Shown here piece by piece: positions 1 through 64,000 of a DNA stretch of 64,000 nt. Position 1 is the stretch's first letter; each line of letters starts with the position of its first letter. Origin of the DNA: Bosea sp. NBC_00550 (lineage in GTDB: Bacteria; Pseudomonadota; Alphaproteobacteria; Rhizobiales; Beijerinckiaceae). The DNA lies in the NCBI RefSeq assembly GCF_026020075.1, contig NZ_CP102772.1, positions 2,666,001 through 2,730,000 on the forward strand, written 5' to 3'. Both the position numbers and the translations under genes were made by a program. Below the pieces are notes generated by a model. It worked only from the letters and a program-made list of their open reading frames with translations, did not search any database and was not told the origin of the DNA.

Positions 1-613
1 GCGGCAAGGTGATACGGCGGAATGCCATCCAGCCCGAGGCGCCATCGATCGCGCCGGCCTCGTAGAGCTCGCCGGGGATGGCGAGGCGGGCGGCGTAGAG
101 GATGACGAAGCTGAAGGGCAGGTGCAGCCAGATCGAGAGAAGGCAGACCATCAGCAGGCCGTGGCTCGGATTCACCGACCATTCGATTGGCGGCAGGCCG
201 ATGGCGCCGAGAAGCTGGCTCAACATCCCGACATCGGGCTCGAACAGGTAGCGCCACATCACCACCGCCGAGACCTCGGAGACGGCATAGGGCGCGAGCA
301 CCACAGCCAGCATCAGCGCGCGCAAGGGGATGCCGGAGGCGAAGAACAGCGCCATAAGCAGGCCGAGTAGAAGCTCGACATGGACAACGACGGTAACGAC
401 GATCACCGTGTTGACCAGCGCCCGCCAGAAATAGGGGTCGCTGAGCACCTTGGCGTAGTTGGCGAGGCCGACGAAGGTGGCCGCCTGCCCGAAGGAGGAT
501 TGGTTCAGGCTTAGCCAGAACACATAGATCGCCGGCAAGAAGATGATGCCGCCGACCATCATCTGGACCGGCGAGACCAATGCGAAGGCGGCAAGGCCCG
601 AGCGCTGCTGCAT
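1..613 (-). CDS. Sugar ABC transporter permease, MalF/UgpA type (cut by window edge)
   Basis: Inner-membrane permease of a binding-protein-dependent sugar transporter. The first 204 codons are visible, starting MQQRSGLAAFALVSPV; the 3' end lies outside the window. Several hydrophobic segments are seen, and the ATPase-contact EAA loop begins near residue 178 (ELYEAGAIDGASGW). The gene starts 4 bp after the stop of the mandelate-racemase-family gene on the same strand, so the two are probably co-transcribed. The solute-binding proteins on the opposite strand (2600-7441) are likely partners. This is inferred from proximity only. Confidence 0.85.
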   Translation of the reverse strand, partial: MQQRSGLAAFALVSPVQMMVGGIIFLPAIYVFWLSLNQSSFGQAATFVGLANYAKVLSDPYFWRALVNTVIVVTVVVHVELLLGLLMALFFASGIPLRALMLAVVLAPYAVSEVSAVVMWRYLFEPDVGMLSQLLGAIGLPPIEWSVNPSHGLLMVCLLSIWLHLPFSFVILYAARLAIPGELYEAGAIDGASGWMAFRRITLP

Positions 614-616
614 CGC

Positions 617-1741
617 TCAAGCGATCCGATGCCGCGCGAGCATGTCGCGGTCGATCTCAATACCTAGACCCGGACCCTCCGGAACGAGGAGCTGTCCGTC
701 GACGAGCTGACTGCCGTCGCCGACTACCGGATGCGTGAAGGAATCGCGCAGCGGGTTAGCGTATACCATGCACTCGAAGGTACGCAGCGTCTCGGCCGCC
801 GCGGCCAGCTGAAGGCTGGCGGCGACGCAGATCGCACCGGACCAGCCGACATGCGGCGCATAGGCCGTGTTAAAGCTCGCGGCCAATTCGGCGATGCGCC
901 AGGTCTCCGTGATGCCGCCGGAGCGCGAGACGTCCGGTTGGATCAGCCCGAGCGAGCGATCCTGCAGCATGACCAGCGCCTCGCTTGCGACGAAGTCGCT
1001 CTCGCCGGCGGCGAGCCTGATCGGCAGATGCTGGGCGAGGCGGCGATAGCCCTCGCGATCATGCGGCGCGATCGGCTCCTCGAAGAAACCATAACCTAGA
1101 TCTGCCAGCGCCCGCCCGACGACCAGCGCGTCGTCGACGTCATAGGCCCAGTTGGCATCGACATAGAGCGCGATCTCGTCGCCGGCGAGCTTGCGGATGT
1201 ATTTGGCCCGCGCGATCGCGTCCTTGATCGGGTGGCCGAGCTTGACCTTGATCTCGCGGAACCCCGCCTTGAGTGCAGCCGCGACCTCGCCCTCGACCGT
1301 GGCATCGTCGAGCCAGTTGATCGAGGACGCATAGGCCGGAACGTGCGTTCGGCCCATGCCGCCGAGCAGCTTGTGGATCGGTACCCCCGCCGCTTTGCCG
1401 GCGATGTCCCAGAGCGCGATGTCGATGGCCGAGATCGCCTCGACGATCTGCCCGCCGGGCTGGCCCGAGAGCGCGCCGCGCATAAGCTTCCACAGGGCGC
1501 GCCGGTCGGCCGGGTCCTTGCCGATCAGGCGGGGGATGAACGCCTCCTCGATGAAGCGGGCATAGCCGGCTGCGCCGCGCCTGCACAGCCCCTCGCCGAA
1601 GCCCGTGATGCCGTCGCTGGTCGTGACCTCGACGACGACGATCTCGATGGCGGGATAGTCGCCCTGTGAGGTGCGCTGGGCCTTGGCCAGCACGGCGCGC
1701 AGCGGATAGGCAACAATCTGCGAGATGCTGCGAGCCGGCAT
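617..1741 (-). CDS. Mandelate racemase/muconate lactonizing enzyme family protein (enolase superfamily)
   Basis: Predicted Mg2+-dependent sugar-acid dehydratase or racemase of 374 aa. The start at 1741 (MPARSISQIV) is chosen because GGGGAGG lies about 9 nt upstream; an in-frame upstream ATG at 1819 lacks such a site. Family residues are all present: the catalytic KxK pair in IKVKLG (K165, K167), metal ligands D195 (YVDAN), E221/222 (FFEEP) and E247 (AGES), and the D270/H297 dyad (QPDVSRSGG, APHVGWSG). Numbering is almost the same as in mandelate racemase. The substrate is unknown. The gene is divergent from a GntR regulator and precedes a sugar permease, which fits acid-sugar catabolism. Confidence 0.88.
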   Translation of the reverse strand: MPARSISQIVAYPLRAVLAKAQRTSQGDYPAIEIVVVEVTTSDGITGFGEGLCRRGAAGYARFIEEAFIPRLIGKDPADRRALWKLMRGALSGQPGGQIVEAISAIDIALWDIAGKAAGVPIHKLLGGMGRTHVPAYASSINWLDDATVEGEVAAALKAGFREIKVKLGHPIKDAIARAKYIRKLAGDEIALYVDANWAYDVDDALVVGRALADLGYGFFEEPIAPHDREGYRRLAQHLPIRLAAGESDFVASEALVMLQDRSLGLIQPDVSRSGGITETWRIAELAASFNTAYAPHVGWSGAICVAASLQLAAAAETLRTFECMVYANPLRDSFTHPVVGDGSQLVDGQLLVPEGPGLGIEIDRDMLARHRIA

Positions 1742-1836
1742 AACGATGCGCCCTCCCCAGGACGGTAACTTATCATATAGGCTGCACAGTTGCCAGATTG
1801 GCCGGCATCTGTCAATCATGTCGTTGGAGCTTGTGA
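1742..1836. promoter_or_regulatory. Divergent promoter region between the enolase-superfamily gene and the GntR operon
   Basis: Short intergenic region with an AT-rich core (acttatcatatagg, about 1767-1780) in otherwise GC-rich DNA. On the minus strand TATGAT can serve as a -10 element. The GntR protein encoded just downstream is the obvious candidate regulator of both directions. No perfect palindrome was found, so no operator is called. Confidence 0.4.
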
Positions 1837-2628
1837 ATGACCGATCCCGCCGCGGCCCTTATCGAGGACGATCCGTTCGCCGACCTCGACGTCGTGCCGA
1901 CGCGGCTCGGCGACGCCCTGATCCAGCGCATCACGCAGGCGATCCACGACGGCCGCCTCAAGCCCGGAGACGTGCTGCCCTCAGAGGCGCGCATGGCCGC
2001 CTCCTTCGGCGTCAGCAAGCCAATCGCGCGCGAAGCCATCCGCCAGCTCGCGGCCATGGGCGTCGTCCATATCCAGCAGGGCAAGCCGACGCGGGTGCAG
2101 GCGCTCGACGCCGCCCCTCTCGACCGCTTCTTCCGCTTTGCCGTGCGAGGCAGCAAGACCGGCCTCACGGAGGCCATCGAACTGCGCCGAGTGCTCGAGC
2201 CACCAGTCGCCCGTTACAGCGCCGAGCGTCGCTCCGAGGCCGATGTCGTCAGGCTGACCGAGATCCTGAAGCGGCTCGAGAACTCTTGGGCCGACGTGCC
2301 ACGCTGGATCGAGGCCGATCTCGACTTCCACGAGGCCATCGCCGCCTCGGCCGGCAACACCCTGCTCGACCTGCAGATCCGGGCGCTCCGCCCGTTGAAC
2401 CGGGAGATCATGGAGCTGTTCAACTCGCGCAGCACCCGCAACATCGATGACTGGCGCGAGACCTACGAGCGCCATGTCGAGGTCGTCGACGCCATTCGCG
2501 CTGGTGACGGCGAATGGGCTGAGCGAGCCATGAGCAAGCATTTCGAAGCGGCTGAAGTCGCCATCGCGGAAGTCGCGACAATCCGGGAGGAAGACAACAA
2601 TGACAGCAGGGACAGGGCTGGACCGTAG
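1837..2628 (+). CDS. GntR-family transcriptional regulator, FadR/FCD subfamily
   Basis: DNA-binding regulator of 263 aa. An N-terminal winged helix-turn-helix (about residues 25-90, including LPSEARMAASFGVSKPIAREAIRQL in part) is followed by an all-helical FCD effector domain (about 105-235) with conserved DLDFHEAIAA and RHVEVVDAIRAGD. A GGAG lies 8 nt before the ATG. Its 3' end overlaps the next gene by 29 nt, so it is the first gene of the binding-protein/dehydrogenase operon. FCD proteins usually respond to carboxylic acids or sugar acids, which matches the enzymes around it. Confidence 0.88.
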   Translation: MTDPAAALIEDDPFADLDVVPTRLGDALIQRITQAIHDGRLKPGDVLPSEARMAASFGVSKPIAREAIRQLAAMGVVHIQQGKPTRVQALDAAPLDRFFRFAVRGSKTGLTEAIELRRVLEPPVARYSAERRSEADVVRLTEILKRLENSWADVPRWIEADLDFHEAIAASAGNTLLDLQIRALRPLNREIMELFNSRSTRNIDDWRETYERHVEVVDAIRAGDGEWAERAMSKHFEAAEVAIAEVATIREEDNNDSRDRAGP

Positions 2629-3898
2629 GCAGGTCCTCGGAGGGTTGATCGGGCTGAGTTTCGCCGGGCTCGACAGCGCAGCCGCGCTGGCGCAGACGGC
2701 GCCGCTCAACCTCTTCGCGCATCGCGTCATGCAGACGGTCGCGACCGGCGCGCAGGGCGGCGACATCACCAAGCCCTGGTGCGACAAGAACGGCACCACG
2801 GTGCAATGGACCACCTTCGACACCGGCCCCCTGCAGGAGCGCCTGTTCCGCGAGGCGAGCCTGGGCGAGACCTCGGTCGATGTCGGATTCCTGCTCAACA
2901 CCCAGGCCGTGCCGCGCGCCGCGAGCCTGTTCGAACCGCTCGACGACTTCATGAAGCGCGACCCGCTCGATGACGCCCCCGACATCTTCCCGGGCCTGAT
3001 GGAGGGCATGAAGGCCGGGGGCAAGCAGGTTGCCATCCCCTTCCGGCACGCCTCCTCCGGGCTGCACTACAATGAGGAACTGTTGGCGGAGAAGGGCTTC
3101 ACCAAACCGCCGGCCACGATCGAGGAAATGGTCGAGATGGCCCGCGCCTGCACCTATCGCAGGGCTGACGGGACTGCCGTCGTCGGCCTGTGCATGCCCG
3201 GCGTGACCTATCCCAACGTCATCGACATCGCCCGCGCCTGGGATGGCGACTTCATCACGCCCGACTTCAAATGCGTCGCCGACCAGCCGCCGATGTTGAA
3301 CGCGATCAAGCTGCTGCGCGAGCTCTTCCAGGCCGGCGCCTTCCCGCGCAATTTCGCGACGCTCTCCACCGAGGACGTCAATGTCTGGATGCAGACGGGC
3401 CGGGCCGCGATGAGTCTGCAGAGCATGGGCCGCAACCGCATCTACAACGATCCACAGAAGTCGAAATTCCCCGGCAAAATCAAGACCATTGCCGTGCCCG
3501 CCTCGAAGGCGCTGGCAGGCAAGTACGATGCCGCCCCCGCCAAGGTCGAATTCTGGGGCCTCTGCATTCCCAAGAACTCCAAGCGCAAGGACCTGGCCTG
3601 GAGCTTCATCAAGGCGATGGCCTCGAAGCAAGCGACGCTTGGCGCAGCCCTCAACGGCAACGGCCCGGTCCGCGCCTCGACCTATGCCGACGCGAGCTTC
3701 GCCGCGACCGTGCCCTATGCCGCAGAGGAGCTGAAGGTGCTCAAGGTGGCGCGCATCCCGCTGCCGGCCTTCGACGAGGCGGCCCGCGCCGGCGACCTAT
3801 TCAAGGAGGAGGCCGAGGCAGCCGTGCTCGGCATGAAGACGCCGGAGGAGGCGATGGCCTCGCTGGTCAAGCGCGTCCAGCCGCTGCTTCCGGCTTAG
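2600..3898 (+). CDS. Extracellular solute-binding protein (family 1), first of three paralogues
   Basis: Periplasmic binding protein of 432 aa with a Tat-type signal (DRRQVLGG, then a hydrophobic stretch ending near AALAQ). The start is supported by GGGAGGAAG upstream of ATG 2600, inside the end of the regulator gene. The mature protein begins with HRVMQTVATGAQGGD, and the C-terminal half carries a signature shared with the next two binding proteins (RNFAT, NDPQKSKFPGK, NGNGPVR). No permease lies in this operon; the minus-strand permease at 1-613 is the nearest candidate. The ligand is probably a sugar or sugar acid, by inference. Confidence 0.85.
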   Translation: MTAGTGLDRRQVLGGLIGLSFAGLDSAAALAQTAPLNLFAHRVMQTVATGAQGGDITKPWCDKNGTTVQWTTFDTGPLQERLFREASLGETSVDVGFLLNTQAVPRAASLFEPLDDFMKRDPLDDAPDIFPGLMEGMKAGGKQVAIPFRHASSGLHYNEELLAEKGFTKPPATIEEMVEMARACTYRRADGTAVVGLCMPGVTYPNVIDIARAWDGDFITPDFKCVADQPPMLNAIKLLRELFQAGAFPRNFATLSTEDVNVWMQTGRAAMSLQSMGRNRIYNDPQKSKFPGKIKTIAVPASKALAGKYDAAPAKVEFWGLCIPKNSKRKDLAWSFIKAMASKQATLGAALNGNGPVRASTYADASFAATVPYAAEELKVLKVARIPLPAFDEAARAGDLFKEEAEAAVLGMKTPEEAMASLVKRVQPLLPA

Positions 3899-3907
3899 GA
3901 GGGCGCC

Positions 3908-5206
3908 ATGACGAAGCTTTGCCAGCCATCGCGCCGCGCGCTACTTGCCGGGACCGCTCTCGCGCTCCCTGTTCTGGCCATGCCCGCCCTCGTTCGGGCG
4001 CAGGCCAAGTCGCTCAACATCATCAGCCACCGGGTCCACCGCAACGTCATGACCGGCGAAGGCGGCAAGGGCGGCGACATCATCGGCGATTGGTCGAGAG
4101 CGACCGGCGCCGGCGTCAACTGGTCGACCTTCGACGTAGCGCCGTTACATGAGCGCCTGCTGCGCGAGGCCAGCCTGGCCGAGACGAGTTTCGATCTCGG
4201 CTTCGTCGTCAACACCCTCGCCGTCCCCCGCGTGCTCAGCCTGATGGAACCGCTCGATGCGCTCCACAAGGCCGATCCGATCGAGGATTTCGCCGGGGTC
4301 GCGCCCGGCATGGTCAAGGCCCTGAGCGTCGGCGGTTCGATCCGCGGTATCCCGTTCCGCCATGCCACGACCGGGCTGCACGTCAACGAGGCCATCCTCG
4401 CGGAGCGCAAGCTCGCGGCGGCGCCGAAGACGATCGAGGAGATGATCGAGATCGCCAAGGCGGCGACGTTCACCAACTCCGCCGGCGTGCCGGTCAGCGG
4501 CTTTGCGATGGAAGGCGTCAGCTACGTCAACATGGTGACGCTGTCGCTTGCCTGGGACGCGCCGTTCATCAGCGAGGACCTCGAGGTCATTCCCAACGCG
4601 GTCGGCATGCTGAAGACCTTCGAGGTCTTCCGCGACCTCTACGCCGCACGCGCCCTGCCGCGCAATTTCGCAACTCTCAAGCAGGACGAGGTCATCACCC
4701 AGATGCAGGCCGGGCGGGCGGCGATGTGCCATTTCGCCTTCGGCCGGTACTTCGCCTTCAACGACCCGCAGAAGAGCCAGTTTCCCGGCAAGATCAGCGC
4801 GATCGCGCCGCCGGCCTCGCTCGATCTCGGCACTGGGGCCATCGTCGGCACGACAGAGTTCTGGTCCTTCGTCATCCCGAAGAACTCGCGCAACAAGGAG
4901 CTCGCTTGGTCGCTGGTCAAGGCGATGACCGCGAAGGAGGCGGTGATCCGGGGCGCCCTCAATGGCAACGGCCCGGTCCGGGCCTCCGCCTATGATGACC
5001 AGCGCGTCAAGGACGCGGTGCCCTACGCCGCCGCCGAGGCAAAGGTCCTGGCCGTTGCCCGCCCGCCGCTGCCTGCTTTCGACCGCGCCGTCGAGGCCGG
5101 CGATGCGCTCGCGCAGGCCGTCCAGGCGGTCGCCCTTGGCCAGATCACGCCCGAGCAGGGCGTTGCCGATCTCAAGCGCCGCGTCGAACCCATGGTGAAA
5201 TCCTGA
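3908..5206 (+). CDS. Extracellular solute-binding protein (family 1), second paralogue
   Basis: 432 aa, with a Tat signal (SRRALLAGTALALPVLAMPA). It is clearly a duplicate of the preceding gene: it shares FRHATTGLHVNE, RNFATLKQDEV, NDPQKSQFPGKI and NGNGPVRASAY. It starts 9 nt after the previous stop with GGAGGG upstream. Its stop TGA overlaps the next ATG by 1 nt (TGATG), which indicates translational coupling to the dehydrogenase. Divergence across the ligand-binding face suggests it binds a related but different compound (inference). Confidence 0.85.
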   Translation: MTKLCQPSRRALLAGTALALPVLAMPALVRAQAKSLNIISHRVHRNVMTGEGGKGGDIIGDWSRATGAGVNWSTFDVAPLHERLLREASLAETSFDLGFVVNTLAVPRVLSLMEPLDALHKADPIEDFAGVAPGMVKALSVGGSIRGIPFRHATTGLHVNEAILAERKLAAAPKTIEEMIEIAKAATFTNSAGVPVSGFAMEGVSYVNMVTLSLAWDAPFISEDLEVIPNAVGMLKTFEVFRDLYAARALPRNFATLKQDEVITQMQAGRAAMCHFAFGRYFAFNDPQKSQFPGKISAIAPPASLDLGTGAIVGTTEFWSFVIPKNSRNKELAWSLVKAMTAKEAVIRGALNGNGPVRASAYDDQRVKDAVPYAAAEAKVLAVARPPLPAFDRAVEAGDALAQAVQAVALGQITPEQGVADLKRRVEPMVKS

Positions 5207-6135
5207 TGGCTGCCACTTTGTCTCCCAACGCCAGAATCGGCTTCATCGGCATCGGCACGATGGGCCTGCCGATGGCGCTCAACGTACTGCGTGGCGGCTA
5301 TCCGCTGACGGTTTTCGATCTCAGCGAGGCGGCGCTCGCCGAAGCAGAGAATGCTGGCGCCCACCGCGCTGCGACCATCGCCGAACTCGTGCGCCAGAGC
5401 GACGTTGTCATCACCATGCTGCCCGATGCTCCCGATGTCGAGGAGACGGCCCTGGGTCCTGGCGGCATCGAGGCGAATGCTGGCCCCGGCTTGATCTATG
5501 TCGACATGAGCACGATCGATCCGGTCACCAGCCGGCGCGTCGGTGCCCGCCTCGCGGCATGCGGCGTCCGGATGATCGACAGCCCGGTGGCGCGTGGCGT
5601 TGAGAACGCCCGGGCCGGCACGCTCGCGCTGATGATTGGCGGCGATCTCACCGTCTTCCAGGAAGTCGAGCCGCTGCTGCGCCGGATGGCCGACACGATC
5701 ACCCATTGCGGTGAGCTCGGTAACGGCACCGCGATGAAGCTCGTCAACAACTTCCTCTCGGCCGGCATCGTCAGCGCCATCGCCGAGGCTATGACGATCG
5801 GCCTCAAGGCGGGCCTGCCGCTTGACCTCATGGTCAGGATCAGCGGCGGCACTGGCACCAACAACGCCTGGCTGCACAAGCTGATGCCGGGCAAGGCCTT
5901 TCTGGGCGATTTCTCGCCGGGCTTCATGTCGCGCCTGGCGCGCAAGGACCAGCGCCTCGCCACCAAGCTCGCTGAAGAGATTGGCGTGCCGCTCACGCTC
6001 GGCGCTGCCGTTCTCCAATTGCTCGACGAGACGACCGAGCAATACCCGCGCGACGACTTCACCAGCATCCTGCGCCTGGTCAGTGAGCGCGCCGGCGTCG
6101 AGATCCGCCTGAGCGAACAGACCGCCGCTGCCTGA
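5206..6135 (+). CDS. NAD(P)-dependent beta-hydroxyacid dehydrogenase family oxidoreductase
   Basis: 309-aa cytosolic oxidoreductase of the 3-hydroxyisobutyrate / tartronate-semialdehyde reductase family. It shows the N-terminal Rossmann motif GFIGIGTMGLPM (residues 12-23), the substrate-binding segment DSPVARGVENARAGT, and the catalytic lysine in NGTAMKLVNNFL. Together with an enolase-superfamily dehydratase this could form a sugar-acid pathway that ends in reduction of a semialdehyde. The exact substrate cannot be read from sequence. It overlaps the upstream gene by 1 nt. Confidence 0.87.
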   Translation: MAATLSPNARIGFIGIGTMGLPMALNVLRGGYPLTVFDLSEAALAEAENAGAHRAATIAELVRQSDVVITMLPDAPDVEETALGPGGIEANAGPGLIYVDMSTIDPVTSRRVGARLAACGVRMIDSPVARGVENARAGTLALMIGGDLTVFQEVEPLLRRMADTITHCGELGNGTAMKLVNNFLSAGIVSAIAEAMTIGLKAGLPLDLMVRISGGTGTNNAWLHKLMPGKAFLGDFSPGFMSRLARKDQRLATKLAEEIGVPLTLGAAVLQLLDETTEQYPRDDFTSILRLVSERAGVEIRLSEQTAAA

Positions 6136-6160
6136 AACCGAACGTTCCGAGGTAGACACT

Positions 6161-7441
6161 ATGCACGCCATTTCTCGACGTACCCTGCTCACCGGAACCG
6201 CCGGCGCCGCTGCGCTCGCGGCCCTTCCGTCACTGGCCCAGGCCAAGACGGTGACCGCGCTCGGTCACCGCGTCCACCAGACCTGCGCCACCACCGGTCC
6301 CGGCGGCGACGCAACGGAGGCGTGGCGCAATCAGGCCGGCGCCAGCGTCAACTGGGTCACCTTCGGCGACAACAACGCCATCCACGAGCGGCTGTTGCGC
6401 GAGGTCACGCTTGGCGAGACCTCGATCGACGTCGGCTACCTGCTCAACGGCCGCGCCGTGCCGCGCAACCTCAGACTATTCGAGCCACTGGACGGGCTGA
6501 TGAAGGAGGCGGCGCTGGAGTCGCCGGAGGATTTCGCACCCGGCCTGATCGCACCGCTGAAGCTCGACGGCGCCCTGCACGGCATCCCGGTGCGCCATGC
6601 GACGAACGCGCTGATCTACAACGAAGCGTTGCTGGAGGAGCGCGGCGTCACCAAGCTGCCGACGAATTTCGAGGAGCTGACGGAGCTCGCCCGCAAGCTC
6701 ACCTTCAAGCGCGAGGACGGCACGCAGGTCTACGGCCTCGCCTTCACCGCCGTCTTCGCCTCGAACTTCCTCACCCTCGCCCGCTGCCTCGGCGGCGACT
6801 ACATGACATCGGACGGCAAGATCGTCGCGGCCGAGCCGCCGATGGTGAAGACACTCTCTTTGCTCGCCGATTTCTACAAGGCCGGCGTGCTGCCGCGGAA
6901 CTTCGCCACCGTGAACAACGAGGAAATCACGACCTGGATGCAGCAGGGCCGGGCCGCGATGACGATCAATCCCTTCGCCCGGCTCGTCACCTATAACGAC
7001 CCGTCCAAGGGCAAATATGGCGGGCGCTTCAAGTCGCTGCTGCCGCCGATGGCGGCCGATCTCGCCGGCAAGGTCGCCTTCGCGCCGACGGTCGAGTTCT
7101 GGTCGCTGATGATCCCGAAGAACGCCAAGCAGAAGCCGCTGAGCTGGGAGTTCATCCGCGCGCTCTCCTCCAAGGCCGGCACGACCGCGATGGCGCTGAA
7201 CGGCAACGGCCCCGTGCGCATCTCGACCTATGCCGACGAGAAGCTCAAGGCGGCGATGCCCTATGCCGCCGACGAGGCCGCCGCGCTCAAGGCTTCGCGC
7301 ATCCATCTTCCTGCTTTCGACGAGCAGGCGCGCGCCCACGACATCTTCATCGAGGAAACGCAGGCCGCCGTGCTCGGCCGCAAGCCGGCGCAGCAAGCGA
7401 TGGACGATGCGACCGCACGCGTGAAGCCGCTGCTCGGCTGA
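6161..7441 (+). CDS. Extracellular solute-binding protein (family 1), third paralogue
   Basis: 426 aa. It has a Tat signal (SRRTLLTGTAGAAALAALPS) and the same body as the two earlier paralogues (HRVHQTCATTGPGGD, RNFATVNNEE, NGNGPVR). It lies 25 nt after the dehydrogenase gene and its stop overlaps the SDR start by 1 nt. Having three binding proteins in one operon and no permease among them is unusual: they may feed a single shared permease pair. Confidence 0.85.
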   Translation: MHAISRRTLLTGTAGAAALAALPSLAQAKTVTALGHRVHQTCATTGPGGDATEAWRNQAGASVNWVTFGDNNAIHERLLREVTLGETSIDVGYLLNGRAVPRNLRLFEPLDGLMKEAALESPEDFAPGLIAPLKLDGALHGIPVRHATNALIYNEALLEERGVTKLPTNFEELTELARKLTFKREDGTQVYGLAFTAVFASNFLTLARCLGGDYMTSDGKIVAAEPPMVKTLSLLADFYKAGVLPRNFATVNNEEITTWMQQGRAAMTINPFARLVTYNDPSKGKYGGRFKSLLPPMAADLAGKVAFAPTVEFWSLMIPKNAKQKPLSWEFIRALSSKAGTTAMALNGNGPVRISTYADEKLKAAMPYAADEAAALKASRIHLPAFDEQARAHDIFIEETQAAVLGRKPAQQAMDDATARVKPLLG

Positions 7442-8187
7442 TGACGGGCGCACTTTCGGGACGCGTCGCGCTGGTCACCGGCGCGGCGCGCGGGATCGGC
7501 CTCGCCATCGCGACGGCCCTGGCCGGCGCGGGCGCGCATGTCGTCATCCACGATCGCGACGAAGAGGCCGATGCGGTCGCCCGTCGCCTCGGCAGCGGCG
7601 CACAGGCGACACCGCTGATCGCCGATCTCGCCCAGCCGGATGCCATCGGCCTGATGCGCGCCAAACTCGATAAGCAAGCGCTCGCGCCCGACCTCCTCGT
7701 GCTCTGCGCCTCGGTCGAGATCCGCCAGACGCTTGCCGAATTGAGCGACGAGGCTCTGGCGGTGCAGAGCGAGGTCAATCTGCACGCGACGGCGCGGCTC
7801 CTGAAAGCCTTCCTCCCCAGCATGCAGGCCCGGAGCTTTGGTCGCGTCATTGCGATCGGCTCCGTGCAGGAGGCGCGCGCCAATGCCGACTGCCTTTATT
7901 ACGCCGCCACCAAGGCCGCGCAGACGAACATGATCTTGAACCTCGCCCGGACGACGCGAGCCGGGGACATCACCTTCAACGTCATCCAGCCCGGCGCCAT
8001 CCGCACCGATCGCAATCGCTCGATCCTGGCTCAGCCCGGCCGCGAGGAGCAGGCTCTCGCACGCATCCCGCTCGGCCGGATCGGCCTCCCCGATGATTGC
8101 GCAGGTCTGGCGCTGCTGCTCTGCTCTCCAGAGGGAAGCTATATCAACGGCGCCGAGATCGCGGTGGATGGCGGCATGCGGCTTTAG
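7441..8187 (+). CDS. Short-chain dehydrogenase/reductase (SDR)
   Basis: 248-aa classical SDR. Cofactor motif TGAARGIG (residues 13-20), catalytic S141 (IAIGS), and YxxxK at Y154/K158 (YYAATKAA). The C-terminal end (NGAEIAVDGGMRL) is typical of the family. It is the last gene of the operon and is translationally coupled to the third binding protein. It probably oxidises or reduces a sugar or polyol imported by the neighbouring transporter (inference). Confidence 0.9.
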   Translation: MTGALSGRVALVTGAARGIGLAIATALAGAGAHVVIHDRDEEADAVARRLGSGAQATPLIADLAQPDAIGLMRAKLDKQALAPDLLVLCASVEIRQTLAELSDEALAVQSEVNLHATARLLKAFLPSMQARSFGRVIAIGSVQEARANADCLYYAATKAAQTNMILNLARTTRAGDITFNVIQPGAIRTDRNRSILAQPGREEQALARIPLGRIGLPDDCAGLALLLCSPEGSYINGAEIAVDGGMRL

Positions 8188-8630
8188 ATTTTTCCAGTGC
8201 ATTGACCGATTTGTCATATCGTGACTATCGATAAACGTATCAGGGCAACAACGACGAAACCCTCGTCCTGCCGCCTGGGCCTAATAACCCGGTCGGACCG
8301 TCTGGATTGCACTGTCTGAGCCCACATTCGGGATTCACGAAACGCCCGAACCCTCTCAAGTCGGTAAAACGACGTCGCGCGGCTGCGTGAGATTGACTAA
8401 CTGGGATGTGGAGAAACTCGCCGACCTAGTGCGCCCGGGCGTGCCGGTGCACTTAGTGGATTAAAGCCGTGACGGGCAGAATCTGCGATAACTCGCAGGG
8501 CTCGCGCGCAGCCACGGCGCCGCCGCAGGCTGAGCCCGCAAGGGAGCGCGTGTCCTCGCCTGCCGTTCCATCGCACCCGAACAGTCGCTCGGGCCGCTTG
8601 CGAAGCCCGCTTGCGCAAGGATGGGATCAG
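8188..8630. other. Intergenic stretch without a convincing gene
   Basis: 443 bp between the SDR gene and the dead IS110. The first 60 bp are AT-richer (tcatatcgtgactatcgata). The remainder probably includes the outer end of the IS110 element, since it runs directly into the transposase start. Open frames here have no recognisable protein features. No U-tract terminator is seen after the SDR gene. Confidence 0.5.
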
Positions 8631-9322
8631 ATGGACGCCATGACGATTGGCATCGATGTGTCGAAGGATCGGTTGGATGTGGCGATTCATCCGACCGGCG
8701 AGAGCTTTATCGTCAAGCGCACGGGCGCGGGGATCGATTATCTCATCGCTCAGCTCATTGCCTTATCGCCGAAGCTAGTGGCGATCGAAACTACTGGAAC
8801 TTCGAGAGGGTGGTTGCGGCTGGCCTGGCTGGCGCAGGCCTGCCGGTGTTGGTGGTCAATCCAGCGCAGGTGCGTGCCTTCGCCCAAACGCTCGGCAAAC
8901 GGGCGAAGACCGATCCGATTGACGCCAACCGTGATCACTCATTTCGCCGAAGCGACCAAGCCGAAGCTGCGGCAAATGCCGGACGAGATGACAAGGCTTC
9001 TAGCCGATCTGGTCGCTCGCCGGCGCCAAATCGTCGAGATGATCGCCGCCGAAGGTCAGCGGGAACGTCGCCGAGCGATAAACGTTGATTCAGAGCATCA
9101 CTCGGAAAGAGCTTCATCGGCGGCGGCCGCAAGAGCGTGCTCCTTATTCGTCGAACCATGGTCGCCGCGCGCCATAATCCAGTGCTCAAACTTTTCCGCG
9201 ACAAGCTCATCGCTGGCGGAAAACCAAAGCTCCTCGCCCAAATCGCCGTCGCTCCAAAGCTAGTCACTATCCTCAACGCAATCCTGCGAGATAGACGTCC
9301 ATGGCAACCAATTCCCGCTTGA
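8631..9322 (+). pseudogene. IS110-family transposase, several frameshifts and an internal deletion
   Basis: The N-terminal DEDD-type domain starts at 8631 (MTIGIDVSKDRLDVAIHP). It moves to another frame after about 8795 (NYWNFERVVAAGLAGAGLP, then VLVVNPAQVRAFAQTLG and TDPID) and back near 8933 (ITHFAEATKPKLRQMP, RRRQIVEMIAAE). From about 9080 the helical region and the catalytic PGVG segment are absent, and the sequence resumes with the C-terminal tail (AARHNPVLKLFRDKLIAGG, LVTILNAILRDRRPW). It cannot encode an active transposase. The recognisable core is intact enough for the family to be certain. Confidence 0.88.
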
Positions 9323-9404
9323 CCAACAAGACAGTCGCTCCGTTTCCGAAAACCCGTAAATGGTCTCAAGCGCGCTGATGGCGGACACGTGGCGACTACG
9401 ATCC

Positions 9405-9430
9405 CGAGCGTCACGCGATCGTGACGCTCG
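9405..9430. terminator. Perfect 11-bp stem-loop after the ArsR-like gene
   Basis: CGAGCGTCACG, loop CGAT, CGTGACGCTCG: a perfect 11-bp stem with a tetraloop, 29 nt beyond the stop of the minus-strand regulator gene. There is no T-run on either side, so it is either a hairpin-only terminator or a 3'-end stabiliser. Confidence 0.5.
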
Positions 9431-9458
9431 AAGATTGAAACTAGTCCTCCGCGGGCCG

Positions 9459-10490
9459 TCACGGCGCGACGTGATGCAGGGCGTTCATGCCACGCAGATG
9501 CAGCCGCATCTTGATGTCTTGATTGTGGTTGCCGAAGCCGCGTCCGAAAATATTGATGCCCCCGGGCCGGCCCTCCTTGTCGTCGATGCCGATGCGCAGC
9601 CGGATCGAGTGGTGGCGATCGAGGTCGAGATCCGTCGTCGCGATATCGCTGAGTTTGCGTTCGCCGAGAAAAGTACCTTCGGCCGTGATGCGCCAGGTCG
9701 TCAAGATGCCGTATTGCGAGCCTTCGAGCTTCCACCAAGGTGGCGTATACCTGCCGCGGCGGTCGCCATAGTCACCGGGGCAGGTCCAGGTGCCGACCTT
9801 GCGCTCGTTGACCCAGAGGCTGATGTCTGAGGGCCAGTGGGCATTCGTGCCCGGCACCTCCGACGACATCTCCATCTCGAATTCCAGCGCCGTGATTGCC
9901 TGGTTCAGCACCTTGGCGTTGTTCGGGAACTTGTATTCTACATAGCCGCGGCCGAACCAGATCAGCGCGGCCTGGACCCGGCGCGGATCGAGGAACAGCT
10001 CCGGCACGTCGAGCACGCCGAGAATGCGTTCGGTCGAGCAGAACCCGCAGGGCGCCGAGACGTTCGAACTCGTATAAAGCCCAAGCGGCATTTCGACCTC
10101 GACGATGTTGCGGTCGCGGCTCGGATCGTCCGGGTCGAGATTGACGACGATTTCGGAATACCGCGCTGTGCAGATCTTTTGCTGGCCTTTCGCCGCCTTG
10201 CCAAGCGAGGTCGAGATCAGCTCGGCCTCTTCGAGCACCTGCACATTGGTCGCGATCGTCGATTGCGGCAGGCCAAGCGCCTCGGCGATCTGGTTTATGT
10301 TCTTCGGCCCCTGCCGGTTGAGCAGTTTCAGGATGCGGAGCCTGACCGGGGAGGCCAGGCCGCGCAGCACCTGATATTGCCGGTCCGCGTTGACGACGAG
10401 GAAGCCCAGATCCTGCCGGCCCTCGGCGCGCGACACCCTGCCGCCATTGCTGCGGCGTCCGCGATGCGGTGATAGCGGGCTCTCGTTCAT
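9459..10490 (-). CDS. ArsR-like winged-helix transcriptional regulator
   Basis: 343 aa. An N-terminal winged helix-turn-helix (about residues 38-100: LRGLASPVRLRILKLLN, INQIAEALGLPQSTIATNVQ) is joined to a long C-terminal region of about 230 aa. That region is rich in Trp/Tyr and resembles a beta-sandwich sugar-sensing domain more than a classical metal sensor (CGFCSTERILGV, LWVNERKVGTW, RLHLRGMN). Its length is about three times that of a simple ArsR protein. It lies 19 nt after the arabinofuranosidase gene on the same strand, so it probably regulates the cluster in response to the imported sugar (inference). Confidence 0.75.
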   Translation of the reverse strand: MNESPLSPHRGRRSNGGRVSRAEGRQDLGFLVVNADRQYQVLRGLASPVRLRILKLLNRQGPKNINQIAEALGLPQSTIATNVQVLEEAELISTSLGKAAKGQQKICTARYSEIVVNLDPDDPSRDRNIVEVEMPLGLYTSSNVSAPCGFCSTERILGVLDVPELFLDPRRVQAALIWFGRGYVEYKFPNNAKVLNQAITALEFEMEMSSEVPGTNAHWPSDISLWVNERKVGTWTCPGDYGDRRGRYTPPWWKLEGSQYGILTTWRITAEGTFLGERKLSDIATTDLDLDRHHSIRLRIGIDDKEGRPGGINIFGRGFGNHNQDIKMRLHLRGMNALHHVAP

Positions 10491-10509
10491 CCTTGCGGGC
10501 GCCGTCCTG

Positions 10510-12045
10510 TCAGCTGTCGAGCCTGATCACATTCCACGAGGCCGGCTGCAATTCCAGAATGATGCTGTCCGATTTCGTCGAGACGCCCTTCAACGTGGCC
10601 GGCTTGACCTTGAGCGGCTCCTGCTTGCTGTTGACCGCCGTCAGATCGCTGTGCCGCAGTTCGGTCGCCTCGGTCACCTTGAGCTTGCCGAAGCCGCGCG
10701 CATCGACCGTGACGTTGAGCCCGCCTTCCAGGTCGCGGTTGAGCAGGAAGAGCGAGACGCCCTTGTCGTCGCTGACGACCGACGCCTTCAGATAGGGCGC
10801 CTCGATCGGATAGTAGAGGTCCTGCTTGCCGCGCGGATCGAAATACGAGGCCTGGTAGCTTTCGGATTTGACGATCGCCTTGAGCACGCTGCCGCGCCCC
10901 AGCCGGCTCATCTGGGCGAAGGGCCAGAAGATTGTCTGCCGCCAGGCCGGCCCGCCGGTTTCGGTCATGATCGGCGCGATCACGTTGACAAGTTGCGCAA
11001 GGCAGGCGGCCTTCACCCGGTCGGCATGGTTGAGGAGCGAGATACAGGCGCCGCCGAAGACCAGCGCGTCCTCCATCGAATAGATTTCCTCGAGGATCGG
11101 CGGCGCCACCGGCCAGCCTTCCTTGACGCGATCCGCCCTGACGCGCCGGGTGCGGTACCAGACGTTCCATTCGTCGAAGCTCAGCATGATGCGCTTGTCG
11201 GAACGGCGCCGCGCCGCGACCGCGTCCGAGATCGCGACGACCTCCTCGATGAACTGGTCCATCAGGTCGGGACTGGCGAGGAAGGCCTTGGTATCGCCGG
11301 CATAGTTGTTGAAGTAGGTGTGCAGCGAAATGAACTCGACCTGGTCGAAGGTGTGCTCCAGCACCTCGTCTTCCCAGCGGCCATAGGTCGGCATGTTGCG
11401 GCCCGACGATCCGCAGGCGGCGAGCTCAATCGACGGGTCGATCCAGCGCATCATCTTCGCCGCCTCATGGGCGACGCGCCCGTATTCCGTCGCGGTCTTG
11501 TGCTCCATCTGCCAGGGGCCGTCGACCTCGTTGCCGAGGCACCAGAACTTCACGTCGTGCGGCTTCTTCCAGCCGTGCTCGATGCGCAGATCCGACCAAG
11601 CGGTGCCGCCGGGATGGTTGCAGTATTCGACGAGATTGCGTGCTGCGTCGCCGTCGCGTGTGCCGAGATTGACGGCGAGCATGGGCTCGATCTTCGCCGC
11701 CCGGCACCAGTCCATGAACTCGTTGGTGCCGAAGTTGTTCGGCTCGGTGGTGAACCAGGCGAGATCGAGCCGGGCGGGCCGGTCCTTGGCCGGGCCCACC
11801 CCGTCCTCCCAATTGTAGCCGGAGACGAAGTTGCCGCCCGGATAACGCATGATCGTCGGGCCGAGCTCCTTGACGAGTTCGAGCACGTCATTGCGGAAGC
11901 CGCGCTTGTCGGCAGTGGGATGGCCGGGTTCGTAGATGCCGCCATAGACGCAGCGGCCCAAATGCTCGACGAAGGCGCCGAAGAGCCGCGGGTCGGTGTC
12001 GCCGATGGCGAAGGCGCGATCGCAGGTGATGCTGGCTTGTCTCAT
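10510..12045 (-). CDS. abfA: Alpha-N-arabinofuranosidase, glycoside hydrolase family 51
   Basis: Retaining hydrolase releasing L-arabinofuranose from arabinan or arabinoxylan oligosaccharides. 511 aa, the usual length for bacterial GH51 enzymes. The acid/base is E173 (LGNEVDGPWQ) and the nucleophile E292 (LSFDEWNVWY). The N-terminal signature IMRYPGGNFVSGYNWEDG (residues 65-82) is also typical. There is no signal peptide, so it acts in the cytosol on imported oligosaccharides. Its start overlaps the end of the upstream ATPase gene by 4 bp (ATGA). It is the one gene here that gives a direct clue to the transporter's substrate. Confidence 0.93.
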   Translation of the reverse strand: MRQASITCDRAFAIGDTDPRLFGAFVEHLGRCVYGGIYEPGHPTADKRGFRNDVLELVKELGPTIMRYPGGNFVSGYNWEDGVGPAKDRPARLDLAWFTTEPNNFGTNEFMDWCRAAKIEPMLAVNLGTRDGDAARNLVEYCNHPGGTAWSDLRIEHGWKKPHDVKFWCLGNEVDGPWQMEHKTATEYGRVAHEAAKMMRWIDPSIELAACGSSGRNMPTYGRWEDEVLEHTFDQVEFISLHTYFNNYAGDTKAFLASPDLMDQFIEEVVAISDAVAARRRSDKRIMLSFDEWNVWYRTRRVRADRVKEGWPVAPPILEEIYSMEDALVFGGACISLLNHADRVKAACLAQLVNVIAPIMTETGGPAWRQTIFWPFAQMSRLGRGSVLKAIVKSESYQASYFDPRGKQDLYYPIEAPYLKASVVSDDKGVSLFLLNRDLEGGLNVTVDARGFGKLKVTEATELRHSDLTAVNSKQEPLKVKPATLKGVSTKSDSIILELQPASWNVIRLDS

Positions 12046-12887
12046 GACGTGACTCCGGGTGTAGCAACGGCTTTGCGTGGATGATCGGCACGGAAGGCCA
12101 CGGCGCTGTCGGGCGTGAGCACGGCGTCGCGGAGTTGGCGGGAATAGGGATGCGTCGGCGCCGAGAGCACGGCGCGCGCCGGCCCCTGCTCGACCACCCC
12201 TCCCTTCTGCATGATGATGAGCTGGTCGCTGATGTAGTAGGCGGTGGCGAGATCGTGGGTGATGTAGAGGATCGACAGGCCGAGCTCGTCGCGCAGCCGG
12301 CCGAACAGGTTGACGATCGACATGCGCAGCGAGGCATCGACCATCGAGACCGGCTCGTCGGCGACAATCAGGCGGGGCTGGGCGACGAGCGCGCGAGCGA
12401 TGGCGACGCGCTGGAGCTGGCCGCCGGAGAGTTCGTGCGGGAACCGCCCCCTGATCTCGGCCAGCGACAGCCCGACCTGCCGGAGCGCCTCGTCGGCCTG
12501 CTCCTCGGCCGCGCTCTTGCCTGAAGCGCCCCCGAAGCGTTGGGCGGTCATGAATAGATAGCGGTTGAGCTGCTTCAGCGGGTTGAACGCCTCGAACGGG
12601 TTCTGAAAGATCGGCTGGACCTCCGCCATGAAGGCGCGCCGCTCGTAAGTGCCGACGTCGCGCCCTCCGAGCCGGATCTGGCCGGAGCTCGGCGTGTGGA
12701 TGCCGAGGATCATCCGCGCCAGCGTCGACTTGCCCGAGCCCGACTCGCCGATCACGGTGAAGATCTCGGGCTTGTCCATTTCGAGGGCGAAGCTCACCTT
12801 CTTCACCGCCTCGACGCGTTGCGTCGAGAACAGCCCGCCGCGCGAGAAGTTCTTGCTGACCCGGTCGAGTTCGAGCAGCGCGCTCAT
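12042..12887 (-). CDS. ABC transporter ATP-binding protein, DppF/OppF type
   Basis: 281 aa. Walker A GESGSGKST, Q-loop IFQNPFEAFNP, signature [15 protein letters not shown], Walker B LIVADEPVSMVD and a C-terminal HPYSRQL element of the oligopeptide family. The start at 12887 overlaps the stop of the upstream ATPase gene (ATGA). It pairs with the DppD-like protein to energise the transporter of this operon. In this family such transporters carry peptides or oligosaccharides; the downstream GH51 gene favours the latter. Confidence 0.9.
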   Translation of the reverse strand: MSALLELDRVSKNFSRGGLFSTQRVEAVKKVSFALEMDKPEIFTVIGESGSGKSTLARMILGIHTPSSGQIRLGGRDVGTYERRAFMAEVQPIFQNPFEAFNPLKQLNRYLFMTAQRFGGASGKSAAEEQADEALRQVGLSLAEIRGRFPHELSGGQLQRVAIARALVAQPRLIVADEPVSMVDASLRMSIVNLFGRLRDELGLSILYITHDLATAYYISDQLIIMQKGGVVEQGPARAVLSAPTHPYSRQLRDAVLTPDSAVAFRADHPRKAVATPGVTS

Positions 12888-13894
12888 GCCGCCACCCCCG
12901 AATTGACCGCGTGACAGGCGACGCGATGACCGGGCAGCGTCTCGACCATGGCCGGCACGGTCGTCGTGCAGACGGGCATGGCGAGCGGGCAACGCGGGTG
13001 GAAGCGGCAGCCGGGCGGCGGGTTGGCCAGATTGGGCGGCGTGCCTTCCAAGCCCTCGCGCTGCTCGGTGTCGCCGATGCGCGGCAGACTGCCGATCAGA
13101 TGGCGCGTATAGGGATGCAGCGGGCGCGCGAAGATCTCGGGCGTCTCACCATCCTCGACCAGCCGCCCGGCATACATGATGCCGAGGCGATCGGTCAGCG
13201 CCGCATGCACGCCCATGTCGTGCGTGATGAACAGCACGCTCGATCCCATTTCGCGCTGGATCGTGCGGATCATCCCCAGCACGTCCTTCTGCACGATCAC
13301 GTCGAGCGCCGTCGTCGGTTCGTCGGCGATGATGAAATCCGGCTTGCAGATCGTCGCCAGAGCGATGACGACGCGCTGGCGCATGCCGCCGGAGAGCTCA
13401 TGCGGATAGGCGGCGAGCACGGAAGGATCGAGCTTGACGCGATCGAGATGCGCTGCGGCCCTGGCGTCGAACTCGGCCTTGCAGCCGCCGAGATGGCGCC
13501 AAGCGAAATCGCGGAAGCTGTGCTTGATCCGCCTGAGCGGGTTCAGCACGTTCATCGAGCCTTGCATGATGTAGGAGAGGTGCCGCCAGCGGATGGCGCG
13601 CACCACCTCCGGCGGCGCCCGCGCGACCGCGTCCCAGTCCGGCAAGAAGGAAAAGCGGGCCGAGCCGCCGACCATTTCGAGCGGCGGCTTCAGCAATCCG
13701 GCGATCGTCTTGATCAGCGTCGTCTTGCCGGAGCTCGACTCACCCGCGAGGCCGTAGATCTCGTTGCGGTTCACATCGAAGGTGACGCCGTCAACCGCCC
13801 GGACCTCGCGGTTGACGCCAAAATAGTGGGTGCGGAAATGCGCCTGCAGGTCGCGGACCTGCAGCACCGGTGCCTGCCCGGCCGCGCCACTCAT
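12884..13894 (-). CDS. ABC transporter ATP-binding protein, DppD/OppD type
   Basis: 336 aa starting MSGAAGQAP at 13894, which overlaps the permease stop by 4 bp. Walker [10 protein letters not shown], signature [14 protein letters not shown], Walker [14 protein letters not shown]. The C-terminal extension carries the Cys cluster typical of OppD/OppF proteins ([15 protein letters not shown]). Walker A has the variant GESSSGKT, with serine in place of the more usual glycine. Confidence 0.9.
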
Positions 13895-14754
13895 CGCCCG
13901 CCTCCCATCCGGGCCAGCCGGCTGCGTGGGTCGATGTACTCGTTCATCGAGACGGCGAGCAGGAAGAGGCCGACGAAGGTCATCACCACCAGCCCGACCG
14001 GAAAGGCGATCCACCACCAGATGCCGGCCACCAGCGCCGTGTGCTGGTTGGCCCAGTAAATCATCCCGCCGATGGTCGGCGTGTTGATGTCGGTGAAGCC
14101 GAGGACGGCGAGGGTGACCTCGATGCCGATCGACCAATTCATGTTGTTCATCGTGGTCGAGAACACGATGGGCAGCACATAGGGCAGATGCTCGCGCGCC
14201 AGGACCTCGTGCGTCTTCATCCCCGAGAAGATGCTGGTCTGGGTGAATTCACGGGTCTTGAGGCTGAGCGCGACCGAGCGGATCAGGCGGGCGTCATACG
14301 CCCAGCCGAGGCAGGCCATGATGGTAGCGAGCAGAGGCGTCGACATCGAATCGCGCAGCACGAAATAGAACAGGATCAGGATCGGGAAGAGCGGGATGAT
14401 GATGAAGGTGTCGTTGATCGACATCAGCACCCGGTCGATCCAGCCGCCGCTGTAGCCGGCGAGCAGCCCGACGACGAGCGCGATCACCCGCGACAGCGCC
14501 GCGACCATGATGCCGAAGAAGAGCGTGTTGCGGATCGCCGCCGTCAGCTGCCAGAATACGTCCTGCCCGCGCGAGGTCGTTCCAAGCCAGTAAACAGACG
14601 ATGGCGGCAGGTCGGGCGGCACGACATAGACGTCGCCCGCTGGATAGGGCGAGACGAAGGACAGCCCGGCCATTGCGAGCACGATGGCCACGAGCACGAG
14701 TCCGATCCGGAACTCGAGATTGTAGCGGATGAGATCGCGCAAGATGGCCAGCAT
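13891..14754 (-). CDS. ABC transporter permease, DppC type
   Basis: 287-aa inner-membrane permease with five to six hydrophobic segments and the family motif LGTTSRGQDVFWQL near residue 55. The EAA-like loop (MKTHEVLAREHLPYVLP) lies in the C-terminal half. Both ends overlap neighbouring genes, at the ATPase start and at the DppB stop. It forms the translocation pore with the DppB-like protein. Confidence 0.9.
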   Translation of the reverse strand: MLAILRDLIRYNLEFRIGLVLVAIVLAMAGLSFVSPYPAGDVYVVPPDLPPSSVYWLGTTSRGQDVFWQLTAAIRNTLFFGIMVAALSRVIALVVGLLAGYSGGWIDRVLMSINDTFIIIPLFPILILFYFVLRDSMSTPLLATIMACLGWAYDARLIRSVALSLKTREFTQTSIFSGMKTHEVLAREHLPYVLPIVFSTTMNNMNWSIGIEVTLAVLGFTDINTPTIGGMIYWANQHTALVAGIWWWIAFPVGLVVMTFVGLFLLAVSMNEYIDPRSRLARMGGGR

Positions 14755-15758
14755 CAGCGCAACTCCACGCGCGGGTCGATCAGCGGATAGAGCAGGTCGA
14801 TGACCAGGACGCCGACCGAGACGGCGATGATCGAGACGGTGGTGACGCCGAGCACGAGCCCGTAGTCGGCGGCATAGACCGCATCAACGAGAAGGGTGCC
14901 GACGCCGGGATAGCCGAAGACCTTCTCGGTGATCACGGCGCCGTTGAAGATGCCGCCGAGCGACATGGCGAGCCCGGTCACCTGCGGCGCCAGCGCGTTG
15001 CGCATGACATAGGCGCCGAGCACACGGCGGCTGTCGAGGCCGGCGACTTCGGCATAGACGACATAGTCCTCGGTCACGATGTTCGAGACCAGCGAGCGCA
15101 TGCCGAGGAACCAGCTGCCGAGACCGATCAGGATGAGCGAGAGCGCCGGCAGGATCGAATGCCGGGCGACGCTCGAGACGAAGGGCCAGTTCCAGCTCTG
15201 CTGCAGGTTCATCGCCGACCCGCCGGTGATCGGCAGCACCGGCCAGAGGAAGCCGAAGATGATGAGCAGCATCAGCGCGACGATATAGTAGGGGATCGGA
15301 TGGACGCCCATGGCGACGACGCCCATCAGCTTCAGCGTGCGGTTGCGCTGGTAGTAGCCGGCGAGCCCGCCGAGCAGATTGCCCAGCACCCATGTGATCA
15401 GCGTCGAGACGATCAGCAGCCCGGCCGTCCAGGGGAGAGCCCGGCCGATCAGGGTCGAGACCGGTGTCGGGAAGGCGGAGAGGGAGGGGCCGAAATCGCC
15501 GCGCAGGACCCGGCTCCAGAAGGTGACATACTGCTCGGCCAGCGTAAGCCTGAGCCCGTAGAGCTCCTGCAGCGAGGAGCGCATCGCCGCGATCGCTTCG
15601 GGCGCGGTGCTGCCGAAGGACGTCACCGCCGCGATCGACTGCTCGACCGGGTCGATCGGCGAGGCATGAGTGATCACGAAGGCAAGGTTGACGCCGATGA
15701 AGACGACCACGACGAACTGGACCAGCCGTTTCGCGAAATAGGCAAAATAGGCGCTCAT
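14754..15758 (-). CDS. ABC transporter permease, DppB type
   Basis: 334-aa inner-membrane permease. The N-terminal FAKRLVQFVVVVFIGVNLAF is the usual first segment of DppB proteins, and the end VIDLLYPLIDPRVELR is the family C-terminus. It is separated from the binding-protein gene by 100 bp containing GC-rich stem-loops, and its stop overlaps the DppC start by 1 nt. Confidence 0.9.
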   Translation of the reverse strand: MSAYFAYFAKRLVQFVVVVFIGVNLAFVITHASPIDPVEQSIAAVTSFGSTAPEAIAAMRSSLQELYGLRLTLAEQYVTFWSRVLRGDFGPSLSAFPTPVSTLIGRALPWTAGLLIVSTLITWVLGNLLGGLAGYYQRNRTLKLMGVVAMGVHPIPYYIVALMLLIIFGFLWPVLPITGGSAMNLQQSWNWPFVSSVARHSILPALSLILIGLGSWFLGMRSLVSNIVTEDYVVYAEVAGLDSRRVLGAYVMRNALAPQVTGLAMSLGGIFNGAVITEKVFGYPGVGTLLVDAVYAADYGLVLGVTTVSIIAVSVGVLVIDLLYPLIDPRVELR

Positions 15759-15829
15759 GCGATTCCGAGAGCTCCACCGGCCCAGGCGGCGCGGCGCCGC
15801 CGGTTGGCGATTGTCCTGGGAAGAAGGTC

Positions 15830-15851
15830 GGGCCGCCCGGCGAGGCGGCCC
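15830..15851 (-). promoter_or_regulatory. Intercistronic stem-loop after the binding-protein gene
   Basis: GGGCCGCC, 6-nt loop, GGCGGCCC: a perfect 8-bp stem just after the binding-protein stop (15859) and before the DppB start. A second GC palindrome (ggcggcgcggcgccgcc) follows at about 15785-15801. No U-tract. The position fits a 3'-end stabiliser or partial terminator that raises the binding protein:permease ratio. Confidence 0.55.
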
Positions 15852-15858
15852 GGGTCGT

Positions 15859-17760
15859 TCAGTTTGCCGGCTTCAGCCGCACGAACATGTAGCGGGAGTT
15901 GCCCCAGTTCGTGACCGGGTTCGCGTAGGGATCGTCGGCGGTCGGGTAGCCCTTCCAGTAGGTCTGATCCATCGCGGTGAAGACGTTGTAGGCCATCAGC
16001 GGGATGATCGGCATTTCGCGGGTCATCAGCTTGACGTAGTTGCGACCGAGCTCGACGCCCTTGGGATCGTCGAAGTCGATCTTGCGGATGTCTTCGATGA
16101 TCTTGTCGAGCTCCGGATGGGTCCAGCGCTGCCAGTTGCGCAGCGGCTGCGGCTTGCCGGGCTCGGCGACGAACTGGGAATGCCAGCTATCCATGAAATA
16201 GGACAGGTCCTGGTGCCCACCCCAGGTCTCGACGCTCCAGCCGATGAAGGCGTCGAAATCACCGGCCGCGCGCCGCGTCAGCAGCGTGCCCTGCGCGACG
16301 TCGATGCGCGCATCGATGCCGGCCTGCTTCCATTGCTGCACGATCATCGTGCCGGCCCGCGTCATCACCGGCCGAAGGTCGCCCTCGACCATGAGCCTGA
16401 CCACGAAGGGCTTGCCGTCGGGCGTCAGCCACTGGTTGCCGAGCTTGCGGAAGCCGGCGCGCGTCAGCAGTTCGCCGGCCGCCGCGACATTGGTTTTCCA
16501 CCAGCCGAGGCCGAAGGAATTGCCGATCACCGCCGGATCGGAGGGGATCTGGTCGCCCATTGACGGACGCAGCATGTCGGCGATCTGCTTCCCGACCGTG
16601 GGCTCGTAGGGCTTGACCTTGCTCGTGCCGGTATCGATCTCGAAATCCTTGAGCCAGGCCTCCATCGGCTTGTGATAGGCCTCCGGATGGATGCCGGTCG
16701 GCGGTACGGCGATAGCCGAGATGGTCGCGGCACCGCGATAGGCGGCCATCGTCACCGCCTTGATGTCGATCATCAGCGCCAGCGCCCAGCGCACGTCGCG
16801 GTTTTTCAGGTGCTCGTTCTGGGTGTTGAAGATCACCGCCGGCAGGGTCGGGTCCGGATGGCCGTAGGGGAAGCCCTTGAACCAGGCGCGCGTGCCCTTG
16901 TCCTGCTTCGCCAGCGCGAACATCCCTTCGGGAGCGATGTCGTGGATGACGTCGAGCTCATGGTTGAGCTGGGCGATGACGCGCTTGTCGGGCGGGCCGG
17001 GGTCGATATAGGCGAGGTATTTCGGCCCCGGCTTGCCATGGCGGCCGAGCGAGCTGCGCTGCCAGTCGTCGCGCAGTTGCCAGATGTACCATTTCCCGTC
17101 GGGATCGAAGGAGTGCAGCGTGTAGGCGCTAAGCGAGACCGGCTTGTTGAAGTCGAACTTCGCGGGGTCGTCCACCTTGTCGAAGACATGCTTCGGCAAG
17201 ATCCAGATCGCGCCCCAGCGCACCGTGAAGTTGGTGTGGAAGCGGGAGTTCGGCTTCTTCAGCTTGAAGATCACCGTTTCCGCATCGGGCGCCTCGACGG
17301 AGGCGACATTGTTGGCCAGCACGGCCGAGAAGCGCATGCTCGCGCTCTTGACCTGGATATCGACGGTCGCCTTGACATCGGCCGAGCTGAACTCGACGCC
17401 GTCGCTCCAGAACAGGCCGCGCCGCAGCTTGACCCGCATCTCGGTGAAATCGGCGTTGTAGACCGGTTTCTCCGCGGCAAGGGAATTGTCCCAAGCGCCG
17501 TCCAGGCCCTTTTCGGGATCGATGTACCAGAGCGTATCGAGCGCCGCCTGTTGCAGCCCGTTGGACTGGCTGCCGGCGTTGATCGCCCAGATGTTGAACC
17601 AGCCGGCGTTCTTGATCGTTCCTTCCGGATTCTCAAGGATCAGGAGTTCCTTGCGCGGAATGTTCTGCGGAATGCCCTGCGCCGCCGCGGGCGACGGGGA
17701 TAACGGCAGCGCCGGAATCAGCAGCGCAGCGGCAAGCAGCCAGGCGCGTAGACGCGTCAT
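15859..17760 (-). CDS. ABC transporter substrate-binding protein, family 5 (oligosaccharide/peptide type)
   Basis: 633 aa, starting MTRLRAWLLAAALLIPALPL with a Sec signal that ends near AAAQ. The start at 17760 is favoured by GGGAGG 5 nt upstream; an in-frame ATG at 17835 has no such site. At over 600 aa it is longer than classical DppA/OppA (about 530) and similar to oligosaccharide-binding members of the family. Typical motifs include FSSADVKATVDIQ, TGIHPEAY and the closing NPVTNWGNSRYMF. It is first in the operon and precedes DppBCDF and the arabinofuranosidase, so it probably binds arabino-oligosaccharides (inference). Confidence 0.87.
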   Translation of the reverse strand: MTRLRAWLLAAALLIPALPLSPSPAAAQGIPQNIPRKELLILENPEGTIKNAGWFNIWAINAGSQSNGLQQAALDTLWYIDPEKGLDGAWDNSLAAEKPVYNADFTEMRVKLRRGLFWSDGVEFSSADVKATVDIQVKSASMRFSAVLANNVASVEAPDAETVIFKLKKPNSRFHTNFTVRWGAIWILPKHVFDKVDDPAKFDFNKPVSLSAYTLHSFDPDGKWYIWQLRDDWQRSSLGRHGKPGPKYLAYIDPGPPDKRVIAQLNHELDVIHDIAPEGMFALAKQDKGTRAWFKGFPYGHPDPTLPAVIFNTQNEHLKNRDVRWALALMIDIKAVTMAAYRGAATISAIAVPPTGIHPEAYHKPMEAWLKDFEIDTGTSKVKPYEPTVGKQIADMLRPSMGDQIPSDPAVIGNSFGLGWWKTNVAAAGELLTRAGFRKLGNQWLTPDGKPFVVRLMVEGDLRPVMTRAGTMIVQQWKQAGIDARIDVAQGTLLTRRAAGDFDAFIGWSVETWGGHQDLSYFMDSWHSQFVAEPGKPQPLRNWQRWTHPELDKIIEDIRKIDFDDPKGVELGRNYVKLMTREMPIIPLMAYNVFTAMDQTYWKGYPTADDPYANPVTNWGNSRYMFVRLKPAN

Positions 17761-17985
17761 CGTAACCTCCCTGAAGACGGGGCGTTTCTCGCCCTTCGTG
17801 TCCGGGAGCTTATGCGGTGCCCAATAACAGGGCAACGACAGTTGTGATCTATATCAGAAGGTTAGGTATAAATATGATAGTCCTTTGATATTAAACATAT
17901 TTTTTGGACCTATATACGTAGTTGACCTTGGAGTTAGCCCTTGAGGTGGACGGTTAGAAGCGAGGCAATTGACCGGCGACCCAGG
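17761..17985. promoter_or_regulatory. AT-rich promoter region of the arabinofuranosidase/transporter operon
   Basis: Between the binding-protein start and an IS110 scrap. Bases about 17850-17930 are strikingly AT-rich (ggtataaatatgatag, ttgatattaaacatattttt) against the GC-rich background, and contain several possible minus-strand -10 boxes. The ArsR-like protein of the operon may bind here. No perfect palindrome was identified. Confidence 0.45.
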
Positions 17986-18183
17986 GTACGCCCTCAGCCA
18001 AAGCGGGGGTCTTCGAAACCGGCCCCTGTGCGTGTGTCTTTATCAGGCGCTATGCGCACCAGGCCTACCTGCAGTTTGCATCGATGCTCGCTATGCCAAA
18101 GCCGCGCTCGCCATGGCATCAAACAAGACCGACGCGAATGATGCGGATGGCTTGGCCCATCTGCCGGAAGGCGGCTTTTATTG
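17986..18183 (+). pseudogene. IS110-family transposase fragment
   Basis: Short internal piece of a second, different IS110-type transposase: VFETGP in one frame, then CIDARYAKAALAMASNKTD and ANDADGLAHLPEGGFY in another. Those segments are the strongly conserved middle of the DEDD domain of IS110/IS1111 elements. Both ends are missing. It abuts a truncated permease gene, so the element (or a deletion next to it) removed the 5' part of that permease. Confidence 0.8.
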
Positions 18184-18606
18184 TGGGGTATCTGCACCAT
18201 CAGCATATGGCATCATCTGCCATTCACCTTCGTCATCCTCAACGCGGCCGTCATTTCGGTACCGCGCGAGCTCTATGAAGCCGCCCGCGTCGATGGCGCC
18301 ACCGCTCTGCAATCGCTGTGGACCATCACCATCCCCATCATCTTGCCGGCGGCAATGCTGGCGATCCTGTTCCGCTATATCTTCGCCTTCCGCATGTTCA
18401 GCGAGGCGTGGCTGGTGACCAAGGGCGGGCCAGTCCAGCTCACCGAGATACTGGGCACCTATCTCTATCGCGCCGGGTTCAGGTTCTCCGACTTTGGTGC
18501 CGCCGCGGCGACAGGCTGGCTGATGGTGGTCGGGTCGCTGGTTCTGGCGTTATTTTACCTGCGAACTATGAATCGAAAGTCATTCGCCAATGACCAGGTC
18601 GCTTAA
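18184..18606 (+). pseudogene. Sugar ABC permease (MalF type), 5'-truncated
   Basis: Only the C-terminal 140 residues or so remain of a normal protein of about 290. They include PFTFVILNAAVISVPREL, the EAA loop ELYEAARVDGATALQ and two more hydrophobic segments. The N-terminal membrane segments and the start are lost at the junction with the IS110 fragment. The stop overlaps the next permease by 17 nt, as in intact sugar-transporter operons, showing these were once a working pair. Confidence 0.85.
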
Positions 18607-19416
18607 ATTCGCGCTCAGGGCCATCCTGATTTGCCTGATCGTCGTATGGTCGCTCTTTCCTGTCGCCTATATCGTCGTCAATTCCTTCAAGTTCCAACGC
18701 GACATCTTCGCTTTCCCGCCAAGAATTTTCTTTACGCCGACCTGGGGTAACTACGCCGATTTGTGGAACAACTACCCTGACTTCCTCGGCTTCGTAGCCA
18801 ACAGCCTCGTCATCTCGATTCTCGCGACCCATGCTGTCGGTCTTTGCGGCCGCTTGCGCCGGCGACATCTATTCGCGCTGTCGCTCAGCGCTCTTGTCCG
18901 CATCGCCCTTCTATCTCATCGCCATCCGCCTGCTGCCGCCCCTCGTCATCACCATTCCGCTGTTCCCATGGGTCAATCGGCTCGGCCTCGCTGATAGCCA
19001 CCTGATCCTCATCCTGCTCTACGCAACCTTCTGGGTGCCTGAATGTGCTGATCATGAAGGAGTTCATCGATCAGATTCCCAGGGAGCTCGACGAGTCAGC
19101 CACCGTCGACGGCGCTAGCGAGAGTCAAATTTTGCGCTACGTTATCGCGCCTCTCGCTGTCCAGGGCATGGTGGCGTGCGCGGTATTCGTCTTCGTCTTC
19201 TCGTGGAACGAGTATGTCTACGCCTTCATATTCACCATTCAGCACGCAAAGACGACGCCGCTCATCTTGAGCGAACTGATGGATCCAGTCACCGGCACCA
19301 ATTACGGCGTCCTGTTCGCGGCCGCGACCGTCCAGCTCGTTCCCATCCTGATCGTCGTCATGGCGTTGCAGCGCTTCCTGGTCGCGGGCCTGACGACGGG
19401 GGCGGTCAAGGGGTGA
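18590..19416 (+). pseudogene. Sugar ABC permease (MalG type), two frameshifts
   Basis: A full-length MalG-like permease is readable only by changing frame twice. Frame one runs from MTRSLKFALRAILICLIVVW to NSLVISILAT (about 18830). Frame two runs MLSVFAAACAGDIYSR to LLYATFWV (about 19037). Frame three runs VLIMKEFIDQIPRELDESA to the end at 19416 (GLTTGAVKG). The EAA loop is in the third frame. With its partner also truncated, this transporter is dead. Confidence 0.87.
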
Positions 19417-19461
19417 TGCTCGTTTAATCGCCGGCCTGTCGCGGGGGAGCCGACAATATCG

Positions 19462-20279
19462 GGCTCTGTTGCAAACTCTTTCTACGTCCGGTTTCGGATT
19501 GGGCTCCAGCCTCTTTCGGAGAGATCCCATGTTCAAAGGCCGCCATTTCGAGCCGTCTGCGATCGTGCTTTGCGTTCGCTGGTATCTGGCTTACGCACTG
19601 AGCCTACGCGACCTTCGGGAAATGATGGCGGAGCGTGGCATCAGCATTGACCACTCGACGATTCATCGCTGGGTCGTTCATTTCTCACCCTTGCTGCTTG
19701 AACGCTTCAACCGGCGCAAGCGCGCGGTGACCGGGAAATGGCATATCGACGAGACCTACATCAGGGTGCGTGGACAATGGATGTACCTCTACCGCGCCAT
19801 CGACAGCGTCGGCGACACGGTGGAGTTCCATTTCAGCGAGCATCGCGACCTGCCGGCGGCCAAGGCTTTCTTCAGAAAGGCTCTGGAGCGCCATGATCGA
19901 CCGGATCGCGTCGTCATCGACGGTAGCCAAACCAACCGGGCGGCGGTCGTGTCCTGTGATGCGATACATCGATTGCAGGATCGGTCACGGCGCCGGCTGA
20001 AACCGATCCAGGTCCGCCAGAGCCAATATTTGAATAACCGCATCGAGCAGGATCATCGTCGAATCAAACGTCGTGTTCGGCCGATGCTTGGTTTCAAATC
20101 TCTCGCGACCGCCAGCGTCGTCCTATCCGGCATCGAATTGGTTCACATGATGCGGAAACGGCAGGCAAGGTTTGCCTTAAACCCCTCCCCGTCCATTGCC
20201 GAGCAGTTCACAATCCTCGCAGCATAAACCAGGCCCGACATGAAACGTCTTTGACCACGCCAGAATTTGCAACGGAGCC
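19462..20279 (+). mobile_element. IS6-family insertion sequence, copy 1
   Basis: Complete 818-bp element. The left end GGCTCTGTTGCAAA (19462-19475) and right end TTTGCAACGGAGCC (20266-20279) are inverted repeats differing at one base. It holds one transposase gene on the plus strand. Flanking 8-mers (caatatcg and gatcgggg) are not direct repeats, so this copy does not show a simple target duplication. A second copy in reverse orientation lies at 25804-26620. Confidence 0.93.
19529..20227 (+). CDS. IS6-family transposase (copy 1)
   Basis: 232-aa DDE transposase. N-terminal helix-turn-helix (SIDHSTIHRWVVHF), then DDE residues in WHIDETYIRVRG, VVIDGSQTNRA and NNRIEQDHRRIKRRVRPMLG. The ATG at 19529 (MFKGRHFEPSAIV) is the normal start for the family. 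Length matches IS26-like enzymes. It appears intact and could supply transposase for both copies. Confidence 0.93.
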   Translation: MFKGRHFEPSAIVLCVRWYLAYALSLRDLREMMAERGISIDHSTIHRWVVHFSPLLLERFNRRKRAVTGKWHIDETYIRVRGQWMYLYRAIDSVGDTVEFHFSEHRDLPAAKAFFRKALERHDRPDRVVIDGSQTNRAAVVSCDAIHRLQDRSRRRLKPIQVRQSQYLNNRIEQDHRRIKRRVRPMLGFKSLATASVVLSGIELVHMMRKRQARFALNPSPSIAEQFTILAA

Positions 20280-20340
20280 GATCGGGGTCGTGAGTTGGCC
20301 GCCGGTGGCGCGACTGGTGAGAGGGGAGGTGCTGGCAGGG
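20280..20340 (+). pseudogene. Possible DppC-type permease scrap at the IS border
   Basis: Immediately after the IS right end one frame reads IGVVSWPPVARLVRGEVLA, which looks like the conserved loop of DppC-type permeases. Only about 20 residues match before similarity ends. The match is short and made by eye, so it is uncertain. Confidence 0.35.
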
Positions 20341-20564
20341 TCGGCGCTTCGAGGGACTGTTAAGAGAACGTTACAATTGCCCCCTAAGCAGTGCTCTGAT
20401 GACCCAGCTTCGGATCGCGCGACAATCACCCGCTTTATGTCCAACATATCAGCTAATAGTATCTTAAAATTGCGGTCTTCGTTTCCATATGGCCAACAAT
20501 TGGGTTGCAACTGCCCTTTTGATGGATATGGTCTAGTTGAATTCTGGCGGATAGGTGGACGCAT
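20341..20564. promoter_or_regulatory. AT-rich leader of the GntR/GDPD operon
   Basis: No gene is seen. About 20400-20545 is AT-rich (atcagctaatagtatcttaaaa in part) and holds the palindrome CCATATGG and a TGGTCTAGTTG element about 30 nt before the GntR start. It probably contains the promoter and an autoregulatory site of the GntR gene. Confidence 0.4.
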
Positions 20565-21254
20565 TTGACATCGATCGAAGAGCTTTCAGCCGTCGAACGC
20601 ACGGTCGGCGGAATCAGAGAGTTCATGCGTGCTGGCCGGCTGAAAGTCGGCGACTCCCTGCCGACCGAGGCCGAACTCGCGTCTCAATGTGGTGCCAGCC
20701 GCAACACGGTCAGAGAAGCGCTTCGGACTCTTAGGGCGTATGGCATCGTGGAGACGCGGCAGAAGGCCGGCGCCGTCATCACCGATCGGCGCCAGGACGC
20801 CGTCATGAACGTCTTTTCTTTCGCGATGGACCTGTCGGCCGGGACGTTTCGCGACATCCAGAGTTTCCGGCAGATCATCGAGACGAGCATCGGCGGTCAG
20901 CTCATCGCCAAGATCGACATCGCCATGATCGACGCGGCCGAGGCCGCCAACCACGCCATGGCGAATGCATCCGACGCCGCTTCGGCCGCGCCGCTCGATT
21001 TCGCCTTTCATCGCATCATCATCGACGCGGTCAGCAACGAGACGCTGTCCGAGATCTATCGGATGTTCAAACCGTTGATGATCAAGGCGATCGAGATGGG
21101 CAAGGCCCGCGATCTTTCTGCAGCTATCGAGGAGCATAGGCTTATTCTGCAGGCGCTGCGCGACAAGGACGCCCTCGCCTACGCCTTCCATGCGGCCTCG
21201 CATGCCCGCTTCGGGATGGAGTGCCTGAGCGAAGCGGCTGTGGTCGCGGGCTAG
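20565..21254 (+). CDS. GntR-family regulator, FadR/FCD subfamily
   Basis: 229 aa with a TTG start preceded by GGTGG. A winged helix (about residues 10-75: LPTEAELASQCGASRNTVR) is followed by an FCD domain (about 95-215) with DFAFHRIIIDAVSN and the HAASHARFG tail. First gene of the cargo operon inside the IS6 pair, 60 bp before the binding-protein gene. It probably controls the transporter and GDPD genes that follow. Confidence 0.85.
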   Translation: MTSIEELSAVERTVGGIREFMRAGRLKVGDSLPTEAELASQCGASRNTVREALRTLRAYGIVETRQKAGAVITDRRQDAVMNVFSFAMDLSAGTFRDIQSFRQIIETSIGGQLIAKIDIAMIDAAEAANHAMANASDAASAAPLDFAFHRIIIDAVSNETLSEIYRMFKPLMIKAIEMGKARDLSAAIEEHRLILQALRDKDALAYAFHAASHARFGMECLSEAAVVAG

Positions 21255-21314
21255 CTGCACGGCATAGAAGTCCGGGCTCGTGGCCCGGCAGGTTCTGGGA
21301 CGGGGACTGTCAGG

Positions 21315-22907
21315 ATGATGAAGACAATGATCGCGGCGGCGCTGGCATGCGGCGCTCTTTATGCCAGCCTGCCGGCCTCGCCGGCGCTGGCCCAGCAGTC
21401 CAACTTGACGGTGGCGGTCAACGACCTGCCCCGGACGCTCGATCCCGGCGAGACGCCCGGCAATGTCGATGTTCGCGTGTACTACAACATCTTCGACACG
21501 CTGATCCGGCGCGACTTCGCCCATCCCGCGGCCGATGGCGGGGCAAAGCTCGTTCCGGGCCTGGCGGAAAGTTGGGCCTGGACATCCCCGACGACCTTCG
21601 ACGTCAAACTGCGGGACGGGGTGACGTGCCATGACGGCACACCTTTCGATGCAGACGATGTCATGACAACATTTTCGTCCGAGCGCCTCTGGGGCGCCGA
21701 CAGCTACTATCCGGAGGGACGCGTCTATTTCGGCATGCTGAAGGACGTGCAGAAGCTGGATGGTCGGACGGTGCGCTTCGTCACCGCCGCGCCCGATCTT
21801 GCGCTCGAGCACCGGCTGTCCAGCTATATCTCCTTCGTGATCTGCGACAGCGCCTGGAACGCATCGCGCAAGGAGGGGGTCGGCCACAAGGTCTGGATGG
21901 CGGAAGCCGCCCGCGCGCTTCGTGCCAAGCCGATCGGCACCGGACCTTATCGCTTCGTCGACTACACCCGCAACGACAGGTTGCGGCTGCAGGCCTTCGA
22001 CAAGTATTTCGAAGGCAAACCCGCCGCCGAGATGGTGACCTTCCGCTCGGTGCCGGAGGTCTCGGCTCGCGTTGCCGGCCTGATCGCCGGCGATTTCGAC
22101 ATCATCGTCGATCTGCCGCCCGACCAGTGGAAGAACATCGCGAAATATCCGGATCTGAAGTTGATGCCGGCGGCTTTGGAGAACACCCATGTCGTGACCT
22201 TCAACATGAACGATCCGGTGCTGGCCGACAAAAAGCTGCGCCATGCCATGAGCCTGGCGATCGATCGCAAGGCGCTGGTCGATTCACTGTGGGACGGCAA
22301 GACCTACACGCCCAACGGTCATCAACTGGAAAGCTTCGGTCCGCTCTATATCAAGGACCGCCCGGGCTATACCTTTGACCTCGAAAAGGCCAAGCAGCTC
22401 GTCAAGGAAAGCAGCTACAAGGGCCAGGAGATCGTCTACCGGCTGGTGCCGAGCGTCTATCTCTACGGGCCGGAAGCCGCGCAGAGCATGCAGGAGATGT
22501 GGCGCGCAATCGGCGTCAATGTTCGGCTTGACTTCGTCGATTCCTCCAAGGACCAACAGAAACCAGGCCAGCAGCTGACGCCGTGGTCGAACACCTTCCG
22601 GATCCCCGATCCGACCGGCTCGCTGCTGGTACTATGGGGGCCGGAATCGGACATGCAGAAGGGCCAGAAGCTCTACAAGGCCAATCCGGAGTTCAACGAG
22701 CTCGCCCGGGAGCTCTACACCTCGAATGATCAGGCCGAACGTCGCCGCATCTTCGCCCGCGCGCTCGACCTGTTCGAGGACGATATGCCGATGACGATGC
22801 TCTACAACCCGGCTCCGGCCTATGCGACGAAGAAGATCATCAACTGGATGCCCTATTCGCATTACTACATGGACCTGCGCCCGACGAACTTCTCATTCGC
22901 CAAATGA
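21315..22907 (+). CDS. ABC transporter substrate-binding protein, family 5
   Basis: 530 aa with a Sec signal (MMKTMIAAALACGALYASLP, cleavage near ALAQQ). It contains the standard DppA-like features: RTLDPGETPGNVDV, VTCHDGTPFDADDV, KPIGTGPYRFVDY and LRHAMSLAIDRKALVD. Length is normal for peptide/opine/oligosaccharide binders. The gene for a phosphodiesterase follows, with a stem-loop between them. Substrate unknown. Confidence 0.88.
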   Translation: MMKTMIAAALACGALYASLPASPALAQQSNLTVAVNDLPRTLDPGETPGNVDVRVYYNIFDTLIRRDFAHPAADGGAKLVPGLAESWAWTSPTTFDVKLRDGVTCHDGTPFDADDVMTTFSSERLWGADSYYPEGRVYFGMLKDVQKLDGRTVRFVTAAPDLALEHRLSSYISFVICDSAWNASRKEGVGHKVWMAEAARALRAKPIGTGPYRFVDYTRNDRLRLQAFDKYFEGKPAAEMVTFRSVPEVSARVAGLIAGDFDIIVDLPPDQWKNIAKYPDLKLMPAALENTHVVTFNMNDPVLADKKLRHAMSLAIDRKALVDSLWDGKTYTPNGHQLESFGPLYIKDRPGYTFDLEKAKQLVKESSYKGQEIVYRLVPSVYLYGPEAAQSMQEMWRAIGVNVRLDFVDSSKDQQKPGQQLTPWSNTFRIPDPTGSLLVLWGPESDMQKGQKLYKANPEFNELARELYTSNDQAERRRIFARALDLFEDDMPMTMLYNPAPAYATKKIINWMPYSHYYMDLRPTNFSFAK

Positions 22908-22950
22908 TCGGCGTGCCGGCGTCGGCGACCTCCGGCGCACTGATACGATT

Positions 22951-22971
22951 GGGCCGCGCATCGTGCGGCCC
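22951..22971 (+). promoter_or_regulatory. Intercistronic stem-loop after the binding-protein gene
   Basis: GGGCCGC, 7-nt loop, GCGGCCC: 7-bp perfect stem 44 nt after the binding-protein stop and 46 nt before the GDPD start. No T-run. It sits in the same relative place as the stem-loops at 15830 and 46178. Confidence 0.5.
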
Positions 22972-23016
22972 ATGCCTTCGCAATGACCGCTCCACCAAAG
23001 ACATCGAGATGACATC

Positions 23017-23742
23017 GTGACGAAACCTTTGGTGATCGCTCATCGGGGCTATTCCGCCCGCTATCCCGAAAACACGATCGCCTCCTATGAGGCGGCGATC
23101 GCAATGGGCGCCGACATCATCGAGAGCGATGCCCGACTGTCGTCCGACAGCGTCGCCTTCTCCTGCCATGATGCGGATTTCAAGCGGCTTCTAGGCGATG
23201 TCCGCACGGTGGCGGAGATGACAGAGGCGGAACTGAAGGCAATCGTCCTTCCCGACGGCAGCCGTCCCTTGCTCCTGGAGGAGGTGCTCGAGCAGATCAG
23301 CCCGTTCCGCAAGGTGCTGATCGACGTCAAGACGCAGGACGCCGCGATCATCGACGTCGTCATCGCCGACATCCGCAAAACCGGCGCGCTCGCCGATGTC
23401 TGGGTAGGTGTGCGCGATCTCAACCAGGCCAGGCAGATCAAGGCGGCGGAGCCCAACGTTGCCGTGCTGGCCTTCCTACCGGACTACACGCGCGCCGCCG
23501 AGTTCGCCGCGGCCGGCGCCACGGCCTTCCGCGTCTGGGAAGGCCATCTCGGGCAGGCGGCCGTGCAGGCGCTGTTTCCCCGCCTGCCGGTGTGGGTCAC
23601 AATGGGGCATATGGAAACGCCCTATTGTGTCGGTGATACGGATCCGGAGCGTCTTGCGAAGGTATTGGCGCTGAAGCCAAGCGGGGTCCTCATCAACGAC
23701 CTGTCGTTGATGCTGCCGGCGCCTGCACGCGACTTCGACTGA
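23017..23742 (+). CDS. Glycerophosphodiester phosphodiesterase (GDPD) family protein
   Basis: 241-aa TIM-barrel phosphodiesterase that would release glycerol-3-phosphate, or a related phosphate, from a diester. Catalytic and metal residues are in place: AHRGY with ENTIASY at the N-terminus, IESDARLSSD (E and D ligands) and SCHDADF (second catalytic His). No signal peptide, so it is cytosolic. It sits between a family-5 binding protein and DppBC permeases, suggesting a phosphodiester-type substrate imported by that transporter. That pairing is unusual, because glycerophosphodiesters normally enter through Ugp-type transporters. Confidence 0.88.
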   Translation: MTKPLVIAHRGYSARYPENTIASYEAAIAMGADIIESDARLSSDSVAFSCHDADFKRLLGDVRTVAEMTEAELKAIVLPDGSRPLLLEEVLEQISPFRKVLIDVKTQDAAIIDVVIADIRKTGALADVWVGVRDLNQARQIKAAEPNVAVLAFLPDYTRAAEFAAAGATAFRVWEGHLGQAAVQALFPRLPVWVTMGHMETPYCVGDTDPERLAKVLALKPSGVLINDLSLMLPAPARDFD

Positions 23743-23752
23743 GGAAATCGCG

Positions 23753-24679
23753 TTGGCCAGCTCTTCCATCGGCTTCAAGCTTTTGCGCGCCGTACTCACG
23801 ATCTGGATCGTGACCACATTCACCTTCATGGCCCTGAACCTGTCGGGCGATCCGATCGAGGCGCTGGTTGGCGACCAGGCCTCGCCGGCGACAATCGCGG
23901 AATACAGGGCGAAGTTCGGGTTCGACCGGTCGCTGCCCGAGCAGTACCTGTCCTATCTCTGGAACATCGCGCATGGCGACTTCGGCGTCTCGCTGTCGGA
24001 CCAGCGGCCGGCGCTGGACCTGATCCTCCAGGCGCTGCCCAATACGGCGCGGCTCGGGCTCACCGCCTTCGGCCTGGGCGTGACGCTGGGCGTGTTACTT
24101 GGCATCGCGGCGGCGCTGAATCGGAACTCCACGATCGACCGATTGGTAATGAGCTTCGCGGTCTTCGGCTTCAGCATACCTAGCTTTTTCCTCGGCATCA
24201 TCCTCATCCTGCTCTTTGCAGTGCAGATCCGCCTGCTGCCCAGCTCGGGGGCGGATTCGCTTGCTCATCTCGTGCTGCCGGCGATCACGCTCGGTACCAA
24301 TTTTGCCGGCATCTTCGCGCGCTTCACGCGTTCTTCGATGCTCGAGGTGCTCAACCAGCAATATATCACGGCGGCGCGGGCGCGCGGCATTCCCGCCTTC
24401 TCGCGCGTCCTCATCCATGCACTGCCCAATGCCGCCATCCCGATCCTGACCGTGATCGGCCTCAAGCTCGGCGACCTCGTCGCCGGCTCGATCATCGTCG
24501 AGACCGTGTTCGCCTGGCCCGGCATCGGCCGCCTGCTTGTGGGTGCGATCAATGCGCGGGATTTTGCCGTGGTGCAGGCGATTGTGATCCTGACCGCGAT
24601 CACGATGGTGCTGGCCAACCTTTTGGTCGACGCAGCCTATGTCCTGGTCGATCCGCGCATGCGGGAGCAGGGCCGATGA
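23753..24679 (+). CDS. ABC transporter permease, DppB type
   Basis: 308 aa from a TTG start with GAGG 8 nt upstream. N-terminal GFKLLRAVLTIWIVTTFTF, central EAA-like region (ARGIPAFSRVLIHALPN) and C-terminal DAAYVLVDPRMR are all as expected. It overlaps the DppC gene by 4 bp (ATGA). Confidence 0.9.
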   Translation: MASSSIGFKLLRAVLTIWIVTTFTFMALNLSGDPIEALVGDQASPATIAEYRAKFGFDRSLPEQYLSYLWNIAHGDFGVSLSDQRPALDLILQALPNTARLGLTAFGLGVTLGVLLGIAAALNRNSTIDRLVMSFAVFGFSIPSFFLGIILILLFAVQIRLLPSSGADSLAHLVLPAITLGTNFAGIFARFTRSSMLEVLNQQYITAARARGIPAFSRVLIHALPNAAIPILTVIGLKLGDLVAGSIIVETVFAWPGIGRLLVGAINARDFAVVQAIVILTAITMVLANLLVDAAYVLVDPRMREQGR

Positions 24680-25554
24680 GCGAGATGGCCGCCCCAGAAG
24701 CTCCTCCCGTCGCTCGCGCGCGACGGCGCTATCCTCCGCTGCTGGTGATCGCGGCGCTGGCGTTTCTGGCTACCATCGTGGCCGTCTTCGCGCTGGCCGA
24801 CCTGCTTGCACCCTTCGACTATCGCGCCCAGGCGCTGCGCAACCGCCTCGCGCCGCCGGTCTTCCTCGGCGGTAGCTGGAGCCATCTGCTAGGCACCGAC
24901 GAACTCGGCCGCGACACCTTCAGCCGCTTGCTTTTTGCCATTCGCTTCAGCCTTCTGGCCGCTTTCGGCGGCACCGTCATCGGCGCGCTGATCGGCACCA
25001 CGCTCGGCTTCATCGCCGCGCATTTCCGCGGCGTAGTCGAGGAAACAATCGTGATGCTGGCGGATGTGCAGGCCTCGCTGCCGTTCATGCTGATCGCATT
25101 GTCGCTGATCGCCGTCTTCGGAAGCAGCTTTCTGCTCTTCGTCATCATCATGGGGTTCTATGGCTGGGAGACGTTCGCGCGGCTGACGCGCAGCGCCGTG
25201 CTCGCAACCATGGGCAAGGGCTATGCTGAGGCGGTCACCGCGCTCGGCGCGACGCCCGCACGCATCTACCTGAGACACGTCCTGCCTAATATTCTCGGCG
25301 TGCTGATCGTCCAGTTCTCGCTGAACTTCCCGCAGGTCATCCTTCTCGAGGCCTCGCTCAGCTTCCTCGGGCTTGGCATCCGCCCGCCGCTGACGAGCCT
25401 GGGCCAGATGCTCGGCGCGGGGCGCGCCTATCTCACCACCGCCTGGTGGATCGCCGTGATACCGGGCCTGGTGATCTTCCTGACCACCGTCTCGATCTCG
25501 ATCATCGGCGACTGGCTGCGCGATCGGTTCGATCCGACCTTGCGCAACACCTGA
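24676..25554 (+). CDS. ABC transporter permease, DppC type
   Basis: 292 aa. Contains LLGTDELGRDTFSRLLF, the EAA-like loop (ALGATPARIYLRHVLPN) and the C-terminal GDWLRDRFDPTLR typical of DppC. No ATPase gene follows: the operon runs into a short ORF and then the IS6 copy. The ATPases may have been lost, or are supplied by another cassette. Confidence 0.9.
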   Translation: MSEMAAPEAPPVARARRRYPPLLVIAALAFLATIVAVFALADLLAPFDYRAQALRNRLAPPVFLGGSWSHLLGTDELGRDTFSRLLFAIRFSLLAAFGGTVIGALIGTTLGFIAAHFRGVVEETIVMLADVQASLPFMLIALSLIAVFGSSFLLFVIIMGFYGWETFARLTRSAVLATMGKGYAEAVTALGATPARIYLRHVLPNILGVLIVQFSLNFPQVILLEASLSFLGLGIRPPLTSLGQMLGAGRAYLTTAWWIAVIPGLVIFLTTVSISIIGDWLRDRFDPTLRNT

Positions 25555-25593
25555 CGCCATTGGGTCCCGACACAATAGGAGTACAGGGGGAGC

Positions 25594-25803
25594 ATGGCGT
25601 TCCATCGCTTTACCCCGACCAGCTATTCGAATGTCGTGTCCATCGATCATCGAGACGGACGCTTGCTTCTTCACCGTCGTCCCGACGGAGAAAATGCTAA
25701 CGCGGCGACGACTGATGACGAAGGGCTACCGACCCGAGATTTCGATAACCGCCCCATGGTTCACTGCTCAGGAGCATTGCGGGGCATGCCTGGTTGTCGA
25801 ACT
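25594..25803 (+). pseudogene. Gene start of unknown function, truncated by IS6 copy 2
   Basis: An ATG with a strong GGGGGAG 3 nt upstream begins a frame (MAFHRFTPTSYSNVVSID) that runs into the IS end at 25804. It looks like the 5' end of the next gene of the transporter operon. The opening residues vaguely recall acetamidase/formamidase-type starts, but too little remains to assign it. Confidence 0.4.
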
Positions 25804-26620
25804 GGCTCCGTTGCAAATTCTGGCGTGGTCAAAGACGTTTCATGTCGGGCCTGGTTTATGCTGCGAGGATTGTGAACTGCTCGGCAATGGACGGGGAGGG
25901 GTTTAAGGCAAACCTTGCCTGCCGTTTCCGCATCATGTGAACCAATTCGATGCCGGATAGGACGACGCTGGCGGTCGCGAGAGATTTGAAACCAAGCATC
26001 GGCCGAACACGACGTTTGATTCGACGATGATCCTGCTCGATGCGGTTATTCAAATATTGGCTCTGGCGGACCTGGATCGGTTTCAGCCGGCGCCGTGACC
26101 GATCCTGCAATCGATGTATCGCATCACAGGACACGACCGCCGCCCGGTTGGTTTGGCTACCGTCGATGACGACGCGATCCGGTCGATCATGGCGCTCCAG
26201 AGCCTTTCTGAAGAAAGCCTTGGCCGCCGGCAGGTCGCGATGCTCGCTGAAATGGAACTCCACCGTGTCGCCGACGCTGTCGATGGCGCGGTAGAGGTAC
26301 ATCCATTGTCCACGCACCCTGATGTAGGTCTCGTCGATATGCCATTTCCCGGTCACCGCGCGCTTGCGCCGGTTGAAGCGTTCCAGCAGCAAGGGTGAGA
26401 AATGAACGACCCAGCGATGGATCGTCGAGTGGTCAATGCTGATGCCACGCTCCGCCATCATTTCCCGAAGGTCGCGTAGGCTCAGTCCGTAAGCCAGATA
26501 CCAGCGAACGCAAAGCACGATCACAGACGGCTCGAAATGGCGGCCTTTGAACAGGGATCTCTCCGAAAGAGGCTGGAGCCCAATCCGAAACCGGACGTAG
26601 AAAGAGTTTGCAACAGAGCC
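25804..26620 (-). mobile_element. IS6-family insertion sequence, copy 2 (inverted)
   Basis: 817-bp element, reverse orientation relative to copy 1, with the same ends (GGCTCCGTTGCAAA at 25804 and TTTGCAACAGAGCC ending at 26620). It is one base shorter than copy 1 because the A of the transposase ATG is missing, and it has two visible substitutions near the N-terminus (A to V, A to G). Flanking 8-mers gtcgaact and catcccgt are not direct repeats. Confidence 0.93.
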
Positions 26621-26623
26621 CAT
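25856..26623 (-). CDS. IS6-family transposase (copy 2), normal start codon lost
   Basis: Same DDE transposase body as copy 1, but a 1-bp deletion turns CCCATGTTC into CCCTGTTC. The reading frame is now open through the IS end, and its first ATG (26623) lies 3 nt outside the element in host DNA, giving a 255-aa reading (MGSVANSFYVRFRIGLQPL and so on). Translation might also begin at CTG 26554. Whether functional protein is made is unclear, since neither start has a good ribosome-binding site. Confidence 0.8.
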   Translation of the reverse strand: MGSVANSFYVRFRIGLQPLSERSLFKGRHFEPSVIVLCVRWYLAYGLSLRDLREMMAERGISIDHSTIHRWVVHFSPLLLERFNRRKRAVTGKWHIDETYIRVRGQWMYLYRAIDSVGDTVEFHFSEHRDLPAAKAFFRKALERHDRPDRVVIDGSQTNRAAVVSCDAIHRLQDRSRRRLKPIQVRQSQYLNNRIEQDHRRIKRRVRPMLGFKSLATASVVLSGIELVHMMRKRQARFALNPSPSIAEQFTILAA

Positions 26624-26792
26624 CCCGTTTCCATGGGTCTACAATGTCGGGGCCACGCTCGAAGGCTTCGCCCGGGTACGCGCATTGGCCAAAAGCGAGG
26701 CACTCGTGATCCCCGGCCCCGACCCGCAGATCATCGTGCGGTTTCCGCCGTCTCGGACGCCGCGAAGGGCTTCGTCGTCCGGCTCGATTGAG
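26624..26792 (+). pseudogene. 3' fragment of an MBL-fold metallo-hydrolase
   Basis: Just outside IS copy 2 the plus strand reads FPWVYNVGATLEGFARVRAL and ALVIPGPDP, then, after a 1-nt frame change, AVSDAAKGFVVRLD and stop. This resembles the C-terminus of AHL-lactonase-like metallo-beta-lactamase-fold proteins. The 5' part of the gene is missing. It ends about 50 bp from the convergent binding-protein gene. Confidence 0.65.
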
Positions 26793-26840
26793 TGTCCGCC
26801 GCGACCAGTCGAGGTCGCGGCGGCGCGTCATCGCCTGCAA

Positions 26841-28424
26841 TCAGGGCTTCTGCATCTGCAGAACGTTGGTCTCTTCGTCGTTGCGTGCGGCATAGGACAC
26901 CTTGTCCTTGCGCCCTGCCCAGATCGCGTTGAGCGTGACGACGGGGATCGTCGAATAGTCCTTGATCGACATCTCCATCGCCTCGATCAGCATGGCCTTG
27001 CGCTTCTCGTCATCGACCGTGGTGATCGCGGTCTCGATTAGGGCGTCGAGCTTGGGATTGGAGTACATGGTGCGGTTATTGGCGCCCAGGCGCTTGTTGT
27101 TGTCGAGCGTGTGGACCAGCGACTGCAGGATGTAGGAAGTCTCGCCCGAGAGCGAGCCCCAGCCCGACATCTGCAGTGAATACTCGAGCCGCGCCGAGGC
27201 GGGGAAGAAGACGGCCCGCGGCGTCGCCGCCACGATCGCCTTGATGCCGATGCGGTTGAGCATGCCGCCGAGTGCGGTGCAGACCGCCGCGTCATTGGGC
27301 AGGCGGTCGGAACTGCAATGCAGGGTGATGCCGAAGCCGTTGGGATAGCCGGCCTCGGTCAGCAACTTCTTGGCTCCGTCAGGATCGAACTTGTCAGGCT
27401 TCAGAGCGGTGCTGGTCGCCCAGAGACCGTCGGGCGAAAGCTGGCCGGCGGCAATGCCCTGGCCGTGCATCACGCGATCGACGATGGCCTGGCGGTTGAT
27501 CGCCATAGACATCGCCTGACGAACTCGGATGTCTTTCATCGGATTCTTGGTCATCGGCTTGCCGTCGGCATCGGTGACGAAGGGCGATTGGTCGCGACCG
27601 ACTTCAGGATAGACCATGAAGTTGTAGACCGACGGCGTCTGGAAGACCGCCACGGTGGCGTTCTTCTTGAGCTGCTCAACGTCGACGGACGGGACGTAGT
27701 TGATCAGATCGACATCACCCGCCAGGAGCGCCGCAACGCGCGACTGGTCGGCGAGGATTTCCTTCATAACGATCCGCTCCCAGGGCTGCTTGCCACCCCA
27801 ATAGGCATCGTGACGAGCGACGACGAGGTCGCCCTTGGGCTGCCACGACACGTATTTGTACGGCCCCGTTCCGATCGTCGCCTTGCCGGACTGGAAGTCC
27901 TCCTGCGTCGGAGTGCCGAGCGATTTCGGCAGGATGAATATCTGGGCAAGGTTGCGCGGCAGCAGCGGCGTCGGCGTACTGGTAATCAGCCGGACCTTGA
28001 GCGGCGAGATCACCTCGACCTTCGAGATTCCGGTCATGTAGAGCATCATGCCACCGGTTGGGCCCTGCGCGTTCGGCACGCGCTCGATCGTGTACTTCAC
28101 GTCGTCCGCAGTGAAATCGCTGCCATCATGGAACTTGACGCCGGGGCGCAGGTCGAATTCCCAAATGTTGTCATCGATCAGCTTCCATGCGACCGCCAGC
28201 GACGGCGTCGGCGCCAGCGTCTCGTCGCGCGAGACCAGCGTGTCATAGATATTGCGTATCACCGATACGGAGTTGCCGAGCGAGCCGAAATGCGGATCGA
28301 GCGCGTCGGTGCCCGAACGCAGTCCGATCGTGAGGGTCTGCGACAGGGCAGGCGCGGGAGCAGTCAAGCCGGCCGCGAGAAGGCCGATGGCGAAAGCCGA
28401 GGCGGCAACACGTAACGACTTCAT
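26841..28424 (-). CDS. ABC transporter substrate-binding protein, family 5
   Basis: 527 aa. The start at 28424 (MKSLRVAASAFAIGLLAAGL) is chosen because AGGAAGGA lies 7 nt upstream. Signal peptide cleavage near ALSQ. Contains GTDALDPHFGSLGN, FHDGSDFTADDVKYT and IGTGPYKYVSW. It is the last gene of an operon in which the permeases and ATPases come first, an unusual order. Ligand unknown; the PhnW-like gene before it suggests an amino-group-bearing compound (inference). Confidence 0.88.
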   Translation of the reverse strand: MKSLRVAASAFAIGLLAAGLTAPAPALSQTLTIGLRSGTDALDPHFGSLGNSVSVIRNIYDTLVSRDETLAPTPSLAVAWKLIDDNIWEFDLRPGVKFHDGSDFTADDVKYTIERVPNAQGPTGGMMLYMTGISKVEVISPLKVRLITSTPTPLLPRNLAQIFILPKSLGTPTQEDFQSGKATIGTGPYKYVSWQPKGDLVVARHDAYWGGKQPWERIVMKEILADQSRVAALLAGDVDLINYVPSVDVEQLKKNATVAVFQTPSVYNFMVYPEVGRDQSPFVTDADGKPMTKNPMKDIRVRQAMSMAINRQAIVDRVMHGQGIAAGQLSPDGLWATSTALKPDKFDPDGAKKLLTEAGYPNGFGITLHCSSDRLPNDAAVCTALGGMLNRIGIKAIVAATPRAVFFPASARLEYSLQMSGWGSLSGETSYILQSLVHTLDNNKRLGANNRTMYSNPKLDALIETAITTVDDEKRKAMLIEAMEMSIKDYSTIPVVTLNAIWAGRKDKVSYAARNDEETNVLQMQKP

Positions 28425-28493
28425 CGGAAATCCTTCCTGTTCTCGAATTGCGGTTAGGCCGGTCGTGGATCGGGAACAAAGCCGGGCGGGCAC

Positions 28494-29633
28494 TCAGGCG
28501 GCTACCACCTCCGCCCTGCCGAAATTCTTGACGCCCATCTCGGTGAAGCATTCCGAAAGCGCATCCATGGCGCGTCCGATATCCTCGGGCGTGACGATGC
28601 CGATATTGGCGATACGGAAGGTGTTGGCGGCGGCGAGGCGGCCCGGAAAGATGATGAAGCCGCGCTTCTTCATCCCTGCATAGAGCAGGCTGAAAGAGTA
28701 GTTCGGGTCGTCTGGATCGTGGAAGGTCGAGACGATCGGCGAGGCATGGGCGTCGTCTACCAGCGTGTGGAAGCCCATCTGCCGCATGCCGTCGACGAGG
28801 CGGCGCCAGCTCGCGCGATAGCGGGCCTGACGCCCCGTCACGCCGCCCTCCTCTTCATGTTCCTTGCAGGCCTGCGCGAAGGCGAGCAGTAGATGTGTCG
28901 CCGGCGTGAAGCGGAACCCGCCAGTGCGCTCGAAATGCTGGTTCTGGTCCCACAGATCGAGGCTGAGCGAGTGACAGTTGCCCTTGCACTCTTCGAGCAC
29001 GGCCTTCTTAGCGATGACGAAGGCTAGGCCTGGAGGCGCCTGCATGCCCTTGTTGGCCGAGAAGATGACGGCGTCGTAGCCGAGCTTCCTTGCGTCCAGA
29101 TCGATGATGCCGAAGGAGGCGACGGCGTCGATCAGGAGGCCCTTGCCATAAGCCTTGCAGACCTGGGCTATCTCGTCGATCGGGTTGAGGATGCCGGTCG
29201 AGGTTTCGCAATGGACCACCATGACATGGGTGATCGCCGGGTCCGCCTTGATCGCATCCTCGAACTGCTTGCGAGTTGGCGGCGAGTAGGGCTGCGTGCG
29301 GAACGAGGCGTAGTTCAGCTTGAGATGCTGGCAGATGTCGACGATGCGATCTCCATAGACGCCGTTTGTGTGGACCAGCAACTTGCCGTCGCGCGGGACG
29401 AAGGTACCGATCGCGGCTTCCGTCGCGTACGTGCCGGAGCCGACCAGCGGCACCATGGTGTGGCTGCCGGCGCCGTTGGTGATCTTGATTAGGTATTTCG
29501 CGATGGCGGCTACCTTCTCGGCCATGACCTCCTCGCCGGAGGAGTAGTCATGCAGCATCGCCTGTTTCGTCGTCAGCGAGATCGAGCACGGACCCGGGGT
29601 CAGCAGCAGGGGTTCGTCAAAGATGTCGGTCAT
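28494..29633 (-). CDS. phnW: Class V aminotransferase, 2-aminoethylphosphonate-pyruvate transaminase-like
   Basis: 379-aa PLP enzyme. LLLTPGPCSISLTTKQAM, GSGTYATEAAIG, VVHCETSTGILNP and the PLP-lysine segment FSANKGMQAPPG (about residue 195) match the PhnW/serine-pyruvate group. PhnW converts 2-aminoethylphosphonate and pyruvate to phosphonoacetaldehyde and alanine. No phnX hydrolase is nearby, so another amine or amino acid (for example a serine-glyoxylate type reaction) is possible. Its 5' end overlaps the EamA gene by 17 nt. Confidence 0.75.
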   Translation of the reverse strand: MTDIFDEPLLLTPGPCSISLTTKQAMLHDYSSGEEVMAEKVAAIAKYLIKITNGAGSHTMVPLVGSGTYATEAAIGTFVPRDGKLLVHTNGVYGDRIVDICQHLKLNYASFRTQPYSPPTRKQFEDAIKADPAITHVMVVHCETSTGILNPIDEIAQVCKAYGKGLLIDAVASFGIIDLDARKLGYDAVIFSANKGMQAPPGLAFVIAKKAVLEECKGNCHSLSLDLWDQNQHFERTGGFRFTPATHLLLAFAQACKEHEEEGGVTGRQARYRASWRRLVDGMRQMGFHTLVDDAHASPIVSTFHDPDDPNYSFSLLYAGMKKRGFIIFPGRLAAANTFRIANIGIVTPEDIGRAMDALSECFTEMGVKNFGRAEVVAA

Positions 29634-30630
29634 GACCAGTCTCCTTGGGTATCTCTATGGGATCGGGCAGCGGTTCTGAGAGCGGGTCGACGGCCGGCGC
29701 GCCGGCGGCAATACGCGCAGCGCGGCTCTCATGCCTTGTCAGGAAGAGAGTCGATCCGACGATGACCAGCGCGCCGGCGACGGTCCAGACATCGGGAATT
29801 TCGGTGAAGACGAGATAGCCGGCGATCGTCGAAAAAATCAGCCTGACATAGTCGATGCTGGCAAGCGACGACGCTTCCGCAATCCGAAAGCCGAGGATGT
29901 TCACGTACTGACCCACCGGGCCGAACAAGCCGATGAGCCCCAGCGCCAGCAGTTGCCCGGCGTCGGGCGTTTTCCAGACCGCGAGCCCCGGCCCGAGCGA
30001 GGCGACGGTGGTGATCAAGGCGACATAAACCATGATTGCCAGCGGGCTCTCATGCCGCGAAAGGAGCTTGGTCACGAGCAAAAGCCCCGCGCCCATCATC
30101 GCCCCGAGCAGTCCGGCGAGCGCCGCCATGTCGAACCCGGACAAGCCGGGGCGCGCGACGAGCAGCACTCCGGCAAAGCCGGCCGCCGTCGCGAGCCAGC
30201 GCGGCAGGCGCACGATCTCGCCCAGCACGATCTGTGCGAAGACCACGATGAATAGCGCCTTGGTGAAGCTAATCGTCGTCGCGGCAGCCAGCGGCAGTTG
30301 CCCGAAGCTGTAGAAGTAGCAGTACAGGCCAGCGACGCTGAAGGCGCCACGCAGGAGATGGAGCTTGAGATGTTGGGTGCGCAGGATGCCGACGCCTGCA
30401 CCCGAGCGGATCACGAATGGGACGACAATCAGCATCTGGGCGGCGCTGCGCACCAACACGACCTGCTCCGTCGCCATCGTCGGCCCCAATAAGCGCGCAG
30501 CGACGACCTCAACGGTGAACAGCAGATAGGCGAGCACGACGAACGCCGCACCCTTGAGATTGACCGACATCTGCCGCCATTCCTGCGCCGCGCGCGAGTG
30601 GCGTCCGGCTTTCCCGGTCATGCCGATCAT
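29617..30630 (-). CDS. DMT-superfamily transporter, EamA type
   Basis: 337-aa membrane protein with about ten hydrophobic segments arranged as two EamA repeats (first GAAFVVLAYLLFTVEVVAA, second ending VAGALVIVGSTLFLT). The start 30630 overlaps the upstream ATPase stop (ATGA). An internal start at MSVNLKGAAF (20 residues later) is also plausible. Members of the family export amino acids or metabolites. Here it may remove a by-product of the PhnW-like reaction (inference). Confidence 0.85.
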   Translation of the reverse strand: MIGMTGKAGRHSRAAQEWRQMSVNLKGAAFVVLAYLLFTVEVVAARLLGPTMATEQVVLVRSAAQMLIVVPFVIRSGAGVGILRTQHLKLHLLRGAFSVAGLYCYFYSFGQLPLAAATTISFTKALFIVVFAQIVLGEIVRLPRWLATAAGFAGVLLVARPGLSGFDMAALAGLLGAMMGAGLLLVTKLLSRHESPLAIMVYVALITTVASLGPGLAVWKTPDAGQLLALGLIGLFGPVGQYVNILGFRIAEASSLASIDYVRLIFSTIAGYLVFTEIPDVWTVAGALVIVGSTLFLTRHESRAARIAAGAPAVDPLSEPLPDPIEIPKETGHDRHL

Positions 30631-31697
30631 GCCGCGACACCGCCATCGTTGAGGTGGCAGGAGGCGAGATGGCCGTCGGCAACCATCTTCAACGCGGGGG
30701 TCTCGGCCTTGCAGCGCGGTCCGGCCAAGGTGCAGCGCGGATGAAAATGGCAGCCGAGAGGGGGATGGAGCGGCGACGGGATCTCGCCTTCGACGGGCTT
30801 GAACTGACGCCTTTGCCCGTCGAGCAGCGGCACCTGGTCGACCAGAGCACGGGTATAGGGGTGGCGAGGGGCCGCAAACAGCGCCTCGGTAGAGGCGCTT
30901 TCGACGACGCGGCCGAGATACATGATCACAATGCGGTCCGACAGGAATCGGACAACGTTGAGATCATGGCTGATGAACAGATAGGTCAGGCCCAGACTGT
31001 CCTTGAGATCCATGAAAAGGTTTAGGATCTGGGCTTGGATCGAGACGTCGAGCGAGGCGACGGCCTCGTCGCAGACGAGGAAGTCGGGCTTCACCGCCAG
31101 TGCACGCGCGATACAGATGCGCTGTCGCTGGCCGCCCGAGAACTGGTGCGGAAAGCGCCGCCGAAGCGATGGATCGAGCCCGACCGTCTCGAGCATCGAG
31201 GCGGCATAGTCGTCAGCCCCGGAAACCGGCACCAGCCCGTGGGCCACAGGCGCCTCTGAGATCATCTGGCCGATCCGCATGCGCGGGTTCAATGACGCAT
31301 AGGGATCCTGGAAGACCATCTGGACATGGCGCGTGAAGTCGCGCCGCTTGTGAGGCGCGAGATTGGCGACGTTGCCGCCCTTGTAGAAGAGGTCACCTGC
31401 GCTCTGCTGGTGAATGCCCGCGACGACGCGCCCGAGGGTGGATTTGCCGCAGCCGCTTTCGCCGACGAGCCCGACGACCTCTCCCGGCATGATCGAGAGA
31501 TCGACCCGGTCGAGCGCATGCACCCGCTCCAGAACGGGCTTGCCGCCGAGGCAGGCGGCGAGGCGCGAAGCCCAGTCCGCCTTTCGCCCGAAGCTCTTCG
31601 ATACCTGCGCCAGCTCGATCACCGGGTGCATGGTGCCGCCGACCGAGCGCGCCGGCTCCAGTACATCGTCGCGTTGCTGTGACCGCGCCATGCTCAT
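30627..31697 (-). CDS. ABC transporter ATP-binding protein, DppF/OppF type
   Basis: 356 aa. Walker A GESGCGKST, Q-loop VFQDPYASLNP, signature FSGGQRQRICIARAL, Walker B LVCDEAVASLDV and the C-terminal Cys-rich HFHPRCTLAGPRC. Walker B has DEAVA where DEPTS is usual, as in some DppF proteins. The start at 31697 overlaps the stop of the DppD gene by 4 bp. Confidence 0.9.
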   Translation of the reverse strand: MSMARSQQRDDVLEPARSVGGTMHPVIELAQVSKSFGRKADWASRLAACLGGKPVLERVHALDRVDLSIMPGEVVGLVGESGCGKSTLGRVVAGIHQQSAGDLFYKGGNVANLAPHKRRDFTRHVQMVFQDPYASLNPRMRIGQMISEAPVAHGLVPVSGADDYAASMLETVGLDPSLRRRFPHQFSGGQRQRICIARALAVKPDFLVCDEAVASLDVSIQAQILNLFMDLKDSLGLTYLFISHDLNVVRFLSDRIVIMYLGRVVESASTEALFAAPRHPYTRALVDQVPLLDGQRRQFKPVEGEIPSPLHPPLGCHFHPRCTLAGPRCKAETPALKMVADGHLASCHLNDGGVAA

Positions 31698-32671
31698 GCC
31701 GCGACGCCCCCCTGCCGGGGCAGGATGCAACGGACCATTCGTCCGGCCGCAAGCGCGACGGCCGGCGGCTCGATCGCGCAGGCGTCGATCGCCCAGGTGC
31801 AGCGGCTGAGGAAGGCGCAGCCCGCCGGCAGATCGAGCAGCGAGGGCGCCATGCCGTTGATCTGTGCCAGACGGCGACCACGCATCTGCGAGCCCGGCAC
31901 CGACGCGATCAGCCCACGCGAATAGGGGTGGAGCGGACGGGTCAGCACATCGGCGACGGGCCCGTGCTCGACGATCCGGCCGGCATACATCACCGCGACA
32001 TGGTCGGCGAGGCCCGACACGATCGACAAATCATGCGAGATCCAGATGACGGCTGTGCGCTCCTCGCGCGCCAGGGTCTGCATCTCCGAGAGGATCTGGC
32101 TCTGGATTGTCACGTCGAGCGCCGTGGTCGGCTCGTCGGCGATGATCAGGCCAGGCCGATGCAAGAACGCGATCGCGATGGCGACGCGCTGGCGCATGCC
32201 ACCGGAGAACTGGTGCGGATATGCGTCGAGACGCTCGTCCGGTGAGGCGATGCCGACCTTGCCCAGCGCGGCCCGGGCGCGCTCGCGGGCCGCCTGCTTG
32301 CCCACGGGGTCATGGGCGAGCACGGCCTCGATCATCTGCGTGCCGATCTTGAGGACCGGATTTAGGGTCATCATCGGGTCCTGGAAGATCATCGCGATCT
32401 GCCGGCCGCGCAGCGCCCGCAGCTCGGACTGGCGCAGGCCGACCAGCTCGCGGCCGCCATAGCGGACGCTGCCGCCGACGATCCGGCCCGGCGGATCGAC
32501 GAGGCCGATCAGGGAGAAGCCCGTTACAGACTTGCCTGAGCCCGACTCTCCGACGAGCCCGAGGACCTTGCCCGGCATCACGTCGAAGCTGACGCCGTTG
32601 ACGGCCTTCGCCACACCCGAGCGCGTCCTGAACTCCGTCCGGAGGTCCTTCACCGAGAGAATGGGCTCCAC
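31694..32671 (-). CDS. ABC transporter ATP-binding protein, DppD/OppD type
   Basis: 325 aa. Walker A GESGSGKSV, Q-loop IFQDPMMTLNPVL, signature [14 protein letters not shown], Walker [14 protein letters not shown] and a C-terminal GCAFLSRCTWAIDAC cluster. It lies 16 nt after the DppC permease gene. Together with the DppF-like protein it powers the transporter. Confidence 0.9.
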   Translation of the reverse strand: MEPILSVKDLRTEFRTRSGVAKAVNGVSFDVMPGKVLGLVGESGSGKSVTGFSLIGLVDPPGRIVGGSVRYGGRELVGLRQSELRALRGRQIAMIFQDPMMTLNPVLKIGTQMIEAVLAHDPVGKQAARERARAALGKVGIASPDERLDAYPHQFSGGMRQRVAIAIAFLHRPGLIIADEPTTALDVTIQSQILSEMQTLAREERTAVIWISHDLSIVSGLADHVAVMYAGRIVEHGPVADVLTRPLHPYSRGLIASVPGSQMRGRRLAQINGMAPSLLDLPAGCAFLSRCTWAIDACAIEPPAVALAAGRMVRCILPRQGGVAA

Positions 32672-32687
32672 GACGTTCCCTTCTCGG

Positions 32688-33683
32688 TCAGCGCTTGAGA
32701 CGCGGGTTGAGGATGTCCCGCAGATGGTCGCCGACGAGGTTGATCGCGACGATCGTCAGCAGCAGCAGTACGCCGGGATACAGGCTGATCCAGTACTTGC
32801 CGCTCATCAGAAAGGCGAAGCCGTTCGAGATTAGAAGCCCGAGCGAGGGTTTCGTCACAGGCAGCCCCAACCCCAGGAACGAGAGCGTCGCTTCCAGCGA
32901 GATCGCGCTGCCGACCTGCACCGTCGCGACCACGATCAGCGGCGGGAAGCAGTTCCGCATCATGTGCCGGAACATCACCGGCCCCTTGCCGATTCCGAGG
33001 CAAATCGCCGCCTCGACATATTCTTTCGAGCGCTCGACCAGCGCTGCGCTGCGAACGGTGCGGGCGTAGTAGGCCCACTGCACGATCACGAGGGCGAGGA
33101 TGATCTTGTCGACGCCCTGACCGAGCACCGCCAGCAGCACCATGGCGACGAGGATGCTCGGAAAGGACAGTTGCAGATCGACGATGCGCATCACCATCGA
33201 GTCGACCCAGCCGCCGAAATAGGCGGCCACGATGCCGACCATGGTACCGAAGCCGAGCGCGAGCACGCCGGACATCACGCCGACGAGGATCGAAGTGCGA
33301 AGCCCGTAGAGCATGGCGCTGAGCATGTCGCGGCCCTGCCCGTCCGTGCCGAGCAGGAAGGTCACCGAACCGTCGATGTTCTGCGACCCCGGCAGCTGCA
33401 GCGCATCCATCAGATCGAGCTTGGTCAGGTCGTAGGGATTGGTCGGGGCTAGGCTCTCGGCGAAGATTGCCGCCAGCAGCAGCAGGCTCAGCAGAACCGC
33501 TCCGACGATGGCGAAGGGATTTGCGACGAAATCGCGCCCTGCCTGCTGCCAGGGCGTCTCCGGCTTGCCTTCGATGCGAGCCTTCGCCGGCGTAGCAGGC
33601 GCCGGTATGGTTGCGGCCTCGCTTGCATCGAGCGGGCCGGCAATGGGCGTCGCGGGCTCCTGTGCCGCCACGATCCGGTTCAT
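32688..33683 (-). CDS. ABC transporter permease, DppC type
   Basis: 331 aa, with a long Ala/Pro-rich cytosolic N-terminus (residues 1-50) before the first hydrophobic segment. LLGTDGQGRDMLSAMLYG and the EAA-like loop (CLGIGKGPVMFRHMMRN) are typical; C-terminus GDHLRDILNPRLKR. The start overlaps the DppB stop by 4 bp. Confidence 0.9.
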   Translation of the reverse strand: MNRIVAAQEPATPIAGPLDASEAATIPAPATPAKARIEGKPETPWQQAGRDFVANPFAIVGAVLLSLLLLAAIFAESLAPTNPYDLTKLDLMDALQLPGSQNIDGSVTFLLGTDGQGRDMLSAMLYGLRTSILVGVMSGVLALGFGTMVGIVAAYFGGWVDSMVMRIVDLQLSFPSILVAMVLLAVLGQGVDKIILALVIVQWAYYARTVRSAALVERSKEYVEAAICLGIGKGPVMFRHMMRNCFPPLIVVATVQVGSAISLEATLSFLGLGLPVTKPSLGLLISNGFAFLMSGKYWISLYPGVLLLLTIVAINLVGDHLRDILNPRLKR

Positions 33684-34657
33684 GAGGACGCTCCGCCGAG
33701 GCGGATGCGCGGATCGAGGATGGAGTAGGTAATGTCGACAATAAGGTTGATCGTGACGAACATCAGCACGATGACCATGAGGTAGGCCACGATCACCGGG
33801 CGATCGAGCGAGTTGATCGACTCGATGATCAGCTTGCCGGTGCCCGGCCAGGCGAAGATAGTCTCGGTGACGATGGCGAAGGCGATGACGGAACCGAATT
33901 CCAGCCCAAGAACCGTCACCAGTGGGATTAGGATGTTCTTGAGCGCATGCACCATGACGACGCGGCGAGGGTAGAGCCCCTTAGCGATGGCGTAGCGGAC
34001 ATAATCGCTTGCGAGCGCGTCACGCATGCCGGCGCGGGTCAGGCGGATTACGAGCGAGATCTTGAACAGGGCCAGGTTGAAGGCCGGCAGGACGAGATGC
34101 GCGAGTCCGTCACGCGTCAGGAAGCTCCATTTGATGCCGAGCATCGTCACGGTCTCGCCCCGTCCCGTCGAGGGCAGCCAGCCGAGATGCACGGCGAACA
34201 CCATGATCAGGATGAGCCCGACCCAAAATGTCGGCATCGAGAAGCCGAGGATCGAGCCGGCCATGATCGAGCGCCCGAGCAGGCTGTCGGGGTACATGCC
34301 GGCGAGCATGCCCAGCGGAAGCCCGACCAGCACCGAAAAGATCATCGCTGTAACCGCGAGTTCCAGCGTGGCGGGAAGTCGATCGAGGATCAGGCTGATG
34401 GCGGAGATTTTGAAGACGAAGCTCTTGCCAAAATCGCCGCCGATGACGCCCTGGACGAAGCTGACATATTGTTCGATCAGCGAGCGATCGAGGCCGAGCG
34501 ATTCGATGATGCGCTGACGGTCGGCCTGCGTCGCCTCCGGCGCGATCAACACATCGACTGGGTTGCCGATGGCGAAGATGCCGATGAAGACAAGCACCGA
34601 CATCGCAAACAGTACGAAGGCGCTCTGCAGCAGACGGCGCGACAGGAACGCAATCAT
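33680..34657 (-). CDS. ABC transporter permease, DppB type
   Basis: 325 aa from ATG 34657 (MIAFLSRRLLQSAFVLFAMS), the usual start for DppB proteins. An in-frame ATG 45 nt upstream is an alternative; neither has a strong ribosome-binding site. First gene of the operon that ends with the binding protein at 26841. C-terminus DITYSILDPRIRLGG fits the family. Confidence 0.88.
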   Translation of the reverse strand: MIAFLSRRLLQSAFVLFAMSVLVFIGIFAIGNPVDVLIAPEATQADRQRIIESLGLDRSLIEQYVSFVQGVIGGDFGKSFVFKISAISLILDRLPATLELAVTAMIFSVLVGLPLGMLAGMYPDSLLGRSIMAGSILGFSMPTFWVGLILIMVFAVHLGWLPSTGRGETVTMLGIKWSFLTRDGLAHLVLPAFNLALFKISLVIRLTRAGMRDALASDYVRYAIAKGLYPRRVVMVHALKNILIPLVTVLGLEFGSVIAFAIVTETIFAWPGTGKLIIESINSLDRPVIVAYLMVIVLMFVTINLIVDITYSILDPRIRLGGASS

Positions 34658-34901
34658 CCCGGAAAACCCTACAACCAGCGGCGGCAACCGTTTTTGTTGC
34701 AAAAAGAGTCGTACAATAATCGTGCCAACCCGCTTCCGGGCTAGGAAACCGGACTGGCTGTCGTCAAGTTGGCTCGGCTCAACTGCGCAAGCGGATCGTC
34801 CAGCTCTCTGAGGAAATTCGCGGATTGAGGGCTCAGCAGGTCGCGAAGGGGCGTTGTCACGTTAACTCCGGCATTGCGGCAAGCCGTGTAGGTGAGCGTG
34901 C
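34658..34901. other. Intergenic region with promoter and left end of an IS6-type element
   Basis: The first part is the upstream region of the minus-strand transporter operon; AT-rich ttgttgcaaaaagagtcg lies at about 34693-34710. From about 34843 (ggcgttgtcacgttaactcc) the sequence looks like the outer end of the IS6-type element whose transposase begins at 34902. Confidence 0.4.
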
Positions 34902-35897
34902 ATGACCCTGCCGACCATCGGCTACAAGCGCCATCGGTTCCCTCGGGCAATCATCGCCCATGCGGTGTGGCTGTATTTCCGCTTTCCCCTGAGCCTTCGC
35001 CTGGTGGAGGAGATGCTTCTGGAGCGCGGCATTTCCGTCTCCTTCGAGACGGTGCGGCGCTGGGCGATGAAGTTCGGGCGGGATTACGCCCGCCGCCTTA
35101 AGCGCAAGAGGCCGAGCCGCCGCGGCCTCTGGCATCTCGACGAGGTCGTCGTCACCATCGCCGGAAAGAAGAACTGGCTCTGGCGGGCGGTCGATCAGGA
35201 CGGCTATGTCCTCGATGAGATCGTGCAGGCGCGACGTGACACCAAGGCAGGGCGGCGCCTTCTGAGGCGCCTTCTCAGGAAGCAGGGCTGTGCGCCCCGT
35301 CGGGGCCTGTTGCGGATCTTCGGCGTCGTCCTGCCTCTCCGACCCTGCCGAGGGGCTTTCGATGCGGCTGTTCGTGAGACGATCGAGACCGACCCGGCGC
35401 TCAGCCATGCGCTCCTGCCGATGCTGGCGGGCGATCTCTTGGAGACCTTCATCGAACTCGATCGGCAAGTGAAGCGGGCCGCGCGCGAAGACACGATCTG
35501 TCGGCGCTTCATGACCGTGCCGGGCGTTGGCGAGATAACCGCCCTCAGCTTCAAGGCCGCGGTGGACGATCCCGCCCGCTTCAAGAACTCTCGGACGGTC
35601 GGGGCCCATTTCGGCCTGACGCCGCGACGCTTTCAGTCTGGCGAAACGGACAATACAGGCCGGATCTCGCATGCCGGTGACGCGACGTCCGCGCGACGCT
35701 CACGCTGCCGCAAACGCCATGCTGATGCGCTCGATCGCTTGGTCGAGCCTCAAGGCTTGGGGTGTGCGGTTGATGAAGATGAAGGGCCGCCGGCGCGCCA
35801 TCGTGGCGGTCGCGCGCAAGATTGCGGTCGTGCTCCATCGCATGTGGGTCGACGGTACCGACTTCCGCCTAGGATCGGAGGCTGCAGCATGACCTGA
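34902..35897 (+). pseudogene. Chimeric transposase ORF: IS6-type N-terminus joined to IS110-type C-terminus
   Basis: One open frame of 331 aa. Residues 1 to about 130 are the front half of an IS6-family transposase (RFPRAIIAHAVWLYFRFPLS, SFETVRRWAMKFGRDYARR, GLWHLDEVVVTIAGKKNW) and stop at LLRKQG. From about residue 140 the sequence is an IS110 transposase C-terminal half (GAFDAAVRETIETDP, RRFMTVPGVGEITALSF, VGAHFGLTPRRFQSGETD). After about 35690 the IS110 frame is broken and continues in another frame (WSSLKAWGVRL, VARKIAVVLHRMWVDGTDF). Neither half is complete. The fusion marks an insertion or deletion junction between two elements. Confidence 0.85.
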
Positions 35898-36331
35898 TTA
35901 CAGCTTTCAGCGATCCTGGCCGGGATCGTCCCACGTGGACGACGGGATGGATGAAGCCGAAAATGTCTGCTGCGCTTCAAAGCGCGTCCATAAGCGAGGC
36001 TCTCCAGACCTAATCCGATGCATGCGTGCAGCGGCTTGGCCCGACAGAAGCCACCAGCGTGACCCGCGTGAACGAGACCCCGGCACAGAGGTGCAATCCG
36101 AGCTTGACCCGACTGCCCGATTAGAGAAGCGGACATTCGCGACGAGCGCGTCGATTTGGCGCTCGATTATATGCAACGAGCCAAGCGACTGTCGCTGGAA
36201 GCGCCTCCGGATAGGCAAGGCAATTCAGGCGAGCGGATTTGTGCGCGAGGACACCCGCCTTTTGCGCCCCGTATCGGTTCGCGCCAACGACGTTGATCGC
36301 GGAGCGCCGAACCCGATCGGCAAAGCGCCTG
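35898..36331. other. IS110 right-end sequence and uncharacterised debris
   Basis: 434 bp without a convincing gene. The first 230 bp follow the IS110 transposase tail and are probably its 3' non-coding end. A GCGGACATTCG motif at 36129-36139 recurs at 54749-54759. Short open frames on both strands have no recognisable domain. Confidence 0.45.
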
Positions 36332-37396
36332 CTATTTCCAGACGCTGGCGAACAGGCGCAGATGGTTGTCCCCGAGGATCTTGCGGATGTCTTCGTCCGC
36401 GAAGCCGCGCTTCGCGAGCTCGGCGGTGAGGCTCGGCAGGCACTCCACTCGTTCCAGCCCTTCGGCATAGACGGTCTCGCGCGAGAAGCCGCGTTGCGTA
36501 TCGGCGAACTGCGCCCCGAAAGCGGCGTAACGAACCTCCGATTCCGACTCGAATTGATCGGAGCCGAGCCCGACATGATCGATGCCGACCAGATCGGCGA
36601 TATAGGCGATGTGATCGACGACATTCGCGACGGTCGGACGCCCGCCGCCTACCGCCTGGCAGAACGGCGAATAGAAGGTGACGCCGATCACGCCGCCGCG
36701 CGTGGCGAGCGCGCGGATCACCTCATCCGTCGCGTTTCGGCGATGAGGGGTCAGCCCCCGCGCATTGGCGTGGGAGATAATGATCGGGGTCTCGGAATAG
36801 TTGATCGCATCGAGCGCGGTCTTCATCCCGCCATGAGCAAGGTCGACGAGCAGGCCGATGCGGTTCATTTCCATGACCGCCGCCTTGCCGAACTGGGTCA
36901 AGCCGGTGTCGTCATCCTCCAGGCAGCCGCAGCCCAGCGCATTCCGGTCGTTATGCGTGAACTGCGCGACCCGGAGCCCCAGCTTGTGGAGGTTCCACAG
37001 CAGAGTCAGGTCGCCGTCGATCTTCGGCGCAATGTTCTGCACCCCGAAGATGATGCCGAGCCTGCCCGTCCGCTTGGCGGTCTCGATTTCGGCGACTGTC
37101 TCGATCTGAATGAGCTTGTCGGCGTGCAGGCGGAAATAGACCTGGTAGCCATACATCGCGTTGAGTAGGGCGCGCAGATCGTCGACGCCCGAGGCGATGC
37201 CGCCGACGCCGATCGTCGTGTTCATGGCAGTGAGGCCGCCGGCCAGCGCCCGGTCGATATGTGAACGGCCTTCGAATTCCGGCTGCGCCAGATGCACATG
37301 CGGCAACAGCACGCCGACACCCTGCGTATCGATCAGGGTGGCGGAGGCGTGCACCTCGCTCGCCCGTTGCCGGAGGGCCGCCTCATCCATCGCCAT
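36332..37396 (-). CDS. Peptidase M19 (membrane dipeptidase) family protein, atypical metal site
   Basis: 354 aa. The start 37396 is shared with the stop of the upstream regulator (TAATG); an N-terminal extension seen in the same frame overlaps that gene and was rejected. The fold is that of renal-type dipeptidases: VDLAHGGMKTALDAI, PIIISHANARGLTPH (two His ligands) and HVGLGSDQFES. But the usual N-terminal DGHND zinc motif reads DTQGV, and the bridging Glu region reads FGVQN. It is a variant subgroup that may bind metal differently or act on non-dipeptide amides. The neighbouring polyamine-type transporter and FAD oxidase suggest an amide or N-acyl compound. Confidence 0.82.
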   Translation of the reverse strand: MAMDEAALRQRASEVHASATLIDTQGVGVLLPHVHLAQPEFEGRSHIDRALAGGLTAMNTTIGVGGIASGVDDLRALLNAMYGYQVYFRLHADKLIQIETVAEIETAKRTGRLGIIFGVQNIAPKIDGDLTLLWNLHKLGLRVAQFTHNDRNALGCGCLEDDDTGLTQFGKAAVMEMNRIGLLVDLAHGGMKTALDAINYSETPIIISHANARGLTPHRRNATDEVIRALATRGGVIGVTFYSPFCQAVGGGRPTVANVVDHIAYIADLVGIDHVGLGSDQFESESEVRYAAFGAQFADTQRGFSRETVYAEGLERVECLPSLTAELAKRGFADEDIRKILGDNHLRLFASVWK

Positions 37397-38196
37397 TATC
37401 CCGTCGTTCCATCCATCACGAGGTCGCCGCGGTCCTGACGCAGTTTCTGGTCGAGATCGGAGCGGTCGGCGACCCAGCCCTGGACACGGCCGAGATGCGC
37501 CCTCAGAGCATCCTGCGCCGTGCGTGCGTCGCGACGGAGCAGCAGGACGACGATCTGCTCGTGTTCCGCCTGGTAGCGTTGCCAGCGATCGAGGCCGAAG
37601 GTCTGCTGCTTCAGCGAGAGCCAGGCCTGGCTGCGCCGGGCCGCCACCATGTAGCGGCCGATCTCCTGGAATACGGGATTGCGCGTGGCGGCATAGAGGC
37701 GCCCGTGGAACTCGGAATCGACGGCCTCGCAATCATGCCAGAGCGTCGCGCGGCGACCGGCGAGAGCGAGCGCCTCGATCTCCGCGAGTTCATGGTCGGA
37801 AGCGTTCATCACGATCAGCGAGGCGAGCACCGGCTCGCATTCGCTGCGGAACTCGACGAGCTCGCGCGGCGAGGGAACGATCTTGCCGAACTCCGCCGGC
37901 ATCGCCCCGCCGCGCGCAGCCGTGGACGGGGCCGGGCCGACCACGAAGGTGCCGCGCCCGACTTGCCGCGCGATGAGGCCGCGATCGACTAGCCGCGCCA
38001 GCGCATCGCGCACCGTGTTGCGGGACAGCCCCGAGGCATCGGCGATGGCGCGCTCCGTCGGCAGCCGCTCGCCGGCCGGCAGGCTGCCGTCCCGGATCGC
38101 GGCCTCGATCGCGGCGGTGATCTGGCGCTTGTCGACGCCGGCCGAGTTCAGCGTCGCCCAGATTCCCGGGATGGCAGGTCCATCGGTCACCGTCAT
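37396..38196 (-). CDS. GntR-family regulator, FadR/FCD subfamily
   Basis: 266 aa. Winged helix about residues 22-90 (LPTERAIADASGLSRNTVR, ARQVGRGTFVV) and an FCD domain about 110-240 (DSEFHGRLYAATRNP). It is divergent from the FAD oxidoreductase gene 102 bp away and co-transcribed with the M19 gene, so it probably controls both directions through the site at 38236. Confidence 0.87.
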   Translation of the reverse strand: MTVTDGPAIPGIWATLNSAGVDKRQITAAIEAAIRDGSLPAGERLPTERAIADASGLSRNTVRDALARLVDRGLIARQVGRGTFVVGPAPSTAARGGAMPAEFGKIVPSPRELVEFRSECEPVLASLIVMNASDHELAEIEALALAGRRATLWHDCEAVDSEFHGRLYAATRNPVFQEIGRYMVAARRSQAWLSLKQQTFGLDRWQRYQAEHEQIVVLLLRRDARTAQDALRAHLGRVQGWVADRSDLDQKLRQDRGDLVMDGTTG

Positions 38197-38235
38197 GCTG
38201 CCCCATTTTGCACCAATTGGCCCAAAGTGACGTCA

Positions 38236-38245
38236 AGTCTAGACT
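38236..38245. promoter_or_regulatory. Candidate GntR operator palindrome
   Basis: AGTCTAGACT, a perfect 10-bp palindrome, lies between the divergent GntR and FAD-oxidoreductase genes. A related half-site (GGTCTAAATGG) follows at about 38293. TNGTCTANAC-like sites are typical of FCD-type GntR regulators; assignment to this regulator is an inference. Confidence 0.45.
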
Positions 38246-38298
38246 GAAAATCGGTTCTTGCAAGCTGGTTCGAGCCGTGCAGAATTAGAATGGTCTAA

Positions 38299-39615
38299 AT
38301 GGTTCAGCCTGGAATGCCGATGTCTGGTGGCGCGAATTCGGTCGAGGTGGCAATTGTCGGTGGCGGCATCATGGGCGCAGCGACGGCGCTGCGGCTCGCC
38401 CAGCGCGGCATCAAGGTCGCGCTCTTCGAGCGCGGGGCCATTGCTTCGGAACAGTCGAGTCGCGCCTGGGGCTTCATCCGACAGCAGGGCCGCCACGAGG
38501 CCGAGGTGCCGCTCGCGGCGGAGGCCAACGGCCTCTGGACCGAATTGACTTCGCTGCACGGCCAACCCGCTACCGGCTTCACCCGCGGCGGCATTCTCGT
38601 GCCGGCCGAGACGGAAGCGGATGAGGAGCGTGTCGTCGTCGCTGGCCATGAGACAGCGGCCAAATATGGCCTCGACAGCCGCATCTTGGACGCAGCCGGC
38701 ATCTGCGAACTGGTGCCGCAATTCGCCGGCAAATGGCGCAGCGGTCTCTACACCGCCGCCGACGCCCATGGCGAACCCGCCCTTTCGACGCGGACCATTG
38801 CGGCGGCGGCGAAGGCGGCCGGCGCCACCATCCACGAGAACACGCCGGTGCTCGCAGTCGAGACGAGTGCAGGCTCGGTCAGCGGCCTCGTGACGAAGGC
38901 CGGCATCTGGAACGCGCCGATCGTGCTGCTCGCCAACGGCGTTGGCGCGCCGGCGCTGGCGTCGCAGCTCAAGCTCGAGCTGCCGATCCAGATCGTCAAA
39001 TCCTCTGTCGGCCAGACGCTGCCAGCAGTCCCCTTCACGCAGGTCGCGATGTGGACGCCGCGGGTCGCCTTCCGTCCGCGCGGCGACGGCAGCTTCGTCA
39101 TCGGCAACGGCTATCGCGGCGTCGGCGTCGACTATGAGCTGACCATCGATTCGCTGCGCAGCGCCCGCCATTTCCTGCCGGCCTACCGCCTCAACTGGCG
39201 GCTGATGCGGCTGACCATCGGCCCGGATTTCATTCACCAGCTCAGGGCGAAGCTGAGCCGCGAGGCTTCGGTGCAGGCTCTGCCCGAGCCTTCCGCCAAC
39301 GACCGCAAGGTCGCGCATAACCTCACGCGCCTCAACGAGCTCTTCCCGCATCTGGGCGGCGTCGGGCTTGAACGGAGCTGGGCCGGCCGGCTCGACCTCA
39401 CGCCCGATGCGATCCCGATCATCGACCGTCCTGCCACTGCGCCGGGCCTGTTCATTGCGGCCGGCTTCAGCGGCCATGGCTTTGCGCTCGGGCCCTCGAT
39501 CGGCAAGCAGCTGAGCGAATGGATCGCCGATGGCCGCCCTTCGCTCGACCTCTCGCCCTTCCGGCTGTCGCGCTTCGCCGAGGGCATCGTCCACAGCGCC
39601 AAGAAGGCCCTCTAG
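38299..39615 (+). CDS. FAD-dependent oxidoreductase, DAO family
   Basis: 438-aa amine/amino-acid oxidase-type flavoprotein. Dinucleotide-binding motif VAIVGGGIMGAATALRLA (residues 17-34) with the acidic end LFERG, and a C-terminal FAD segment GLFIAAGFSGHGFALGPSIG. It resembles sarcosine, glycine or gamma-glutamylputrescine oxidases. An internal ATG at MSGGANS is an alternative start. It precedes a PotDABC-like transporter, which fits oxidation of an imported amine. Confidence 0.87.
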   Translation: MVQPGMPMSGGANSVEVAIVGGGIMGAATALRLAQRGIKVALFERGAIASEQSSRAWGFIRQQGRHEAEVPLAAEANGLWTELTSLHGQPATGFTRGGILVPAETEADEERVVVAGHETAAKYGLDSRILDAAGICELVPQFAGKWRSGLYTAADAHGEPALSTRTIAAAAKAAGATIHENTPVLAVETSAGSVSGLVTKAGIWNAPIVLLANGVGAPALASQLKLELPIQIVKSSVGQTLPAVPFTQVAMWTPRVAFRPRGDGSFVIGNGYRGVGVDYELTIDSLRSARHFLPAYRLNWRLMRLTIGPDFIHQLRAKLSREASVQALPEPSANDRKVAHNLTRLNELFPHLGGVGLERSWAGRLDLTPDAIPIIDRPATAPGLFIAAGFSGHGFALGPSIGKQLSEWIADGRPSLDLSPFRLSRFAEGIVHSAKKAL

Positions 39616-39664
39616 GCCGAGGCGCTCGAAGCCGTCCGTCAACAACACAGGGGAGAACGGAATC

Positions 39665-40738
39665 ATGGAGAAGCTCAACCGGATCGACCGCCGCAGCCTG
39701 CTGCTCGCGGCCGGAGCCCTCGCGGCAGCCGGCCCGGCCGGCATGGCGCGGGCGCAGGCCGCCGGCAGCATCAAGGTCGCGACCTGGGGTGGCTCCTGGC
39801 GCGATTCGCTAGATAAGCTGGTCGGCGAGAGCGTCCGCAAGGCGGGCGGCACCGTCGACTACGTCGTCGACACCCCGCAAGGAAACCTCGCCAAGCTCGT
39901 CGCCGCCCGCGGCGGCAATGCACCATTCGACACGATGGAGAGCGGGCTCGAGCTGGTGCAGCTGATGGCGGCAGACCGTTTCGTCGCCGACCTCAACTAC
40001 GACAAGCTGCCGAACGCCAAGGCACTGCCGGACTTCGCCAAGGCCAAGAACTACGTGATGACCCTCGGCAGCATGGACGGCATCATCTACAATCACGAGA
40101 AGTTCAAGGAGCTCGGGCTCGAGCCGCCGAAGACCTATAGCGACCTCGGCAATCCGAAGCTCGCCGGCAAGGTCGCATTCCCCGACATCACCCATACCCA
40201 GCACTGGAATGCCGTGGCCGGCCTCGCCTATGAGGCTGGGGCAACCGAGGCCGACCTCCTCAAGGCGATCCCGCTCGTCAACAAGATCAAGCCGGCCTAT
40301 TTCTATTCGGCTTCGACCGAACTCTCGACCAAGATGGCGGCTGGCGAGGTCTGGGCGGCGCCGTGGCATGCCGGCTTCGTGGTGCGTCTGCGCCGTAACA
40401 ACGTGCCGCTTTCGATTAGCTACCCGAGCTTCGGCACCAAGAAGGGCTCGCTCTGGCCGGTGCTGCACCACATCGTGCGCGGCACCAAGAACGAGGCGCT
40501 GGCTGAGACCTTCGTCAACGCCTATCTCGACCCGGCGACCCAGCTCGCCCACGCCAAGGCGACCGGCGTTCTCCCGATCAACCGGGCCGCGATCAAGGGC
40601 ATGGCGGATGATCCGGAGAACAAGGGCGTGCTGATGCTCGGCGACGCGGAGCTCGACAATCTCTTCGTCGTCGACTTCGCCAAGGTGAAGCTCGCGGAAT
40701 GGCGTAACGCCTGGGCGCGGGACATCCTGCGCGGCTGA
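39665..40738 (+). CDS. ABC transporter substrate-binding protein, PotD/spermidine-putrescine type
   Basis: 357 aa. The start at 39665 (MEKLNRIDRRSLLLAAGALA) is preceded by GGGGAGAACGG and gives a Tat signal; the frame is open further upstream but overlaps the oxidoreductase gene. Typical polyamine-binding features include KVATWGGSWRDSLDK, DGIIYNHEKFKELGL and WAAPWHAGF. First gene of a binding protein-ATPase-permease-permease operon. Confidence 0.87.
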   Translation: MEKLNRIDRRSLLLAAGALAAAGPAGMARAQAAGSIKVATWGGSWRDSLDKLVGESVRKAGGTVDYVVDTPQGNLAKLVAARGGNAPFDTMESGLELVQLMAADRFVADLNYDKLPNAKALPDFAKAKNYVMTLGSMDGIIYNHEKFKELGLEPPKTYSDLGNPKLAGKVAFPDITHTQHWNAVAGLAYEAGATEADLLKAIPLVNKIKPAYFYSASTELSTKMAAGEVWAAPWHAGFVVRLRRNNVPLSISYPSFGTKKGSLWPVLHHIVRGTKNEALAETFVNAYLDPATQLAHAKATGVLPINRAAIKGMADDPENKGVLMLGDAELDNLFVVDFAKVKLAEWRNAWARDILRG

Positions 40739-40746
40739 TCGACAAG

Positions 40747-41826
40747 ATGACCAACGTCACGCTCGACAAGGTGGTGAAGCGCTACGGCCAAATCGATGTC
40801 GTGCGCGGCGTTGACCTCACGATCGAGGAGGGTGAGCTCGTCGTCCTCCTCGGTCCCTCCGGCTGCGGCAAGACGACGACCCTCCGGATGATCGCCGGCT
40901 TCATCGAGCCGAGTACTGGCGAGATTCGTATGGGCGTGGAGGTGGTGAACCGCAAGCCGCCACGCCTGCGCAATCTCGGCATGGTCTTCCAGGACTATGC
41001 GCTGTTCCCGAACATGACGGTCGCCGGCAACATCGCCTTCGGCTTGGAGGAAAGGCGCGCGCCGGCAGCGCAGCGCGCCGCACGGGTCGAGGCCATGCTG
41101 GCGATGATCCGCATGGAGCATCTGGCCGGGCGTTATCCCTCCGAACTCTCGGGCGGCCAGCAGCAGCGCGTCGCGCTCGCCCGCGCGCTGGCCTACGAGC
41201 CGGCTGTGCTGCTGATGGACGAGCCGCTCGGTGCTCTCGACCAGAAGTTGCGCGAGGAGATGCAGCGCGAATTCGCCCGCATCCAGCGCAGCGTCGGCAT
41301 CACCACCATCTTCGTCACCCATGACCAGCAAGAAGCGATGATGCTGGCCGACCGGATCGTGGTGATGAATGGCGGCGTCATCGAGCAGGCGGGCACGGCC
41401 GAGGCCCTCTACCATCGCCCGGCCAGCCTCTTCATCGCCGACTTCATCGGCCGCTCTAATAAGTTCCAGGGCGTGGTCGAGCGGCTGGAAGGTGGCGAGG
41501 CCCAGATCAGGCTCGGCGGTGGCTGCCTGATCCGTACCGCAGCTCCCGCGGGAGTTGCCGCCAAGGCCAAGGTGACCTGCGTCGTGCGGCCCGAGAACCT
41601 GCACGCCGGCCGGGCCGATCTCGACAACGCAGTCGAGGCCCGCGTCCTGCGCCGCAGCTTCCTCGGCGACAGCGTCGACATCATGCTGGAACTCGACGGT
41701 CAGGAGGAAATCATCCTCAAGGCCGGCCGGGCCGATCTCGCCAACCTGCCCGAGAACGGCAGGCTGATGCTCGGCTTCGCGCGGCGTGACGTCGCCTGCT
41801 TCCCTGCCAGCGAACGCACCAGCTGA
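40747..41826 (+). CDS. ABC transporter ATP-binding protein, PotA type
   Basis: 359 aa. Walker A GPSGCGKTTT, Q-loop VFQDYALFPNM, signature [15 protein letters not shown], Walker B VLLMDEPLGALD, H-loop VTHDQQEAM. A C-terminal TOBE/OB regulatory domain covers about residues 240-355. It begins 8 nt after the binding-protein stop. Confidence 0.92.
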   Translation: MTNVTLDKVVKRYGQIDVVRGVDLTIEEGELVVLLGPSGCGKTTTLRMIAGFIEPSTGEIRMGVEVVNRKPPRLRNLGMVFQDYALFPNMTVAGNIAFGLEERRAPAAQRAARVEAMLAMIRMEHLAGRYPSELSGGQQQRVALARALAYEPAVLLMDEPLGALDQKLREEMQREFARIQRSVGITTIFVTHDQQEAMMLADRIVVMNGGVIEQAGTAEALYHRPASLFIADFIGRSNKFQGVVERLEGGEAQIRLGGGCLIRTAAPAGVAAKAKVTCVVRPENLHAGRADLDNAVEARVLRRSFLGDSVDIMLELDGQEEIILKAGRADLANLPENGRLMLGFARRDVACFPASERTS

Positions 41827-41827
41827 G

Positions 41828-42691
41828 ATGGGCAACCATCGCTCCTACGATCTGGCGCTGCTCGCGGCCTTGCTGGTCTCGCTCGTCCTGTTCGTGCTGC
41901 CGCTGTTCTTCTTCCTGCGGCAGAGCTTCTACGAGAATCTCGGCATGGGTCTCGTCGGCGACAGGCCGTCGCTCCGCAACTACACCGACATCCTGACCGA
42001 CCCGTTCTATCTCGGCGTCTTCTGGCGCACGACGCGGCTCTCGGCCGCCGCTGCACTGATCGGCCTCTGCATCGCCTATCCTACCGCCTATGTGCTGGCC
42101 CGCAGCCGCTCGGGCTTCGTCCGTGCGCTGATCGTCCTGCTCCTGATCACTGCCTTCGTCAGCATCATCGTCAAGGTGCTGGGACTCACGGTGCTGATGG
42201 GCTCGCAGGGGCCGATAGCAGCGTTGCTCCGCGCGCTCACGGGCTCGGCGGCCTCGATGCTGCACAACGAGTTCGCAGTCGCCGTCGGCCTCGTCCAGTA
42301 CAGCCTGCCGCTGCTCGTGATGCTGCTCTTCGGTGTGATCCAGACCATCCCGCGCGCGCTGGAGGAGGCGGCGGCCGTCGGCGGCGCGAGCGACTGGCGG
42401 CTGATCCGCCGCGTCCTGCTCCCGCTCTCGCTCAACGGCGTCATCACGGCCGGGCTGATCGCCTTCAACATGAATATGGGCGCTTTCACCTCGGCGGTTC
42501 TGCTCGGCGGCGGCAATGTGCTGACTGTTCCGGTGCTGATCCAGCGCAAGATCGTGCTGGACGTCGACTATCCGGTCGCGGCTGCGCTCGCCGTGCTGCT
42601 CTCCCTTGGTGTCTTCGCCATCAACGTCGCGGTGGCGACGCTGCGGCGCTCGCCCACCGGCGCCTCGCGCCTGCGAAGGGCCGCGGCATGA
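41828..42691 (+). CDS. ABC transporter permease, PotB type
   Basis: 287 aa starting MGNHRSYDLALLAALLVSLV, one base after the ATPase stop. About six hydrophobic segments; the EAA loop is near residue 180 (ALEEAAAVGGASDWRLIRR). Its stop overlaps the PotC gene by 4 bp. It forms the pore with the next permease. Confidence 0.9.
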   Translation: MGNHRSYDLALLAALLVSLVLFVLPLFFFLRQSFYENLGMGLVGDRPSLRNYTDILTDPFYLGVFWRTTRLSAAAALIGLCIAYPTAYVLARSRSGFVRALIVLLLITAFVSIIVKVLGLTVLMGSQGPIAALLRALTGSAASMLHNEFAVAVGLVQYSLPLLVMLLFGVIQTIPRALEEAAAVGGASDWRLIRRVLLPLSLNGVITAGLIAFNMNMGAFTSAVLLGGGNVLTVPVLIQRKIVLDVDYPVAAALAVLLSLGVFAINVAVATLRRSPTGASRLRRAAA

Positions 42692-43515
42692 GCGGACGGG
42701 CCAGCCGCCTCCTCTTCGGCCTTATCGCCTGCGCGACCTATCTGTTCATGGTAGCGCCGCTCCTCGTCATCGCGGCCGCTTCGCTCGACGGCAGCGCCTC
42801 GGCCTATATCCGCTTCCCGCCCGAGAGCCTGTCGCTGCGCTGGTATCTGGCGATCCCACAGAAATATTGGCTCTCGCTGGCGCTGAGCTTCGCGATGGCG
42901 CTCTCGGCGGCTGCGCTCTCGACCCTGCTCGGCACACTGGCGGCGCTCGGCATCGCCCGCGGCTCGGCCCGCGGCAATGCCTGGCTGACGACCTATTTCA
43001 ACCTGCCGCTGCAGATCCCCTTCGTTGTCACGGGCGTGGTCTTCCTGCAGTTCTACAATATCTTGGCGGAGGCGATGGGATTAGATCTCGTCGGCCGCTT
43101 CTGGGGCCTCGTGATCGCCCATCTCTTCTTCTGCGTCCCCTACGCGGTCGGCGCGATCGGCTCCGTCATCACGGCCGATCTCGACCGTAACGAGAATGCT
43201 GCGCGCATCGCGGGCGCCACCGAGTGGCGGGTGCTCCGGCGCATCACCGTCCCGGCACTGAAGCCCGGATTGTTCTCCGGCTTCTTCTTCGCCTTCATCG
43301 TCTCCTTCGGCGACGTGCCGGTCAGTGTATTCCTGGTCAGCGGCGGCACGGCGCCCCTGCCGGTCGAGATCTTCCAGACCCTGCAGTTCGACTACGATCC
43401 GACGGTGCTGGCGATCTCCACGATCGTGCTTCTGCTGTCGGCCGGCTTTGTCGTCGCGATGCGCAAACTGACTGGGCTCGACATCGTCATGCCCGGCTCA
43501 AGCTCGCGGCGTTAG
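42688..43515 (+). CDS. ABC transporter permease, PotC type
   Basis: 275 aa, about six hydrophobic segments, with an EAA-like loop (NAARIAGATEWRVLRRI) and a FSGFFFAFIVSFGDVPVSVF segment typical of PotC proteins. Last gene of the operon. The sequence after it (43516-43716) holds no gene and no clear terminator. Confidence 0.9.
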   Translation: MSGRASRLLFGLIACATYLFMVAPLLVIAAASLDGSASAYIRFPPESLSLRWYLAIPQKYWLSLALSFAMALSAAALSTLLGTLAALGIARGSARGNAWLTTYFNLPLQIPFVVTGVVFLQFYNILAEAMGLDLVGRFWGLVIAHLFFCVPYAVGAIGSVITADLDRNENAARIAGATEWRVLRRITVPALKPGLFSGFFFAFIVSFGDVPVSVFLVSGGTAPLPVEIFQTLQFDYDPTVLAISTIVLLLSAGFVVAMRKLTGLDIVMPGSSSRR

Positions 43516-43716
43516 CCGAATAGCGCTGACTAGCGCTCTGGCTAGCAGTCTGTCGGGGAGTCCAGTTCCGGAACCCAATTGATGCCAACCATCATTTCGG
43601 ACGGGCAATTGGCGCCCCAACCGGACATTAGCTCCCGGCCCAAAAGCGGACGTCGGCGCAAAGATCAAGTTTGGGATGAAGCGCTCGATCATTGTGCCGT
43701 CACCAGCTACGCTTCG

Positions 43717-44362
43717 GCTGCAAAAGCATAGATCAGATCGACATCGCCCTCGACCACCAAGAACTCATCGCTGGTCGCCAAGCGCGCGCCATGGCCCGGA
43801 GAGCCGCCCTGCAGTGAGGGGATGCCGAGGACCTTGGCGAAATGCGCCCAAGGGCCGCCGAAACCCTGCACCGGATCGTGCGGGGGCAGTCATAGGCATC
43901 GAGCGTCGCCAGCGTGGCGCGGATCAGGCTGGATTCGACAGAGGTCTCATACCAGTCATAGGCCGCCATCACCCTGATCGCAATGTCCAGGACACCGGCC
44001 AAATCGAGATGGCGGCGGATGATCGCGATGATGTCCTGCGCGCCAACCTCGCTGATCACGCGCAGATCGCAAGTCGCGGTCGCCGTGTCGGGCAGCAGGA
44101 AGGACTTGGTGCCAGGCCCGGTATAGCCGCTGCGCAATCCGCTGATGTTGAAGGAGGCGCCATACATGTAGCGTTGCAGCAGATCGGCTGGCGCCATCTC
44201 CTCTTTGAAAGCCTCGAACGGGAATTGCGGCGCCAGCCCGGGGATGAAGCCGTTGGGATCCTTGCCGGCAACGCCCGAGCGCATCGCGTCGAACAGCGGG
44301 CGTTCCCAGTCGGCGATCGGCTTCTCCTGCGCCATCAGGGCGGCGAGTTCGGGGATGGCTAA
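43717..44362 (-). pseudogene. M20-family peptidase/amidase, C-terminal fragment with frameshift
   Basis: The readable part shows FNISGLRSGYTGPGTKSFLL and TATCDLRVISEVGAQDIIA, which is the dimerisation-domain region of M20 hydrolases. Near 43880 the frame shifts, and the end reads HDPVQGFGGPWAHFAKVLGI, then GSPGHGARLATSDEFLVVEG. The N-terminal metal-binding half is missing. Joined directly to a fragment of a different gene. Confidence 0.82.
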
Positions 44363-44382
44363 TCCGGCCGCTGTCGTCGGTC

Positions 44383-44582
44383 ACGTCTTCGGCGGTGAAG
44401 TCGGAGCCGTCATGGAACTTGACGCCCTTGCGCAGCTTGAACTCCCAGGTCGTGGCATCGATGGCCTTCCACGACTCGGCCAGATTGGGCTCGACCTGCA
44501 GTTTCTCGTTCGAGCGCACCAGCGTGTCGAAGATGTGCTTGAGCGCCTCGACATGGACGCCCAGCGCGCTCCCAACCGTGCA
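44383..44582 (-). pseudogene. Family-5 solute-binding protein, internal fragment
   Basis: About 65 residues only: HVEALKHIFDTLVRSNEKLQ, PNLAESWKAIDATTWEFKLR and GVKFHDGSDFTAEDV. This is the conserved N-terminal third of a DppA-like protein. Both ends are missing; it is joined to the M20 fragment on one side and to a plus-strand fragment on the other. Confidence 0.85.
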
Positions 44583-44969
44583 AGACCGATCGCACCAAGC
44601 AAGCGGCCGTTCCCCACGATCATCCCCGGATTGCTGGCAAAGGGCGGAAAGCCGGTCAGGGCGGTGGGCGTCATGGGTGGCCAATACCAGGCGACCGGAC
44701 ATTTGCAGATTCTGACCGGGCTGCTCGATCGCGGCCTCGATAACCAGCAGGCGTCGGACGCGCCGCGCTGCTTCGTCTTCGATGGCAATCTGTCGCTGGA
44801 GCCGACGATTTCAGCTACCGTCGCCGATGATCTGGCGGCACGCGGTCATCGTACCGTCTGGGCAGACGAGCCGCTCGGCGGTTGCCAGATCGTTTATGTC
44901 GACCACGACCGGGGCGTCATGTACGGCGCCTCCGATCATCGCAAGGACGGAATTGCGCTCGCCGCCTGA
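44583..44969 (+). pseudogene. Gamma-glutamyltransferase/HpxW-like Ntn hydrolase, 3' fragment
   Basis: The C-terminal part is readable: KRPFPTIIPGLLAKGGKPV, VGVMGGQYQATGHLQILTGL, PLGGCQIVYVDHDRGVMYG and ASDHRKDGIALAA, then stop. The front of the gene, including the autoprocessing Thr site, is gone. HpxW (oxamate amidohydrolase) belongs to this family and typically neighbours HpxZ, the very next gene here, so an hpxW remnant is the best reading. Confidence 0.8.
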
Positions 44970-44996
44970 GACCGCACGCTGCCGGAGCTGGATCCC

Positions 44997-45383
44997 ATGC
45001 TGGAGATCAATATTCCCGAGGTCGTCGCGGAGGTTCGCGCCGTGTTCGATCGCTATGAGCGCGCCCTGAAGGAAAATGACATCCCCGTGATGGAGGAACT
45101 GTTCTGGAACAGCGCCCTGACCACGCGCTACGGCGTCGGCGAGAACCTGCGCGGCTGGCGGGCGATCTCGCATTTCCGTCGTAGCGGCAAGCTCGGACGG
45201 TTCCGGCGCGTGCTGGTCGACACCATCATCACGACCTATGGCCGCGATGTCGCGACCGCCAACACCGAATACCAACGCGAGGGCGAGGCGCTTCCGGGGC
45301 GCGAGACCAAGACACTGATCCGCACTCCTGATGGCTGGCGCATCGCCTCGGCACATGCCAGCCTTCTTGGCCTCACCGTCTAA
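44997..45383 (+). CDS. hpxZ: HpxZ/AtzH-like SnoaL-fold protein (DUF3225)
   Basis: 128 aa, intact. The alpha-beta-barrel family shows EVRAVFDRYERALKENDIPV, LFWNSALTTRYGVGENLRGW and DGWRIASAHASLL. Members occur in purine/oxalurate (hpx) and amide-degradation operons and are thought to be accessory to amidases. It survives although the hydrolase gene ahead of it is truncated, so it may no longer have a partner here. Confidence 0.8.
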   Translation: MLEINIPEVVAEVRAVFDRYERALKENDIPVMEELFWNSALTTRYGVGENLRGWRAISHFRRSGKLGRFRRVLVDTIITTYGRDVATANTEYQREGEALPGRETKTLIRTPDGWRIASAHASLLGLTV

Positions 45384-45389
45384 GCGGGC

Positions 45390-46169
45390 TCAGCCGCTGC
45401 GAGCGACCCAGCCAAGTAGGTTCAGCCACATCGTCCGGAACATCGGTGCCTGCAGGAAGTCGTTCGGCAGCCAATGCGGTCCGATATCCGTCGTCCAAGC
45501 CGCGCTGCGCCCCTTGCCGGCCGTGCCGCAGACGAGCAGCGGATGGCCGCCCTCCTCCTCCGGCATGCTCAGCAAGACGTCGGCCCCCGGCCTGGCCATG
45601 ACCTCGTTGATGCCGAGGATGTAGGGGAGCGATCCGCCAAGGCCAGCCATGACTGGGTGACTCTGCGCCGACGCTGTCGCGACGGGTTCGATGCCCTCGG
45701 GCATCTCGATGCGGTCGTCATAGGGGTGCATCGTCACGGGCAGCACCGCCTCCACCGGCGTCTTGCAGTAGCGCGCCGCGCCGTTGATGCCCTGGAAGCT
45801 GTAGTAGCCGCCGACCATGATAAGGCCGCCCCCGCCGAGCACATAGTCGCGGATCGCCTTCAGCCGGTTGGGGAAGCGCTTCGACTGGATCCAGACTGCA
45901 GGCGGCAGCAACAGTGTGTTGGCGCCGATGTCGCTGAGGATTATCGCGTCGTATTGCGCCAGTTCCTCGGCGCTTGTTGGGAAGCTCTCGGCCGCCTCAT
46001 GGCAGAGCATATAGGTGAAATCGAAGTTCGGGCCGGCCAGCACCTTCAGGAAATCGTCGGCGCCGCGATGATGCGTCACCGAGGGGAACTGGTCCCAGCC
46101 CTTGATATGGGTCGCGGTCGAGGTCCAGCTCTCGCCGGCCAGCAGGATTTTCTTGGTCATGTCACTCAT
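45390..46169 (-). CDS. Putative glutamine amidotransferase-like protein (GATase1-like)
   Basis: 259 aa with an alpha/beta flavodoxin-like arrangement: ILLAGESWTSTATHIKGWD, YDAIILSDIGANTLLLPP and GGGGLIMVGGYYSFQGI, ending WTTDIGPHWLPNDF. It matches the family of putative glutamine amidotransferases. No glutaminase-type nucleophile Cys context (GxCxG) is seen, so it may not be a true amidotransferase. Start 46169 (MSDMTKK) or 46160 (MTKK, GAGG 10 nt upstream). Follows the binding-protein gene after a stem-loop. Confidence 0.7.
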   Translation of the reverse strand: MSDMTKKILLAGESWTSTATHIKGWDQFPSVTHHRGADDFLKVLAGPNFDFTYMLCHEAAESFPTSAEELAQYDAIILSDIGANTLLLPPAVWIQSKRFPNRLKAIRDYVLGGGGLIMVGGYYSFQGINGAARYCKTPVEAVLPVTMHPYDDRIEMPEGIEPVATASAQSHPVMAGLGGSLPYILGINEVMARPGADVLLSMPEEEGGHPLLVCGTAGKGRSAAWTTDIGPHWLPNDFLQAPMFRTMWLNLLGWVARSG

Positions 46170-46177
46170 GCCTCGTC

Positions 46178-46199
46178 GTGCCGGATAAGCCGCCGGCAC
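46178..46199 (-). promoter_or_regulatory. Intercistronic stem-loop after the binding-protein gene
   Basis: GTGCCGG, 8-nt loop, CCGGCAC: 7-bp stem between the binding-protein stop (46231) and the GATase1-like start. No T-run. Same position relative to a family-5 binding-protein gene as at 15830 and 22951. Confidence 0.5.
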
Positions 46200-46230
46200 A
46201 GGGCCGGCAGCGACCAAGCCGGTGCCGCGC

Positions 46231-47742
46231 TCAGGAAAGCTTGGCGAACTGGAGCTGGAAATTGCCGTCCGGGTACTGCACCCAGTCGAGCGCCTTGACG
46301 GAGGCCTGCAGCGTCGCCGGGAACGCGAGGAACAGCATCGGCGCATCCTGCGCGATGAGGTTCTGCGCCTCGCGGTAGATCTTGGCGCGCTCCGCTTCGA
46401 CCGTCAGTGCGCGGGCCTGTTCGAGAAGCTGCGTAACCTTGTCGCTGTGGTAGCCCGCGAAATTGTTCGGGCCGGTCTTTGTGAAGTAGTTAAACATGTT
46501 GCCGTCCGGATCGGTCCGGCCCGACCATGGCGACATGCACAGGTCGAAATCCTTCTGCCTGAGCACCGTGATGAGGCTGGTGGAATCGATCTGCTTGATC
46601 TCAACCTTGAAGCCGGCCTGATTGGCCTGCGCCTGCAGGATCTCCGCGGTGCGGACCTGCGCCGGGGAGTTCGTCACGGTGATCGAGACCGGCACGGGTC
46701 CGCTGATGTTAGCCTCGGCCAGCAGCTTCTTCGCCGCATCGCTGCCGGGCTTATAGGGTGCGAAGGCAGGATCATAGGCCCAGCCGATCGAGGGAGGGAT
46801 CGCGCCATAAGCGACGTTGCCGGTGCCGAAATAGACCGCGCGCAGTACAGTCTGCGGATCGATCGCGGTCACGAAGGCGCGCCGCACGGCCGGATTGTCG
46901 AAGGGTGCGCGCGTGCAGTTGAGCGAGAACGCGTTGAAGCCCAGGCCCGGCGACTGTTTCAGCGTGACACTGGCCTCGCGCGACAATTGAGCAACCGCCT
47001 GCGCCGGCACGCCATCGACGAGCTGGATCGTGCCCGAGCGCAAATTGGCAAGCCGCACCGTCTCGTCGGGGATCGGGCGGAAAACCAGCCGCTCGATCGA
47101 GGCCGGGCCGCGCCAGTAGCCGGCGAAGCGCTCCAGCACCAGCTCGGAATTCTTAGTCCAGGACACGAATTTGTAGGGGCCGGCACCGACCGCCTTTGCG
47201 GAGAAATCAGCGCCGAGCGCCTTCACCGCCGTCGGCGAGACCATCATGCCCGCGCGGACCGCGACAACCTGCAGGAACGGCGCATAGGGCACCTTGAGCT
47301 TGATCGTGAAGCTCTGCGGCCCGGCTATTTCGATCGTGTCGATCGGCCCGAGTTCGGTCCGGCGCGGCGAGGCGGTCGCCGGGTCGAGCATGCGCTCGAA
47401 ATTCGCCTTCACCGCCGCGGCGTCGAGCGCCGTGCCGTCATGGAAGGTCAAGCCCGGCTTCAGAGTGAAGCGGTAGGCCACGGGGTCGACCTGCTCGGCG
47501 CTGGCGAGGCCGGGCTCGATCTTCATGTCCGGCGTCATGTGCAGCAGCGGCTCGTGCAGGTTGAACGCCACGGCTAGTTCGAAGAACGAGGCCATCAGCG
47601 CCGGGTCGAGCGTCACCGGGTCGGAGACCACGCCGATCGTCAGCGTGCGCGGGCTCTGGGCAAAACCAAGCCCCGACGAGAGCGCGGCGGGCGTGGCCGC
47701 AAGCGAAGCGATCAGGGCGCGGCGGGAAAGTGTGGTCGTCAT
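46231..47742 (-). CDS. ABC transporter substrate-binding protein, family 5
   Basis: 503 aa, starting MTTTLSRRALIASLAATPAA at 47742 with AGAGGA upstream, which gives a Tat-type signal (SRRAL). Standard features: VSDPVTLDPALMASFF, LTFHDGTALDAAAVKANF, VGAGPYKFVSWTKNSEL, FSLNCTRAPFDNPAVRRAF. It is third in the operon after DppB and DppC. Ligand unknown; the divergent kinase operon suggests a sugar- or nucleoside-like compound (inference). Confidence 0.88.
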   Translation of the reverse strand: MTTTLSRRALIASLAATPAALSSGLGFAQSPRTLTIGVVSDPVTLDPALMASFFELAVAFNLHEPLLHMTPDMKIEPGLASAEQVDPVAYRFTLKPGLTFHDGTALDAAAVKANFERMLDPATASPRRTELGPIDTIEIAGPQSFTIKLKVPYAPFLQVVAVRAGMMVSPTAVKALGADFSAKAVGAGPYKFVSWTKNSELVLERFAGYWRGPASIERLVFRPIPDETVRLANLRSGTIQLVDGVPAQAVAQLSREASVTLKQSPGLGFNAFSLNCTRAPFDNPAVRRAFVTAIDPQTVLRAVYFGTGNVAYGAIPPSIGWAYDPAFAPYKPGSDAAKKLLAEANISGPVPVSITVTNSPAQVRTAEILQAQANQAGFKVEIKQIDSTSLITVLRQKDFDLCMSPWSGRTDPDGNMFNYFTKTGPNNFAGYHSDKVTQLLEQARALTVEAERAKIYREAQNLIAQDAPMLFLAFPATLQASVKALDWVQYPDGNFQLQFAKLS

Positions 47743-47798
47743 GATGGTGGTCCTCTGGTTAGTGCCCTGTTGGCAAGTTCTACGGCCGGCTTTTTTGG

Positions 47799-48671
47799 CT
47801 AGGTCGGCCCTGCGTCGCGCGGGTCGAGTTTGTCCCTCAGCCCGTCGCCCAGCAGGTTGAAGCCGAGCACGATCAGGAAGATCGCCAGACCCGGGAAACA
47901 GGCCAGCCACGGCGCCAGATCGAGGAAGCCGATGGCATTGCGTAACATGTTTCCCCAGGTCGGCGTCGGCGGCTGAACGCCGAGCCCCAGGAACGAGAGA
48001 TAGGCTTCGGTGATGATCGCTGAGGCGAAGAGCAGCGAGCCCTGCACGATGACCGGCGTCATGATGTTGGGCAGGATGGTGCGGAACAGAATTCGCGCCG
48101 TGCCCGCGCCGAGCGCCCGGCTGGCCTCGACGAAATCGAGCCGGGCGACGATCAGCGTCTGCGCCCGCGCGATCCGGGCGAAGACGGGCAGATTGACCAC
48201 CGCGATCGCAAGCACGGCATTGGTCAGGCTCGGGCCGAGCACGGCGGTGATGGCCAGGGCGAGCAGAATGCTCGGAAACGCGAAGATCACGTCCATCACG
48301 CGCATCATCAGCGCATCGATCCATCCGCCGAAGAAGCCGGCGACGAGCCCTGTTGCCGTCCCCAGGATGAACGCCGCGGCGACGCTGAGCACGCCGACGA
48401 GGATCGACGCGCGCGCGCCATAGATGACGCGCGAGAAGGTATCGCGTCCGAGATCGTCGGTGCCGAAGAGATGCTCGGCCGAGGGCGGCGAGAGCGTCGC
48501 GATGAAGTCGGGAATGTTGGGGTCATGCGTCGCGATCAGCGGCGCAGCGAGCGCCATCACCAAGGCGAGCCCGACGAGCACGACCCCCGTGGCAGAACGC
48601 GGATCGGCGACAAGCTTTCTCGCCAGCCCGCGCGGCGTGGACGTAAGCACCAGGGTGGGCGCCTGGCTCAA
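47799..48671 (-). CDS. ABC transporter permease, DppC type
   Basis: 290 aa from a TTG start at 48671 overlapping the DppB stop (TTGA). The frame is open further upstream but only inside the DppB gene. LFGTDDLGRDTFSRVIYG, EAA-like ALGAGTARILFRTILPN, and C-terminus GDGLRDKLDPRDAG. No ATPase gene is present in this operon. Confidence 0.88.
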   Translation of the reverse strand: MSQAPTLVLTSTPRGLARKLVADPRSATGVVLVGLALVMALAAPLIATHDPNIPDFIATLSPPSAEHLFGTDDLGRDTFSRVIYGARASILVGVLSVAAAFILGTATGLVAGFFGGWIDALMMRVMDVIFAFPSILLALAITAVLGPSLTNAVLAIAVVNLPVFARIARAQTLIVARLDFVEASRALGAGTARILFRTILPNIMTPVIVQGSLLFASAIITEAYLSFLGLGVQPPTPTWGNMLRNAIGFLDLAPWLACFPGLAIFLIVLGFNLLGDGLRDKLDPRDAGPT

Positions 48672-49609
48672 CTGACCCTCACGCGCGGATCGACCAGCGT
48701 GTAGATCAGGTCGGTGATGAAGTTGATCAGCACGAACAGCACGGCGGTCAGCAGCACGGCGCCCTGCACCACGGGATAGTCGCGGGCGAAGATAGCATCG
48801 ACGGTCAGCTTGCCGATGCCGGGCCAGGAGAAAACCGTCTCGGTGATCACGACGCCGCCGAGCAGTTGGCCGATCTGGATGCCGATCAGAGTGATGATCG
48901 GGATCTGCGCGTTCGGCAGGGCATGGCCCAGCACAACGGCGGATTCGGCCAGTCCCTTGGCCTTTGCGGTGCGGACATAGTCGCTGCGCAGCACCTCGAG
49001 CATCGTCGCCCGCGTCATGCGCATCGTGGCGGCGGCGAGCGCCGCACCCAGCGTCAGCGCCGGCAGCACAAGATGTCGCAGGAAGTCGCCTGGCGCTGCC
49101 AGCGGCGAGGCGTAGCCCGATGACGGCAGGATCGGCAGCCAGATCGACAGGCAAAGGATCAGCAGGATACCCAGCCAAAAACTCGGCATCGAGAGCCCGC
49201 AAAGCGCCAATAGGGAGGCCAGATAATCGCTGGCGCTGTTGCGCCTCGTGGCGGCAATGATGCCTGCCGGCAGCGCGATCGCCAGCGAGATCAGCACCGC
49301 GGCAAAGGCAAGAAGCGCGGTCGGGCCAAGCGCTCCGATCATCAGGGGGAACACCTCGCGCCCGCCCTGGATCGAGCGCCCGAAATCGCCGGTGACGACG
49401 TTGCCGAGCCAAGAGAGGTACTGAACCACGAGCGGCTGGTCGAGCGCGAGCTTCTGCCTGAGCGCGGCGATAGCCGCCGCGTCCGCCTCGAGTCCGAGCA
49501 GCGCCAGCGCCGGGTCGCCGGGCACGAGCCTGATTAGGAAAAACGACACCAGCGACGTCCCGAACAGGACTGGCAACAGGCTGAGCAGACGCGTCAGGAC
49601 AACGAACAT
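48668..49609 (-). CDS. ABC transporter permease, DppB type
   Basis: 313 aa. N-terminus MFVVLTRLLSLLPVLFGTSL, EAA-like region (AKGLAESAVVLGHALPNAQI) and C-terminus DLIYTLVDPRVRVS. First gene of the operon. Its ATG lies 17 bp from the LacI-type palindrome, so the operator probably overlaps the promoter or transcript start. Confidence 0.9.
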   Translation of the reverse strand: MFVVLTRLLSLLPVLFGTSLVSFFLIRLVPGDPALALLGLEADAAAIAALRQKLALDQPLVVQYLSWLGNVVTGDFGRSIQGGREVFPLMIGALGPTALLAFAAVLISLAIALPAGIIAATRRNSASDYLASLLALCGLSMPSFWLGILLILCLSIWLPILPSSGYASPLAAPGDFLRHLVLPALTLGAALAAATMRMTRATMLEVLRSDYVRTAKAKGLAESAVVLGHALPNAQIPIITLIGIQIGQLLGGVVITETVFSWPGIGKLTVDAIFARDYPVVQGAVLLTAVLFVLINFITDLIYTLVDPRVRVS

Positions 49610-49626
49610 GGCTTCTCAGTGTTGGT

Positions 49627-49642
49627 ATTGAACCGGTTCAAT
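49627..49642. promoter_or_regulatory. LacI-type operator: perfect 16-bp palindrome
   Basis: ATTGAACCGGTTCAAT, a perfect palindrome with the central CG step typical of LacI-family operators, in the 145-bp divergent region. It is 17 bp from the DppB start and 112 bp from the start of the LacI-HTH::kinase gene. The encoded HTH is the obvious binder. It is seen directly; binding is inferred. Confidence 0.75.
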
Positions 49643-49754
49643 CGGCGTGATACTTCCCGCCGACCATGCATCTGTCAATGATTGCGTCCATGCAGGTTTC
49701 GCGCCGCCCCATGCATCGGGGCGGGTTGCCCATGGCTGACGGTGGCTGGGCCAC

Positions 49755-50984
49755 ATGAGCAACGAGAGCGCTTCGGGACGCCAGCGCAATGCCACGATCG
49801 ACCACGTCGCGCAGAGTGCCGGTGTGTCGAAGGGAACGGTCTCGAACGTGATCAACGGTCGGGTCCCGGTTGCTCCGGAGACGCGGCGCAAGGTCGAGCG
49901 TGCGATCGCCGATCTCGGCTTCCATCCGGCGGAATCGGCGCGCGCCCTGACCTCTCGCAAACGCATGACCGATCCCGATGCCAGGCTCGATGCCGGCGTT
50001 CCGCGCCTGACCACGGTCGGCTATGTCAGCGTCGATTATTTCGCCTGCCTCGACCGGCTGCCGCAGCGGGAGGAACGGCGCCTGTCGCGTGCGATCATTA
50101 AGTCGATCGGCGGACCGGCGGCCAATGTCGCCGCCATCGCCGCTAATCTCGCCGCGCCCTTCCCCATAGCGGCCTCGCTGATCACCGCGATCGGCGTCGA
50201 CCAGGAGAGCGACTGGGCGGCGGCCGAGCTGGCCGACCGCCGCGTCGATTTGATCGTCCCGCCCGATCGCCGGGCCGGCCGTCTGGTCCGCGCCATCGTG
50301 ATGGTCGAGGCCGACGGCAGACGCACCATCATCAACGAGCCGTCGCGCCTGGCCGAGGTCGATGTCCAGCGCTTCATCGAGGCGACCGACCCCGCCGGCA
50401 TGCGCTGGTGCCTGCATCTCGAAGGCTATCAGGTGCCGCGCCAGATCGGCATGATGGCCGCTGCCCGCGCGCGCGGCTTCCGAACCAGCATGCAGGCGAC
50501 GGGGCTTGCCACGGATTGGCTTGCGCAACATGCCGTGACGATCTTCGCAGCCTTCGACGTCGTCGTCCTGCATCGCGAATCCCTCGCATTCATTCCCGGC
50601 TGCCCGATAGAGCCGGAGGCGGGGCTAAGCCATCTCGCCGACCGCGCGACAAAAGCCGATCTCTGGCCGGAGATCGTCGTCATCACGCTCGGTTCCGACG
50701 GTGCGGCGATCCTGACGCGCGACGGGCGGATCGATCGCGTGACGGCCATCACCGTTCCCGTCGTCGATACGACCGGCGCCGGCGACGCCTTCGTCGGCGT
50801 ATTCCTGGCCGCCTGGCTGAATGGCGTTTCGCCACGCGAGGCCGGCAGCCTCGCCTGCGTCGCCGGCAGTCTCGCCGTGACGCGCTTCGGCGCCCAGGAG
50901 ATACGACCCACGGCCGGCGATCTGATCAGCCGCGCCGGCGATCCCGCCCTTTTGCCATTACATCTGCAAGAAATCGGAGCATAG
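49755..50984 (+). CDS. LacI-type HTH fused to PfkB-family sugar kinase
   Basis: 409 aa. Residues 12-70 are a complete LacI DNA-binding headpiece (ATIDHVAQSAGVSKGTVSNV, hinge-like SARALTSRKR). From about residue 84 the protein is a PfkB/ribokinase-type kinase: VGYVSVDYFACLDRLP, IIKSIGGPAANVAAIAANLA (signature 1) and VVDTTGAGDAFVGVFLAAWL (signature 2, catalytic D344). The usual periplasmic-binding-like sensor domain of LacI is absent. The kinase domain may therefore act as the sensor, with substrate or ATP controlling DNA binding, or the protein may be a bifunctional kinase and repressor. First gene of a three-gene operon with a BtpA-like protein and a ribokinase. Confidence 0.9.
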   Translation: MSNESASGRQRNATIDHVAQSAGVSKGTVSNVINGRVPVAPETRRKVERAIADLGFHPAESARALTSRKRMTDPDARLDAGVPRLTTVGYVSVDYFACLDRLPQREERRLSRAIIKSIGGPAANVAAIAANLAAPFPIAASLITAIGVDQESDWAAAELADRRVDLIVPPDRRAGRLVRAIVMVEADGRRTIINEPSRLAEVDVQRFIEATDPAGMRWCLHLEGYQVPRQIGMMAAARARGFRTSMQATGLATDWLAQHAVTIFAAFDVVVLHRESLAFIPGCPIEPEAGLSHLADRATKADLWPEIVVITLGSDGAAILTRDGRIDRVTAITVPVVDTTGAGDAFVGVFLAAWLNGVSPREAGSLACVAGSLAVTRFGAQEIRPTAGDLISRAGDPALLPLHLQEIGA

Positions 50985-50987
50985 GCT

Positions 50988-51842
50988 GTGTCGCGGTCGA
51001 TCTATCGTGAGAAGCAGAACGCGATCCAGCGCCTGTTCGGGCGGCGAAAAGCTGTCATCGGCGTGATTCATTCGCTTCCACTTCCGGGCTCGCCGCATTA
51101 CGACGGCGATCCGATCGAGCGCATCTACGCCCACGCGGAGGCCGAGGCGCTGCGTTATCGCGATGGCGGCGTCGATGGGCTGATCGTCGAGAACCATGGC
51201 GACATCCCCTTCGCCAAGCCCGACGAACTCGGCCCCGAAACGGCTGCGACCATGGCTGTGATGAGCCATCGCGTCGTGCAAGTGAGCCGATTGCCGATCG
51301 GCATCAACGTGTTGGCCAATGGCGCCATCCAGGCGTTGGCCGTGGCCAAGGCGTCGGGCGCTGCCTTCGTCCGCGTCAACCAATGGGCCAACGCCTATGT
51401 GGCCAATGAGGGCTTCATGGAGGGCAAGGCCGGGGAGGCGAGCCGCTACCGCGCCTGGCTGCGGGCAAGGGATGTCGCGATCTTCAGCGACGTACAGGTC
51501 AAGCACGGCGCCCACGCCATCACGGCCGACAGGACGCTCGAAGAGCTGACCCGCGACAGCGAGTTCTTCGACGCCGACGCCGTCATCGTCACCGGCCAGC
51601 GCACCGGCGACAGCGCGAAACTCGATCAACTCGAGACCGTCCGCAACGCTACGAAGCTGCCGGTCCTGGTCGGCAGCGGCGTGACGACCGAGAATGTCGA
51701 GGCGATCTTCGGTTTCGCCGACGCGGTCATCGTCGCCAGCTCGCTGAAGCATGAAGGCGGGTGGTGGAACGAGGTCGATCCCGAGCGCGTCACTCATTTC
51801 ATGGCGGTGGTCGGTAAGATTCGCGCGAAAGGTGGCGCGTGA
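50988..51842 (+). CDS. BtpA/SgcQ family TIM-barrel protein
   Basis: 284 aa with a GTG start 3 nt after the kinase stop. KAVIGVIHSLPLPGSPHYDG, RDGGVDGLIVENHGDIPFAK, FVRVNQWANAYVANEGFMEG and LPVLVGSGVTTENVEAIFGF are hallmark segments of the family. Biochemical role is not settled: cyanobacterial BtpA is linked to photosystem I biogenesis, and E. coli SgcQ lies in a sugar operon. Its place between two PfkB kinases suggests it acts on a phosphorylated sugar or nucleoside (inference). Ends overlapping the next gene (GTGA). Confidence 0.87.
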   Translation: MSRSIYREKQNAIQRLFGRRKAVIGVIHSLPLPGSPHYDGDPIERIYAHAEAEALRYRDGGVDGLIVENHGDIPFAKPDELGPETAATMAVMSHRVVQVSRLPIGINVLANGAIQALAVAKASGAAFVRVNQWANAYVANEGFMEGKAGEASRYRAWLRARDVAIFSDVQVKHGAHAITADRTLEELTRDSEFFDADAVIVTGQRTGDSAKLDQLETVRNATKLPVLVGSGVTTENVEAIFGFADAVIVASSLKHEGGWWNEVDPERVTHFMAVVGKIRAKGGA

Positions 51843-52735
51843 ACCGCGTCCTCGTCATCGGCAACGCGACCGTCGATCTGATCCTGTCGGTCGCAGAGCT
51901 ACCAGCGCCGGGCGAGACGGTGCTTGCCGATCAAGCCTTTCGCTGCCCGGGCGGCAAGGGCTTGAACCAAGCTCTTGCGGCGAGCCGCCTGGGCGTCTCG
52001 ACAACGCTCGTCGCCTCCATCGGAGACGACCAGGACGGGCGGTTCCTCGATGCCGCATTGGCCGGCGAGTTGCTCGCGGTCGAGTGGGTGGCGTCTACGC
52101 ACCCGACGGACCTGTCAATCGTCTCGATTGCGGCGAGCGGCGAGAACGCCATCGTCAGCACGGCCGCGAGTGCGCGATCCTTGGCGCCGGAATCGGCCGA
52201 AGCCGCGGCCTCTACCCTGGGCCCCGGCGATGTGCTTCTCCTGCAAGGCAATCTCGGGGAGGCCACGACCCATGCCGCGCATCGGGCTGCACGGGCGGCA
52301 GGTGCGCGAACCATCTTCAACACCGCGCCGATCGCCTGGGATCAGCGGGAACTCGCGAGCCAGGTCGACATCGTCGTGGCCAATGCCGGCGAAGTGGAAC
52401 GACTGACATCCCTGAGAAACGAGGCGGCGGCACTGCGGCTTATCGAGGCAGGCGCGGGAACCGTTATCGTGACGCGAGGAGCCTATCACGCCATTCTTGC
52501 CGATCGATCGGGCGTAAGACTGTTTCCGATCGGACCAGTCGGGGTGGTCGATACCTCAGGTGCCGGCGACGTCACGGTCGGAATCCTGGCTGCAGGACTG
52601 GTCTGCGGCCTGGCGATCGACAAGGCTTTAGATGTCGCCCTCACCGCTGCCTCGCTCTCGGTAACGCGGCACGGAACCAGCGCATCTTTCCCGACAGCAG
52701 CGGAGCTCTCGCAGCTTCTCCTCGGCACAGGCTGA
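51839..52735 (+). CDS. Ribokinase-like PfkB-family carbohydrate kinase
   Basis: 298 aa from GTG 51839. VLVIGNATVDLILSVAELPA, signature 1 FRCPGGKGLNQALAASRLG and signature 2 VVDTSGAGDVTVGILAAGL with the catalytic Asp. Closest in layout to ribokinases. With the fused kinase at 49755 it gives two PfkB kinases in one operon, perhaps for two phosphorylation steps or two substrates. Confidence 0.9.
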   Translation: MNRVLVIGNATVDLILSVAELPAPGETVLADQAFRCPGGKGLNQALAASRLGVSTTLVASIGDDQDGRFLDAALAGELLAVEWVASTHPTDLSIVSIAASGENAIVSTAASARSLAPESAEAAASTLGPGDVLLLQGNLGEATTHAAHRAARAAGARTIFNTAPIAWDQRELASQVDIVVANAGEVERLTSLRNEAAALRLIEAGAGTVIVTRGAYHAILADRSGVRLFPIGPVGVVDTSGAGDVTVGILAAGLVCGLAIDKALDVALTAASLSVTRHGTSASFPTAAELSQLLLGTG

Positions 52736-52905
52736 CCGGTTCGCCCTTCCGAACGATCTTCCTTCCGCCAGCCGGTGCGACTGGCCAAGCCGCTCCGGCA
52801 CCAACAGCTTATGAGGGATCGATGGACGACTACATGTAGCCCTCGATTTGCATTTCGTGCATGGCCTAATGTTTTCCACGGGGTCGCGGTGAGATCCACA
52901 GGGAT
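52736..52905. other. Intergenic gap, no gene seen
   Basis: 170 bp between the ribokinase and HNH genes. No terminator hairpin with T-run is visible. Confidence 0.5.
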
Positions 52906-53325
52906 TTGTGGCTGAACGCAAGGCGATTGGCGGGAAATTCGGAAGGTGTCGCGACGCTTGAACGACAGGCGGGAAACCTCGATCCTGTGGTCAGAGAGCG
53001 AATAAGCCGGTTCATCGAGCGCGGCCCCATGGGCGACAAGGTTAAGGTAGCGCGCGGGCATCGGTGTCAAATCTGTGAGGCGACCGGGCTCCACCCTCAT
53101 ACTTTCGCAAAGCGGGATGGCTCGCGTTACGCCGAGGCTCATCATGTCCAACCGGTGTCAAAGCTAATTGCAGGTTCACTAGGAGAGCAAAACATTATGG
53201 TGCTCTGCCCAAATCATCACCGTCAGGCGCACTACGGCGATTTCGAAGTCGTTGAGGAAAATGCGGGGGACTGGAACGTGTCCATCGACGGCGTGAGGCT
53301 TTCCATTGATCGCACGGTCTTGTAA
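52906..53325 (+). CDS. HNH endonuclease domain protein
   Basis: 139 aa from a TTG at 52906 (start uncertain; the ATG at 53029, MGDKVKVARG, would keep the whole domain). HNH motif: RCQICEATG, YAEAHHVQPVSKLIAGS, NIMVLCPNHHRQAHYG, with two zinc-ligand Cys pairs around the HH and N/H residues. Such small HNH proteins are often nucleases of mobile or defence elements. It precedes a DUF4238 gene, which supports an accessory or defence origin. Confidence 0.75.
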   Translation: MWLNARRLAGNSEGVATLERQAGNLDPVVRERISRFIERGPMGDKVKVARGHRCQICEATGLHPHTFAKRDGSRYAEAHHVQPVSKLIAGSLGEQNIMVLCPNHHRQAHYGDFEVVEENAGDWNVSIDGVRLSIDRTVL

Positions 53326-53422
53326 CCCCTGCTTGATAGATCCGACCGGCATCCCGCTCCTGTGAACCGCAATATATTGTGGTCCGCCCGGAGCTCACTT
53401 TACTCAAACGTTGTAGAAAATA

Positions 53423-54377
53423 GTGGCAGAGAAGGCGAACCACCACTTCATCCCGCAGTTCTATCTCAGAAACTTCAGTCCCCCCGGTGATCGACGGCAG
53501 GCAAAGGTCTTCTGCTTCGACCAATCTACGAGAAAAACCTTTGAGACTTTGGTCCGGAACGTCGGCAGCCGGCGCCACTTCTTCCGAATCGATGTCGAGG
53601 GCTATGACCCGAACCATATCGAGGACGGGATGGCCAAAATAGAGGGTGAAATTTCTCCTCATCTCGCCGAGGCAATCGAGACGAAGAGCTTCCCATCGGA
53701 CGCGCATTTTTTCGGTCATGCTTCTGATGGGGAACATTGCCGTGCGTAATCCACGCTTCAGGTTAATCAACGAGGACTTTCACCTGAAAGTCGCCGACCG
53801 TATTATGAGGATGACGCTGCAAGATCAGCATCGCTTCGACGATTCGATGAAGCAAGCGCGAGCGGACGGCGTCCCAATTCGCGATGATATCAAATACGAT
53901 GCCATGAAGGACTTCATCGCTCGAGGTGAATACAAGGTCGCGATTGATCAGACTTACCTAATTGGATTGGAGCTCGGAGCGGTCCGGACGGTTGTTGATC
54001 AACTGGCTAGCAGGAGCTGGTCATTCGTCTCGGCCGCACCGGGAACCACCTACGCAACCTGCGACGATCCGGTCGTATTGGCGTGGGCTGACGGAGATGA
54101 CCGGCGTCCATATTCGCCCGGATTCGGCCTGGCGGGCACGATCGTCATGTTTCCGATCTCGCCGGAGCTCGCGCTGATCGGCTTGCTCAACAGTCAGCCT
54201 GCGACGAGGGGGCATCTACGCGATAAGGTCGCTGCGATGAATACGAGCATTGCGAAAAATGCCACCAAGCAACTCTATGCCCGCGATGGGTCGTTCGAAC
54301 TCCACACCAGGACCGAACCATACGTCAAAGGAAAGGATCTGGGTGCTTTATTGGAACGGCAGGAGAGACGCCGCTAG
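53423..54377 (+). pseudogene. DUF4238 protein with a single frameshift in a T6 run
   Basis: GTG start at 53423: KANHHFIPQFYLRNFSPPGD, the typical DUF4238 opening. Around the T run at 53707-53712 the frame shifts. Reading T5 instead of T6 joins SDAHF to SVMLLMGNIAVRNPRFRL and gives one protein of about 317 aa ending LLERQERRR. The later part holds TTYATCDDPVVLAWADG and FPISPELALIGLLN, as in the family. The function of DUF4238 is unknown, though members often occur in defence islands. A sequencing error in the homopolymer is a fair alternative to real decay. Confidence 0.8.
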
Positions 54378-54839
54378 CTTGGCTCGAAACCGCTCCTTGG
54401 CGCTCCATTTGTTTTCCAGTGCCGGAATATGCAGAAGGGTTATCTGCTCGGCGCCGCTGCCGGAGACTGAAGCCAGCGCTGGGCCGGATCATCCTATCCT
54501 GGCGATTCCGCGGAACCTTCCTGCGTCAGACGGTGTTCCGGCGTAAGCTAGCGACGTTCCGTTGCCCACAAATGTGATCGCTCCCGCGCTACAAGGAATT
54601 TGACGCTCGGAAACGGCCGAGAGCCCGGCGGGACTAAAAGACGCGGACATTGCAAGAGTCTGGAATGGCTCCACCTCCAGACGGGGTAGCGGGACAAGTT
54701 CAATGTCCGGGGTGGGTCGAATGTTTCCCGTTGGCCGCTGTCCAGGGAGCGGACATTCGGCGCGAACCAAGCGGGACTCATTTGCCAATCAATCCACTAG
54801 CAGGCTGTTGAAAGAGCGGCTCGCGGATCCGGCCTTGAC
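54378..54839. other. Intergenic region with repeat-like debris and IS5 left end
   Basis: 462 bp, no convincing gene. GCGGACATT occurs at 54643 and 54749 (also at 36129), and neighbouring sequence resembles non-coding repeats that recur near insertion sequences. The left end of the truncated IS5-type element is probably at about 54796-54815 (agcaggctgttgaaagag). Confidence 0.4.
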
Positions 54840-54872
54840 GTGATTCACTCCTCTGCGCTGGGGAGGGGCGGG

Positions 54873-55740
54873 ATGCGCGGGACGGACGAGAGGACAGGGG
54901 CGCTTTTCAGCTACGTGGACCTGGAGGCCCGGGTGCCGGCGGGTCATCCGCTTCGGGCGATCCGGTCGCTGGTGAACGAGGCTCTTTCGGCGATGGGGAG
55001 CGACCTCTCGGCGCTCTATTCGGGCCTCGGCCGACCGTCGATCGCGCCGGAGAAGCTGCTGCGTGCGATGCTGCTGCAGGCCTTCTACTCGATCCGCTCT
55101 GAGCGCCAGCTGATGGAGCGGCTGGAGTTCGATCTCCTGTTTCGCTGGTTCGTCGGGCTCGGCATCGACGACGCGGTCTGGGATCACTCGACGTTCTCGA
55201 AGAACCGCGACCGGCTGCTTGCCGGCGACGTCGCCGCGCAGTTCCTGTCGGCCTTGCTGGCGGGGCGCCGTGTGAAACGGCTCCTGTCGAGCGAGCACTT
55301 CAGCGTCGACGGCACGCTGATCCAGGCGTGGGCGTCGATGAAGAGCTTCAGACCGGTCGAAGAGCCTGGAAGAGGCTCCGGCCCGAACGAGCCGCCGCCG
55401 GCGTCGGGCGGGCGCAACGCCGAGGCCGGCTTCCGGGGCGAGAAGCGTTCGAACGCGACCCACGCCTCGACCACCGACCCGGACGCAAAGCTCTATCGCA
55501 AGGGGCCCGGCATGGCGGCGCGGCTCGCCTTCCTCGGCCATGCCCTGATGGAGAACCGCTCCGGCCTCATCGTCGATGCCTGCTTGACGAAGGTGTCGGG
55601 CCATGCCGAGCGGGTCGCGGCTCTGGCGATGATCGAACCGTATGCCGACCGGCCGCGGCCCATCACGCTCGGGGCCGACCGCGGCTATGACGCGGCCGAC
55701 TTCGTGAACGAGCTGCGTTCGATGAACGTGCGCCCGCAGC
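54873..55740 (+). pseudogene. IS5-family transposase, 3'-truncated
   Basis: Starts MRGTDERTGALFSYVDLEAR with GGGGAGGGG upstream. The N-terminal domain (RSLVNEALSAMGSDLSALYS, SIRSERQLMERLEFDLLFRW, DHSTFSKNRDRLL) and two catalytic Asp regions (HFSVDGTLIQAWASMKSF, ITLGADRGYDAADFVNELR) are present. Just after NELRSMNVRPQ the frame runs into an inverted IS6-type fragment, so the catalytic Glu region is lost and the protein cannot be active. Confidence 0.85.
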
Positions 55741-55946
55741 CGGCGCAGGTTGCGGGCATAGCTGCAGCCAAATTTGAGGACCCATCGCCGGATCGTCTCG
55801 TACGAAATGTCGAGGCCGCGCTCCGCCAGCAACTCCTCGACATCGCGATAGCTCAAGGTGAACCGCAGATAGAGCCACACGGCGTGCCGGATGATCTCGG
55901 GAGGGAATTGCTGACGGGCGCAGGAAATCGGCTGCATGCCCCCCAC
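55731..55946 (-). pseudogene. IS6-type transposase N-terminal fragment
   Basis: 72 codons only, antisense to the IS5 fragment: QFPPEIIRHAVWLYLRFTLS, RDVEELLAERGLDISYETIR, RWVLKFGCSYARNLRRLR. Related to the N-terminal half at 34902 but clearly a different element, and different from the 19462/25804 pair. Cut off where it meets the IS5 gene. Confidence 0.82.
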
Positions 55947-56299
55947 CCTAACCGGCGAGGCTCAATTCGCCCATTCCCCTGACAATGTCTTGGCGCCGCT
56001 TCTGTCGCCCTATCCGTTCACCTCGAGCGGCCGGCAACCTCGCTCCCCCCTTGGAGAGCGCTACGGATCGGCACGCGTACCAATCGGCGACGGCGCATTT
56101 CTCCAAGCCAACTTCTTTAACGGCATTCGCCAGTCGGCCATGCGCATCGCTGAAATCGTGCAGCCGGAAGGCGGACCTTCCTAGCGTCGGGAAAGGGCAG
56201 CTCCGGCCGCCAGGTACCACACACCCAGCCGGCGCCCGGAACAGACGTTCCAGAAGTCGGCTGGGGGCCAAAAACGCCGGATCTGTCAGGCACGAAGTG
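55947..56299. other. Intergenic region, IS6 end and unassigned sequence
   Basis: 353 bp. The beginning is probably the outer end of the IS6-type fragment. Minus-strand open frames show no recognisable domain. No gene called. Confidence 0.4.
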
Positions 56300-57208
56300 T
56301 CAGGGGCAAAAGCTGCCGATCCTGAACAGGTCGCCAGGGTTCTTGCTGCTCATCGCGCGCAACTCCGGTTCGCTAAAACCTTCCGATTCCAGCAGCAGCA
56401 GAAACTCGCGGAAGGCCTCCACCGGCGGGGGCAGCAGATAGATGCCGGCATCGCCCGAGACGATCGCCATCTCGCCGGCCGCACGGATCTTCGGCGTCAG
56501 GTCCTGGACAGTCTTGGACGGCGCGCGGTGCTTCTCCTGGTCAACATGTGTCAGCCCAACCTGGGTCGCATGCGTGAGGACGAAGAACGAGAACTCGCAA
56601 TAGGCGCCCAGCCCCACCAGCCTCTCGATGGTCGGCGTGTCGTAGCCGCCGGCATGGGTGCGCACGCGGGCGGCGCCGCGCTTCTTGGCCTCTTCCGCCA
56701 GTGCAACAGCCTCCCAGCCATCGACATGACCGCAATCGAAGACGATGTCGCGCTCGGCGCAGAGGTCGATGATCGCGGGCACCGGGTCGGGCACCTTGCC
56801 GCTCTCGTGCACGCCGAAGGCGGCTTCGAGATAGAGCCCCGTGCGCCCCTCGCGCCGCGCCACTGCCTTGGTGTGATGCGTCGGCAGCGAGAGGAAGCGC
56901 GCGCCGGTGCCAGGCCCGTAGCCGTAATCGACGGCATTGCGCGCCGCCTCATAGGTCACGCCGCCGGCGGTGGGCTGCATGATCAACCCGCCAAAAATCT
57001 CGATGCCGAGATGGCCGAGCTCGGCGGCGGCGAGTGCGGCATAGCCCGACGAGTTCATGAAATTGTCCATCAGCCCGATGGCGCGCATGCCGGCTGCTGC
57101 CGCCTGGCGCACCGATTCGAAGATGTTGGCGCTGCGCCCGTTGAGATGCGGGCAGGTGTGGACATGGCAGTCCACCGCGCCCTTCAGGTAGTGCATGCCG
57201 TAGCTCAT
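56300..57208 (-). CDS. DUF6282 metal-dependent hydrolase (amidohydrolase-like)
   Basis: 302 aa. The HxH metal motif is near the start (AVDCHVHTCPHLNGRSANIF), followed by MRAIGLMDNFMNSSGYAALA, IVFDCGHVDGWEAVALAEE and AIVSGDAGIYLLPPPVEAF. It looks like a small TIM-barrel amidohydrolase. Last gene of the amino-acid transporter operon, 13 bp after the ATPase gene. It may open a cyclic intermediate or hydrolyse an amide of the imported compound (inference). Confidence 0.78.
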   Translation of the reverse strand: MSYGMHYLKGAVDCHVHTCPHLNGRSANIFESVRQAAAAGMRAIGLMDNFMNSSGYAALAAAELGHLGIEIFGGLIMQPTAGGVTYEAARNAVDYGYGPGTGARFLSLPTHHTKAVARREGRTGLYLEAAFGVHESGKVPDPVPAIIDLCAERDIVFDCGHVDGWEAVALAEEAKKRGAARVRTHAGGYDTPTIERLVGLGAYCEFSFFVLTHATQVGLTHVDQEKHRAPSKTVQDLTPKIRAAGEMAIVSGDAGIYLLPPPVEAFREFLLLLESEGFSEPELRAMSSKNPGDLFRIGSFCP

Positions 57209-57221
57209 CGGGGCTCTTCCT

Positions 57222-57959
57222 TCAGTGCCGCAGGATGCGGCGGACGAAATCGGCGCACCGCTCGGTCTGCGGTGCGTCGAAGATCTGCTGGGGCGGGCCG
57301 ACCTCGACGACCTTGCCGTCGGCCATGAACACGACCTTGCTGGAGATCTCGCGGACGAAGCCCATCTCGTGGCTGACGATCAGCATCGTCATGCCCTCGG
57401 CGGCGAGCACGCGGATGGTGTCGAGCACCTCGGCGACGAGTTCGGGGTCGAGCGCCGAGGTCACCTCGTCGAGCAGCAGGATCTCCGGCCTCAGCGCCAG
57501 CGCTCGCGCGATCGCGACGCGCTGCTGCTGGCCACCGGAGAGCTCGTCCGGATAGGCCTCGATCCGGTGCGACAGCCCCACCTTTTCCAGCAGCGCGCGA
57601 GCTTCGCGCTCGACCTCGGCCGCGTCACGCTTCTTCACGATCGTCGGCGCGATGGTGACATTGCGCAGCGCCGTCATGTTCTGGAACAGGTTGTATTGCT
57701 GGAACACGACGGCGAAGCGGTCGCGCACCTGCCGCAGCGCGGCTGCGCTGCCATAGTCGACCTGCGTGCCGGCGACATGCACCACGCCGGCATGCGGCTT
57801 CAGCAGCCCGGTCAGCACGCGCAGCAGCGTGCTCTTGCCCGAGCCGGAGGGGCCGATAATCGAGACGATCTCGCCGCGCTCAACTGACAGCGAGACATCC
57901 TGCAGGACCGGCACCGTGCCGTAATTGGCGCTGAGCTTATCGATGACGAGATTGGGCAA
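57222..57959 (-). CDS. Polar amino-acid ABC transporter ATP-binding protein (GlnQ/HisP type)
   Basis: 245 aa. Walker [11 protein letters not shown]-loop [14 protein letters not shown], signature [15 protein letters not shown], Walker [15 protein letters not shown]-loop [10 protein letters not shown]. Walker B reads DEVTS where DEPTS is usual. Overlaps the permease gene by 23 bp. Confidence 0.92.
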
Positions 57960-58623
57960 GCCGGCGCTCCAGATGCGATGCGAACAGGTTCATGGGGTAG
58001 CAGAGAAGAAAATAGAGAATCAGGATCGTGCCGAAGCAGATCGCCGCCGAGAAACCCTTCTGATTCAAAATCTTGGCGGCGTAGGTCAGCTCGACCACAC
58101 CGATCTGCGAGGCGATCGAGGTGCTCTTCACCAGCCCGACCGAATAGGTCATCGAAGGCGGGATGATGATTGCCCAGGCCTGGGGCAGGATCACCCGGCG
58201 CAGCGCCGTCAGCCCGCCCATATTCATGGTCTCGGCGGCGTCCCACTGGTTCTTGTGCACGGCTTCCAGCCCGGCGCGGATGTTCTCGGCCGAGAAGGCC
58301 GAGGCCGAGAACGCGACCGTAGTGGCGGCGACCGCGAACATGCTGGCGTCGAAGCCGGCGAGCTGGAAGGCGAAGAACACCACCATCAGCTTCACCAGAA
58401 AAGGGATGCGCCGGAAGATCTCGACATAAACCGTCGCGAACCAGCGCAGCGGCGCGAAGCCGACGATCCGCTCGTTGCGCAGCACCGCCAGCACGAAGCC
58501 GACGAGGAAGCCCAGGCCGCAGCCGACCAGTGACAACATCGCCGTGAAGGCGAAGGCCTGTCCCAGGAAGATCAGGTTGTAGTACATGAAGAAGCGCGGG
58601 GCCTCCTCGAGGAGCGAAGCCAT
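57937..58623 (-). CDS. Polar amino-acid ABC transporter permease (HisM type)
   Basis: 228 aa with about five hydrophobic segments. HisMQ motifs: VYVEIFRRIPFLVKLMVVFF, NIRAGLEAVHKNQWDAAETM and LPQAWAIIIPPSMTYSVGLV. Pairs with the next permease. Confidence 0.92.
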   Translation of the reverse strand: MASLLEEAPRFFMYYNLIFLGQAFAFTAMLSLVGCGLGFLVGFVLAVLRNERIVGFAPLRWFATVYVEIFRRIPFLVKLMVVFFAFQLAGFDASMFAVAATTVAFSASAFSAENIRAGLEAVHKNQWDAAETMNMGGLTALRRVILPQAWAIIIPPSMTYSVGLVKSTSIASQIGVVELTYAAKILNQKGFSAAICFGTILILYFLLCYPMNLFASHLERRLAQSRHR

Positions 58624-58639
58624 CAGAAGACCCTACCCA

Positions 58640-59314
58640 TCAAAAAACTCGCCCCTTGATGCGGAAGAAGTAGCGGCCGACGGCATAGAGCGCCACGCTC
58701 GCGACCAGGGTGAGCGCGATGTAGTAGAGCGCGGCGATCGAGAAGATCTCGAAGGAGCGGAAGGTCTGGGCGTTGATGTTGTACGTCCGCCCGGTCAGCT
58801 CCTCAACGCCGAAGATCGCGGCGATCGAGGTCGTCATCGTCAGGATGATGTACTGGTTCGACAGGGGCGGGAACAGAACCTTGCCGATATGCGGCAGCAC
58901 CACGTAGCAGATGATCTGGACGCGCGAGAAGCCCAGCGTCTCGGCCGCCTCGACCTCGGCCTTGCGGATCGACCGGAACCCGGCCCGCTGGATTTCCGTC
59001 AGATAGGCGCCGGCGTTGATCGCCATGCCCAGCAGCACGGCCTGATAGGAGCCGAGGACGATGCCCCAGTCCGGCAGGGCGAAATACAGAAAGAAGATCT
59101 GAACCAGCAGCGGCGTGTTCAGGAAGAACACGACATAGGCCTTCACCGACCAGCGCAGTGGCCGCGGTCCGTATTCCAGCACCGACGCGCAGACGAGGCC
59201 AATCGCCCAGCCGATCACGAAGGCGATCGCCGCCAGTTGCAGCGCGAGCCACGCACCGCCGGCGAGATAGCCGAGATAGGGCGTCACCTGCCCGTATTGG
59301 AGGGTGTAGGCCAT
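58640..59314 (-). CDS. Polar amino-acid ABC transporter permease (HisQ type)
   Basis: 224 aa. LQLAAIAFVIGWAIGLVCAS, VVFFLNTPLLVQIFFLYFAL, EIQRAGFRSIRKAEVEAAET and LPHIGKVLFPPLSNQYIIL are typical. Follows the binding-protein gene after a 121-bp gap holding a large inverted repeat. Confidence 0.92.
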   Translation of the reverse strand: MAYTLQYGQVTPYLGYLAGGAWLALQLAAIAFVIGWAIGLVCASVLEYGPRPLRWSVKAYVVFFLNTPLLVQIFFLYFALPDWGIVLGSYQAVLLGMAINAGAYLTEIQRAGFRSIRKAEVEAAETLGFSRVQIICYVVLPHIGKVLFPPLSNQYIILTMTTSIAAIFGVEELTGRTYNINAQTFRSFEIFSIAALYYIALTLVASVALYAVGRYFFRIKGRVF

Positions 59315-59324
59315 CAGCAGGCGC

Positions 59325-59410
59325 CGTCATTGCGAGGAGGCGAAGCCGACGAAGCAACCCAGGGGGATTGCGCGAGCCCGCTGGATTGCTTCGCTGCGCT
59401 CGCAATGACG
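59325..59410. repeat. REP-like palindromic element
   Basis: Outer arms CGTCATTGCGAG (59325-59336) and CTCGCAATGACG (59399-59410) are perfectly complementary, with inner arms GCGAAGC/GCTTCGC. The sequence type (cattgcgagg...gcttcg...ctcgcaatgac) is a common dispersed intergenic palindrome in Hyphomicrobiales. It lies between the binding-protein and permease genes and may protect the upstream mRNA 3' end. Confidence 0.8.
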
Positions 59411-59435
59411 AAAGCGATGAACCGCGACATGACGA

Positions 59436-60245
59436 TCAGAAGTACGGCGTGACGGGCACTTTCGTGTCCATCGGCTTGAGGAACCACTTCTCCCAGATCG
59501 CCTCGACCGTGCCGGCCGTGTGCAACTCGTAGAGCGCGATGTTGAGCCAGTCGCGCAGGGAATAATTGCCCTTGGCGACGCCGAAGCTCGAATAGCTAAC
59601 GCCGTATTCCGGCGTCGCGACGACCTTCCACTTGATCGCCGGGAAGATCTTCAGCCGGTAGGCGACCGCGTCGATGCCGTCGAAGGAGGCATCGCCGCGT
59701 CCTTGGGCCAGCGCCCGGTCGCGGTCGTTGTAATTGTCGAGCAGGACGAGCTTGGCTTTGGGCAGGTTCTTCTGGATGAAGGGGATGGCGGTCGTGCCGC
59801 GGACCTGGATCAGCGTCACGCTCTCGCTGTTGAGATCGGCGAGCTTGGCGAAGGGCTTCGCGTCCGTGGTGACGATGCCGTAATTCTCCGAATGGATCGG
59901 CGCGGTGAAGTCGATCACCTTGGCGCGCTCGGAGGTGCGGCTCATCGCGCCCATCACGACGTCGACCTTGTCGGCCACGACGAAGGGAATGCGGTCGGGC
60001 GAGCCGACCTGCACGAGCGTGAGCTTGACGCCGAGCTTGTCGGCCACCGCCTTGGCGAGTTCCGGCTCGAAGCCGTCGATCTCGTTTTTCTCGTTGAACA
60101 GCGCGCGCGGCGGCAGCGTCGGATTGACGCCGACGCGCAGTTCCCCGGCCTTCAGGATGTCATCGAGCGAACGCGCCGAGGCTGGCGCGGTCGCGCCCAG
60201 TCCGAGGCAGGCGGCGAGCAGGCAGGCGAAGCGCGACATCGTCAT
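59436..60245 (-). CDS. Amino-acid ABC transporter substrate-binding protein, family 3
   Basis: 269 aa. Start at 60245 with AGGAGG 5 nt upstream; Sec signal (FACLLAACLGLGATAPASA). Family-3 features: AGELRVGVNPTLPPRALFNE, VDVVMGAMSRTSERAKVIDF, IQVRGTTAIPFIQKNLPKA, and a C-terminal WLNIALYELHTAGTVEAIWE. Binds a polar amino acid or related compound; the enzymes upstream suggest an imino acid or opine (inference). Confidence 0.9.
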   Translation of the reverse strand: MTMSRFACLLAACLGLGATAPASARSLDDILKAGELRVGVNPTLPPRALFNEKNEIDGFEPELAKAVADKLGVKLTLVQVGSPDRIPFVVADKVDVVMGAMSRTSERAKVIDFTAPIHSENYGIVTTDAKPFAKLADLNSESVTLIQVRGTTAIPFIQKNLPKAKLVLLDNYNDRDRALAQGRGDASFDGIDAVAYRLKIFPAIKWKVVATPEYGVSYSSFGVAKGNYSLRDWLNIALYELHTAGTVEAIWEKWFLKPMDTKVPVTPYF

Positions 60246-60325
60246 TCAAACCTCCTCAGACAAGCGTTACAGCGCGACCATTGTATACGTTCGGCATGCA
60301 ATCAGGCCACCGGCCGTCTCGCTTG
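60246..60325. promoter_or_regulatory. Gap before the binding-protein gene
   Basis: 80 bp. Contains cattgtatacgttcggc, with the near-palindrome TTGTATACG, in GC-rich DNA. A possible internal promoter or regulator site for the transporter part of the operon. Confidence 0.35.
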
Positions 60326-61300
60326 TCAACGCCCGGCGCCTGCTTTCTCGACATGGGCCAGCGCCTTTTCGAGCCGGCGGTACTCCTCCGGCGGCAGCGG
60401 CGCGAAGGGCGGGCGCACGGCATCGCAGGCGAGCCGCCCGAGGATCTTGAGGCAGGCCTTGAGACGGGTCGTGGCGCGCCCACCCGGCGCCTCGCGATAG
60501 ACCGCGCAGGCGACCGGATAGATAGCGTCATGACAGTGCCGGGCTGCGTCCCAGTCGCCAGCCTGCGCCGCGCGCCAGAGCGCGACCAGCCGCGCTGGCG
60601 TCACCGCCGCGAGGCTGACCTGGCTGCCCTCGGAGCCGATCAGATAGCTCGTCAGCAGATGCTCGTCGCCGGACCCCAGCACCGCGAGATCGGGCCGCAG
60701 AGCCTTTGCGAGCCGCCGGTTGGCATCATAGGTCGCCACCTCCCAGCTGCCCTCCTTGATGCCGCAGACCCGCGGCAGCGCCACCAGGCCCGCCAGCGTC
60801 GCCGGGTCATAGGGCATGGCCCCTGCCCCCACCGGCGCCTGGTAGAGCAGGAAGGGCAGGCCACAGCCCGCCATCGCATGCCGATGGTGTAGCAGCGCCG
60901 AGTCACGGTCGCGAAACAGCCCCCAGGCATTGGGCGGGAACAGCAGGATGGCGTCGGCACCGGCTTCCTCCGCATCGCGTGCATGCAGCGCAGCCTCCAG
61001 GCTCGATTCTGCGTTGACGCCACTAGTCAGGAAGACACCCGGCCCCAGCACCTCCCGGCAGATCGCGACGACGCGCCGCTTCTCCTCGCGCGTCAGCAGG
61101 AAGTTCTCGCCGGCATGGCCGTTGATCAGCAGGCCCTCGATGCCGTCATGTCCCGCGACCGCCGCGACATGGTCGGCCAGGGCCTGCTCGTCCATCCGGA
61201 ACTCCGGCGTCATCGGGCAGATGGTCGCCGCGTGGATGCCGGTCAGGCGCGCTATGGCGGCGGCGACACGGGCGTCGGATGCGGTACTGGCGTCAGACAT
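60326..61300 (-). CDS. DapA-family aldolase/deaminase (dihydrodipicolinate synthase-like)
   Basis: 324 aa from ATG 61300, overlapping the DAO gene by 8 nt; 61315 is an alternative start. Schiff-base lysine K182 (VCGIKEGSW), catalytic-site tyrosine Y153 (PFLLYQAP) and the GHAGE version of the carboxylate-binding loop (residues 61-65). Such enzymes include LhpC-type pyrroline-4-hydroxy-2-carboxylate deaminase of hydroxyproline catabolism. Its place after a three-part oxidase supports that reading, but other keto-acid lyases are possible. Confidence 0.85.
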   Translation of the reverse strand: MSDASTASDARVAAAIARLTGIHAATICPMTPEFRMDEQALADHVAAVAGHDGIEGLLINGHAGENFLLTREEKRRVVAICREVLGPGVFLTSGVNAESSLEAALHARDAEEAGADAILLFPPNAWGLFRDRDSALLHHRHAMAGCGLPFLLYQAPVGAGAMPYDPATLAGLVALPRVCGIKEGSWEVATYDANRRLAKALRPDLAVLGSGDEHLLTSYLIGSEGSQVSLAAVTPARLVALWRAAQAGDWDAARHCHDAIYPVACAVYREAPGGRATTRLKACLKILGRLACDAVRPPFAPLPPEEYRRLEKALAHVEKAGAGR

Positions 61301-62462
61301 GCTGTGGCTGTTCATCGGTGGCTCGGCCTGCGGCGGCAGATGGGGTGGGCGAGGCGGCCGGCGACGCCAGCAGCCGGTCGATTGGGAAGAGAGGATCGGC
61401 GGGCTCCTGCCCGAGGATCCGCTGGGCGAGCAGCCGGGCGATGTAGGGCCCGCTGGTGTAGCCGGAGTGAACGCTGCCACAGATATAGGCGTCGGGGATG
61501 CCCGGGATCGGCCCGGCCGCGGGCAGCGCGTCGGCCGTCTCCGCTTCCAGCCCCGCCCAGGCGCGCGCCAGCCTCGCATGGCGCAGCGCCGGTATCGCAT
61601 GGCAGGCGAGGCGCATATTGCCGATCAGGCTCTCGGGCACGAGCTCGACCCCGCCGCGCTGCCGGTCGCCACGGCCTTGCCAGCCGCCGCCGATCACCAC
61701 CGTGCCGTGCGGGTACTGCTTGAGCGACAAAAGCCCGCTGGCGATGCCGACCACCGTGCGCATGACGGGCGCCACGCGCTCGGTCACCGCGAGCTGGTTC
61801 ACCAGCACCTTGATGGGCAAGGTGATGCCGAGCCAAGCCATCATCTCCTCGAGCCAGACGCCCCCCGCCAGCACGAGCCGCTTTGCCCGGACCGGGCCTG
61901 CGGCGGTCTGGACGGCAAAGCCGCCCTCTTCGCGTTCGACGCCCGACACGGGCGTCTCCTCGCGCAGATCGACACCGGCCTCGATCAGGGCGGCGTGATA
62001 GGCCTGGCCCGTCAGATAGGCATTGGCGTAGCCGTCGACCTTACAATGCGCGGCGAGCAGGACGCCCTCGCCGAGTCCCGGTTCGACCGCGCGCGCTGCT
62101 GTTGCCGTGACCAAGTCGATTGGTGCGCCCGCCTCACGACGCTTGCCCGCGCGGAAGCTGAGCAGTTCGACCTCGCGCTGCGTGAAGGCGAGCGAGAGCC
62201 CATCGCAGACGACGACGCCGGCATCGTGCCCCAGCCACTCGCGCGCCGAGGCCCACATCGCATGGGCCTGCAGCGCGTAGGGGATCAGCGCCACCCGCGT
62301 CATCTGCATGGTCAGCGTGCCCGCGTTCACGCCCGAGGCCTCGCGGCAGAGGCTGCCGCGCTCGAACAGCACGGTCCTCATGCCGGCGCGGGCGCAAAAC
62401 AGCGCCACCGTCGCGCCATGAATTCCGCCGCCGACGATGGCGAGATCGAAAGGTGTGCTCAT
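61293..62462 (-). CDS. FAD-dependent oxidoreductase, DAO family (oxidase beta-subunit type)
   Basis: 389 aa. FDLAIVGGGIHGATVALFCA (residues 5-24) with LFERG; CREASGVNAGTL; C-terminal DAYICGSVHSGYTSGPYIA. In this arrangement it corresponds to the DAO-type subunit of heteromeric D-hydroxyproline dehydrogenase, opine oxidase or HcnC. Its start overlaps the FAD-subunit stop by 4 bp. Confidence 0.87.
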   Translation of the reverse strand: MSTPFDLAIVGGGIHGATVALFCARAGMRTVLFERGSLCREASGVNAGTLTMQMTRVALIPYALQAHAMWASAREWLGHDAGVVVCDGLSLAFTQREVELLSFRAGKRREAGAPIDLVTATAARAVEPGLGEGVLLAAHCKVDGYANAYLTGQAYHAALIEAGVDLREETPVSGVEREEGGFAVQTAAGPVRAKRLVLAGGVWLEEMMAWLGITLPIKVLVNQLAVTERVAPVMRTVVGIASGLLSLKQYPHGTVVIGGGWQGRGDRQRGGVELVPESLIGNMRLACHAIPALRHARLARAWAGLEAETADALPAAGPIPGIPDAYICGSVHSGYTSGPYIARLLAQRILGQEPADPLFPIDRLLASPAASPTPSAAAGRATDEQPQHV

Positions 62463-63886
62463 AGCGGGGCCGGATTCGGCACGGGGATGTCGCCATAGTC
62501 GAACTCGCCGAGCAGATCTGCCAGCGGAACAGGCCGCAGCGGCGGCCGCCCGGTCCAGTAGCCCGCCGCCTCGCGCGAACCGACATGGCGGGCGAGCAGC
62601 GTCGCCGCCGTCTCGCCGCACATTCGCCCCTGGCAGGGGCCCATGCCGCAGCGGGTGAAATGCTTGAGCTGGTTGATCTCGCGCGCGCCCGCCGAGATAG
62701 CGGCCTCGATCTCGCCACGGCGAACATCTTCGCAGCGACAGATCACCGTGTCCTTGGCAATCTCCTCGACCATCGCCGGCCGTGCGCGCATTAGCCGGTT
62801 GATCGCGCCGGCGAAGACCAGCGCCTTGTCGAGCGCAGCACGCGCCTCCCCCGCCTCGCGGGCGGAGACATGAGCCGGCAGCCGCCCCGCATCCTGCGCC
62901 GCCGCCAGCCCGGCGAGCCGACCCGAGAGCCGCGCCGGCTCGGCACCCGCCACCGCCGCCCCGTCCCCAACCGTATAGAGACCCGCGACCGAACAGCGCC
63001 CGAAAGCATCGCGCACCGGCGCCCAGCCGCCCGCCTCCGGCTCGAAGCGATGCTCCGCCCGCAGCAGCTTCGGAATCTCGCTGCCCGGCACCAGTCCATG
63101 GCCGATGGCAAGCGCATCCGCCGCAAAGACGCGCGAGCGGCCGCCCGTCGGCCGTCCCTCCGCATCAACAGGCGCGACCGTCACCGCCTCGCAGGCCTCA
63201 CCGCCGGAGACGGCCGTGACCGTATGGCGAAACAGCACCGGCACGCATGCCGCGCCCAGCTTCAGTGCCCAGCCGAGGCCCTGCCGCAGCAGATCCGGCC
63301 GGCTCGCCATCGCCGGCAGCGCCTTCAGCCAGTCGCCCGGCCCCGACAGATCGATGATCGCCGCGACCGCCCCGCCCCCCGCGACGATCTTGGCCGCGAC
63401 CGCAGCGAGCAGCGGCCCGCAGCCGGCCACCACCGTGCGGCGGCCCGGCACCATCCCCTGCGATTTCAAGAGGATCGTCGCGGCCGCGAGCCCGATTACG
63501 CCGGGCGTCGTCCAGCCCGGAAAGGGCACCAGCCGCTCATGCGCACCGGTGGCGGCGACCAGCCGCGGCGCGGTGAAGCTCTCGCTGCCGGCCGCCGTCA
63601 CCGCATCGACTCGAAACGCACCCGAGATCGACCAGACGCGCGCCCCGCCCTTCCAGACCACGGCCGAGGCAGCAACCGCCTCGCGCAGCGCATCCCCAGC
63701 CCGCTCGTCGGCGCCCCGCGTGTCCGGCGCGACCGAGAGGCCCGCCGGCGGCGCACGGTAGACCTGCCCGCCGGGAGAGGCGTCCTCGTCCAGCAGCACA
63801 ACCAACAGCCCGGCCTCGCTCGCGGCCAGCGCGGCGGCCGCGCCGGCCGGGCCTGCTCCGATGACGATGAGATCGGCCTGCATCAT
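62459..63886 (-). CDS. FAD/NAD(P)-binding oxidoreductase with BFD-type 2Fe-2S domain (oxidase alpha-subunit type)
   Basis: 475 aa (start 63886; 63883 also possible). Rossmann motif LIVIGAGPAGAAAALAASEA (residues 5-24) with LDEDASPGGQVYR. The C-terminal Cys cluster VICRCEDVRRGEI and HFTRCGMGPCQGRMCGE is a 2Fe-2S binding BFD domain, as in HcnB/opine-oxidase subunits. It partners with the DAO subunit and the small ferredoxin-like protein that follows at the window edge. Confidence 0.88.
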   Translation of the reverse strand: MMQADLIVIGAGPAGAAAALAASEAGLLVVLLDEDASPGGQVYRAPPAGLSVAPDTRGADERAGDALREAVAASAVVWKGGARVWSISGAFRVDAVTAAGSESFTAPRLVAATGAHERLVPFPGWTTPGVIGLAAATILLKSQGMVPGRRTVVAGCGPLLAAVAAKIVAGGGAVAAIIDLSGPGDWLKALPAMASRPDLLRQGLGWALKLGAACVPVLFRHTVTAVSGGEACEAVTVAPVDAEGRPTGGRSRVFAADALAIGHGLVPGSEIPKLLRAEHRFEPEAGGWAPVRDAFGRCSVAGLYTVGDGAAVAGAEPARLSGRLAGLAAAQDAGRLPAHVSAREAGEARAALDKALVFAGAINRLMRARPAMVEEIAKDTVICRCEDVRRGEIEAAISAGAREINQLKHFTRCGMGPCQGRMCGETAATLLARHVGSREAAGYWTGRPPLRPVPLADLLGEFDYGDIPVPNPAPL

Positions 63887-63887
63887 C

Positions 63888-64000
63888 TCAGAGCGAGCCC
63901 TTGAGTCCAACGACCAGCCCATCCTCGACCGGCACCTGGCAGGACTGGCGCAGCACGCCGCCGACCTGCACCACGCATTCCTGGCAGGCGCCCATGAAGC
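63888..64000 (-). CDS. (2Fe-2S)-binding protein, oxidase gamma-subunit type (cut by window edge)
   Basis: Only the last 37 codons are in view: FMGACQECVVQVGGVLRQSC, then QVPVEDGLVVGLKGSL and stop. The GACQEC pair and the following Cys fit the small plant-type ferredoxin subunit (HcnA-like) of these oxidases. The stop overlaps the FAD-subunit start region, as expected for an operon. Confidence 0.8.
   Translation of the reverse strand, partial: FMGACQECVVQVGGVLRQSCQVPVEDGLVVGLKGSL

Follow-up and report, generated by a model that had tools for sequence, protein, structure and literature searches.

The locus described here raises the question of whether a LacI-type repressor can be built around an active kinase as its allosteric core. 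To our knowledge, few enzymes double as regulators, and the route from catalysis to DNA is often unclear. In the window, by which we mean the whole stretch of 64,000 nucleotides that was analyzed, a compact, conserved protein unites two well-understood modules, a LacI headpiece and a ribokinase, and has a predicted operator; this makes the question directly testable. The protein and its parts are as follows (coordinates are those of the window).

49755..50984, plus strand: LacI headpiece-PfkB kinase fusion of 409 amino acids (ORF open throughout; Pfam)
49794..49928, plus strand: LacI-type HTH, residues 14-58 (Pfam PF00356, conserved recognition helix)
49929..49964, plus strand: hinge-helix segment, residues 59-70 (conservation of R63, low pN/pS)
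50007..50912, plus strand: PfkB/ribokinase domain, residues 85-386 (Pfam PF00294)

The original prediction had described a complete LacI headpiece (residues 12-70) fused to a complete PfkB kinase with its signatures and the catalytic D344, the usual LacI sensor being missing, and each part of this description was borne out. The HTH scored 50.6 bits against a Pfam cut-off of 27 and is followed by A62-R63-A64-L65, which matches the A-R-x-L hinge motif that stands after the HTH in the LacI/GalR family. The kinase part scored 126.3 bits against a cut-off of 25.8 and displays the fold of PfkB/ribokinase proteins, their glycine-rich substrate motif and DTxGAGD with the catalytic Asp (D344, within DTTGAGD; codon 50784-50786). 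Structure comparison aligned residues 80-397 of the modeled fusion with PfkB kinases; the hinge segment 59-70 had low confidence in the structure model, which was built without DNA. Pfam detected no periplasmic-binding-like effector domain in the fusion, PfkB being the sole match after the headpiece, and no ROK domain at E-values up to 0.001, the region being occupied by PfkB. None of the 25 NCBIfam rows listed attained its cut-off for this protein.

A search of protein databases for the combination of HTH_LacI and PfkB had been proposed together with the prediction, and it revealed that the protein belongs to a family. Both domains were present in 117 of the best 120 of 586 matches when the window protein was the query, in 118 of the best 120 of 200 matches with a distant member from Roseivivax, and in 116 of the best 120 of 2258 matches with the kinase part alone; the exceptions (3, 2 and 4 proteins, respectively) lacked the LacI match only. 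The result obtained with the kinase part alone indicates that, within the range listed, this kinase subfamily is nearly always fused. Since the homologues listed share the architecture, an artefact of frameshift or ORF choice was discarded as an explanation. At least 235 of the protein clusters listed carry both domains, and their annotation would be corrected: among the matches listed, most named clusters go under "ribokinase", "sugar kinase" or "PfkB family carbohydrate kinase", and two names mention LacI.

The named sources of the fusion included Bosea, Bradyrhizobium, Alsobacter, Salinarimonas, Jiella, Rhizobium, Mesorhizobium, Aureimonas, Skermanella, Thalassospira, Oceaniglobus and Maribius, all of them Alphaproteobacteria; one fusion-bearing MAG was labeled Variovorax, a genus outside this class. 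In a tree that carries a long-branch warning and in which the placement of the outgroup is unsure, 29 fused kinases fell on one side of a branch with a support of 99/99, separated from 6 free-standing kinases. Distances between the headpieces and between the kinases of 41 proteins were correlated (Mantel r 0.78, with none of 2000 permutations as high), as expected for a single fusion inherited as a unit. The idea that the fusion kinase is a direct duplicate of the neighboring kinase was unsupported, the two matching at 28% and standing apart in the tree (outgroup unsure).

The distribution of the fusion is patchy. Within the window's family it was found in at least 4 of 199 genomes (E 1e-60), within the order in at least 4 of 397 (E 1e-70) and within the class in at least 1 of 385, with the own genome counted each time, as well as in at least 2 of 28 and at least 5 of 247 genomes of two further families; these are lower bounds, as part of the candidates per genome were scored. 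A DUF772/DDE transposase is encoded about 2 kb past the fusion operon (54840-55982, plus strand), in agreement with the patchy distribution. In Rhizobium etli 8C-3 (L054:6888-7811), the fusion operon is carried by a plasmid typed as conjugative, and both a Kiwa KwaB-like gene and a type I restriction-modification cluster lie close by.

We consider it on balance probable that the protein is a bifunctional molecule, auto-repressor and sugar kinase in one, induced by a ligand in the kinase pocket. In an alignment of 129 rows, some of them near-duplicates, D94, G119 and G120 are invariant (129/129), the hinge residue R63 is kept in 128 rows and D344 is an Asp in 127, the remaining two having one Gly and one gap. 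The catalytic Asp and GAGD are nearly invariant even in rows just 34% identical to the window protein. This conservation of the active site suggests that catalysis is likely, and it argues against a different reading, which we hold to be rather unlikely, that the kinase-like part is a ligand sensor only (with or without ATP) and has no useful catalysis, a free-standing kinase being the pathway enzyme.

The choice between these two readings also depends on the neighboring genes, which in the window are the following.

50988..51842, plus strand: BtpA/SgcQ family protein (Pfam PF03437, 1.8e-75)
51839..52735, plus strand: second, free-standing PfkB (ribokinase-like) kinase (Pfam PF00294)
48668..49609, minus strand: DppB-like ABC permease (PF00528)
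47799..48674, minus strand: DppC-like ABC permease (PF00528)
46231..47730, minus strand: family 5 solute-binding protein (PF00496)
45390..46346, minus strand: GATase1_like protein, given as the ORF (PF07090, 2e-100, residues 66-315)

The free-standing kinase scored 199.9 bits against the ribokinase model, below its cut-off of 299.65, and the true start of the GATase1_like gene is probably nearer 46170. Overlapping ORFs at 43733-44702 (minus strand), one corresponding to the first 56 positions of PF00496 and the other having no Pfam match, look like the remains of a broken gene.

Altogether 17 fusion loci were read: the window, L009, L010, L050, L051 and L052 (clade A), L053, L054, L064, L065 and L075 (clade B1), L066, L072, L073, L074 and L076 (clade B2), and L055 (clade C). 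Some are close kin, the fusions of L054 and L075 being 92% identical. The clade A loci have the BtpA/SgcQ protein and the second PfkB kinase downstream of the fusion in 6/6 cases, and the divergent DppB-like gene adjoins the fusion in 4/6 (window, L009, L010, L051); this gene lies beyond ABC-ATPase ORFs in L052, and L050 is cut by the contig end. Downstream of the clade B1 fusion come a sugar-type ABC transporter and, also in 5/5 loci, an M20 peptidase-like protein, with a GATase1_like protein in 4/5, and a second PfkB was not found in any of the five fetched stretches (E 1e-8). In clade B2, the fusion has a related ABC transporter downstream in 5/5 loci, together with a second PfkB-like gene; these second kinases were identified by blastp and one of the five was confirmed by Pfam. 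The single clade C operon contains a sugar ABC transporter and a ribokinase-like gene, and a BtpA gene is near; no BtpA/SgcQ gene was found in the 10 clade B loci (E 1e-8). The constant theme of the shared cluster is thus a transporter plus the fusion, and the enzymes differ.

The presence of a second kinase in the operons of clades A (6/6), B2 (5/5) and C (1/1) means that in those clades the pathway may not depend on the fused kinase as its enzyme, which leaves room for a role as a sensor only. A precedent for such a role is BzdR, in which a kinase-like domain binds benzoyl-CoA (PMC3602430). The B1 loci speak against it: as no second PfkB was found in the stretches fetched, no candidate kinase is left there but the fused one.

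The following element is a candidate target of the headpiece.

49627..49642, no strand assigned: putative operator, 16-bp palindrome ATTGAACCGGTTCAAT, between the divergent dppB-like gene and the fusion

Operators of the LacI/GalR family are palindromes with a central CG. The 16-bp palindrome had been singled out in the original prediction, and comparison of the loci supports its operator-like character: the pattern TTGAAnCGnTTCAA occurs at the promoter of the fusion cluster in 15 of 16 testable loci, L050 having been left out of the count because its contig starts too near the gene. The sole exception, L055 from Roseivivax, has no TTGAA-type site and is the sole locus read from a Roseobacter-type branch in which the HTH is kept and the hinge A-R-x-L is replaced, e.g. 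by GFVFPA (L055, P0123, P0125, P0127, P0131, P0133, P0135, P0139, P0144, P0152 and P0161). The same pattern was absent from 36 control loci (L011-L046; 481,243 b), which comprise other kinases and weak matches, not screened for headpieces of their own and unmatched in base composition; the looser TTGAAN4TTCAA had 2 matches in them. Five clade A loci share two invariant stretches, the 15-bp run ATTGAACCGGTTCAA and, upstream of this run toward the dpp genes, CATTGACA, in a region with a mean column identity of 69%. The fusion of L052 starts about 2.2 kb from the site, behind ABC-ATPase ORFs, and the site stays at the divergent promoter, indicating that the palindrome goes with the operon and does not follow the start of the fusion gene.

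The number of sites in the genome was dropped as evidence. The exact sequence TTGAANCGNTTCAA occurs once in the own genome, at the window site, and the reversed control pattern also occurs once, so that the single site is significant by its place and conservation and not by number. Likewise, a search of the window for the 16-bp sequence with up to 3 mismatches gave one match (the exact one) against 0.15 expected, and is weak taken alone, since 15 of 100 shuffles had a match. Across the 16 non-window neighborhoods (284,931 b, L050 and L055 included), every pattern match but one was the promoter site. The exception is an exact TTGAACCGGTTCAA at L010:2136 (Bosea sp. CRIB-10), with an amidase gene (PF01425) and a further PfkB gene nearby; this site is possibly a second regulon target. 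In the window, an AtzH-like protein (PF11533; 44997-45380, plus strand) adjoins the cluster; taken with the L010 amidase and with the GATase1_like and M20 proteins elsewhere, it hints that the substrate may be an amide- or amine-linked sugar.

The recognition helix varies in a way that may reflect the sites. Position 27 is Gly in 114/129 rows and position 31 is Asn or His in 126/129. Position 26 is Lys in 120/129 rows (mainly clade A), and Val, Ile, Leu or Met in all 24 of the 41 compared proteins that came from the second search, with the Roseivivax query. Just 5' of the central CG, the clade A sites have C and the clade B sites have A, G or C. This pattern, in small numbers, would fit a contact in which residue 26 reads the base 5' of the central CG. 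A matching site at the cluster promoter in nearly all of the relatives that were read suggests that the enzyme itself probably switches its own genes.

Two promoter candidates were placed in the window.

49650..49678, minus strand: possible dpp-like promoter, TTGACA (49673-49678), 17 bp, AAGTAT (49650-49655), assigned by eye
49628..49656, plus strand: possible fusion promoter, TTGAAC inside the operator, 17 bp, TACTTC, a weak candidate matching 6/12 consensus positions

All promoter assignments are consensus readings, made partly by eye and partly with a script that scores agreement with the consensus without a shuffled control; clade A pairs on the fusion side match 6 or 7 of 12 positions. 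The dpp-side TTGACA is invariant in five clade A loci, and its pair was not the one chosen by the script; in the four loci scanned, the script gave no standard pair for the dpp side save in L010 (other pairs only), and none in L052. It is possible that the operator would cover the start point of the dpp-side promoter. In clade B, 4 of the 5 loci scanned have a pair of the TTGACG-17-TACCGT type, and the script found none in L066. The -10-like hexamer starts 5 or 7 bases before the site and therefore abuts it or overlaps it by one base, so that the transcription start point would fall within the site. Repression of both promoters by one dimer would agree with where the sites lie and with the divergent arrangement of the genes.

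We judge it improbable that the headpiece regulates with another sign or signal, either because the phosphorylated product or the ADP state is the effector, or because the protein is an activator, or through looping in clade B. Two-site DNA looping is known for LacI, and a second palindrome, TTGAAN5TTCAA, lies upstream of the proximal site in 10/10 clade B loci and is absent from the control loci; in five aligned B1 loci both sites are conserved blocks in a region with a mean column identity of 58%. The centers of the two sites are 84.5-95.5 bp apart in the five B2 loci (8.05-9.1 turns at 10.5) and 131.5-135.5 bp apart in the five B1 loci (12.52-12.9 turns). The latter set is, however, out of phase, and the clade A loci scanned, including the window, have a single site within 600 bases. 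The proximal sites are placed where a repressor would sit.

Constraint on the protein was estimated from pN/pS values (uncorrected) between the window fusion and four clade A relatives. The headpiece gave 0.19-0.53, the hinge 0-0.28 and the kinase 0.34-0.46, compared with 0.39-0.94 in the linker, 0.73-1.05 over residues 1-12 and 0.75-1.02 in the tail; against L051 and L052 the headpiece value was 0.53, slightly above that of the kinase (0.46 and 0.43). The headpiece and the hinge are therefore constrained about as strongly as the kinase, and the linker less so. This two-part constraint and the conserved operator footprint leave very little probability to the reading that the headpiece is non-functional or untranslated and that the working kinase begins at an internal start, even though a Met stands at residue 71 of the window protein, directly after the hinge, and the functional form of Salmonella RikA was suggested to begin at Met90, its authors not ruling out the long form (PMC13432705).

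For the combined repressor and kinase, which we favor, the following course can be proposed. A dimer of the fusion would bind the TTGAAnCGnTTCAA operator and block both divergent promoters, that of its own operon (fusion, BtpA-like protein and second kinase) and that of the transporter operon. As there is no other effector domain, it must be the kinase domain that reads the ligand: an imported sugar-like compound and ATP would fill the ribokinase-type pocket, and movements of the lid and dimer, passed to the hinge, would free the headpieces from the DNA. Ribokinases close their lid, which is also the dimer interface, over sugar and nucleotide. In the structure model the headpiece enters the kinase at the first strand, beside the strands presumed to form the lid, and closure of the lid could thus separate the hinges. 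The same active site would phosphorylate the compound, so that the repressor would use up its own inducer, and repression would return once the substrate is spent; self-limiting induction could follow. A more far-reaching version is put forward as a tentative speculation: the fusions may be widespread alphaproteobacterial one-protein switches in which an active ribokinase-type enzyme replaced the LacI sensor, its catalytic cycle (apo, sugar-ATP, product) would set operator occupancy, and transcription of the transporter and pathway would track turnover and not ligand level, with two-operator looping in the Rhizobium-type branch.

The original prediction had left room for the fusion to be a known, well-described regulator family, and the answer is divided: the HTH-PfkB kind is known from YeiI and RikA, and the LacI-headed form was not found described. 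The papers listed from the open-access literature, most subscription journals being outside its scope, included no recognizable description of a LacI-PfkB protein, and a term search of a comparative genomics study of LacI-family regulons (PMC4052901) found no pfkB, ribokinase or kinase domain. A LacI-type head with its operator on a PfkB kinase thus appears to be undescribed.

The fusion resembles the LacI/GalR repressors in its headpiece, hinge motif and putative palindromic operator, but a kinase takes the place of their periplasmic-binding-like effector domain. ROK regulators and NadR also combine an HTH with a domain related to sugar or nucleotide kinases, from other HTH and kinase families. 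BzdR, an XRE HTH joined to a shikimate-kinase-like domain with undetectable kinase activity (PMC3602430), is similar in that a kinase fold is the effector domain of a repressor, whereas its HTH and kinase folds are unrelated to those of the window fusion, in which the active-site residues are kept. In E. coli YeiI (b2160), too, an N-terminal HTH is joined straight to a whole PfkB kinase; according to Pfam, however, its HTH is the HTH_24 winged helix and that of the window fusion is of the LacI type. RikA (STM3547) of Salmonella likewise has a predicted HTH, of the DeoR type, and a PfkB kinase of the ribokinase type with demonstrated kinase activity, and it supports growth on ribose without the HTH part (PMC13432705). 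As RikA is the most similar of the characterized proteins, this growth weighs against the favored reading. Its HTH is perhaps outside the functional form, whereas in the window fusion the LacI HTH and the operator are conserved. The fusion shares with YeiI and RikA the N-terminal HTH and the whole PfkB kinase, and not the winged or DeoR-type HTH. As these two are already HTH-PfkB fusions, the new part is the LacI-type head.
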